Source: a virus. Taken from it: a stretch of 26,986 nt of DNA. A program made the position numbers and the translations under genes. Every line of letters starts with the position of its first letter. The stretch's first letter is position 1. Of this stretch, positions 1 to 26,986 are shown piece after piece. The DNA lies in the IMG/VR virus record IMGVR_UViG_3300043446_002583, positions 1 to 26,986 of that record; one strand, given 5' to 3'. The notes beneath the pieces are model-generated. The model had not been told where the DNA came from and did not search any database. It worked only from the letters and a program-made list of their open reading frames with translations.

Positions 1-237
1 CAAAAACAATTTTTTGTTATTGATGAGTAATCCGCCGTTGGCGTCCTTCGCAAATGCGACCAATTCGGATTTTTGCCCGGGTTTGGTTCGCCAAATATGT
101 ATACCCCAATCGCCGGCGGCGGTTTGTCGTCCTACTATCTGTTGATAGATAACGCCGGTTCGATCTATGTACGTCCACGCGCCCCCAGCGCTATACGCTT
201 CCATCGGCGCCGGTAATGCGATTACGTCGTTTTTCAT
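1..237 (-). CDS. Coiled-coil phage protein, 5' part (same gene as 26313-26960)
   Basis: These are the first 79 codons of the gene that is complete at 26313-26960, cut by the window edge because the contig ends overlap. The start ATG is at 235-237. The protein is identical to the other copy except Arg instead of Lys at residue 37. The start lies inside the end of the HTH gene 191-475 (47-base overlap), which shows that the small-gene operon continues across the contig ends into this gene. It should be counted once in the circular genome. Confidence 0.85.
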   Translation of the reverse strand, partial: MKNDVIALPAPMEAYSAGGAWTYIDRTGVIYQQIVGRQTAAGDWGIHIWRTKPGQKSELVAFAKDANGGLLINNKKLFL

Positions 238-263
238 TGCGTTGCCTCGCTCGCTGTAATTGG
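1..263. repeat. Left copy of terminal direct repeat
   Basis: This stretch matches 26724-26986 with 5 differences in 263 bases, at positions 128, 129, 133, 136 and 145. One copy begins at the first base of the window and the other ends at the last base, which is what overlapping ends of a circular or terminally redundant genome look like. In coding terms the differences are three synonymous changes and one Lys/Arg change in the coiled-coil protein, so they look like strain variation and not sequencing noise. Confidence 0.93.
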
Positions 264-475
264 TGTTCTACTTCCATATCCCGCCAACGGGCGGCGGGTA
301 TTCCCGTAATCAACTCAAACTTTACCCACAATTCCGGCGGTAACGGTGTACCACGGTAAATAATACTATGGATTTTGTGACTTGCAACGCCGCATCGTTG
401 CGCTAATTCAACAACGGACATTTTACGCCGCATCAATAGCGCCCGCAAAAATTGCCCCGGGGTTATTGGATCCAT
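191..475 (-). CDS. HigA/VapI-like XRE-family HTH protein
   Basis: A 94-residue protein resembling HigA/VapI antitoxins. It has the family's opening ITPGQFLRALL, a helix-turn-helix at about residues 19-41 (SVVELAQRCGVASHKIHSII), and a tail (PPELWVKFELITGIPAARWRDMEVEHQLQRAR) matching the usual block where a Pro-Glu-(Leu/Trp) helix is followed by a Trp and a basic end. Such proteins bind operators as dimers. No HigB/RelE-like toxin lies next to it: upstream is a wall hydrolase and downstream the coiled-coil protein. I infer a stand-alone phage regulator, possibly acting on the palindromic promoter at 4348-4376, but the target is not shown. It overlaps the upstream gene by 13 bases and the downstream gene by 47. 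Confidence 0.8.
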   Translation of the reverse strand: MDPITPGQFLRALLMRRKMSVVELAQRCGVASHKIHSIIYRGTPLPPELWVKFELITGIPAARWRDMEVEHQLQRARQRNEKRRNRITGADGSV

Positions 476-831
476 ACCGCCCGCCCTTCATCGTCGATTG
501 CTAACCAACGCCCCCAGCATGATTTACTACTTGCCCAATGCCGCCAACCGTTCCCGTTATCCCACAACCGCGTAAATGCGGCGTATTGCGTGGCGGGTTG
601 CCATTCCTCGGCATGATCCCGGCCAACCAACCACAACGCCGTTTTGTCGTTAAATTGCCACGCCCCGCCGTCGCCGGTAATGCGGTTACGGGCGGTAAAA
701 TCGAACGTGCCATAATTCCACCCGTCCCCGGATTCGCATGATGCAATAGCCAACGCCTCACTGGTTACCGTGATATGTTCGGCGTGACATTCTGACAAAT
801 TGCAAATAAACCATAAATACAACTCAATCAT
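463..831 (-). CDS. RPF/transglycosylase-like peptidoglycan hydrolase
   Basis: A 122-residue protein with the lysozyme-like fold signature of resuscitation-promoting-factor and transglycosylase domains. Residues 27-36 read ALAIASCESG, giving Glu33 as the expected catalytic acid. Then come GAWQF (residues 56-60), a Gln-rich helix (ATQYAAFTRLW, 80-90) and the closing NGWRHWASSKSCW (94-106), where Cys32 and Cys105 probably form a disulfide. Enzymes of this family cut the glycan strand of peptidoglycan. The first 12 residues are hydrophobic but do not form a clear signal peptide. The site GGGGATAAATC precedes the ATG. It lies well away from the amidase gene, so it may serve entry or act as a second lysis enzyme. 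The family call is good; the precise role is inference. Confidence 0.75.
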   Translation of the reverse strand: MIELYLWFICNLSECHAEHITVTSEALAIASCESGDGWNYGTFDFTARNRITGDGGAWQFNDKTALWLVGRDHAEEWQPATQYAAFTRLWDNGNGWRHWASSKSCWGRWLAIDDEGRAVWIQ

Positions 832-834
832 GAT

Positions 835-1773
835 TTATCCCCATGTGTACCAATCACATTTTAGATACTGCCAATCATTGGCGTACTCGCGTAACTGGTT
901 GGCAATGTGCCGATTATGCCGTTTTTGGTAGTACGCCGCTACCCGCTCCCGATCATACGCAAATAATTTGCATTTGGGGTATGTCACCAGTTCGCGCGGT
1001 ATGTCGTTATTTTTTAGCGCATACGTACACGCATTACCAATGGTAAATACGGTTTCGGCGCAATATGCAAGGCTAATATACTTGCGCCGGTACTCATTAC
1101 GGTAGTATGTCGCAATGTCCCGAAACATCGGGGTTAAATCGTTTGTGGTTTTATACATTACCAAACCCGCCCCCAGCGCGTTTATAAACTGCTGTTCGTC
1201 AAACGGCAATACTAGTATGCCCGCATTGACATACCGCCGGATATTGGCAAACGGTAACCCGGTTAATTCGGCAATACCCCGCAATGACAAACCAGAATTA
1301 CGGCGGTAATGTAGCAAACGTTCACCCATAACCCGGGCGGCTATGTATGCCTGTTGGCCGTTTTTTCGTCCCGTCGTTTTGGCCAACTGGTGTAATTTTC
1401 GCCAACTTCCCGGCATTGTCGCTAATTGAGCAATGCGGGTTTCTTCCTGAATTGATACCCGCCGTTTGTACCGCGTGGTATTTGGTACTTCACCCCGTAC
1501 AATCAACGCATACCGTACCCGGCGGAATATTTTTGGATCTATTCCAATGCCGTTATTGTGGGCGATTACGTCCGGACATTCCCGCAACCGCTCCCGTACC
1601 CGCTCAAAGTATTTCGCATACCGGGTTTCTGAATCAATCGTTACCGCCTCGCTCCATAGTACGGCGTTGCGTATGCGCCAATAGGGAACCAGTGTTCGGG
1701 CGGAAATGTTTTTAATTGATTCACCGCCCAAAAATGCCGTAATCCATGCCGTATGCTCGCCCTGTTGTTTCAT
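835..1773 (-). CDS. Protein with several helix-turn-helix-like segments
   Basis: A 312-residue basic protein, the largest of this operon. I chose the ATG at 1773 because it overlaps the previous stop as ATGA; an in-frame start 9 codons upstream is less likely. Three segments look like DNA-binding helix-turn-helix units: about residues 13-40, 159-184 (SGLSLRGIAELTGLPFANIR) and 231-260, where AYCAETVFTIGNACTYALKNNDIP resembles the MerR/AlpA pattern ending in a short basic wing. The stretch at 56-110 is rich in Arg and Tyr. I do not recognise a named family. A transcription regulator or DNA-organising protein is the likeliest role, since no catalytic motif is visible. Confidence 0.7.
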   Translation of the reverse strand: MKQQGEHTAWITAFLGGESIKNISARTLVPYWRIRNAVLWSEAVTIDSETRYAKYFERVRERLRECPDVIAHNNGIGIDPKIFRRVRYALIVRGEVPNTTRYKRRVSIQEETRIAQLATMPGSWRKLHQLAKTTGRKNGQQAYIAARVMGERLLHYRRNSGLSLRGIAELTGLPFANIRRYVNAGILVLPFDEQQFINALGAGLVMYKTTNDLTPMFRDIATYYRNEYRRKYISLAYCAETVFTIGNACTYALKNNDIPRELVTYPKCKLFAYDRERVAAYYQKRHNRHIANQLREYANDWQYLKCDWYTWG

Positions 1774-2018
1774 GGTTTCCCCGCTTGTGATTCCAACCAT
1801 GTTTCACACTGAAAACATGCCCGCGGATAATTGGCGGCGGATCCATGCGCCAATAATCCGCCGTCGGGTTGTACATTACTTGCGTTCGATTTGTCCCAAA
1901 TTGACCACAACGCAAGATTTGTATCAAACGTCGATACAATCACCCGGTAATGCTTATACGTCAAATACGCGTTTTCCCCTACAAACTCCCATTGCGCCCC
2001 GTGAAATTCTCGGTTCAT
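1770..2018 (-). CDS. Hypothetical protein, Trp/Tyr-rich, with CxxC
   Basis: An 82-residue protein of unknown function. Its ribosome site is the motif AAAGGAGAACCAGCAATG, nearly the same as the one before the gene at 10237. The N-terminal half looks like a small beta-sheet fold (YLTYKHYRVIVSTFDTNLALWSIWD). Near the end is FQCETW after an Ala-Cys, giving a CxxC pair that might bind metal, though only two cysteines are present. It is translationally coupled on both sides by ATGA overlaps, upstream with the VRR-NUC gene and downstream with the multi-HTH gene. Confidence 0.7.
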   Translation of the reverse strand: MNREFHGAQWEFVGENAYLTYKHYRVIVSTFDTNLALWSIWDKSNASNVQPDGGLLAHGSAANYPRACFQCETWLESQAGKP

Positions 2019-2296
2019 TGCTGGTTCTCCTTTACCCCTATTGCGGCGTACGCCTCGGATACACTACGTACCACAACAAACGCACCACGGTATAGCGCAT
2101 AAAATTCCGTTTGATCGGGCGTGAACGTGCCGTATTTGCTTTTGATTTCGATAAGATAATTAACCCCCCGAAATCCTACCAGCAAATCGGGAACGCCGCC
2201 CCCTACGGTAGATAATGAGTATACCGATGCCCCAACGTCCCGCAATGCGGCTACGATTTCCTTATGGTTTAAATCAACCCTTGTTTTTTTTCTCAT
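2015..2296 (-). CDS. VRR-NUC domain nuclease
   Basis: A 93-residue single-domain nuclease of the PD-(D/E)XK superfamily, VRR-NUC branch. The signature is plain: an N-terminal helix (HKEIVAALRDVG), the Gly-rich VGGGVPDLLVG with catalytic Asp37, then YLIEIKSKYG with Glu50 and Lys52, and TPDQTEFY (residues 59-66), the conserved Gln-containing helix of VRR-NUC proteins. Phage members of this family often act as structure-specific nucleases or Holliday junction resolvases before packaging. I chose the ATG at 2296, nine codons into the longer open frame, because the domain starts right after it. With no other recombination nuclease in the genome, it is the candidate for resolving replication intermediates. 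Confidence 0.88.
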   Translation of the reverse strand: MRKKTRVDLNHKEIVAALRDVGASVYSLSTVGGGVPDLLVGFRGVNYLIEIKSKYGTFTPDQTEFYALYRGAFVVVRSVSEAYAAIGVKENQQ

Positions 2297-2462
2297 TGCC
2301 GTATTGCTCCAATGCCCAATCAATTAAATACCGTACCGCTGCCGATAATGTACGCTGCTTGGTTGGGAAATGTTCCGCCAATTGCGTTAATTGCGCCTTC
2401 TTGGTTGGCGTAATGTATATGTGCATATACGTCCCCGGTTCCGGTTTTTTACGTTTTGTCAT
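2274..2462 (-). CDS. Ribbon-helix-helix-like small protein
   Basis: A 62-residue basic protein (starting MTKRKKPEPG). The middle YMHIYITPTKKAQLTQLA is a beta strand followed by a helix, and RTLSAAVRYLIDWALEQY supplies the second helix, the layout of ribbon-helix-helix DNA-binding proteins. A TTG two codons upstream could also start it. It overlaps its neighbours on both sides. A small DNA-binding regulator is inferred; the operator is unknown. The sequence similarity is a fold-level impression, not a named family match. Confidence 0.7.
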   Translation of the reverse strand: MTKRKKPEPGTYMHIYITPTKKAQLTQLAEHFPTKQRTLSAAVRYLIDWALEQYGNEKKNKG

Positions 2463-2652
2463 TATCAATACTCGTTAAGTATGCGGCCAACCAGATATTT
2501 ACCACGGTTCCGGCGGTAGTGTTGGTTTCTTGTGCGCTGTCTAGGATCGTTTCCCAAATCGTCGGTTGTATGAATAGTTGAACGGGTATCCAATCGGTTT
2601 GTTCGGATAATAACGAAATTACACGTTCCCGGGCGTCATTATTCGGTTTCAT
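2449..2652 (-). CDS. Hypothetical protein, possibly ribbon-helix-helix-like
   Basis: A 67-residue acidic protein of unknown function. It starts after a good site (GGGGAGGGAACACGATG) and overlaps the upstream gene by 14 bases. The pattern VQLFIQPTIWETILDSAQETNTTAGTVVNIWLAAYL looks like strand-helix-helix and could be a divergent ribbon-helix-helix or a relative of the adjacent 2274-2462 protein, but the match is weak. No cysteines or membrane segment are seen. Confidence 0.6.
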   Translation of the reverse strand: MKPNNDARERVISLLSEQTDWIPVQLFIQPTIWETILDSAQETNTTAGTVVNIWLAAYLTSIDNDKT

Positions 2653-2833
2653 CGTGTTCCCTCCCCGCTGTTGTACGGATCATATCGTATTTAATGTACT
2701 CATCGGCGGTAATTGCAAGATTCTTTTTGTATGCGCTGGTATTTTGTCCCGTTTTTTCCGCATAATCGCACATTTTGCGGAAAAACTCATACCGGCGGGT
2801 AAGATCCTGTAATTTTTGCTCTAATGGTGTCAT
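2639..2833 (-). CDS. Hypothetical helical protein
   Basis: A 64-residue, mostly helical, charged protein (starting MTPLEQKLQDLTRRYEF). I chose the ATG at 2833, which overlaps the upstream stop as ATGA, over an open frame extending 52 codons further into the previous gene. It carries a short heptad-like beginning (LEQKLQDLTRRY) and many Tyr, Lys and Glu residues. No family is recognised. Confidence 0.62.
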   Translation of the reverse strand: MTPLEQKLQDLTRRYEFFRKMCDYAEKTGQNTSAYKKNLAITADEYIKYDMIRTTAGREHDETE

Positions 2834-3324
2834 ATTGCCCCCGTAATCATCTGTTGTACTGCGTGTTCCGTGCTGGGGATAACGTCCGGCGGGAATAGTT
2901 GGGATTCCCAGTATTCGCCCCGTTCGTTGGCCGTGTTCCAATAGTTGGTATAAAACCATTCGCCCGAATCTTGGCATTTGTATACCCATATCGTGTTATC
3001 ACATACGCGTAAATCGGTTGCGGTTACGTCAAAATCAACGTGTATTTCATGCTGATGTTTCTCGTAATCACTTAACCCGATAATGTCCGCTAATGTTGCC
3101 CGTACTTCTATAATCAAATGTGCAATGTCAAGCGCAAGAAACCGAAACCGTGATAACCCACAGCGAATTACCGCATTGTGCGTATGCTCATTCCATAGCA
3201 CGACAACGGGCGGAAACCGCGGTATACCGCCGTCGAACCGGTGTACATGCGGTTCCATTTCCCCAGTGTAGACTAATACATAGTGTGTATTGCGTAGTGT
3301 GACATGTAACGGTTTGTATTGCAT
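2830..3324 (-). CDS. Hypothetical protein, His- and aromatic-rich
   Basis: A 164-residue protein of unknown function. It has a strong start site (GGGGAATAGATG) and couples to its neighbours. The N-terminal part is beta-rich with many histidines (HVTLRNTHYVLVYTG, EPHVHRFDGG, NEHTHNAVIRCG). The centre is helical (LALDIAHLIIEVRATLADIIG). The C-terminal part has Trp/Tyr-rich strands (WVYKCQDSGEWFYTNYW). The repeated His pairs could bind metal but no known motif is complete. Confidence 0.65.
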   Translation of the reverse strand: MQYKPLHVTLRNTHYVLVYTGEMEPHVHRFDGGIPRFPPVVVLWNEHTHNAVIRCGLSRFRFLALDIAHLIIEVRATLADIIGLSDYEKHQHEIHVDFDVTATDLRVCDNTIWVYKCQDSGEWFYTNYWNTANERGEYWESQLFPPDVIPSTEHAVQQMITGAI

Positions 3325-3540
3325 CTATTCCCCGCTATTCCGTACGATCGCCACATACGTTATACCCGCAACGTTTACCAAATACACCACGCCCCGCGGT
3401 TCGTAGCCTCGAAACTTTGGTATACCCGCATTGCCCGGCGCGTTGCTTTTCTTGGCCGCCAATTCCGCCGCCCGTCGTACCGCCTTTGCTCGGCCGCCAG
3501 TTTCGACGGTGTACACAATGCCGTTTATTTCTACGTTCAT
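3325..3540 (-). CDS. Hypothetical small protein
   Basis: A 71-residue basic protein of unknown function. It begins with a beta hairpin (VEINGIVYTVETGG), then an Ala/Lys/Arg-rich helix (AKAVRRAAELAAKK), then more strands (GVVYLVNVAGITYVAIV). The start GGGAGTAGCAAATAATG overlaps the previous stop as TAATG in the opposite sense of the next pair, so the operon is tightly coupled here. The layout hints at a small DNA- or protein-binding module, but nothing specific can be said. Confidence 0.65.
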   Translation of the reverse strand: MNVEINGIVYTVETGGRAKAVRRAAELAAKKSNAPGNAGIPKFRGYEPRGVVYLVNVAGITYVAIVRNSGE

Positions 3541-3749
3541 TATTTGCTACTCCCAAACGTCGCCGGCGGTTCCTGTTCGGCATTATCTACGATCCGTTCG
3601 GCGGCCAACACGGCGGCGCCGTATGATAAACAATACCCCGTTGATTTCGTCCCGCCGCTGGGCAGTTCCACAACTGCCCGCCACATACCGCCCCATTCCG
3701 TAAACGTCATGGTATACCCGCGGTATCGAATAATCCGTTGTTCTGTCAT
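3540..3749 (-). CDS. Small protein, probable paralogue of 4114-4308
   Basis: A 69-residue protein. I start it at the ATG at 3749, six bases after GGGGG; a GTG one codon upstream would sit too close. The core aligns with the protein of 4114-4308: a beta stretch ending in a Trp (GGMWRAVVELP versus GEHWFVRIPF), a Thr and Tyr, then a Gly and the helix AAVLAAERIVDNAE versus EALAAAELVIDALE. The two therefore look like diverged copies of one small alpha/beta fold separated by one gene. Function is unknown. Confidence 0.65.
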   Translation of the reverse strand: MTEQRIIRYRGYTMTFTEWGGMWRAVVELPSGGTKSTGYCLSYGAAVLAAERIVDNAEQEPPATFGSSK

Positions 3750-4117
3750 CACTCACCCCCATATAAATAATTCATAATCGCATCTTGTGCCCCGCGCCGT
3801 GCAACTTCGAGTAATTTATCGTCCATTTTTTGGACGTCCTCGCATAATGCGGCTAAATGTTCGGTTGCAATGCTGCGCAATACCGGTTTTATGCCGTCTT
3901 CCGTCATAACCCATTCTCCCGTTTCGTAGCACATAATCATTGATTTGTAATTCGGTGAACGCTTCGTACAAATCAACGTTATGATCGTTGCCAGTTTGTT
4001 GGCGTCGTCGTGGTTGCGTTGTTCTGCCACTGGTTGACGTGGTTTTGTAATAAACTCGCCAAATTGAGCGATGATTTCCGCCCGTTTGTTGGCGTCGTCG
4101 TGGTGTTGTTCATTCAT
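3749..4117 (-). CDS. Hypothetical protein with internal HDDANK duplication
   Basis: A 122-residue protein of unknown function. Its first third repeats itself: HHDDANKRAEIIAQF (residues 5-19) and NHDDANKLATIITLI (35-49), encoded by an exact 21-base direct repeat (3995-4015 and 4084-4104). The rest contains a short strand pair (MIMCYETGEWVMTEDGI) and a charged helical tail. The duplication looks recent because it is exact at DNA level over its core. It overlaps both neighbours by a few bases. Confidence 0.65.
   Translation of the reverse strand: MNEQHHDDANKRAEIIAQFGEFITKPRQPVAEQRNHDDANKLATIITLICTKRSPNYKSMIMCYETGEWVMTEDGIKPVLRSIATEHLAALCEDVQKMDDKLLEVARRGAQDAIMNYLYGGE
3995..4104. repeat. Pair of 21-bp direct repeats inside a gene
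   Basis: Positions 3995-4015 and 4084-4104 are identical, 89 bases apart, which is not a multiple of three off-frame: both read in the same frame as DDANK. They encode the repeated HDDANK segment of the 122-residue protein. Confidence 0.85.
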
Positions 4118-4308
4118 TCGTTATTCTCCTTTGGTTCCAATGCGTCTATTACCAGTTCCGCCGCCGCCAACGCCTCGCCCCGTGTTGGGTACTTTTTCCC
4201 CCAGTACGTCCCATGTGTGAACGGGATCCGTACAAACCAGTGTTCCCCGTCGCATACCAATGTAAAACGGATTCCCCCGTACATTGGCGTTTCAATGCTG
4301 CCACTCAT
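4114..4308 (-). CDS. First gene of unit 2; hypothetical small protein
   Basis: A 64-residue protein of unknown function, first gene after the promoter at 4348-4376. A strong site (GGAGGGGCGGGC) precedes the ATG at 4308; the open frame extends upstream, but that part covers the promoter and is not coding. Its core resembles the 3540-3749 protein (a Trp-containing strand, a Tyr-Pro turn, then the helix GEALAAAELVIDALE). The gene for the HDDANK protein starts within its stop codon. Confidence 0.7.
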   Translation of the reverse strand: MSGSIETPMYGGIRFTLVCDGEHWFVRIPFTHGTYWGKKYPTRGEALAAAELVIDALEPKENNE

Positions 4309-4347
4309 GCCCGCCCCTCCTTTTTTTGTTTTTTCTAATCCGAAACC

Positions 4348-4376
4348 ATTGTATGTACATACATGAAAGTTGTCAA
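4348..4376 (-). promoter_or_regulatory. Sigma-70-type promoter of unit 2
   Basis: On the minus strand TTGACA (4371-4376) is followed after exactly 17 bases by TACAAT (4348-4353), close to full consensus. It sits 40 bases before the first gene of the small-gene operon and reads away from the repeat region. Confidence 0.82.
4350..4363. promoter_or_regulatory. 14-bp palindrome overlapping the promoter (operator candidate)
   Basis: TGTATGTACATACA is a perfect palindrome covering part of the -10 hexamer and the spacer of the unit 2 promoter. This is the usual place for a dimeric repressor to block RNA polymerase. A second, shorter palindrome (GGTATATACC) lies upstream of the -35 at 4392-4401. The HTH proteins at 191-475, 835-1773 and 2274-2462 are candidate binders. 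Confidence 0.6.
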
Positions 4377-4603
4377 ACAAGGTAGACGGGCGGTATATAC
4401 CCCCCCGGGCGTCCACAGAATCCGCGAACGTTGGGCGGCCGCCGCTCCCGCCGTTGCGATCGCCCCGCAATGCTGGGGATTGGCGGGAACCGTTGGCCAA
4501 TGCTCCCAGCAACGGCGCATTGTCATGCGGTGTAGCGTCAATGTAAACAATAGCGCATATTTGTGTATTTGCGTTTACGGCGTTGTAATGCGGTATTTCG
4601 TTT

Positions 4604-4638
4604 TCAAAACAACATTTGTTTCAATAATGTTGTTTTGA
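4604..4638. repeat. Perfect 12-bp inverted repeat
   Basis: TCAAAACAACAT (4604-4615) and ATGTTGTTTTGA (4627-4638) are exact reverse complements around an 11-base loop. There is no gene ending here, so a protein-binding site or cruciform is more likely than a terminator. Confidence 0.75.
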
Positions 4639-4651
4639 CAATGCTTTACAC

Positions 4652-5265
4652 TTGCCCCGCATTGTTGGCCAATGTTGGGCGGGGATCGCAACGGCGCCCG
4701 GCGTTGGCGTCAATGTTGGGAGCATTGGCCAATACGCAACGCCCCGCAATAGCCCCTATTTGCCCCTATGCGCTACGATACGGCGCTATCCTATACGACA
4801 CTACCCGCAACACCGCAAAACGCCGTATAGCGTTGCGGGAGCATTGGCCAACGTTGGGCGGGAGCAATGCCGGGCAATGCTGGGGAGCGTTGGCCAACAA
4901 CGCCGGACATTGGGCGGGAGCGCTGCCGAACGTTGGCCAACCAGCGCCGCGCGGATCGCCGGACATTGGGCGGGAGCATTGGCCAACCAGCGCCGGACAT
5001 TGGGCGGGAGCATTGGCCAACGTTGGGCGGGAGCGGCGCCGGGCAATGCTGGGCAATGTTGGCCAACAACGCCGGACATTGGGCGGGAGCATTGGCCAAC
5101 GTTGGGCGGGAGCGGCGCCGGGCAATGCTGGGCAATGTTGGCCAACAACGCCGGACGTTGGGCGGGAGCGCTGCCGAACGTTGGCCAACAACGCCGGACG
5201 TTAGGCGGGAGCGCTGCCGAACGTTGGCCAACCAGCGCCGGACATTGGCGCTACTTTTCGAGCGT
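4652..5265. repeat. Mosaic GC-rich tandem repeats with TTGGCCAA cores
   Basis: Twelve copies of the palindrome TTGGCCAA lie here (4665, 4725, 4844, 4890, 4933, 4979, 5013, 5059, 5092, 5138, 5181, 5224), with a thirteenth at 4492. GGGCGGGAGC occurs eight times exactly (4856, 4912, 4968, 5002, 5025, 5081, 5104, 5160) and once with one change (5203). The units are a 43-bp type (4901-4943, 5149-5191, 5192-5234) and a 79-bp type that contains extra elements. No frame bias or start site supports coding. Confidence 0.88.
4991..5148. repeat. Perfect tandem duplication of a 79-bp unit
   Basis: 4991-5069 and 5070-5148 are identical base for base. Each starts CGCCGGACATTGGG, contains two TTGGCCAA palindromes, two GGGCGGGAGC elements and the GGCGCC palindrome. 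The lack of any difference points to recent duplication or ongoing homogenisation. Confidence 0.92.
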
Positions 5266-5322
5266 TGAAATATGAGTAATTTGCTAGGATTTGTCATATA
5301 TCCAAAAACGCCTCAATTTGGC

Positions 5323-5350
5323 GACAATGTGACCACCCAGTCACATTGTC
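5323..5350. repeat. Perfect 11-bp inverted repeat
   Basis: GACAATGTGAC (5323-5333) and GTCACATTGTC (5340-5350) are exact reverse complements around a 6-base loop. No T-run follows on either strand, so a protein-binding site near the AT-rich repeats fits better than a terminator. Confidence 0.75.
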
Positions 5351-5425
5351 CGCAAAACATGCGTTACTATACACATGTGTTATGTTGTTATGTTTGCCAC
5401 TTTAGCGCATCATAGACACTAAAAA

Positions 5426-5450
5426 AACATAACACCCCCCCTGTTATGTT
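5426..5450. repeat. Perfect 9-bp inverted repeat around a C-run
   Basis: AACATAACA (5426-5434) and TGTTATGTT (5442-5450) flank seven C bases. The arm contains the ATAACA word that recurs downstream. Confidence 0.7.
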
Positions 5451-5480
5451 CGTGTTATATTGTTATATTCGCCTCAAAAA

Positions 5481-5562
5481 AAACATAACAACATAACAAC
5501 ACATAACACATATAACACCATATAACAACATAACACGATATAACACATATAACACCATATAA
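5481..5562. repeat. AT-rich ATAACA repeats
   Basis: The word ATAACA recurs many times here, and a 23-base stretch ending CACCATATAA is repeated exactly at 5503-5525 and 5540-5562 (37-base period). The tract is far richer in A+T than the flanks, as expected for a duplex-unwinding element beside iterons. Confidence 0.82.
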
Positions 5563-5580
5563 GAGAATAAATAAGAGTAA

Positions 5581-5658
5581 TAGTGTGTATTTACTATTGG
5601 CTAGTGTGTATTTACTATTGGCTAGTGTGTATGTTCCGTTGGCTAGTGTGTATTTGGC
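5581..5658. repeat. Four 21-bp iteron-like tandem repeats
   Basis: Units at 5581-5601 and 5602-5622 are identical, 5623-5643 differs in the middle, and 5644-5658 is a shortened fourth. All begin TAGTGTGTAT and end TTGGC. Direct repeats of about two helix turns beside an AT-rich tract resemble initiator-binding iterons. No recognised replication initiator other than the primase-helicase is encoded. Confidence 0.85.
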
Positions 5659-5700
5659 ACTAATTCCAACAACCAGCGGCCGCCGCTCCCAGCGCCAAAA

Positions 5701-5725
5701 CGCCCGGCGGGTAATCCGCCGGGCG
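5701..5725 (-). terminator. Terminator of unit 1
   Basis: Arms CGCCCGGCGG (5701-5710) and CCGCCGGGCG (5716-5725) pair perfectly around a 5-base loop. On the minus strand the stem is followed by TTTT. It lies 22 bases after the stop codon of the last gene of unit 1. Confidence 0.85.
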
Positions 5726-5747
5726 CGCTGCCGTCATTTGGCCAAAT

Positions 5748-6179
5748 CTACAAACCGTTCCGCATTGCGTCGAACCGTTTCGCCCGTTCGGCGTCAACGT
5801 ACCATAGAAGATCGCCGAACGCGTCCACGTCGTGGCACGCCTCCCGATATCGGATATACAACCCGGTACAAATCCCGAACACGTCCGCCGTTTCCGCCGT
5901 CAAATCTAACCGTTTCCGGAATTGGATAGCGGCGCTGGTTTGGTTCAACCGCGACAACGTATCAATTTTAGCGGCATGATCCAACACTACTCCCCAGCGT
6001 TGCGCCTCCTCGGGCGGGAGAATGTCCACATAGTCGCTATACATCGCCGTCGCAATTTTGGCACGTTCCAACAGCGCCGGCATAACGTCGTCATTGCCGA
6101 TACAATCCAAACAAATCACCCGGCGCCCAACGGTTTTAATGCCACAAAACCGGCATAACATCGCCGTACTATGAAACAT
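5748..6179 (-). CDS. Zinc-ribbon-containing hypothetical protein
   Basis: A 143-residue protein, last gene of unit 1. The N-terminus carries LCRFCG (residues 8-13) and ICLDCIG (22-28), two CxxC pairs that make a small zinc ribbon. The remaining 110 residues are helical and charged without a recognised family. It starts at 6179 after AAGGGGAAACCA, overlapping the primase-helicase stop by 11 bases. Its place after the primase-helicase suggests a replication or transcription accessory role, but that is inference. Confidence 0.75.
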   Translation of the reverse strand: MFHSTAMLCRFCGIKTVGRRVICLDCIGNDDVMPALLERAKIATAMYSDYVDILPPEEAQRWGVVLDHAAKIDTLSRLNQTSAAIQFRKRLDLTAETADVFGICTGLYIRYREACHDVDAFGDLLWYVDAERAKRFDAMRNGL

Positions 6180-8271
6180 TGGTTTCCCCTTTCGTCAAAT
6201 AGAACAAATCCGTTGCCGCAATGCGGTTATCCTGAATTTGAAGCATACCCAAAATACGCAATAGTTTGTAATAATCGTCGTCTTCCTTCGCCTCGAGTAG
6301 TGCCGCGCGGTACTCAATCGGTACCCGTTTCCATATGTCGTCCGTGATTGGCCGCCATCGGTACCCCTTCGCCCCAAACATGCCCGGCGCTGGTTTATCA
6401 CTCACCGCAATCGATACGTCAATCTTGACGCCGTTCCCCAGCGCCTCGCTGATTTCCGCCGGCGCAAATGCCTTACGGACGCGATCCCCCACCGCTTGGT
6501 ATTTGCCCCGGCCAATTTTCCCGATATACCCGTCAGATTCCAACCGCCCCAATATCATACGTACGTTAGTTGTGGTTTTATCCACTTTGGCGGCAATGTC
6601 GCCGGCGTCGTGGGGTTCGCCGTCAATGAAACATTTCAGTACCCGCCGGCGTTCGCTCCCTACGATGATTTCGACGGCGTCCGCATCTTCGATACGGTGG
6701 CAATTGTGGTACATATCCCAGATAAGCGTAATTGGTTCCTTATCCGGCAAATTTCGGAACCGGGTATCGAGAATGGTAGCGTTTTTGTCCTTATCACTAC
6801 GCTTAATAATGAGCGTTCCGTCAACGGCGCCGGTTAACCCCGTTGTTCCCGATACCTCATCAAATGGATCATCGCTTTTCGCCTTCCGGGTATGGTGAAT
6901 CAAACAAATAACCACGTTGTGTTTGTGTGCCAACCGCTGAATTGGTTTAATTGCGTTGTAATCCTGTGCATATGCTGGGGTTCGTGGATCCGCCGGTTCG
7001 CGGAAGTTTTGCAATACGTCAATTACGACAAACCGTACTTTTGGGTTTGACGTCAAATACCCGTCTAATTGCGCCAACGCCTCAACCCCGCGTAAATTCC
7101 ACGTTTCACTAAATCCGAAATGCAACCCCGCCGGCCATGTTTCGTTTAGTAGATGCATCAGTTTCAACCGCTGGGAAATGCCGTTTTCATTGCCTTCCAA
7201 ATCGAGATATAACGCTTCGTGTTTCGTTGCGTTGAAACTGCCGAACACCATTCCGCCTTTCGCAACTTGTAACAACACATGAAGCATTAGCCACGATTTT
7301 TTAGACTTGGGTTTACCAACGACCAGATAACACCCGGGGATAAATAACTCGTCAACGATGAAATCCGGCGGCGCAAATTCGATACCCTGTAAATCGGCGG
7401 CCGTAATCGTTTTGGGCGGTACAAATGCGACGGTTTCGAGCGGCGGCAATTTGTAAATGCTGGTTGGATCGTCGGTGTACTTCAAATAGTCGCATACGTC
7501 GCCGCCCTTATCCAATCCCAAATCAACCGTACGGGCAATGTAGCGAAATCCGATTAATTGCGATTGTAATTTGACGGCCGCATTGCGTCCGGCAATGTCG
7601 CAATCCAGCGCTATCACAATATGGTTGCCCGCTGGGTATTTGCTTACCAACTCTTCGAGCAGCGTTTCCGATACGGTGCGTTCGCTCCCCGTGGTTTGGC
7701 AAAACGTCGGCAAACCCTTAATTTGGCCAACCACGGCGGATATTTCCCCGTTCACCATGATTAACGGCGTTTTGGTTTTGGCGGCAATGTCTAACGCCTC
7801 GGCTAATAAATACCAGCATGAGCGGTACCCCTTCGCATGTTGGTACCGGGGTTGCATACCGTCCAAATAGCGGTAGCGCTCCCCAGAACGGGTTATAAAT
7901 CGGAACCCGTTCCGTTTCCCGCTGGTGTAGACGTGCCACCCATAGCGGGTTAATTGCTCAACCGTAACGCCGTGATCGGCGGCGTATTCCTCGGCGGTTT
8001 GCGCCCGCTTGGTATCGGCGGCGCGCGGTTTCTCCCGTTGTATGCCGCACATATCCGCCAATGAGTACAACGAATACCCGGCGTTGTTGCGGGTTCTGTC
8101 TACCGCCGTGCCGGATTCGTCGCCGGTAATCATCACCTCGAAACTCTTACTATCCGCCGTTGGATCCCACGGGCGATTACCGATATAAACGCCGTCTTTC
8201 GTTTCGACAAACCCGCGCTCTAATAGATAGTCAATCACCCGGCGGGCGGTACTGGTATTACTAATATACAT
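6169..8271 (-). CDS. TOPRIM primase / RecA-like helicase (RepA/AAA_25 type)
   Basis: A 700-residue replication protein. Residues about 165-255 form a TOPRIM domain with Glu176 (MVNGEIS) and the ALDCDIAG motif (Asp223, Asp225). Residues about 295-500 form a RecA-fold ATPase: the Walker A variant GKPKSKKS (319-326), Walker B VVID (415-418) and LIHHTRK (457-463), all typical of the RepA/AAA_25 helicase group. After about residue 520 there is a winged-helix-like segment (AGDIAAKVDKTTTNVRMILGRLESDGYIGKIGRG). I see no zinc-binding primase domain at the N-terminus. It presumably unwinds and primes phage DNA with host polymerase. No DNA polymerase is encoded. The start site is weak (AGG 8 bases before the ATG), just after a hairpin at 8287-8313. 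Confidence 0.9.
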   Translation of the reverse strand: MYISNTSTARRVIDYLLERGFVETKDGVYIGNRPWDPTADSKSFEVMITGDESGTAVDRTRNNAGYSLYSLADMCGIQREKPRAADTKRAQTAEEYAADHGVTVEQLTRYGWHVYTSGKRNGFRFITRSGERYRYLDGMQPRYQHAKGYRSCWYLLAEALDIAAKTKTPLIMVNGEISAVVGQIKGLPTFCQTTGSERTVSETLLEELVSKYPAGNHIVIALDCDIAGRNAAVKLQSQLIGFRYIARTVDLGLDKGGDVCDYLKYTDDPTSIYKLPPLETVAFVPPKTITAADLQGIEFAPPDFIVDELFIPGCYLVVGKPKSKKSWLMLHVLLQVAKGGMVFGSFNATKHEALYLDLEGNENGISQRLKLMHLLNETWPAGLHFGFSETWNLRGVEALAQLDGYLTSNPKVRFVVIDVLQNFREPADPRTPAYAQDYNAIKPIQRLAHKHNVVICLIHHTRKAKSDDPFDEVSGTTGLTGAVDGTLIIKRSDKDKNATILDTRFRNLPDKEPITLIWDMYHNCHRIEDADAVEIIVGSERRRVLKCFIDGEPHDAGDIAAKVDKTTTNVRMILGRLESDGYIGKIGRGKYQAVGDRVRKAFAPAEISEALGNGVKIDVSIAVSDKPAPGMFGAKGYRWRPITDDIWKRVPIEYRAALLEAKEDDDYYKLLRILGMLQIQDNRIAATDLFYLTKGETNVS

Positions 8272-8286
8272 AGTGGTGCCTATGAT

Positions 8287-8313
8287 GCCGCCCGGGGTTT
8301 CCCCACGGGCGGC
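8287..8313 (-). ncRNA. Intergenic hairpin before the primase-helicase gene
   Basis: GCCGCCCG (8287-8294) pairs with CGGGCGGC (8306-8313), with inner GGG/CCC pairs around TTT and one bulged A. It fills the gap between the SSB-like gene and the primase-helicase gene. There is no T-run after it on the minus strand. It may lower read-through or protect mRNA. Confidence 0.6.
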
Positions 8314-8328
8314 GGTAGATGCGGATTA

Positions 8329-9111
8329 TTAGAACGGTTTAATTTCGTCATCGGCGTACGGTTGGGGTTCGTTGTGGGATTCCTCGCGCATATGAACGGG
8401 CAATGGTTGGGCGTCGTGTCCGCCCCGGCGTTGTTTCGCCCAATCGGCAAATTGAATCACCAATTCCGCGCCCAGTTGCAACCGTTCGGTGCCAACGTAC
8501 AATTTGTTGATTGTATCCATTGACGGTTCATATTTGGGGTTACATACCGGGATTGTTACGGTAGATCCGTGCCCCGTGCTGGTGTAGACGGGTTGCCCCT
8601 TCTTGTCCGTTGGCGGTACGATTGGGATATACAACGCCCAACCCGGGAACGCCATTTTCCCCGATTTGCGGGCAAATGCGCCAATGCTGGTATGGAACGT
8701 TTCCATTACGCCGCCCTTGCCATAAATTGCCCGGCTAATCATGCCCTTGGTTACCAGTACCGCCGGTTCGTCGATGCCCCGTACAAACCCGATTTGCTCG
8801 CTATATTTTCGGCTGCCGGGTTCGTAATGTCCTAACCAAACCGTACGTTTCGTTTGGGGATCCGTGGTAAACCACTGCTCCCGGTACGCAATTGGCGCAA
8901 ACCACAATTCCCCAGTGCTATACCCGTCCTCGTCCGGGAACCGTTGGGAAACCGCCCAACCCTCCCCAGCGTCCGCGGTTTTGGTGTAGAATTCGCCGTT
9001 GGTGCGTACCGTTTTGGCGTCTACCCCGTTGAAATAGTAGATGCGCGGCAGATTGTCGCCCGTGGTTTCCTGTTTGTAATCCAATCCTTTGATGTCGTCA
9101 AAAATACTCAT
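8329..9111 (-). CDS. Probable phage single-stranded-DNA-binding protein
   Basis: A 260-residue protein directly before the primase-helicase. The body is beta-rich with many aromatic residues (GELWFAPIAYREQWF, GWALYIPIVPP), compatible with a DNA-binding OB-type fold, but I do not recognise a named family. The C-terminus is disordered and ends ADDEIKPF, which imitates the acidic tip ending in Pro-Phe of bacterial SSB proteins (DDDIPF) that recruits partner enzymes. It starts at 9111 after GGAGGAGAACCAGTA. SSB is an inference from the tail and position; a recombination or nucleotide-binding protein remains possible. Confidence 0.6.
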   Translation of the reverse strand: MSIFDDIKGLDYKQETTGDNLPRIYYFNGVDAKTVRTNGEFYTKTADAGEGWAVSQRFPDEDGYSTGELWFAPIAYREQWFTTDPQTKRTVWLGHYEPGSRKYSEQIGFVRGIDEPAVLVTKGMISRAIYGKGGVMETFHTSIGAFARKSGKMAFPGWALYIPIVPPTDKKGQPVYTSTGHGSTVTIPVCNPKYEPSMDTINKLYVGTERLQLGAELVIQFADWAKQRRGGHDAQPLPVHMREESHNEPQPYADDEIKPF

Positions 9112-9305
9112 TACTGGTTCTCCTCCATACGAATACCGCGCGCGGCGGCCGCTTCAATAATACACAACCGAATAATCCGGGAAATGCTGGGCGGCGCCCC
9201 CGCCTTGGATTTCATGAGTTGTAACCCGATTTCCCACAACGCCCGCATTTCCCCCGCCGTTATGCTGATGTTTTGGCGGTACCACTTCTTCGTTTGTTCC
9301 GTCAT
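9111..9305 (-). CDS. Ribbon-helix-helix-like small protein
   Basis: A 64-residue protein (starting MTEQTKKWYRQN). I chose the ATG at 9305, which follows GGGGGG and overlaps the upstream stop as ATGA, over one nine codons earlier. The pattern QNISITAGEMRALWEIGLQLM, then SISRIIRLCIIEAAAARG, matches strand-helix-helix. It is coupled to the SSB-like gene by TAATG. A DNA-binding regulator is plausible. Confidence 0.65.
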   Translation of the reverse strand: MTEQTKKWYRQNISITAGEMRALWEIGLQLMKSKAGAPPSISRIIRLCIIEAAAARGIRMEENQ

Positions 9306-9478
9306 GCCGTCCCCCCTTGCGCCCGGATCCATACCCGGGCGCGCGCTAATGCCTCATCAAATTTCAATTCGGCGGCGGTGTAGACTTCGCGCCGCTCGAA
9401 TACCACAATAGCCAGATACCCGCCGGATTTGGTTGTATAGACGTTCACCGTATACGCGCCGTATTTGTAGGATTTCAT
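9302..9478 (-). CDS. Small hypothetical protein
   Basis: A 58-residue basic protein (starting MKSYKYGAYTVNVYTTKSGG, ending RAQGGTA). It is short and easily missed, but ATGA overlaps on both sides fix it in the operon: its start lies in the stop of the gene at 9475-9756, and its stop lies in the start of the 9111-9305 gene. It has a beta start and a helical end (TAAELKFDEALARARVWI). Function unknown. Confidence 0.72.
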   Translation of the reverse strand: MKSYKYGAYTVNVYTTKSGGYLAIVVFERREVYTAAELKFDEALARARVWIRAQGGTA

Positions 9479-9756
9479 AGTATACCATCACTTACGCCGG
9501 CGTTTTTACTCACGATCCCCGCCCAGCGTTCCAACTCATACGCCGCCGCATTGCGTACCGTCCGTATCATGTTGGCCAATTGTTCGGCGTTGCGGACGTT
9601 GTCGAATTGCTGCCGAACGATTGGGAGCGCCCCGGGTTCCCGGGCGTCAATATATGCGGTTGCTGTCCAATGCGTAGCCCCCATTGGTTTTACACAATCA
9701 ATAAACAGCGTTACGCCCTCCCGCAAATCGTGGTATTCCTGAAATTGATACATCAT
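9475..9756 (-). CDS. Hypothetical protein
   Basis: A 93-residue protein of unknown function. The chosen ATG at 9756 follows GGGGGA and 9 bases; eight more codons upstream are open but overlap the previous gene. The first half looks like beta strands (GVTLFIDCVKPMGATHWTATAYIDAR), the second is helical (NAEQLANMIRTVRNAAAYELERWAGIV). Confidence 0.68.
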   Translation of the reverse strand: MMYQFQEYHDLREGVTLFIDCVKPMGATHWTATAYIDAREPGALPIVRQQFDNVRNAEQLANMIRTVRNAAAYELERWAGIVSKNAGVSDGIL

Positions 9757-9760
9757 GGTA

Positions 9761-9970
9761 CTAATTCCCCCAGTTCGCAATAATTGCGCCGTACACGTTC
9801 ACCACGTCCGCCCAACGCTGGTAAATGAACCCGTCCAAATAGCGGCCGTCGATCATAACCGTAGCCTTGATGCGTTCCGCCGTGATGAAACGGACGGGCG
9901 TAATCGTGATTGTGTGTTTGCCATTGGTTGCCACAAACGGGCGGGGTAATTCGCGGTACTGCTGGTTCAT
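9761..9970 (-). CDS. Small MNQQY-type gene of the hairpin cassette array
   Basis: A 69-residue protein (MNQQYRELPRPF...). Its body is a small beta-rich basic protein of unknown function. It shares the first five residues MNQQY with the gene at 10293-10526 and MNQQ with 10585-10800, at DNA level ATGAACCAGCAG, while the bodies do not align. It follows 48-bp block A (9980-10027). Confidence 0.68.
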   Translation of the reverse strand: MNQQYRELPRPFVATNGKHTITITPVRFITAERIKATVMIDGRYLDGFIYQRWADVVNVYGAIIANWGN

Positions 9971-9979
9971 GTTCCTACT

Positions 9980-10027
9980 CTCCTTGTTGGTTGGGCGCCG
10001 GGGATTTCCCGGCGCCCGGGCGGTTGT
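9980..10027 (-). repeat. Intergenic hairpin block A
   Basis: A 48-base block filling the gap between two small genes. Arms GGGCGCCGGG (9993-10002) and CCCGGCGCCC (10008-10017) enclose a 5-base loop. On the minus strand it is followed by AACCAACAAGGAG, the ribosome site of the next gene. It is identical to block B. Confidence 0.92.
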
Positions 10028-10237
10028 CTAGTAATGCGTAAATGTTGCGATATACTCGGCGCCGTCAATAAACGTAATCGAATATACGCGAATTGTTGCG
10101 GTTTTGTCTACCAATGTTTGCATACCCTTATTTAATTCCCGCATGTGGTTTTTCGTCGCCTTGTCGTGTGCCAACCCGCGCAAATGCCCAAATTGTAGAA
10201 TTACGCCCGTTGGGGTTTTGAGTGTTACAAGTTTCAT
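10028..10237 (-). CDS. Small gene of the hairpin cassette array
   Basis: A 69-residue basic protein (MKLVTLKTPTGVILQFG...) of unknown function. It lies between blocks A and B and starts after AAGGAGAACCAGCA. Beta segments flank a Lys/His-rich middle (LAHDKATKNHMRELNKGM). It lacks the MNQQ start of its neighbours, but its ribosome site contains the same GAACCAGCA word. Confidence 0.68.
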   Translation of the reverse strand: MKLVTLKTPTGVILQFGHLRGLAHDKATKNHMRELNKGMQTLVDKTATIRVYSITFIDGAEYIATFTHY

Positions 10238-10245
10238 TGCTGGTT

Positions 10246-10293
10246 CTCCTTGTTGGTTGGGCGCCGGGGATTTCCCGGCGCCCGGGCGGTTGT
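10246..10293 (-). repeat. Intergenic hairpin block B
   Basis: Second copy of the 48-base block, identical to block A. Arms at 10259-10268 and 10274-10283. It starts right at the stop codon of the upstream gene and ends at the ribosome site of the downstream gene. Confidence 0.92.
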
Positions 10294-10526
10294 TATTCCT
10301 CGATCAATTCCAAATCACGAATGTTGTACTCGTACATAATTGGCGTTTTGGTAGTGCGGCACAAACCGGCATTGCACATAATGTAATTGCCTTTTTTGTC
10401 CGGCGTGAATGAATACCCAACGATTGCGCCGGATCCCATTACTACCCGTTTCAACCGTTCCCCAGTAACGGCGGTTACGATGCTCCCGCGCCCAAATCCC
10501 TTTAATACTCGGTACTGCTGGTTCAT
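10293..10526 (-). CDS. Small MNQQY-type gene of the hairpin cassette array
   Basis: A 77-residue protein (MNQQYRVLKGFGRGSIV...). The first 50 residues are Gly-rich beta (TAVTGERLKRVVMGSGAIVGYSF); the end holds two cysteines (MCNAGLCR) and an acidic tail. Function unknown. It sits between blocks B and C. Confidence 0.68.
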   Translation of the reverse strand: MNQQYRVLKGFGRGSIVTAVTGERLKRVVMGSGAIVGYSFTPDKKGNYIMCNAGLCRTTKTPIMYEYNIRDLELIEE

Positions 10527-10536
10527 GGTTCCTTTT

Positions 10537-10584
10537 CTCCTTCTTGGTTGGGCGCCGGGGATTTCCCGGCGCCCGGGCGGTTGT
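10537..10584 (-). repeat. Intergenic hairpin block C
   Basis: Third copy of the 48-base block, one base different from A and B (C for G at the seventh base). Arms at 10550-10559 and 10565-10574. Same position between a stop codon and a ribosome site. Confidence 0.92.
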
Positions 10585-10800
10585 TTAGATCTGATTAAAC
10601 CATTCGGGCATTGGTTCGCCGTTGTACCCCATCATAAGCGCCGTTGCGTGGTCATCTTGGCCGGTGCGTTCGAACGCTTCCGCCACCAATTCGATATTTG
10701 GCGCGTTCAATTCGCGCATCTGCCGTCCAATCATGAATACGTTTTTGATTGTCAACAACTCGGCCTTGGTGCGGATTTTGGCGGTAAACTGCTGGTTCAT
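10585..10800 (-). CDS. First gene of unit 1; small MNQQ-type protein
   Basis: A 71-residue helical protein (MNQQFTAKIRTKAELL...) directly after the unit 1 promoter. The site AAGGAG lies 8 bases before the ATG. It is probably among the first phage proteins made. The sequence has no cysteine or membrane segment, and ends GEPMPEWFNQI. I recognise no family. Early small phage genes often act on host functions, but nothing here shows the target. Confidence 0.72.
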   Translation of the reverse strand: MNQQFTAKIRTKAELLTIKNVFMIGRQMRELNAPNIELVAEAFERTGQDDHATALMMGYNGEPMPEWFNQI

Positions 10801-10838
10801 GGTTCGTTCTCCTTATTACTATCATTCAACCCAACACT

Positions 10839-10867
10839 ACTATACACCATATGTAATTATGTGTCAA
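10839..10867 (-). promoter_or_regulatory. Sigma-70-type promoter of unit 1
   Basis: On the minus strand TTGACA (10862-10867), a 17-base spacer, then TATAGT (10839-10844). It is near-perfect consensus and lies 39 bases before the first early gene, in AT-rich sequence just after the structural terminator. Confidence 0.88.
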
Positions 10868-10917
10868 TACCAAAATACCAATATCATGCAAATATCATGT
10901 AATTCTCATAAAACACT

Positions 10918-10952
10918 ACGCCCGCGTCAATGCTAGCAATTGACGCGGGCGT
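10918..10952 (-). terminator. Terminator of the structural genes
   Basis: Arms ACGCCCGCGTCAAT (10918-10931) and ATTGACGCGGGCGT (10939-10952) pair perfectly around a 7-base loop. On the minus strand AGTGTTTTATG follows, a short T-run. It lies between the last tail gene (stop at 11008) and the unit 1 promoter. Confidence 0.8.
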
Positions 10953-11007
10953 AATGCACGTTATTAGTGATCTAGTTTTTCCACCAGATACCAACACCGG
11001 CATTATA

Positions 11008-11478
11008 TCACGGAATAGCGCCGGTGAGTTGCACAATAGATAGTATTGGGGATTCCTGCAGCACGCCTTCGGCGGCAACGTTAAGCGTTGTATTTGCGGA
11101 CGGCGTAACGGTTATACGTAGCGTATCACCGGTTGAGTAGTACCGCATAAATGCGCCAACGTGTCGCGTCGTTGCGGTTGAGTAAAACATAAAATTCCCT
11201 ATCAATGTCCCGTTCACCGTGACAGATGCAAACCCGGTAACGTTTGCCGCATATTGGAGGGATAATTCCAACAAGTAAAACCCGCTGGTTGGTATGGTTA
11301 CGTCGGTTGTTGCCCACGTAATCCCAATACCGCGCGTTTGTGATTGCCATGTAATCACCGTTCCCGTTGACAAAACCGCTAATGATGCCGTTCTCGTCAA
11401 TGTCAACGCCGCAAACGGCGTTTCGTTGCGCCGTACTACTTCCGCCTGTCGTTGATCAAATTGGTTGCTAGATTGCAT
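11008..11478 (-). CDS. Distal tail protein with C1q/TNF-like jelly-roll
   Basis: A 156-residue protein, last of the tail genes. After a short N-terminal helix rich in Gln and Arg, residues 20-155 are all short beta strands with the pattern of a compact jelly-roll (TIPTSGFYLLELSLQYAAN, ASVTVNGTLIGNFMF, DTLRITVTPSANTTLNV). This layout fits the C1q/TNF-like head domains found in phage receptor-binding proteins. It overlaps the hub gene by 11 bases. Host binding is inferred from fold impression and position after the hub. Confidence 0.65.
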   Translation of the reverse strand: MQSSNQFDQRQAEVVRRNETPFAALTLTRTASLAVLSTGTVITWQSQTRGIGITWATTDVTIPTSGFYLLELSLQYAANVTGFASVTVNGTLIGNFMFYSTATTRHVGAFMRYYSTGDTLRITVTPSANTTLNVAAEGVLQESPILSIVQLTGAIP

Positions 11479-12556
11479 TTAATTCTACTTTCACCGATTC
11501 CCGCCCGGCGCTATCAATCCCCAGTTTCACGCCGTAAATTTTTTGTGAAACCGTGGTTGTACCGGTGTACACGCTGACTAAATCCCCTATGAAATAGTGA
11601 ACGCCGTATAGCGCGCTGGGGATTTGCACAATATCGGCGTCATACGTAACCCGCCCGCGCGTAAACGCCCCCAATTCCGCACTACCGATATTTTGGAGCG
11701 CTGCCGTTGTGGTTTGGCCGTTGCGGGCGTCTACCCAAATTTCCCGGCTATCAATGCCCGTTGATAGTACTGCCGGCCGGGTTACGATTTGCCGGGCGGA
11801 TTCCGTACCCGCTCCCGCAACAATAGCGGTTGTTGCGTCTTTTAATCGTGGTTCGGAAATCGTTAGCCGCCCAATGCTGCCCTTTTCAACGCTGAATTGG
11901 ACGGACGCGGTGCGATCCGTTCCACGTTGCCCGGTATACCATGTAAACGTATACGTGGTTGGCGCCGTATAGATGACGGCAAAATCACCGCCGGCCAATT
12001 CCTGAATTTTTTGCATTGCGGATAACAGATTTTCCCCCGCTACGCTGATGGTAATACTATTCCCGGCGCCCGTGGTTGCGGCCGTGGTTGCGCCGGATAA
12101 TACCCCAGATAAAAACCGCCCGTTTGCCGTGGTTGCTAAACTCCCCAGATTATAGTTAAACAACGTTTTTAGCACAGTTTCCGCCGGTTGCGCGCTAAAC
12201 GTCGAGCGATTGGCAACGCCGGCATACCATGCAATGACGCGGTTTTGTAGCAACCACTCAAACCCCGCCGCAATGATTTTACGGGTTGTAATCGGCGCAA
12301 TTTCGGTTACTGAATCAACCACGATCCCCGCAAACTCACGGGTAACCGGAATTCCAAGCGCTGAATCCTGACGGTACACCTCAACATATACCCCGTATGT
12401 GAAACTAGAAAAATAGTAGTTGTCACTCGTCAACACGATTTGCGCCAAATCGAACGCATTGAGTACCCGGCTAACATTGACGGATATAAACCCCGTCACG
12501 TTCCCCACGGCAACCCCGGCGCTGGTATACAATTGTACGGTGTAGATTGGTGCCAT
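11468..12556 (-). CDS. Tail hub / Gp37-like baseplate protein
   Basis: A 362-residue protein resembling the siphophage ReqiPepy6 Gp37-like family, the baseplate hub that closes the tail tip. Recognisable parts are the N-terminal beta sandwich (YTVQLYTSAGVAVGNV, VEVYRQDSAL, FAGIVVDSV), the central block with FEWLLQNRVI and the ADETVLKTL-like helix AQPAETVLKTLFN, and a C-terminal half with GDLVSVYTG and ESVKVELNAI. It overlaps the preceding gene as TAATG. The order Dit, appendage, hub and jelly-roll is consistent with a siphovirus tail tip. Confidence 0.75.
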   Translation of the reverse strand: MAPIYTVQLYTSAGVAVGNVTGFISVNVSRVLNAFDLAQIVLTSDNYYFSSFTYGVYVEVYRQDSALGIPVTREFAGIVVDSVTEIAPITTRKIIAAGFEWLLQNRVIAWYAGVANRSTFSAQPAETVLKTLFNYNLGSLATTANGRFLSGVLSGATTAATTGAGNSITISVAGENLLSAMQKIQELAGGDFAVIYTAPTTYTFTWYTGQRGTDRTASVQFSVEKGSIGRLTISEPRLKDATTAIVAGAGTESARQIVTRPAVLSTGIDSREIWVDARNGQTTTAALQNIGSAELGAFTRGRVTYDADIVQIPSALYGVHYFIGDLVSVYTGTTTVSQKIYGVKLGIDSAGRESVKVELNAI

Positions 12557-13503
12557 TATGCTAACCGTGTCAATCTAAATAACCACGCATTGGCGGTACG
12601 CGATGTTCCACTATCCTGCCACCCTGTAGCGGTAAAAGTTAATGTGTTGTACGCCTGCGATGAATCAAAATACATGGTTTGCGTATAGCGCTGTAACTTA
12701 TATGTTCCGATTGTTGCCAATGATGCGGCCGTAACCGTTTCAAATTGTGAATCATATGTATTTGCCGTTGAACATGCTACGTATACTGCTCTATTGCCGG
12801 TTGCATTGTTATCCCATGCAACAACTAATTCCAACATAACCAATTTTGCCCCGGTAACCGTAATTACACCCGATGCGGCCGTACCCGCTAAAAATGGATA
12901 ATTGCTCGTTGCGGTATTAAACGTTAGTGCCGTTGCGCTGCTGGTTGCAACGGTAGTATTTGGCGCGCCTTCGAGTTGAGCAAATTGTACTATTGGATAT
13001 GTTGGCGTATATGAAAAATCGGGCGCTAATATATACGATGTTATAGTACCGCTACCGATAACAATAGATCCCAGTTGTACAACATTTGACGCCCCAACAC
13101 TTGCAACGATTGTTGTTTTTTGTGCTGATGTAACTATTGCAACGCGCGTTGTACTCGCTGCAATAGTTGTTGTTCCCGCCCCGTTTGCACTCACCGTTTG
13201 CGTACCCGCTGCCGTGTTCGCAACAATGATAATTTGATATGTTCCGGATAACCCTGTTGTACTAATGGTTACCGAACCGTTCGTTTCATAGAAATACCCG
13301 CCAACAACGCCCGAACCATTGGCAATAGTTAGGGTTGTTGTACCGCTTCCAGAAAATGCGAAATTACTCCCACCAGATAATACCCCATTACCGCTGTTTT
13401 GCTTTGTTTGCATCGCGGTGAATCTGCTACTGTCGTACGTTGTTGCGCCGTCCGTTCCCGCTACGCCCGTTGCCCATGCGTAAGAACGTTCACTTGTTGC
13501 CAT
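12556..13503 (-). CDS. Tail tip / receptor-binding candidate, Ser/Thr-rich
   Basis: A 315-residue protein rich in Thr, Ser, Ala and Val, made almost entirely of beta strands. The ATG at 13503 follows AAAGGGGGATATT; the open frame extends 45 codons upstream, inside the Dit gene, and is not used. The N-terminal 50 residues (AWATGVAGTDGATTYDSSRF) resemble the attachment part of baseplate proteins. The C-terminal 110 residues look like another small jelly-roll (LVMLELVVAWDNN, TLTFTATGW, AWLFRLTRL). Local sequence is richer in GTTGTT-like words than neighbouring genes, which may indicate exchange of host-range modules. Confidence 0.62.
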   Translation of the reverse strand: MATSERSYAWATGVAGTDGATTYDSSRFTAMQTKQNSGNGVLSGGSNFAFSGSGTTTLTIANGSGVVGGYFYETNGSVTISTTGLSGTYQIIIVANTAAGTQTVSANGAGTTTIAASTTRVAIVTSAQKTTIVASVGASNVVQLGSIVIGSGTITSYILAPDFSYTPTYPIVQFAQLEGAPNTTVATSSATALTFNTATSNYPFLAGTAASGVITVTGAKLVMLELVVAWDNNATGNRAVYVACSTANTYDSQFETVTAASLATIGTYKLQRYTQTMYFDSSQAYNTLTFTATGWQDSGTSRTANAWLFRLTRLA

Positions 13504-13514
13504 AATATCCCCCT

Positions 13515-14411
13515 TTAAATCCCGTCGTACCGGGTATAGTACTGTAATTGTACGGCGCTGGTGCTGGTTGCGCCGGTGCCCGCTATGGTAATGGTATTGA
13601 CGCCGCCGGGCGCCTCGGGATCCGCCGCAACGTTCCACGTAGCCAGCGTTGACGCCGCCGTAATTTCGCCGTACCGATTGGCGCCCAAATCATCTATTAC
13701 GGTTTTATATCCGTACTGTAGATTGATTGTGTACGTTCTACCGGCGGCAATTGCGGCGTTAAATGCGATAACGTCCCCAGTGCTGTTATTTGTGATTGTA
13801 AGGCCTGTAATTGGGCCGGTACACGTTATAATTGGGTACGTTTCGGCGCTCCCGTCGTTTGTAATCGCCGATGTTGTTGCTATGGTTGACGTTCCAAATG
13901 TAAACGGTACAACAAACGGCACAACCGTGGGCGTACCCGCAACCGTGGGCGTTGCAATGAATGTAACCGGCGTCGGATCGTACCACGTTGGATCATCGGC
14001 GCGCAATTGTACCGCGGTTTTGATGTAGTACCCCTCGCCCTGCACATGATCGAATACCAACCCGCCCAACGGCCGGACATTTACGGTACGGATTAGCGAT
14101 CCATTGGTTACGGTGAGGGTACCGCCCACGTTTGACGGACGAAACATTTTAATAAGCGTTTGCCGGGCGATGCCTTGCGCCTCCAACGTTTGGGTTTGTA
14201 TAAGCAACGGTACCACAATAACGCGCGGATCCTTCCGGTAATCAACGGTTGTTTCCCCCTGTTGGTATGCGCCCCGTTGGGTAATCAGATGAAACGGCGT
14301 TAACCCGTGGCCAATATCCCCCAAATACTCAAACGTTAGCCCGCTGGTTGCATCGTACCCGGTTAAATTCCATGTATACGCCCCGCGTGTATATGTGAGT
14401 GAGTATGCCAT
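13515..14411 (-). CDS. Distal tail protein (Dit-like)
   Basis: A 298-residue protein directly after the tape measure gene, the place of Dit. The N-terminal 130 residues follow the Dit pattern: FEYLGDIGHGLTPFHLITQRGAYQQGETTVDYRKDPRVIVVPLLI, then helix and strand with QTLIKMFRP. Next comes a beta-sandwich extension (residues about 150-290), which can act as a carbohydrate-binding or arm domain. The family call rests on the N-terminal pattern and position. It begins in the tape-measure stop codon (TAATG). Confidence 0.78.
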   Translation of the reverse strand: MAYSLTYTRGAYTWNLTGYDATSGLTFEYLGDIGHGLTPFHLITQRGAYQQGETTVDYRKDPRVIVVPLLIQTQTLEAQGIARQTLIKMFRPSNVGGTLTVTNGSLIRTVNVRPLGGLVFDHVQGEGYYIKTAVQLRADDPTWYDPTPVTFIATPTVAGTPTVVPFVVPFTFGTSTIATTSAITNDGSAETYPIITCTGPITGLTITNNSTGDVIAFNAAIAAGRTYTINLQYGYKTVIDDLGANRYGEITAASTLATWNVAADPEAPGGVNTITIAGTGATSTSAVQLQYYTRYDGI

Positions 14412-16309
14412 TATGCGCCCCCGTATACCGCTTGTAACGTCCGTAAATCGCTTAATATATTTGATTCACTTTGTGTATTGGCGTAGTTTGCCGTCAAGTT
14501 ATAGTAATTGTTGACTGTTGCGCCTGCTGCCATTGCCCCGGCATATTCGGCGGCGCTTGTCACCGTTGGAACGCCGGCGGCAATACCGGCGGCGATGCCC
14601 TGACTAAATGGAATTCCCACGGTTTCCGCCATAAGTTTTGACGGCGACGCAATGCCCAGAAACTTTTTTACCGCCTCCCATGCGCTCGAAACGGCGTTTA
14701 GTAGCGCGTCCCGTACTTTGGCCGCGTTGGACGTAATGCCATTTACTAACCCTTGCACCATTTGAGCGCCGGCGGTTGCAAATTTGGCGATCAATCCCGC
14801 TAAATATGTTTGTATGCTATTGATTGCATTGGAAACAACCGTTTGTATGTCGCTCCACACTTTAGTAAATGTTGATTGTAGCGCTATCAACGCCCCGGCG
14901 GTATCTCCCGCTAATGCCTGCTGTATTGCGCCCAAAACCGCGGAAACAATCGGCATCACGTAATTTAACGCCGCTACAATCGCATCAAATGCAATTACGA
15001 AATACGGCGCCAATTGAGTTACGGCATTAATCAAATCCTGAATATAAATAGAATATAGGGTTATAAAAATATCGGCAATTTGCCCGGCAACCGTGGTAAT
15101 GTAGCCAAATGCGGAAACCACGGCGGGCGATTGGAACGCCGCCACAATCCCGGCGCCAATTGCTACTAACTGGGGAATTAGTACCCCCGTAACGTCGATA
15201 ACCCGTTGGACGATCGGCGCCAAAAATTGAAACGCCCCAACCAGTACCGTATACACAATGTTTCCAACGTTCGATAATGTCGCCCCGATTGCCGCCCAAT
15301 CAATCGAAACCAGAAACCCGTAAAACGATGCGGCCAAATCGGCAACCGTTGCCCCAACGCTCGCCCAATCTATGCTACTGATTGCATTACCGATACCCGA
15401 AACGCCGGTACTAATCCCATCAAATACCGTACCCCATTCCACGGAATCCACAAATGCGGTAAATGCACCCGCCATTTGCTCCACAGCGGGAACGGCGTAC
15501 GCTACTAACAAATTCCCCAACTTGGATAAAATCGGTAATAGCGCCTCCCCAATCCCTTGTTTGACGTCGTCGAGTTGGGCGGTTAGTACCGTCATCTGTC
15601 CGGCGTATGTATCAACGGCGGCGGCGGCGCTCCCGCCGAATTCTTTATTGAGTTCCCCCAAAATTACCGCTTGGGCGCCGGCAATGTCGCCGGCCTCTTG
15701 GAGCGTTTTAATTTGTTCCTTTTGTTGTTCCGTAAATGATACGCCAACCCGGGATAATGCCGAAACGCCGTTTATTGGATCGTTAAGCGCTTTACCCACT
15801 TGGATTGATGCGCTTTTTAAATCCGTTCCCAGCGCTTGGGAAATGTCTAATACGGCCTGCGTTGCGTTGTCGAATGACAACCCGTTAATGTTGGTAAACG
15901 TGGCTAGCACATTTTCGGCGCCCAAAATTGCATCATCTGAAAATAACGACATACCGGACGCGGCGCTTAATTCCTCGGCCAAAAACCCGAATTCCTCGGC
16001 GGTTTTCCCGGCGGCGCCGCCCGTCGATGCTATCACCGCCTGCGTTTGCGCTAATGCGCTTTCCCACGCCGTCGCCTCGCTGATGGATTGACTAACGATA
16101 TTCCCCAACGCCGCTAAACCGCTCCCAACGGCGTTAATAGCCGCCTCACCAACCCGGCGTAATGCGCCGGTTGCAATTTCCCCGAATACGTTTAAACCGC
16201 CGCCCGCGGTGTTGGCGGCGGTTGTTATTTTGTCTACCGATTGGGCGATATTGCCGGCGGCGGCGCTCGCGTTATCCTGTGCTACAAACTCTAATATGAT
16301 TTGCGCCAT
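14411..16309 (-). CDS. Tape measure protein
   Basis: A 632-residue protein, the longest structural tail protein. It is Ala/Gly-rich, helical at the start (IAQSVDKITTAANTAGGGLNVFGEIATGALRRVGEAAINAV), with a conserved tape-measure block around residues 95-260 (LAEELSAASGMSLFSDDAILGAENVLATFTNI, then KALNDPINGVSALSRVGVSFTEQQKEQI). The middle has hydrophobic segments (VQRVIDVTGVLIPQLVAIGAGIVAAF) that may insert into the host membrane during injection. The C-terminal part holds AQMVQGLVNGI and FLGIASPSKLMAETVG, well known in tape measure proteins. At about 0.15 nm per residue the tail would be roughly 95 nm. It starts after GGGGGACGC. Confidence 0.95.
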   Translation of the reverse strand: MAQIILEFVAQDNASAAAGNIAQSVDKITTAANTAGGGLNVFGEIATGALRRVGEAAINAVGSGLAALGNIVSQSISEATAWESALAQTQAVIASTGGAAGKTAEEFGFLAEELSAASGMSLFSDDAILGAENVLATFTNINGLSFDNATQAVLDISQALGTDLKSASIQVGKALNDPINGVSALSRVGVSFTEQQKEQIKTLQEAGDIAGAQAVILGELNKEFGGSAAAAVDTYAGQMTVLTAQLDDVKQGIGEALLPILSKLGNLLVAYAVPAVEQMAGAFTAFVDSVEWGTVFDGISTGVSGIGNAISSIDWASVGATVADLAASFYGFLVSIDWAAIGATLSNVGNIVYTVLVGAFQFLAPIVQRVIDVTGVLIPQLVAIGAGIVAAFQSPAVVSAFGYITTVAGQIADIFITLYSIYIQDLINAVTQLAPYFVIAFDAIVAALNYVMPIVSAVLGAIQQALAGDTAGALIALQSTFTKVWSDIQTVVSNAINSIQTYLAGLIAKFATAGAQMVQGLVNGITSNAAKVRDALLNAVSSAWEAVKKFLGIASPSKLMAETVGIPFSQGIAAGIAAGVPTVTSAAEYAGAMAAGATVNNYYNLTANYANTQSESNILSDLRTLQAVYGGA

Positions 16310-16317
16310 GCGTCCCC

Positions 16318-16500
16318 CTATTTGCGCCGGGATTTATCCTTTGCCCGTTGCGCCTGCCGTTCCCCGTCAATCATCGCCAACGCCCGCATACATTCCGCAT
16401 AACTGGGGAGTTGATCCGGCGGGCAGTGATAGACATCACGACATAGAACCAGTTTTAAATACTCCATCGGCGCGGGTTGTTTGGTGTAGATATGTGCCAT
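16318..16500 (-). CDS. Probable second tail assembly chaperone
   Basis: A 60-residue protein between the first chaperone candidate and the tape measure gene, the position of the lambda T-like part. It has PPDQLPSYAECMRALAMIDGERQAQRAKDKSRRK, a helix with a strongly basic tail. It has its own start site (AAAGG, 8 bases, ATG), and is in the -1 frame relative to the upstream gene, open continuously back into it, so translation by frameshift is also possible. The two reading options cannot be separated by eye. Confidence 0.65.
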   Translation of the reverse strand: MAHIYTKQPAPMEYLKLVLCRDVYHCPPDQLPSYAECMRALAMIDGERQAQRAKDKSRRK

Positions 16501-16511
16501 AACCCGCGCCT

Positions 16512-16745
16512 TTAGGATTTTAGCGGCGCTTGTCCTACCCCGTTCCGGTTGAGAATTGCGGTGAGTATGTCCGCCATATCCCCCAGCGGGATTGTTGACA
16601 TATTCACGGTTTCATCTTGGATAACGAACCGTTCTAAAATTGGGCGGATTGCCCGAATACTGCGCGTTTCTTGCGCCTCTTCGATGCGGCAGGCATCGTC
16701 AATGGATAACGGCAAATCCCGTATTTTGTACTTTGTGGTTGTCAT
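16512..16745 (-). CDS. Probable tail assembly chaperone
   Basis: A 77-residue protein (starting MTTTKYKIRDLPLSIDDACRI). I chose the ATG at 16745, two bases after the major tail gene, over a longer frame that overlaps it. The position between major tail protein and tape measure, plus its helical acidic composition, is that of the gpG-type chaperone that holds the tape measure during assembly. The sequence itself is not diagnostic. Confidence 0.68.
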   Translation of the reverse strand: MTTTKYKIRDLPLSIDDACRIEEAQETRSIRAIRPILERFVIQDETVNMSTIPLGDMADILTAILNRNGVGQAPLKS

Positions 16746-16746
16746 A

Positions 16747-17196
16747 TTACACCGTATGCGTGATAGTGCCCGATGCGACGGTAAACGAACACATAATAGG
16801 ATCACCCGAATCCCCATTAAACCCGGGGTAATCAATGCTGATGATTTTCCCCGTCACGGTGTACGTATCGGCGCCGGCCGTGCTGCCGCCCGGGGTAAAT
16901 TTCACGTCCACCAGCGTACCCGTTGACGCCTCAAACGCGGACAATGCCACTTGATACGCCTCGGTTGTCGATTCGGTGTAAATCACCATAAACGTTGCTT
17001 CGGCGCCGTCCTGTTTGCCGTATGTCATGCTGGGGTAATCCTGATCAAGCGGGTACGCTTTCCCGCTTTTGCGGGTTACCGTTGCCTGCTCTACCGCCTG
17101 CGATGATCCCGAAATATCAGACCATGAACCCGTACCGCTGGGCGAACGAATTTCTAGTTTGCCGTATGCGCCGCTCATCTGTCCCGTTGTTGCCAT
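16747..17196 (-). CDS. Major tail tube protein
   Basis: A 149-residue beta-rich protein with the major-tail-protein pattern. It opens with GQMSGAYGKLEIR and DISGSSQAVEQATVTRKSGKAYPLDQDYPSMTYGKQDGAEATFMVIY, has one central helix (TTEAYQVALSAFEAS) and ends with a strand pair (YTVTGKIISIDYPGFNGDSGDPIMCSFTV). It would form the hexameric rings of the tail tube. A good ribosome site (AAAGGGG) precedes it, as expected for an abundant protein. Confidence 0.85.
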   Translation of the reverse strand: MATTGQMSGAYGKLEIRSPSGTGSWSDISGSSQAVEQATVTRKSGKAYPLDQDYPSMTYGKQDGAEATFMVIYTESTTEAYQVALSAFEASTGTLVDVKFTPGGSTAGADTYTVTGKIISIDYPGFNGDSGDPIMCSFTVASGTITHTV

Positions 17197-17202
17197 GACG
17201 TG

Positions 17203-17658
17203 CTACCCCTTTACTATATCCTTAATATGAACCGTAATAACAACCGCATTGAAATAATTCCCCGATGCGGCCGGATATTCCAAAACCGGAAACGTTCCCG
17301 ATACGCTCGCCCGCGTCCAATCAATCGTCCCCAATTCCCGCACTAAATCGGCGTACATTTCGGCGTATGCGGTGACGTCGTATGCCATATCCCCCAACCC
17401 ACGCCCCAACCCGGCATTGCGGTATAGCAGAATATCCGAAATGATCCAATCAATTGTAATGTTGAACGGCGGGCGCATGGAAACGCTCTTTACGTCCGCA
17501 AACTCGAAATTGGTTACTTGTAATACCCTACACGGGAGATCCGCCTCATAGTAGCCGTTTTTCATCGTTGCGTTATAGTACACGGGTACAATGTTTCCGT
17601 TTACTTCCACGGGTAACGCCGCTATGTCGTCGAGTATGTCGAGTAAATGCGCTGCCAT
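17203..17658 (-). CDS. Tail terminator / completion-type protein
   Basis: A 151-residue protein between the head-tail connector and the tail tube. Its middle holds MRPPFNITIDWIISDILLYRNAGLGRGLGDMAYDVTAYAEMYADLVRELG, a strand followed by a long helix, and it ends in a strand pair (YFNAVVITVHIKDIV). The layout and position match proteins that cap the tail and join it to the head. The family is inferred mostly from order. Confidence 0.65.
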   Translation of the reverse strand: MAAHLLDILDDIAALPVEVNGNIVPVYYNATMKNGYYEADLPCRVLQVTNFEFADVKSVSMRPPFNITIDWIISDILLYRNAGLGRGLGDMAYDVTAYAEMYADLVRELGTIDWTRASVSGTFPVLEYPAASGNYFNAVVITVHIKDIVKG

Positions 17659-17661
17659 ATG

Positions 17662-18261
17662 CTACCACCCCAAACGCCGGTACGGCGCTAATATTTTGGC
17701 GATATTATCGGGTTGTTTAAACCCGGGCATAAATACGCCGTCCGCGCTGATTGCATCGGTAACGCGGTTTTCGGTGCCGTTGCGCTCCTTATACATACGC
17801 TCGGCAATAAGGCGTGTGCATTGCTTAATATCCGCCGGCGGCGTGATTGACCAACCCCAGCGCCCGACGATCGCAACGGAACCGTCCGGCGTTCCGGTGT
17901 ACGTCCATATGTATTGCGTGTTGAGTTTGATACGAATTGCGCTATAGGGTACGCCGTTTAACGGGAGCAATACCACGGCGTTTGTGGGAATGTTGGAACC
18001 GTCCCCGTTGGTTATGCTGGTTAATTGGCACAAATCAAAATCTAACCCCAGCGTTTGCCCGTCTAGCCATAAACTGCCGTCATAATCACGCCCCAACGGC
18101 GTAAACCGCCGGGTTGTATCTGCCGATACTTCAAACAATCGCCCGGTAAGGGTTTCAATCTGTTTTTGTGCCGCGTCTATCAAATCAGATAGTAACGAAT
18201 CCTCGCTGCTACTACTGATGTTTAGATACGTTTTCAAATCAGAAACGGTAATGTATGCCAT
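17662..18261 (-). CDS. Head-tail connector (gp6/gp15-like adaptor)
   Basis: A 199-residue protein of the HK97 gp6 / SPP1 gp15 connector type. The N-terminus MAYITVSDLKTYLNISSSSEDSLLSDLIDAAQKQIETLTGRLF is the usual pattern: an opening strand and Leu-rich helix, then a second helix. It ends with the helix KQCTRLIAERMYKERNG and ILAPYRRLGW, again standard (an Arg-rich C-terminus). A beta insertion (residues 50-140) is longer than in HK97. It would sit as a ring under the portal. It starts inside its neighbour's reading order as TAATG. Confidence 0.85.
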   Translation of the reverse strand: MAYITVSDLKTYLNISSSSEDSLLSDLIDAAQKQIETLTGRLFEVSADTTRRFTPLGRDYDGSLWLDGQTLGLDFDLCQLTSITNGDGSNIPTNAVVLLPLNGVPYSAIRIKLNTQYIWTYTGTPDGSVAIVGRWGWSITPPADIKQCTRLIAERMYKERNGTENRVTDAISADGVFMPGFKQPDNIAKILAPYRRLGW

Positions 18262-18473
18262 TATTTCCCCTTTGGACGCCCCCGGCGTCCGGGCGGCGGT
18301 TCGTCTAACGGTGCGGGTTTTGGTGCGGGTTTGGGCGCTGATTCGGCGGGGTATGCCTTCCCCCGATCAATCAATAGTTGCCCGTGTGGTATGTCGATGA
18401 TTTCGCCGGGATCGTATACAATCGTTTTCCCGTTGACTTTGTCAATATACCGTTGTTTGAGTAATACGCGCAT
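18261..18473 (-). CDS. Small head protein with basic Pro/Ala tail
   Basis: A 70-residue protein between capsid and connector. Residues 1-42 look like a small beta fold (VNGKTIVYDPGEIIDIPHGQLLIDRGKAY). The rest is low-complexity Pro/Lys/Ala ending RRGRPKGK, an AT-hook-like basic tail that could touch DNA. Position suggests a small head-completion or decoration protein. It is not a recognised family. Confidence 0.65.
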   Translation of the reverse strand: MRVLLKQRYIDKVNGKTIVYDPGEIIDIPHGQLLIDRGKAYPAESAPKPAPKPAPLDEPPPGRRGRPKGK

Positions 18474-18524
18474 ATAATCCCCATTGGGCGCCGTGGGGAT
18501 CCACCACGGCGCCCGCTGTGTTCA

Positions 18525-20084
18525 TTACGGATGTACGCCGTATGCGAACGCCTCGGCCTGTGTCACGTCGCCGCCCCAACGCATAGTTACGAAAATGCCG
18601 GTTTGCCCGTTGGCCTGATACAACCACGGGTTGCGGCTGATTTCCATTTGTGCGTTTTCAACGAACATGTAATAGCGCCAATTCCCGAACCAGAGCGATT
18701 TCTTCGTAGTGCCGGTTGCGTCTACAAAATCGGTACGGTGTGCGGGCATTTCGTCGATGCTGTTGCGGGTAACGGCCAAATTGCCGGCTTGGGTATAGTT
18801 GCCCGTCAATCCACGCAATGCGGACAATGTGGAACCACGCAACGCCCAACCGTTGGCGCCTTCCTCCCAGTATGCGGACGGAACGGCGCCCTGTACGTTG
18901 AACACGTCATCAAAATCAATAGCGCTTGCGCTGGTGAACGTTGCCGATTGCGTTACACGGGTTACAAGGCCGTATGGTTGGCTTGATCCCGTCCCCTTAA
19001 TGATGTACTCGTTGATGTTGCGGGCGGCGGCGCGGGCGATTTCCTCGGTAAGGAATTGATCCAAATTCGCCTTTTCGTCGCGCAACAACTGATTCGAAAT
19101 TTTCATTGCAAGGGTTGCGGTATAGACTTGAATAGCCGCCTGTCCGAATGTGGGTTCGTCGAAATTCACGGCGCCGGCCTCGGCGGTAAATGCGAAATCC
19201 GATTTTTGCGATTGTGTGGGAACGTCAACGCGCTGATATGACGTGGTGAACCGCATAATTGGCAATACTGACAAAATGCTCAATTCATCACGGCGGCCAA
19301 TGATGTTCGTGTAGGGTTCGGCGGGCGCAATGTAGCCACCGTTGGCGCCGGTGCCTTCATTCATTGCGGCCTTTGCGGCGATGTTGTCGCCGGTTTTCAA
19401 CCAGTGCCAAAACGCTTGCGTATCGTCGTTGCTGTTGCCCAACGTGGTAAGTTTCTTAATTGCGGGCGCCTTACCAGCAACCACGCCGCCGCCCTTTACG
19501 GGATTCCCAACCATTGATTCCAAACGGGCATCAACCAAATCTTCGACGCGGGCGGTAAATGATGCCTCGTCGGTAAATGCAAATTCACTCACGGTAATCT
19601 TTCCTTCTGTAACAAAATGCGTATATACAACCGGTTGAGCGCCGGGCGCCCCTTTTCCCGTCGTTGCCATTTTTACCGCCGCATATGTGCGGGGTTCCGC
19701 CGGCGTTGGGGTAACCGATAATTCGGCAACCGGCCAACGTTTCATAATGCCGTTTTGACGTTCCACCAGATGCGGAACGGCGCCGGTACTCAATCCCAGC
19801 GCCCCGCTGCTGATGAGTTCCATGATCTGTTTGTAGTACTTATGCCGACGGTTGAGTTCGATTTCAACGTCTATACCGTCGTCCGTTGGCGTCCATGCGG
19901 TAACCTCGCCAATAGATGATTTCACGCCGTTTAGCGCGTGATCGTAGTACACCGGCATACCGATAAACGGGCGTTTTCCGTCCCCCAAAATCGTTTGTTT
20001 GGTGAACGTATCCCCGGTTACATCTTTCCCGCCGTAGACGATCGCCCGCCCTTTTACTTTTCCGTCCGTAACTGATTTAATCAC
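18525..20084 (-). CDS. Fused prohead protease and HK97-fold major capsid protein
   Basis: A 519-residue fusion. Residues 1-140 are an HK97-type (U35/S78) prohead protease: AIVYGGKD near the start, GMPVYYDHA with His49, SSGALGLSTGAVPH with Ser99, and WPVAELSVTPTPAEPR. Residues about 215-519 are the major capsid protein: AFWHWLKTGD, GGYIAPAE, ISILSVLP-like block, MKISNQLLRDEKANLDQFLTEEIARAAARNINEYIIKGTG, LVTRVT, WFGNWRYYMF. The piece between (140-215) is a helical linker acting as scaffold. Fused protease-capsid proteins are known in some phages but uncommon. The start is GTG (20082-20084), preceded by GAGGTG, overlapping the upstream gene by 8 bases. Confidence 0.93.
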   Translation of the reverse strand: MIKSVTDGKVKGRAIVYGGKDVTGDTFTKQTILGDGKRPFIGMPVYYDHALNGVKSSIGEVTAWTPTDDGIDVEIELNRRHKYYKQIMELISSGALGLSTGAVPHLVERQNGIMKRWPVAELSVTPTPAEPRTYAAVKMATTGKGAPGAQPVVYTHFVTEGKITVSEFAFTDEASFTARVEDLVDARLESMVGNPVKGGGVVAGKAPAIKKLTTLGNSNDDTQAFWHWLKTGDNIAAKAAMNEGTGANGGYIAPAEPYTNIIGRRDELSILSVLPIMRFTTSYQRVDVPTQSQKSDFAFTAEAGAVNFDEPTFGQAAIQVYTATLAMKISNQLLRDEKANLDQFLTEEIARAAARNINEYIIKGTGSSQPYGLVTRVTQSATFTSASAIDFDDVFNVQGAVPSAYWEEGANGWALRGSTLSALRGLTGNYTQAGNLAVTRNSIDEMPAHRTDFVDATGTTKKSLWFGNWRYYMFVENAQMEISRNPWLYQANGQTGIFVTMRWGGDVTQAEAFAYGVHP

Positions 20085-21126
20085 GGTTCAACACCTCACG
20101 AATTGCCGCCGCTTTCGCGTTCATTTCGTCTAACCACGCCTGCGGCAGTTTTGCCACAAATTCGGCGCCCTTCCGTTGGGCTAGTCGTATCATACGCCGT
20201 TTAAATACGTCAAACGGTATAGACCCCTGATACCGTCCCCAACTCGATACGGCGGCGGGGATATCGTCGGGAGTAATCACGGGGAAATTTCGGGTTTCGG
20301 GTATGACAAAATCACCCGCCGGCATTTCCTCGCGTTGCGCTGGGGTTGCGTTGCGATCAACTAACGCCGCGACTTCTACGTCAATTTCTACCGCCGGTTC
20401 GGTTTCCATTTCCGCCGGTGTTTGTGTAATTAGTTCGGGTTGAATAATCCATAGTTTACAAATTGCCTCGTCCGCAATTTCACCGTCCACAATCGAACAC
20501 ATACCAGCGCTATAAAATACACAATTGCCGCATTTAATTCCATTGGCGGAGAACGGGTTTTCCGTCATATAATGCGCGTCTAATTGGGTAAACTTACCCA
20601 ACTCGGACACAATCGCCGTATAGGATTCCTGTAAAACCATGTTGTGTTCATTGAGCGCCCGCACTGCCGAAACGGCGGCGTATTCGCCGTTGTCATCGTC
20701 GGCGCCGTCGTCCCCTAAATCTTGAATCAGTTGTAACGCCGATTTCATCGTATTTCGTAATTTGCGGATCATTTTCATATCTTGTTCAGAATGACGCCGC
20801 GCCGCCTTGGTTTCCATGTTGTCGTACTCCTTTAGTATTCCTTCTGCCCAATCCCGCCCGGCGTCGCCGCCCCAACCGTTCCACGCCTGCCGCCCTTTTC
20901 CCCAATCGTTCCACGTTGCGCCGTTTTTATCTACCTCATGCCGTGCGAAATATGACACCATGCGGCGTATCGTTTCGATTGAAACCGGGCGCCGTTCGGA
21001 TAGTTGCCGGGCGCGCGCCAATCCTACCAGCGTCATACCCCGTTCACTTGCTGGTTTTAAATCCCGTTGCGCCAACGCCTCCCGGGCGTTTTGCGCGACT
21101 TCCGCCGGCGGTATATACGTTGGCAT
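20077..21126 (-). CDS. Head-region protein with conserved N-terminal domain and four-cysteine motif
   Basis: A 349-residue protein between the gp10-like gene and the protease-capsid fusion. Residues 1-95 match a phage domain seen in many head operons: an Ala-rich opening (PPAEVAQNAREALAQR), GLARARQLSERRPVSIETIRRMVSYFARHEVDK, then GWGGDAGRDWA. Residues 199-223 carry C-G-N-C, then Cys210 and Cys223 (KCGNCVFYSAGMCSIV...AICKLW), a four-cysteine cluster like high-potential iron-sulfur or zinc sites. The last 70 residues repeat part of the first domain's style (SWGRYQGSIPFDVFKRRMIRLAQRKG). I cannot name a function: virion assembly is suggested by position. Overlaps are TAATG upstream and 8 bases downstream. 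Confidence 0.72.
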   Translation of the reverse strand: MPTYIPPAEVAQNAREALAQRDLKPASERGMTLVGLARARQLSERRPVSIETIRRMVSYFARHEVDKNGATWNDWGKGRQAWNGWGGDAGRDWAEGILKEYDNMETKAARRHSEQDMKMIRKLRNTMKSALQLIQDLGDDGADDDNGEYAAVSAVRALNEHNMVLQESYTAIVSELGKFTQLDAHYMTENPFSANGIKCGNCVFYSAGMCSIVDGEIADEAICKLWIIQPELITQTPAEMETEPAVEIDVEVAALVDRNATPAQREEMPAGDFVIPETRNFPVITPDDIPAAVSSWGRYQGSIPFDVFKRRMIRLAQRKGAEFVAKLPQAWLDEMNAKAAAIREVLNRD

Positions 21127-21581
21127 TAACTAAATCTTCCCATTACTTGCATTACGATGAGTTCCAAATCGCCCCGATTTATGAGGCGTTCGGCGGCATT
21201 TTCCGCCGTTTCCCAACGCCCGCTATGAATTGCCGCCTGCTCGCTTCCTACCACATACCGGGCGTATGACGCGCTACTTTCCAAATATGCCACATTGCCC
21301 CGCAATGTCATACTATAGGATTGGTTGAGAAATTCGCTGCCGTTACTTTTTGCGCTCCCGCGTCGATACGGTACAACGATTTGACCGCTACGTATTGCCG
21401 CCATTAAAAACCGGCGTTGCCGCTCGCTTTTAATGTCAATCTTGGCGCCTTTGGGCGGCGGCGGTTTCTGATTGCTTAATTCGTTCCGCACAAATTGGCC
21501 AAATGCCAGGGTAACCGCCCGTACGGATTCGGCTATTTCCCGTTCGGTGAACATGTTTTTAACGGTGACTTTTACTCCCAT
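21126..21581 (-). CDS. HK97 gp10-like head-tail protein
   Basis: A 151-residue protein with the gp10-family middle: RRFLMAAIRSGQIVVPYRRG, then SYSMTLRGNVAYLESSASYARYVVG and a final helix (AERLINRGDLELIVMQVMGRF). Family members join head and tail or complete the neck. Its position right after the portal is earlier than usual, where a scaffold or protease would be expected. It starts in the portal stop codon (TAATG). Confidence 0.68.
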   Translation of the reverse strand: MGVKVTVKNMFTEREIAESVRAVTLAFGQFVRNELSNQKPPPPKGAKIDIKSERQRRFLMAAIRSGQIVVPYRRGSAKSNGSEFLNQSYSMTLRGNVAYLESSASYARYVVGSEQAAIHSGRWETAENAAERLINRGDLELIVMQVMGRFS

Positions 21582-23626
21582 TAGCGCACCAACCGCAGCG
21601 TAATATCACAACGGCAATTTGGGTGTGCTGGGGATCCGTCCGGGTATTCCCCGCCCCATACGTCCCGGGTTTTGTTATCAAACGGCCGGCAAATCACGCA
21701 TACGATTTCGTCGGCGTCCGTATTCCAAACCTCTTCGGACTTAATCCCCATGCTATCCATATACGATTTGTACCCGGCGGTTGCTTGAGTTTGCGCCCGG
21801 GTTAATTCCGTAATTGCAATAGCCGCCGCCCGTTGCTCCCCAAATGCCGGCGTTAGGGTTTGTTTTACGTCCGCAATTGTCATACCCGGGGTTGTCCGGA
21901 ACAATTGAACGGCCTTTGCTAATGTGTCGTTTGTGGTTTTATCCACGTCCGCCGCAAACGTTGGGTAGTACGATTCTAGCCACCCATTAACGGCGGCGTT
22001 GCGCTGATCGTCGGGTATGCTGATGCTGGTTTGTTCCCCCAGCGTGTCCAATCGTAGATTTGCGATGTTCGTTAATTCAGAAACCATCGGCGGTTTGATG
22101 AGTTCGGAAAAATTAATTGTTTGTATGTCATCGTTTAACAACGATTTCGCCCACTTGTCCCCAGTTTCCGCCATAATCTCAACCAGTTTGTTAAATAGCC
22201 GCCGTTCGGTACTTCGTACCGGCATTGCGGCCTTATACGCCGTGAATATGTGTTTGATATCGTCGGCGCTGGTTGCATCGGCGATTTTTGCGCTAATCAT
22301 TGCCTTGATTGGCGCTGGTATGTAATTGCTACTAAATGCCCGGGTATGTTCGCCCGTTTTAAATCGGCGTACCGCTTTTTGTTCCCATTTCATCAAATCC
22401 ACGGCCGCCAATGATAACAGCGCCGGCGGGTTCGTTACTTCCGCCGGTTCGTCCTCGATTGTCGTACTAATCAAATTTGGTTTATCCTCACTCGTTGGCG
22501 CCTCGGGATCAACCACGCCCGGGTTATCGCTGGGGTTGTCGATGATTTCGGACGTTAGCAAATTATCGATTTCGTCATACCCCAAAATTCGCATTGCGCT
22601 GGGGAGCGGTATACCCGCCTGCGTGAGTAGTACCAACGATTGCGCGCGGGCGGCCTCGTCCGCCTGCATCACGTCCAACGCCTCGGGCGTGAATATCAAT
22701 TCATACCCCAGCGGGTATAACACTTGTTCGTTTACAATTTGTTCGATGATTGCAACCCGGGGAATAATTGTTTCCCGCCAAAATCCGGCGCGGTCACTAT
22801 TAGCGGTTGCATAGTTGGCGGCGGACGCCTCTAACATCGTACGCGGTACGCCGAACGTTCCACCAATCGCATTAGTAACCCGTTCGTTTAACTCGGGTAA
22901 TAGCAAATCTTTAATTGGCGGCGTAATCGTTTGCGCCTTGACGTCCCCGCCGCGTACAAACAACGTACGGAACGCGTTCACCCAACCCGTGAATTTGTTC
23001 AAATAGTCTAATGAAAACCGTTTAAACTCGTTTTCCGCCATATCAACCGGCATACTCATAATCGTTATTGGTTGGGCGCCGTGTTCAAAAAATGCGCTGG
23101 TAAATCGTTGAATATAGAAACTCACTTGTGAATCAGTCAACGCAACGGACGCCGGCGCTAATCCGGGCAGTAAATCGGTAGATAATGACGGTTCGCGGAA
23201 ATAAACAATGTCATCAATGCCCCACGTTGCATATAATCGCCCGTCTATGCGCTGTTCAAATCGTAGCGCGGTATAGGGATCAACCGGGTTAACGTCCCCT
23301 TGCACATGTACCCGCATGGTTTGCGGGTTTAGATATTGGAACCCAACCAGTACCCGCCCGCGGTAGAGTTTCAACCAATACGCGGCGCCGGTTACCAGTA
23401 ATGAACGTTCGGTTTCACGTATCAACATTGGGAGCGATGTTTTAAACGGCCATTCCACAACCGTATTATTGCGTACCAACTTATACGGTACACTGCTTAA
23501 CGCGTCGGCGCGTAGGTTTACCGCCCGATACAATACCGGTACTTTCTCGTATGCGGTTATTGGATCGTTGACGTATAAACCGTTTTTGAGCGCATTAACC
23601 CAACCCGGAATTGCTTCAATTGCCAT
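21581..23626 (-). CDS. Portal protein fused to MuF/gp7-like domain
   Basis: A 681-residue fusion. Residues 1-380 are an HK97-type portal: VPVLYRAVNLRADALSSVPYKLVR, GAAYWLKLYRG, DDIVYFREPSLSTDLLPGLAPASVAL, then FFEHGAQPITIMSMP and AIGGTFGVPRTMLEASAANYATANSDRAGFWRETIIPRV. Residues about 400-560 are a helical linker. Residues 590-681 are the MuF/SPP1 gp7 C-terminal domain: AIAITELTRAQTQATAGYKSYM, then VCVICRP (Cys643, Cys646) and AHPNCRC (His668, Cys671, Cys673), the conserved zinc-type cluster. The portal is the DNA channel; the MuF part usually is a separate minor head protein. The gene begins one base after the TerL stop (TAAATG). Confidence 0.92.
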   Translation of the reverse strand: MAIEAIPGWVNALKNGLYVNDPITAYEKVPVLYRAVNLRADALSSVPYKLVRNNTVVEWPFKTSLPMLIRETERSLLVTGAAYWLKLYRGRVLVGFQYLNPQTMRVHVQGDVNPVDPYTALRFEQRIDGRLYATWGIDDIVYFREPSLSTDLLPGLAPASVALTDSQVSFYIQRFTSAFFEHGAQPITIMSMPVDMAENEFKRFSLDYLNKFTGWVNAFRTLFVRGGDVKAQTITPPIKDLLLPELNERVTNAIGGTFGVPRTMLEASAANYATANSDRAGFWRETIIPRVAIIEQIVNEQVLYPLGYELIFTPEALDVMQADEAARAQSLVLLTQAGIPLPSAMRILGYDEIDNLLTSEIIDNPSDNPGVVDPEAPTSEDKPNLISTTIEDEPAEVTNPPALLSLAAVDLMKWEQKAVRRFKTGEHTRAFSSNYIPAPIKAMISAKIADATSADDIKHIFTAYKAAMPVRSTERRLFNKLVEIMAETGDKWAKSLLNDDIQTINFSELIKPPMVSELTNIANLRLDTLGEQTSISIPDDQRNAAVNGWLESYYPTFAADVDKTTNDTLAKAVQLFRTTPGMTIADVKQTLTPAFGEQRAAAIAITELTRAQTQATAGYKSYMDSMGIKSEEVWNTDADEIVCVICRPFDNKTRDVWGGEYPDGSPAHPNCRCDITLRLVR

Positions 23627-24823
23627 TTAAAAATACCCCCATTGCATACTACGCGCGCCTATCATATGAACCGCGCCGCTGACGGCGTCTATCATATCGT
23701 CATGCGCCCCTATAGGGAATGATACACACTCATCTAAAAAAATACGGTTCCAATCCCCGCGCAATAGTGCTAATTTTTTCTGTTCCGCCCGTGCCGCCCA
23801 CGGCATCGCCCGGGCGCGCTTATCCCCGCGCGCAACCACGCCGTGAAACGTAATATTTGCCATTGCTGGTTCTCGTCGCAATTCTTGTAACCCCGCTAAC
23901 CCATGTAACGATTCCTCAATACCAATCACAACCCGGGGTTCGTCTTGGGCACGTTGCATAATTTGCCGGCGTATGTCCGGCCATTCGCCTTTATGCCGGG
24001 TAACGTCCGCAATGTATAGCGTTCCATCATCACCAAATGCGCATTTTGCCGAGGCGGTGTAATCCGCCGCTTGTTTCACTGATGCGGCCAAATCGTAATA
24101 CCGGTACCAATCCAACCGTTCGGCGTTGTCGATATACTCAACGTATTGGAACCAGTCGCGTTTAAATAGCGCCCCGGCGGCGTCTACAAACTTCCCTTCG
24201 CTTTCCTGTGCGTATTGTTCGGCGGTATATGTCCGGCGCAATATTTCGACAAATGAATCATGCAAATAGATGTTATCCGCCGTACGGGATTCAATCATTG
24301 CGTAATCTTCGCCGCCCGTCGTCCATAACTCATAAATCCAATTACGCCCGCGCGGGGTTGTGGTAATCCATGCTTTGCCGGGTTGTTCCCGCAATGTCGC
24401 TATAACAATGCTCCACGTTTCCGGGTTCATTAGCGCCGCCTCGTCCAACCACAACCAACCCAAATTAGCACCGCGTAATCTGTCCGGCGCATCGGCAGAA
24501 CGGAATTTAATAACGCGATCGCCCAATAATCGCATTTCGCCGTATGTTTGGTTGTAATCCTGAATAATCCCCGCTTGGTTGGCTATGGTTTGCACGGTAC
24601 GTAGTGCGCCGTCGCGTAACATCTGATTCGTTGGCGCAATAATCATGCCCACGCTCCCCGGCGGCATACGTAGCGCCTCAATAGCGCCGGCGTGCGTTTT
24701 CCCGCTGCCGCGTCCCCCAACGAACATACGGAATAACGCCGGGTTATTCCAAAATTCATTTTGCGGTTTTGTCGCCGTTTTTTGCGTTAGTACTCGCGCG
24801 TTCAGGGGTAATGTCAATGACAT
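23627..24823 (-). CDS. terL: Terminase large subunit
   Basis: A 398-residue packaging motor. Walker A is GGRGSGKT (residues 36-43), Walker B LGWLWLDEAA (121-130, Asp127-Glu128), and the coupling motif ITTTPRG is at 153-159. The nuclease part shows Asp244 (YYDLAASV), Glu303-Glu304 (GIEES) and Asp375/Asp376/Asp379 (AHDDMIDA). It pumps DNA into the prohead and cuts concatemers. The start overlaps TerS by 68 bases and lacks a strong ribosome site, so coupled translation from TerS is likely. Length is slightly below many TerL proteins. Confidence 0.95.
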   Translation of the reverse strand: MSLTLPLNARVLTQKTATKPQNEFWNNPALFRMFVGGRGSGKTHAGAIEALRMPPGSVGMIIAPTNQMLRDGALRTVQTIANQAGIIQDYNQTYGEMRLLGDRVIKFRSADAPDRLRGANLGWLWLDEAALMNPETWSIVIATLREQPGKAWITTTPRGRNWIYELWTTGGEDYAMIESRTADNIYLHDSFVEILRRTYTAEQYAQESEGKFVDAAGALFKRDWFQYVEYIDNAERLDWYRYYDLAASVKQAADYTASAKCAFGDDGTLYIADVTRHKGEWPDIRRQIMQRAQDEPRVVIGIEESLHGLAGLQELRREPAMANITFHGVVARGDKRARAMPWAARAEQKKLALLRGDWNRIFLDECVSFPIGAHDDMIDAVSGAVHMIGARSMQWGYF

Positions 24824-25229
24824 AATCGGTAACCGCCTTTTGTACTTGTTCGTATTTATCCCGGTATACGTTCGGGCGCATCGCCTTTAGGAAAAACATC
24901 ATTAGCAGATCGCTAGACTTTTCCGCCCGTGCCCGCCCGATTGCCTCAAGGCGTCCTATACTGATTTCCCGCGCCATATCCTCGAGTTCCGCAAATTCCG
25001 GGTTGAGTTGCGCCGCCTTCTTAATCGCGCCAAAATGAACGCCGGCATGTTGGGCGGCCGTGGTTTTGTTGCCCGTCAATGCTAGGGTAACTAAATAGTG
25101 TTTTGCCCACGGATACGCCGCTTTCACGTCGTCCGGGATTTCTGCTAATGGAATTGTGATTATTTCCCCCGTTGGGGAGAAATCCGCCGGTATAATCATT
25201 GGCAAAAAATCGCGCGTTTCATCACTCAT
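24756..25229 (-). CDS. terS: Terminase small subunit-like protein
   Basis: A 157-residue protein just before TerL. The centre has WAKHYLVTLALTGNKTTAAQHAGVHFGAIKKAAQLNPEFAELEDMAREISIGRLEAIGRAR, a helix-turn-helix DNA-binding part followed by a long helix used for oligomer formation, the usual TerS plan. Residues 107-157 are the C-terminal part (SSDLLMMFFLKAMRPNVYRDKYE). It recognises phage DNA for packaging. Its ATG overlaps the stop of the holin-like gene as ATGA. Confidence 0.85.
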   Translation of the reverse strand: MSDETRDFLPMIIPADFSPTGEIITIPLAEIPDDVKAAYPWAKHYLVTLALTGNKTTAAQHAGVHFGAIKKAAQLNPEFAELEDMAREISIGRLEAIGRARAEKSSDLLMMFFLKAMRPNVYRDKYEQVQKAVTDYVIDITPERASTNAKNGDKTAK

Positions 25230-25402
25230 ACAATTTTTTCCGATGTAATCACCCGCAACAAGATATTCACAAACGCCAACGCCAACACCGTATACGGCGC
25301 CAAATGTTGAAATGCGGGATCGGCGGACATAAGCGCCAACACGGCCGCAACAAACGATAACGCATTAAACCATAGCGTTTTACTGGTGTACCACTTTTTC
25401 AT
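25226..25402 (-). CDS. Holin-like small membrane protein
   Basis: A 58-residue protein (MKKWYTSKTLWFNALSF...), short and easily overlooked. It has two membrane segments: about residues 10-26 (LWFNALSFVAAVLALM) and 35-53 (LAPYTVLALAFVNILLRV), with a positive N-terminus and a short charged end, the form of class II holins. It lies between the XhlA-like gene and TerS, starting 3 bases after the XhlA-like stop. It would make the hole that lets the amidase reach the wall. Confidence 0.75.
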   Translation of the reverse strand: MKKWYTSKTLWFNALSFVAAVLALMSADPAFQHLAPYTVLALAFVNILLRVITSEKIV

Positions 25403-25405
25403 TGT

Positions 25406-25657
25406 TTACCCCTTATAGAAAATATTCAAATACGTTACCAGCGCCGCATACAGTACCGAAACGGCGTATATGATACCCCGGAATTTGTTGTATTCCGCAT
25501 ACATACCGTTGTACTTGTCCCACAATTGGTTAATTTCGGTTTGCATTTCATCAAACCGTTTTTCGCCGTCCACTAACCGTTTTTCAATGCTGGTGAGTTG
25601 CTGGGAAATGCGCCCAACATTAACGCGTATTTCGGTTAGTACTTCGTTTGAATCCAT
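25406..25657 (-). CDS. XhlA-like lysis membrane protein
   Basis: An 83-residue protein. The ATG at 25657 overlaps the amidase stop as TAATG; the longer open frame inside the amidase gene is not used. Residues 1-60 form a coiled coil (VLTEIRVNVGRISQQLTSIEKRL, FDEMQTEINQLWDKYNGMY), and residues 61-80 one membrane segment (GIIYAVSVLYAALVTYLNIF). This is the XhlA plan (hydrophilic coiled coil plus C-terminal membrane anchor) known from phage lysis cassettes with XhlB holin and amidase. Confidence 0.75.
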   Translation of the reverse strand: MDSNEVLTEIRVNVGRISQQLTSIEKRLVDGEKRFDEMQTEINQLWDKYNGMYAEYNKFRGIIYAVSVLYAALVTYLNIFYKG

Positions 25658-26187
25658 TACAAAACCCCCGCTATCAATGCCCGTACATGATTCATATCTA
25701 CCAAGCGCCCCGGGCATGTTTTCGGTGATCCGGTTTCCCGATGCCCGCGGATTGTGTCATAATTTGCCGGAATTTTGCGCCAATCCAACAACGCCGCGGC
25801 GGTTTGTGTAGTGTACTCGGATTGCGCTGCGCTCCATGGTATCACGTCAAAATTACCAACAACTTCTATACCCCAATGCGTCGCATTAAACCGGCCGGCG
25901 TGAATACCCCGAACGTTTAGCGGGGTTAATTGGAATATACCGTTATCCCCAGCGTTGGGCGCATCGGTACAAATGAATAAATGCGGCGCCGCCGACCAAC
26001 CCTTTGATTGATAGAAACGGGCAAGGGATAATATAGACTTGACCCCGCGCCAATCTGCGCCCGTGGGTTTCCATGTATGATGAATTACCACGCCGCGCGC
26101 CCACGGCGCAACGCTGGGATCGTGCGCCGCCAAATGCGCCCGAAACTCATCTATAGTTTTCCATTGCCGTACGTCAATTGCAAACAT
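25657..26187 (-). CDS. N-acetylmuramoyl-L-alanine amidase endolysin
   Basis: A 176-residue amidase_2 (PGRP-like) enzyme that cuts the bond between muramic acid and the peptide. Zinc ligands are expected at His36/His37 (GVVIHHTW), His149 (RGHRETG) and Cys158 (PKTCPG), all present. The middle shows HLFICTDAPNAGDNGIFQLTPL and HWGIEVVGNFD, typical of the fold. There is no separate wall-binding domain, so the enzyme is a compact single-domain endolysin. Start ATG at 26185-26187 after GGGGGGTTGT. The lysis cassette sits between tail-tip-like protein and terminase. Confidence 0.92.
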   Translation of the reverse strand: MFAIDVRQWKTIDEFRAHLAAHDPSVAPWARGVVIHHTWKPTGADWRGVKSILSLARFYQSKGWSAAPHLFICTDAPNAGDNGIFQLTPLNVRGIHAGRFNATHWGIEVVGNFDVIPWSAAQSEYTTQTAAALLDWRKIPANYDTIRGHRETGSPKTCPGRLVDMNHVRALIAGVL

Positions 26188-26203
26188 ACAACCCCCCAGC
26201 GTT

Positions 26204-26222
26204 CCATACTTGTATTGTATGG
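26204..26222. repeat. Short inverted repeat before the amidase gene
   Basis: CCATAC (26204-26209) and GTATGG (26217-26222) flank a 7-base AT-rich loop in the leader of the amidase gene. It could be an operator or a leader hairpin. No convincing -35/-10 pair is seen beside it. Confidence 0.5.
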
Positions 26223-26275
26223 TATACTAACGCCTGTAGGGTTGCTGGTTCCAATCCTCGCCCCTCCTAAACATT

Positions 26276-26307
26276 GCCCGCGCCGTTTAGCATGGAACGG
26301 CGCGGGC
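26276..26307 (-). terminator. Strong hairpin after the coiled-coil gene
   Basis: GCCCGCGCCGTT (26276-26287) and AACGGCGCGGGC (26296-26307) pair perfectly over 12 bases, just after the stop of the coiled-coil gene. On the minus strand AATGTTTAGG follows, so the T-run is poor. It may be a leaky terminator that lowers the small-gene messenger before lysis and structural genes, since no good promoter is visible downstream of it. Confidence 0.7.
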
Positions 26308-26312
26308 GTGGT

Positions 26313-26960
26313 TTATTTCATTACCCGGCGAATATAGACGGCCAAATCGTGTAAGTAATCCCGCACTTGCTGTATAGCGCTATCCCCTTGCAAAAATCCC
26401 ATACGGATTAAATAATTGACGTCCCAAATTTTCGCCCATACTATATCCTCGATTTGCTGCCGATTGAGTACCGTATTTTCCAAACGGGTTATTTTGGCGT
26501 TCATAGCGTCGATAATAACCCGTTGTTCGTCCACCCGCTTTAGTGCGGCGTTGGCCGTTGCCATTGCGCTATTTGCCGCCGTTCGGGCGGTTGCAATTTC
26601 TTGTTTTAATAGCGCTACTTGGTTTTCGTTAATGTCAATCACGGTTGCGCTGGGGATATCGTCCCAATAGACGAACCCGGCTATTTCAATTTCGTATTGT
26701 CGTTTGTCGTTGCCGGTGTATACCAAAAACAATTTTTTGTTATTGATGAGTAATCCGCCGTTGGCGTCCTTCGCAAATGCGACCAATTCGGATTTTTGCC
26801 CGGGTTTGGTTCGCCAAATATGTATACCCCAATCGCCGGCGGCGGTTTGTTTTCCAACAATCTGTTGGTAGATAACGCCGGTTCGATCTATGTACGTCCA
26901 CGCGCCCCCAGCGCTATACGCTTCCATCGGCGCCGGTAATGCGATTACGTCGTTTTTCAT
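26313..26960 (-). CDS. Coiled-coil phage protein, possible virion or fibre protein
   Basis: A 215-residue protein with three parts: a beta-rich N-terminus (residues 1-110; GGAWTYIDRTGVIYQQIVG, GDWGIHIWRT, KLFLVYTGNDKRQYEIEIAGFVYW), a long coiled coil (112-165; NQVALLKQEIATARTAANSAMATANAALKRVDEQR and MNAKITRLENTVL) and a helical C-terminus (166-215). No family is recognised. A trimeric fibre or spike-like part before the lysis genes is possible. Residue 37 is Lys here and Arg in the partial copy at 1-237. Confidence 0.7.
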   Translation of the reverse strand: MKNDVIALPAPMEAYSAGGAWTYIDRTGVIYQQIVGKQTAAGDWGIHIWRTKPGQKSELVAFAKDANGGLLINNKKLFLVYTGNDKRQYEIEIAGFVYWDDIPSATVIDINENQVALLKQEIATARTAANSAMATANAALKRVDEQRVIIDAMNAKITRLENTVLNRQQIEDIVWAKIWDVNYLIRMGFLQGDSAIQQVRDYLHDLAVYIRRVMK

Positions 26961-26986
26961 TGCGTTGCCTCGCTCGCTGTAATTGG
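26724..26986. repeat. Right copy of terminal direct repeat
   Basis: This stretch equals bases 1-263 except for five substitutions. It contains the 5' half of the coiled-coil gene and the last 26 bases lead into the HTH gene at 191-475, as expected for overlapping ends. Confidence 0.93.

Follow-up and report, generated by a model that had tools for sequence, protein, structure and literature searches.

A Putative Iteron-Type Replication Origin near the Primase-Helicase Gene of an Unclassified Small Siphovirus-like Phage

Genome Organization and Borders of the Non-Coding Interval

What function is served by a repeat-rich non-coding interval of 1,438 bp (positions 4310-5747) that lies between two genes of the same strand in a small phage genome? 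When ORFs of at least 45 aa are counted as cover, only one other gap of at least 100 bp (26188-26312) is found in the window, i.e., in the whole analyzed stretch, the virus contig IMGVR_UViG_3300043446_002583 with a length of 26,986 bases. The record is classed as linear and probably represents a complete circular map. It contains an imperfect end repeat of 263 bp (1-263 and 26724-26986), which gives a circular map of 26,723 bp; the record ends and this repeat fall inside the gene 26313-26960. The two copies of the end repeat differ near positions 128-145, which suggests strain variation within the sample.

Nearly all genes are located on the minus strand. The encoded proteins include the small and large subunits of the terminase, the portal protein, a capsid protein with a protease-like N-terminal part, tail proteins including the tape measure protein, an amidase, a VRR-nuclease-like protein, and a primase-helicase. 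A search of the phage collection with the record using megablast gave zero matches. The large terminase is less than 60% identical to all entries of this collection, the best matches showing 27-30% identity. The virus is an unclassified small siphovirus-like phage. In addition, positions 191-475 encode a 94-aa HTH protein similar to a PHROG annotated as plasmid antitoxin with HTH domain. Three near-identical GC-rich hairpins with a 10-bp stem (9979-10012, 10245-10279, and 10544-10570; z from about -3.6 to -4.0) were found between small minus-strand genes, directly ahead of ribosome-binding sites; since they have no T run, they are perhaps mRNA processing or stability elements.

The original prediction described a 1.3-kb non-coding repeat region; the region is real and non-coding, and its borders were corrected to those given above. 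They are set by the stop of the upstream gene at 5748 and by the start of the downstream gene at 4309, an ATG preceded by GGAGG. Both the ATG and the GGAGG are identical in the contig L007 of a close relative. A 14-bp direct repeat, which had been thought to flank the region, is indeed present at 4436 and 5677. It is composed of words of the GC-rich mosaic described below (GCTCCC and GGGAGC being complementary), and 90 further distinct 14-mers are also repeated elsewhere in the genome, so that it does not mark an edge; a boundary or a target-site duplication was ruled out on the same grounds.

In the direction of transcription, the interval contains a terminator-like hairpin, 21-bp iterons, AT-rich words, a hairpin at 5323-5350, the GC-rich mosaic, and a promoter. 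The terminator-like hairpin (5697-5726, minus strand) follows the helicase operon and consists of an 11-bp GC stem with TTTT; the terminator scanner missed it because there are only four T. At the far side, a near-consensus sigma-70-like promoter (4348-4376, minus strand; TTGACA-17-TACAAT, 11/12) drives the leftward operon from 4309, the first gene of which occupies 4114-4309 on the minus strand. A 14-bp palindrome, TGTATGTACATACA (4350-4363), overlaps the -10 box and, as read from the sequence, is a candidate operator.

Upstream of the interval, three minus-strand genes were analyzed. The gene 5748-6179 encodes a 143-aa protein with a CxxC...CxxC motif, the position of which matches that of a Zn-ribbon-like protein of related phages. 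Homology of these two proteins was considered and not accepted, the layout being similar and the score not significant. The next gene (6169-8271) encodes a 700-aa primase-helicase with Toprim-like and AAA_25 parts and a winged-helix-like C-terminal part, for which the Pfam scores are slightly under the cut-off; a sequence search of the PDB with this helicase gave no match. The gene 8329-9111 encodes a conserved 260-aa protein of the replication cluster.

Iterons and Facing Words of the AT-Rich Part

An iteron-type origin would be expected to have at least three tandem iterons with a common sequence within its replication region, an adjoining A+T-rich region, and a replication gene adjoining or containing the array. 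Each of these features was found here. The iterons (5581-5655, plus strand; TRF score 122) amount to 3.6 copies, with four TAGTGTGTAT at an exact spacing of 21 bp. They adjoin an AT-rich block (5378-5562) with a G+C content of 31%, versus approximately 51% in the genome, and the primase-helicase gene is located one gene away.

The AT-rich block carries an array of short facing words. Five TGTTAT are located at 5378, 5386, 5442, 5453, and 5461, and eight ATAACA are located on the right side (5485-5549), with one more ATAACA at 5429. Together, 14 copies of the two words were observed versus 1.2 expected, the maximum in 1000 dinucleotide shuffles being 6. To the left of 5470, five of six words have one orientation, and to the right all eight have the opposite one; an arrangement with one exception in 14 has p ~0.02 versus random strands. 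The words follow each other at steps of 8-11 bp, and those of 8-10 bp lack helical phasing, which speaks against the origin reading. A perfect inverted repeat of 18 nt is also present (5378-5395/5481-5498). The hairpin at 5323-5350 has perfect 11-bp arms, GACAATGTGAC and GTCACATTGTC, a 6-nt loop, and no T run (z -6.0). Thus, the ATAACA repeats, 21-bp iterons, and perfect inverted repeats reported originally were found without exception. We propose that the facing words of 5378-5562 represent iterons combined with an unwinding element.

Palindrome Array of the GC-Rich Part

The GC-rich mosaic (4430-5250) contains 13 exact copies of the palindrome TTGGCCAA and eight words GGGCGGGAGC, all of the latter on the plus strand. 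These counts agree exactly with those first reported and are far above the values in dinucleotide shuffles (0.09 and 0.006, respectively). In the dense part of the array (4844-5231), the palindromes are 33-46 bp apart; a 14th TTGGCCAA is located outside the mosaic at 5738. In addition, a hairpin with perfect 11-bp arms, CAAAACAACAT and ATGTTGTTTTG, was detected at 4605-4637 (z -4.8). Several open frames are present in this part. A protein-coding reading was nevertheless rejected, since successive TTGGCCAA spacings of 46, 43, 46, 34, 46, and 33 bp shift the frame.

The palindrome core is strictly invariant. No one-mismatch copies of TTGGCCAA were found in 4430-5250, and in seven copies the core is identical although the flanks are less than 60% alike (mean 43%). 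Column identity is 1.0 at the eight core positions and mostly 0.2-0.6 beyond the core, with two more invariant positions, an A four bases 5' of the core and a G nine bases 3' of it. An exact core amid variable flanks points to selection acting on a duplex DNA site. At the same time, the array shows tandem growth, with a 79-bp unit present in 2.6 copies with 94% matches.

An exact 19-mer of the repeat family had no match in viral contigs, nor had a 22-mer in genome contigs of bacteria and archaea. A search with a three-part gapped pattern detected two unrelated bacterial matches and a single Gly-rich protein-coding repeat present in eight copies, and BLASTN analysis of the interval found no match among phages and plasmids. 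A repeat family common to hosts or other phages was therefore dismissed, and the searches run detected no counterpart of the GC-rich array among phages, plasmids, viral contigs, or the genomes of bacteria and archaea.

Comparison with Related Phages

A capsid search identified a wider group of phages (~42% capsid identity) with conserved gene order. Two of its members, G022 and G031, carry the helicase; G037, L072, and L073 were added by a helicase profile search, and L074, which matches the helicase over a part only, was left out. L072 and L073 are nearly identical and were counted once; with G031 and G037 also being close to each other, the five sequences represent approximately three independent lineages. 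The window helicase is 37-38% identical to that of the relatives over the full length. In L039, the counterparts of the tail genes 11008-11478 and 11468-12556 are inverted (9106-10645), which may be an inversion or an assembly fault.

In all five relatives, the 3' end of the helicase gene contains two facing arrays, which are located past the winged-helix-like part. The words are 9-10 bp long; the left arm consists of 5-6 TYACTCT at 9-bp steps, and the right arm is composed of AGAGTRA. From first to last, the right-arm steps are 20-10-11-46-9 and are the same in all five. Two of these steps, 10 and 11 bp, do not keep the codon phase, which favors a constraint acting on DNA rather than on protein. 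The word is GAGTGAA in G022 versus GAGTGAC/GAGTAAC in the others, both arms having changed together. L072 also contains a perfect array of ten 9-bp units GAAGTCGCC (731-820), which is in codon phase and probably coding. G037 has an exact 123-bp end repeat and is therefore probably complete; it contains no other comparable array or gap, its remaining tandem repeats being short and weak and its gaps being below 200 bp.

An array was sought in the helicase gene of the window, and none was found. The facing words of the window begin approximately 0.6 kb beyond the helicase stop, one gene further, and share with the relatives the layout in which the left words have one direction and the right words the opposite one. 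ATAACA of the window and AGAGTRA of the relatives are not demonstrably homologous, the variant AGAGTAAC having only the TAAC core in common. This is too little for homology, so the equivalence of the arrays is based on their layout, neighborhood, and mutually exclusive location. No counterparts of the 21-bp iteron set and no array like the GC-rich palindrome array were found in the relatives.

The only close relative, L007, has a large terminase with 97% identity and is collinear with the window over most of the map. Its contig begins at window position ~4334, the edge of the interval, where the comparison stops; such a break fits a hard-to-assemble repeat region and proves nothing. Approximately 1.3 kb (277-1611) is inserted in L007 between the counterparts of the genes 4114-4309 and 3749-4117. 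Searches of viral contigs at high identity with the helicase and its neighbors detected no close relative spanning the interval.

A replication module of another type was found in the sister phage G023, which at the same place has an unrelated D5-type primase-helicase with no match to the window helicase. The AGAGTRA array was looked for in this phage and is absent; a spacer of ~190 bp with inverted GTGCGCA words directly follows the primase-helicase gene. If the array serves the module as its origin, the array type should vary with that of the replication gene, and in this one case the two have changed together. The replication cluster of G023 also includes a C-5 cytosine methylase gene (L067, 6466-7380).

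Taken together, these data indicate, with a probability of about 0.7, that a tailed phage with its own Toprim/AAA_25 primase-helicase has its replication origin region at 4310-5747. This origin is probably of the iteron type and relocated outside the helicase gene. The suggestion of an origin made from the sequence is thus supported by comparison, because relatives with the same helicase carry a facing array within the gene, while that of the window lies a short distance downstream of the gene. As for the claim of a new type, the palindrome array alone is without a counterpart, and the iteron part is a variation on a familiar kind of origin. GC skew and four-fold-site skew show no sign change anywhere, including the interval. 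Cumulative GC skew falls steadily, with a local rise at 4.5-5.5 kb that corresponds to the repeat array itself. Because the genes lie on one strand, GC skew is uninformative as a test of the origin.

Alternative Explanations

The region had also been viewed as a packaging locus, i.e., a pac or cos site where the terminase small subunit would bind the palindromes and start packaging. Some cos and pac sites do have repeated binding sites, and a gene encoding a terminase small-subunit-like protein is present (24756-25229). However, terminase recognition sites are usually within or adjoining the small-subunit gene, which on the circular map is ~6 kb distant here. By family, the terminase belongs to a headful-like type, the record ends elsewhere, with the imperfect end repeat, and no observation links the region to an end; such a region is also missing from relatives whose large terminases are 52% identical, and the packaging explanation is therefore very improbable. 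Plasmid-like maintenance, the other function originally suggested, would make the interval a partition centromere of a phage-plasmid, in which a ParB-like protein would recognize the TTGGCCAA array in the way that SopB recognizes the 43-bp repeats of F. The 13 identical palindromes, many of them 43-46 bp apart, are reminiscent of F parS with its twelve 43-bp repeats (PMC6238139) and agree with the repeated palindromic sites of a ParABS system; in addition, no integrase was recognized, and one HTH protein is similar to a plasmid antitoxin family. Against this, the spacing is irregular (33-46 bp), and the relatives have no such array. Pfam analysis of the predicted proteins revealed neither a ParA-type ATPase nor a ParB-type or other centromere-binding protein, although a binding protein of an unrecognized kind may be encoded. 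Despite the F-centromere-like layout, partition appears improbable.

The GC-rich part could also be a structured RNA or a regulatory leader, as the folding of both strands is better than that of shuffled sequences (z -6.4 and -5.3). However, arrays of palindromes and inverted repeats always fold well, no Rfam family was matched, and no strong promoter is directed into this part; the exactness of the palindrome core amid variable flanks suggests a duplex DNA site, and the RNA explanation is highly unlikely. Somewhat more probable, and still rather unlikely, is the view that the array is selfish or grew by slippage and lies, functionless, next to the true origin. It would agree with the recent tandem growth of the 79-bp unit and with the absence of the array from the relatives. 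Nevertheless, the conservation of TTGGCCAA in 13 of 13 copies, including the seven with diverged flanks and with no one-mismatch copy, is unlike unconstrained decay, and this explanation does not account for the iteron part.

Proposed Mechanism and Significance

For the iteron-type origin, the following order of events can be suggested by analogy with known origins. Binding of a phage initiator to the 21-bp iterons and to the short facing words would come first. The candidates for this role are the winged-helix-like part of the helicase and the small protein encoded beside it, and the 700-aa primase-helicase is proposed as the initiator/helicase. The block with 31% G+C would then open, the primase-helicase would load, and replication would start. 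The hairpin 5697-5726 may stop transcription of the helicase operon and so shield the origin, and the promoter at the far side of the interval, presumably repressible, would drive the next operon. In the relatives, the array would act from within the 3' end of the helicase gene, from which it appears to have been moved outside in the window. The GC-rich palindromes most likely provide the origin region with a second array of protein-binding sites, which may control initiation or organize DNA.

If so, unclassified small tailed phages gain a testable origin and a likely case in which some members have the origin within the primase-helicase gene and another has it outside. This provides a natural comparison of how the surrounding DNA behaves once released from coding. 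The array of invariant palindromes makes a clear candidate for a phage DNA-binding system not described before. A further possibility, speculative and on balance unlikely, is that the 13 invariant TTGGCCAA represent a phage cis-element of a new kind, to which a phage protein would bind and which would cooperate with an origin relocated from the helicase gene; its roles could be, for example, holding or pairing origins, controlling initiation, or organizing the genome. Since repeat regions break assemblies, origins of this kind are probably under-reported.

Similarity to Known Systems

The centromere parS (sopC) of the F plasmid consists of twelve 43-bp repeats, each with an inverted repeat (PMC6238139). 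The window array is similar in layout only, with about a dozen units of ~43 bp and a palindrome in each. It differs in the palindrome itself and in its irregular spacing, and no SopA/SopB-like genes were found. In the satellite phage P4, the alpha primase-helicase is the main replication protein, and repeat arrays (ori, crr) are located nearby. The combination of a primase-helicase and nearby repeat arrays is the same in the window, and the sister phage G023 has a D5-type primase-helicase, whereas the window helicase is of the AAA_25 and not the D5 type, and the repeats are unrelated.

Iterons with an AT-rich melting region are the usual layout of the origins of lambda and plasmids (PMC3985674, PMC5043065). 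In iteron plasmids of the P1, F, RK2, and R6K class, as in the window, tandem iterons are approximately two helical turns apart (21 bp in the window) and lie beside an A+T-rich region (PMC5043065). In contrast to these plasmids, no RepA/TrfA-type initiator was recognized in the window, where the neighbor is a Toprim/AAA_25 primase-helicase. The origin of lambda is located inside its own initiator gene, and within the replication cluster its direct iterons adjoin an AT-rich melting region (PMC3985674, PMC5043065). The iterons of the window have the same surroundings, and its relatives likewise hold their array inside a replication gene. However, the four 19-bp iterons of lambda are bound by O, which is not a helicase, whereas the relatives and the window have short facing words inside or after a primase-helicase gene; in the window, these words are outside the gene and a GC-rich palindrome array is added to them.

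Follow-up and report, generated by a model that had tools for sequence, protein, structure and literature searches.

Stem-loop and ribosome-site joints between small genes of a presumed early operon in an uncultured tailed phage

Repeated intergenic stem-loops among small early genes are reportedly a feature of T4-type phages, where the PeSL cassettes (promoter-early stem-loops; attributed to Arbiol et al. 2010 and Comeau et al. 2014) are said to join an early promoter to a terminator and recombination between the copies is said to mediate gene shuffling. In T7, hairpins between the early cistrons are processed by RNase III; they delimit the units of the mRNA and make its 3' ends more stable, and we know of no role of these sites in cassette exchange. 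Integron gene cassettes are promoter-less small genes, each of which lies beside a hairpin-forming attC recombination joint. The PeSLs of T4-type phages are treated in two citing papers (PMC4503421, PMC3950731). The SAS/ESAS of cluster K mycobacteriophages are repeats at the ribosome sites of small non-structural genes, some of them with an upstream inverted repeat: the arms of ESAS reportedly do not support pairing at the RNA level (PMC3203893) and harbour putative SigA-like promoters (PMC11373665), and similar start-associated motifs occur in Microbacterium phage clusters EF and EG (PMC7302621).

The locus described here lies in a virus record of 26,986 bases (hereafter the window, meaning the whole stretch of DNA that was analysed) and contains a repeated boundary element of phage small genes: the kind is already known, this variant is new. 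As with SAS/ESAS, the repeats sit at the ribosome sites of small non-structural genes, in part with an inverted repeat upstream, are lineage-specific in sequence and are attached to genes of different families. As with PeSLs, the cassettes are repeated among small genes, and in two relatives of the window (L019 and L020) an indel ends exactly in the blocks. The position of hairpins between presumed early genes of one transcript recalls T7, and the placement of promoter-less small genes beside a hairpin joint recalls integrons.

The array in the window and its genome setting

The window is siphovirus-like as judged by its terminase, portal, head, tape-measure and minor tail genes. Apparently all of its genes lie on the minus strand, with most of them abutting or overlapping; the genes, blocks, start contexts, hairpins and promoter-like site to which window coordinates are assigned here are all on this strand. 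The last structural gene (11008–11478) is followed by a terminator-like stem-loop that, from folding and sequence, closes the structural operon and leads into TGTTTTA on the minus strand (10913–10957), then by a strong promoter-like site (TTGACA-17-TATAGT, 10839–10867, 11 of 12 positions matching) and by four small genes with blocks C, B and A. The count of promoter-like sites in this region does not exceed that in shuffled sequence and hence the position of the site weighs more than its score. Downstream of the array come other small genes, a gene of 260 amino acids that is kept in relatives (8329–9111) and a helicase-primase gene recognised through family profiles (6169–8271; AAA_25 and a Toprim-like stretch). 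From its position, the operon of the array is presumed to be early.

Elsewhere in the window, the ends (1–263 and 26724–26986) repeat each other at 98%, not 100%, the genome being circular or terminally redundant and assembled with a few differences. Dense repeats around GTTGGCCAACGTTGGGCGGGAGC (4417–5270) are followed by AT-rich repeats of the ATAACA type (5403–5571) within a non-coding gap of 1.2 kb (4417–5571), and this repeat-rich gap is a candidate replication origin. As to the host, there was one weak match to a Saprospiraceae MAG contig and cultured relatives are too distant, so that we propose none.

The array comprises gene 1 (10585–10800; 71 amino acids, MNQQF...), gene 2 (10293–10526; 77 amino acids, MNQQYR...), gene 3 (10028–10237; 69 amino acids, MKLVTLK...) and gene 4 (9761–9970; 69 amino acids, MNQQYR...), open reading frames whose four products gave no family match in PHROG or Pfam. 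Sequence, repeat comparison and folding place block C at 10537–10584 (stem 10550–10574), block B at 10246–10293 (stem 10259–10283) and block A at 9980–10027 (stem 9993–10017). Direct comparison bears out what the original prediction had claimed for them: three blocks of 48 bp, A and B identical over this length and C differing at one base, each with a perfect 10-bp stem and each filling its gap from stop codon to ribosome site. On the coding (minus) strand the blocks read ACAACCGCCC GGGCGCCGGG-AAATC-CCCGGCGCCC AACCAACAAGGAG, with a loop of 5 nt (AAATC) and the SD as the end of the block; each starts at the stop codon of the upstream gene (block B overlapping gene 2 by one base) and ends in the ribosome site of the next. 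The repeat itself exceeds 48 bp and continues through the SD into the starts of genes 2 and 4 (MNQQYR).

Genes 1, 2 and 4 start alike (ATGAACCAGCAG), with gene 1 (MNQQF) having this shared start without a hairpin. The 18-nt start context of gene 3 (AGGAGAACCAGCAATGAA, 10233–10250) has a second exact copy at 2014–2031 (expected number 0.00), also without a hairpin, and recurs with two mismatches at 9107–9124. Given the shared starts at genes 1–4 and at 2014–2031, the genome has start-associated repeats both with an inverted repeat (genes 2–4) and without one (gene 1 and 2014–2031), and it is in this layout that the comparison with SAS/ESAS made in the original prediction stands. It fails in other respects: the 13-bp SAS consensus GGGATAGGAGCCC is absent from the ribosome sites, where the window contexts are AAGGAGA... 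and AGGAGAACCAGCAATGAA, and in place of the 17-bp imperfect inverted repeat of ESAS, with its SigA-like promoter and arms that do not pair as RNA, there is a perfect 10-bp stem (perfect or compensated when the relatives are included) without a promoter. The genes between the blocks had also been held to be unlike each other, which is nearly right, although genes 2 and 4 show a weak similarity past the shared start (4 of 1000 shuffles are as good, this pair being the best among the many compared). For the array genes, SD pairing ranges from −8.5 to −9.3 kcal/mol against a median of −7.5 kcal/mol for the other genes (p = 0.04), which is strong, not unique.

The promoter-site scan of the window placed no promoter in or beside blocks A–C. 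This speaks against a DNA operator, in which the palindrome would be bound by a DNA-binding protein of phage or host origin that regulates the early genes, as proposed for ESAS; such a site would be in keeping with the perfect dyad and its several identical copies in the window, with lineage-specific sequences as in ESAS (PMC3203893) and with the ribbon-helix-helix-type gene just past the array in L019. However, the sites are found strictly between stop codon and SD, inside the operon, and the stems of L019 and L020 include three G-U positions, which pair in the sense transcript alone and would be mismatched in a DNA dyad. We consider an operator quite unlikely.

Related arrays and gene gain or loss between blocks

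Searches with short exact patterns returned neither the exact 37-bp block nor the stem with any loop among the matches listed for IMG/VR, nor the stem among the matches listed for 84,980 genomes, and comparison of the block with phage and plasmid records gave just short or weak GC-rich matches. No relatives were found through the 260-amino-acid protein alone or the helicase alone. The terminase led to the closest relatives, L004 and L005, both of which end before the array, and searches with the tail protein and the helicase led to the three relatives used for the key comparison: L019 and L020, whose tail protein is 52% identical to that of the window, and L058, with 41% identity in the helicase (L021 is a near-duplicate of L020, at 99.8%). 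The proposal to look for the block in related contigs had a divided outcome, with the exact block in no other record searched but the same layout of stop codon, hairpin, SD and start codon lying between unrelated small genes in all three relatives, with differing gene content and two hairpin sequences other than that of the window. Since the architecture recurs in independent records with other sequences, an assembly artefact is unlikely.

L019 has five copies of the block CACCGCGCCCCACTTGGCCAGAGCTGGGTGGGGCGC, the SD-bearing copies continuing with an SD such as AAAAGGAGATTGAG; L020 has three copies of the same type and one odd hairpin; L058 has three copies of a third hairpin sequence. Leaving the odd hairpin aside, the hairpin parts of SD-bearing copies in L019 and L020 are 92–100% identical within and between the two genomes and 82–86% identical to the SD-less end copy. 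Identity is 72–88% within L058 and about 65–70% between L019/L020 and L058, although the DNA identity of the gene adjoining the first block is 74%. In all three relatives, the array starts after the homologue of the 260-amino-acid gene and ends with an SD-less copy, a TATAAT promoter-like stretch and a ribbon-helix-helix-type gene; the end copies have T-rich tails and in L019 and L058 are terminator-like, beside the operon end, whilst the blocks of L019 and L058 that carry an SD showed no promoter. The array of the window comes before the 260-amino-acid gene and those of the relatives after it: the likeness is therefore one of architecture, the place differs, and we make no claim of common descent. 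L019 has a start-associated repeat of its own, with the hairpin at 6517 and 8619 and without it at 6169 and 7495. One of its array genes gave weak zinc-finger-type matches, the other array genes being without a family match.

No arrays were found in L026, L064, L066 and L067, which belong to another branch. In this branch a conserved, terminator-like stem with a T-rich end occupies the gap that precedes the helicase (L026 12407–12444, L064 3089–3126, L066 9944–9977, L067 9945–9982). In L065, tandem GTGGTTTAC repeats and a long palindrome follow the helicase gene (2854–2979), with a similar arrangement in L026, L064 and L066, and may represent an origin in this array-less branch.

Around the array, L019 and L020 are about 90–98% identical. 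Positions 6208–6531 of L019 match 16033–16356 of L020 and positions 8569–9602 match 16292–17326, so that a single block of L020 is the counterpart of two in L019, between which lies a stretch of four genes and 2.1 kb: the order is c-block-h in L020 and c-block-d-e-f-g-block-h in L019. In the aligned joint, the L020 block follows the c–d type as far as the SD, from where it runs into gene h. Beyond the first block, the genes of L019 and L020 are unrelated. Judged from this alignment, genes were gained or lost exactly at the blocks, either direction being possible, and the suggestion in the original prediction that the blocks could be recombination joints is thereby borne out in these relatives. 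Recombination at the blocks in the lineage of the window itself would be an extension from relatives whose tail protein is 52% identical. One and the same pair of flanking genes encloses eight small genes in L019, three in L020 and two in L058; L019 and L020 have two of them in common, and L058 shares none bar one weak match.

Profiles for tyrosine and serine recombinases (PF00589, PF00239) gave no match in the window or in the records of L019, L020 and L058, which are possibly incomplete, and we accordingly assume ordinary homologous recombination. The attC core pair RYYYAAC ... GTTRRRY flanks the hairpin at none of the seven junctions inspected, which together with the lack of an integrase match sets the blocks apart from integron cassettes.

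Two further observations concern changes in gene content. In L020, a direct repeat of 33 nt at a gene start (14394–14426 and 14668–14700) flanks an extra gene (14422–14703) that is absent from L019, a gain or loss without a hairpin. In L019, the neighbouring array genes b (5889–6167) and c (6180–6473) are diverged paralogues (27% identity, z 17.5), so that tandem duplication feeds the array too.

Folding of the spacers

For each spacer of the window the folding energy is about −26 kcal/mol (z −3.6 to −4.0), a value that none of 200 shuffles reached. When the stems are aligned, 94.6% of cells are paired and three pairs are altered on both sides; the sliding-partner control gave 39–52% paired. 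Covariation is 0.230 compared to 0.138 in shuffles, a value to be read in the light of the set, which contains 11 sequences but effectively two or three groups and hence about three events rather than eleven, and of the fact that palindromic DNA sites would also covary, which counts against covariation as an RNA-specific sign. In case of L019 and L020, sense folding of the stems is better than antisense by 3.7–9.7 kcal/mol (L020_2 and L058_2 show the opposite); the perfect stem of the window is uninformative on strand, its antisense folding better owing to the loop. Rfam 15 gave no matches at the gathering score in the window, L019 or L058.

A hairpin that exposes or hides the SD was also considered. 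Within a calculation on six junctions, including the three of the window, forbidding arm–arm pairs in silico shifted SD opening by +0.8, −0.2 and −0.1 kcal/mol in the window junctions; this near-unchanged opening energy does not support such a switch, and any translational role would have to act otherwise than through SD exposure. The RNA element of the original prediction has indirect support from placement, compensatory stem changes and G-U pairs, but the calculation does not favour a device that opens or hides the SD.

Hairpins are also found elsewhere in the window, with a strong one in every non-origin intergenic gap of at least 50 nt. The hairpin scan located single hairpins in the gap before the helicase-primase gene (8287–8313, unrelated to the blocks), after the major head gene (18486–18514, GGGCGCCGTGG...CCACGGCGCCC, identical in L005) and in the gap preceding the endolysin gene (26276–26307). 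On the coding strand, all eight of the most stable 40-nt hotspots (−25 kcal/mol or below) are intergenic, and at a cut-off of −18 kcal/mol this is true for 10 of 31 (binomial p = 2.6e-5), with gaps making up 6.8% of the window. At roughly the corresponding place ahead of its endolysin gene, L005 (5973–6006) has a hairpin that differs from that of the window (26276–26307), in a region with an unrelated left flank.

That the other long gaps of the window hold hairpins of unrelated sequence, and that stem pairs are kept while the sequence is replaced between lineages, both bear on the possibility of a recombination by-product: the blocks would then be homologous joints only, homogenised together with the ribosome site, and the stem would have no RNA role beyond that of the first copy, for example as an old terminator. 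These two observations argue against a by-product, which would otherwise account for an indel that lies exactly between blocks, for copies that are homogeneous within genomes and for terminator-like end copies beside the operon end in L019 and L058; on balance we regard it as unlikely.

On the coding strand of blocks A–C no U run follows the hairpin, and the combination of GC-rich stem and U run that marks an intrinsic terminator is thus lacking. The sequence after the SD-bearing blocks is AACCAACAAGG, which is difficult to reconcile with transcription attenuators at which RNA polymerase would partly halt at each hairpin and gene dosage would fall stepwise along the array; despite the very stable GC stem and the T-rich tails of the SD-less end copies, we judge attenuation very unlikely. 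Stem length, which is 10 bp in the window and 14 bp in L019, bears on mRNA processing of the kind that takes place between T7 early genes, by a nuclease specific for double strands. Hairpins between the genes of one presumed early transcript, with self-contained units on either side, would be compatible with such sites, yet a stem of only 10 bp is not the irregular long stem to be expected, known RNase III substrates having longer stems, and processing is highly improbable.

Proposed cassette joints at the level of translation

Comparison with PeSLs reveals that the blocks of the window carry an SD and neither a promoter nor a U run: no sigma-70 early promoter lies inside the cassette, the stem-loop lacks the make-up of a terminator, and in L019, L020 and L058 a promoter-like TATAAT is seen only beside the SD-less end copies. 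The unit formed by a block would hence be translational rather than transcriptional. That L019 and L020 differ by four genes lying between two blocks is, on the other hand, a PeSL feature, and PeSLs are in effect the closer analogue than SAS/ESAS; as the blocks share some features with each of these classes and lack others, we place them in neither.

We consider it probable that the blocks, each of which would combine an RNA stem-loop with a ribosome site and double as a recombination joint, serve as standard joints in an array of small-gene cassettes, the array being part of the presumed early operon of this uncultured tailed phage. The parts of such a joint would be, in order, the stop codon, the stem-loop, an A-rich single strand with the SD and the start codon. 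The stem-loop would most likely set apart the small genes on one transcript as self-contained units, insulating neighbouring translation units and capping the mRNA segment ahead of it against decay from the 3' end, with the SD outside the stem-loop remaining single-stranded. Being near-identical within a genome, the joints could offer homologous recombination a fixed site at which a gene between two joints may be added, dropped or exchanged with reading frame and ribosome site left intact. The same recombination may keep the copies alike within a genome while their sequence drifts between lineages.

The locus speaks to an open question, namely by what route phages acquire and shed their many small early genes while the operons stay intact: the joints are short and readily located, and a pair of close relatives differs by genes that lie exactly between two joints. 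As a tentative and more far-reaching proposal, a family of uncultured phages may possess a cassette system that needs neither promoter nor integrase, in which a joint of stop codon, hairpin, SD and start codon, uniform within a genome and replaced as a set between lineages, would allow small early genes to be plugged in and out ready to translate, the RNA stem being under selection and the DNA identity serving recombination. If this is true, a repeated spacer of hairpin and SD would mark exchangeable genes in uncultured phage genomes and allow them to be found without homology, and it would represent a cassette joint that acts at translation, rather than at transcription as in PeSLs or via an integrase as in integrons.
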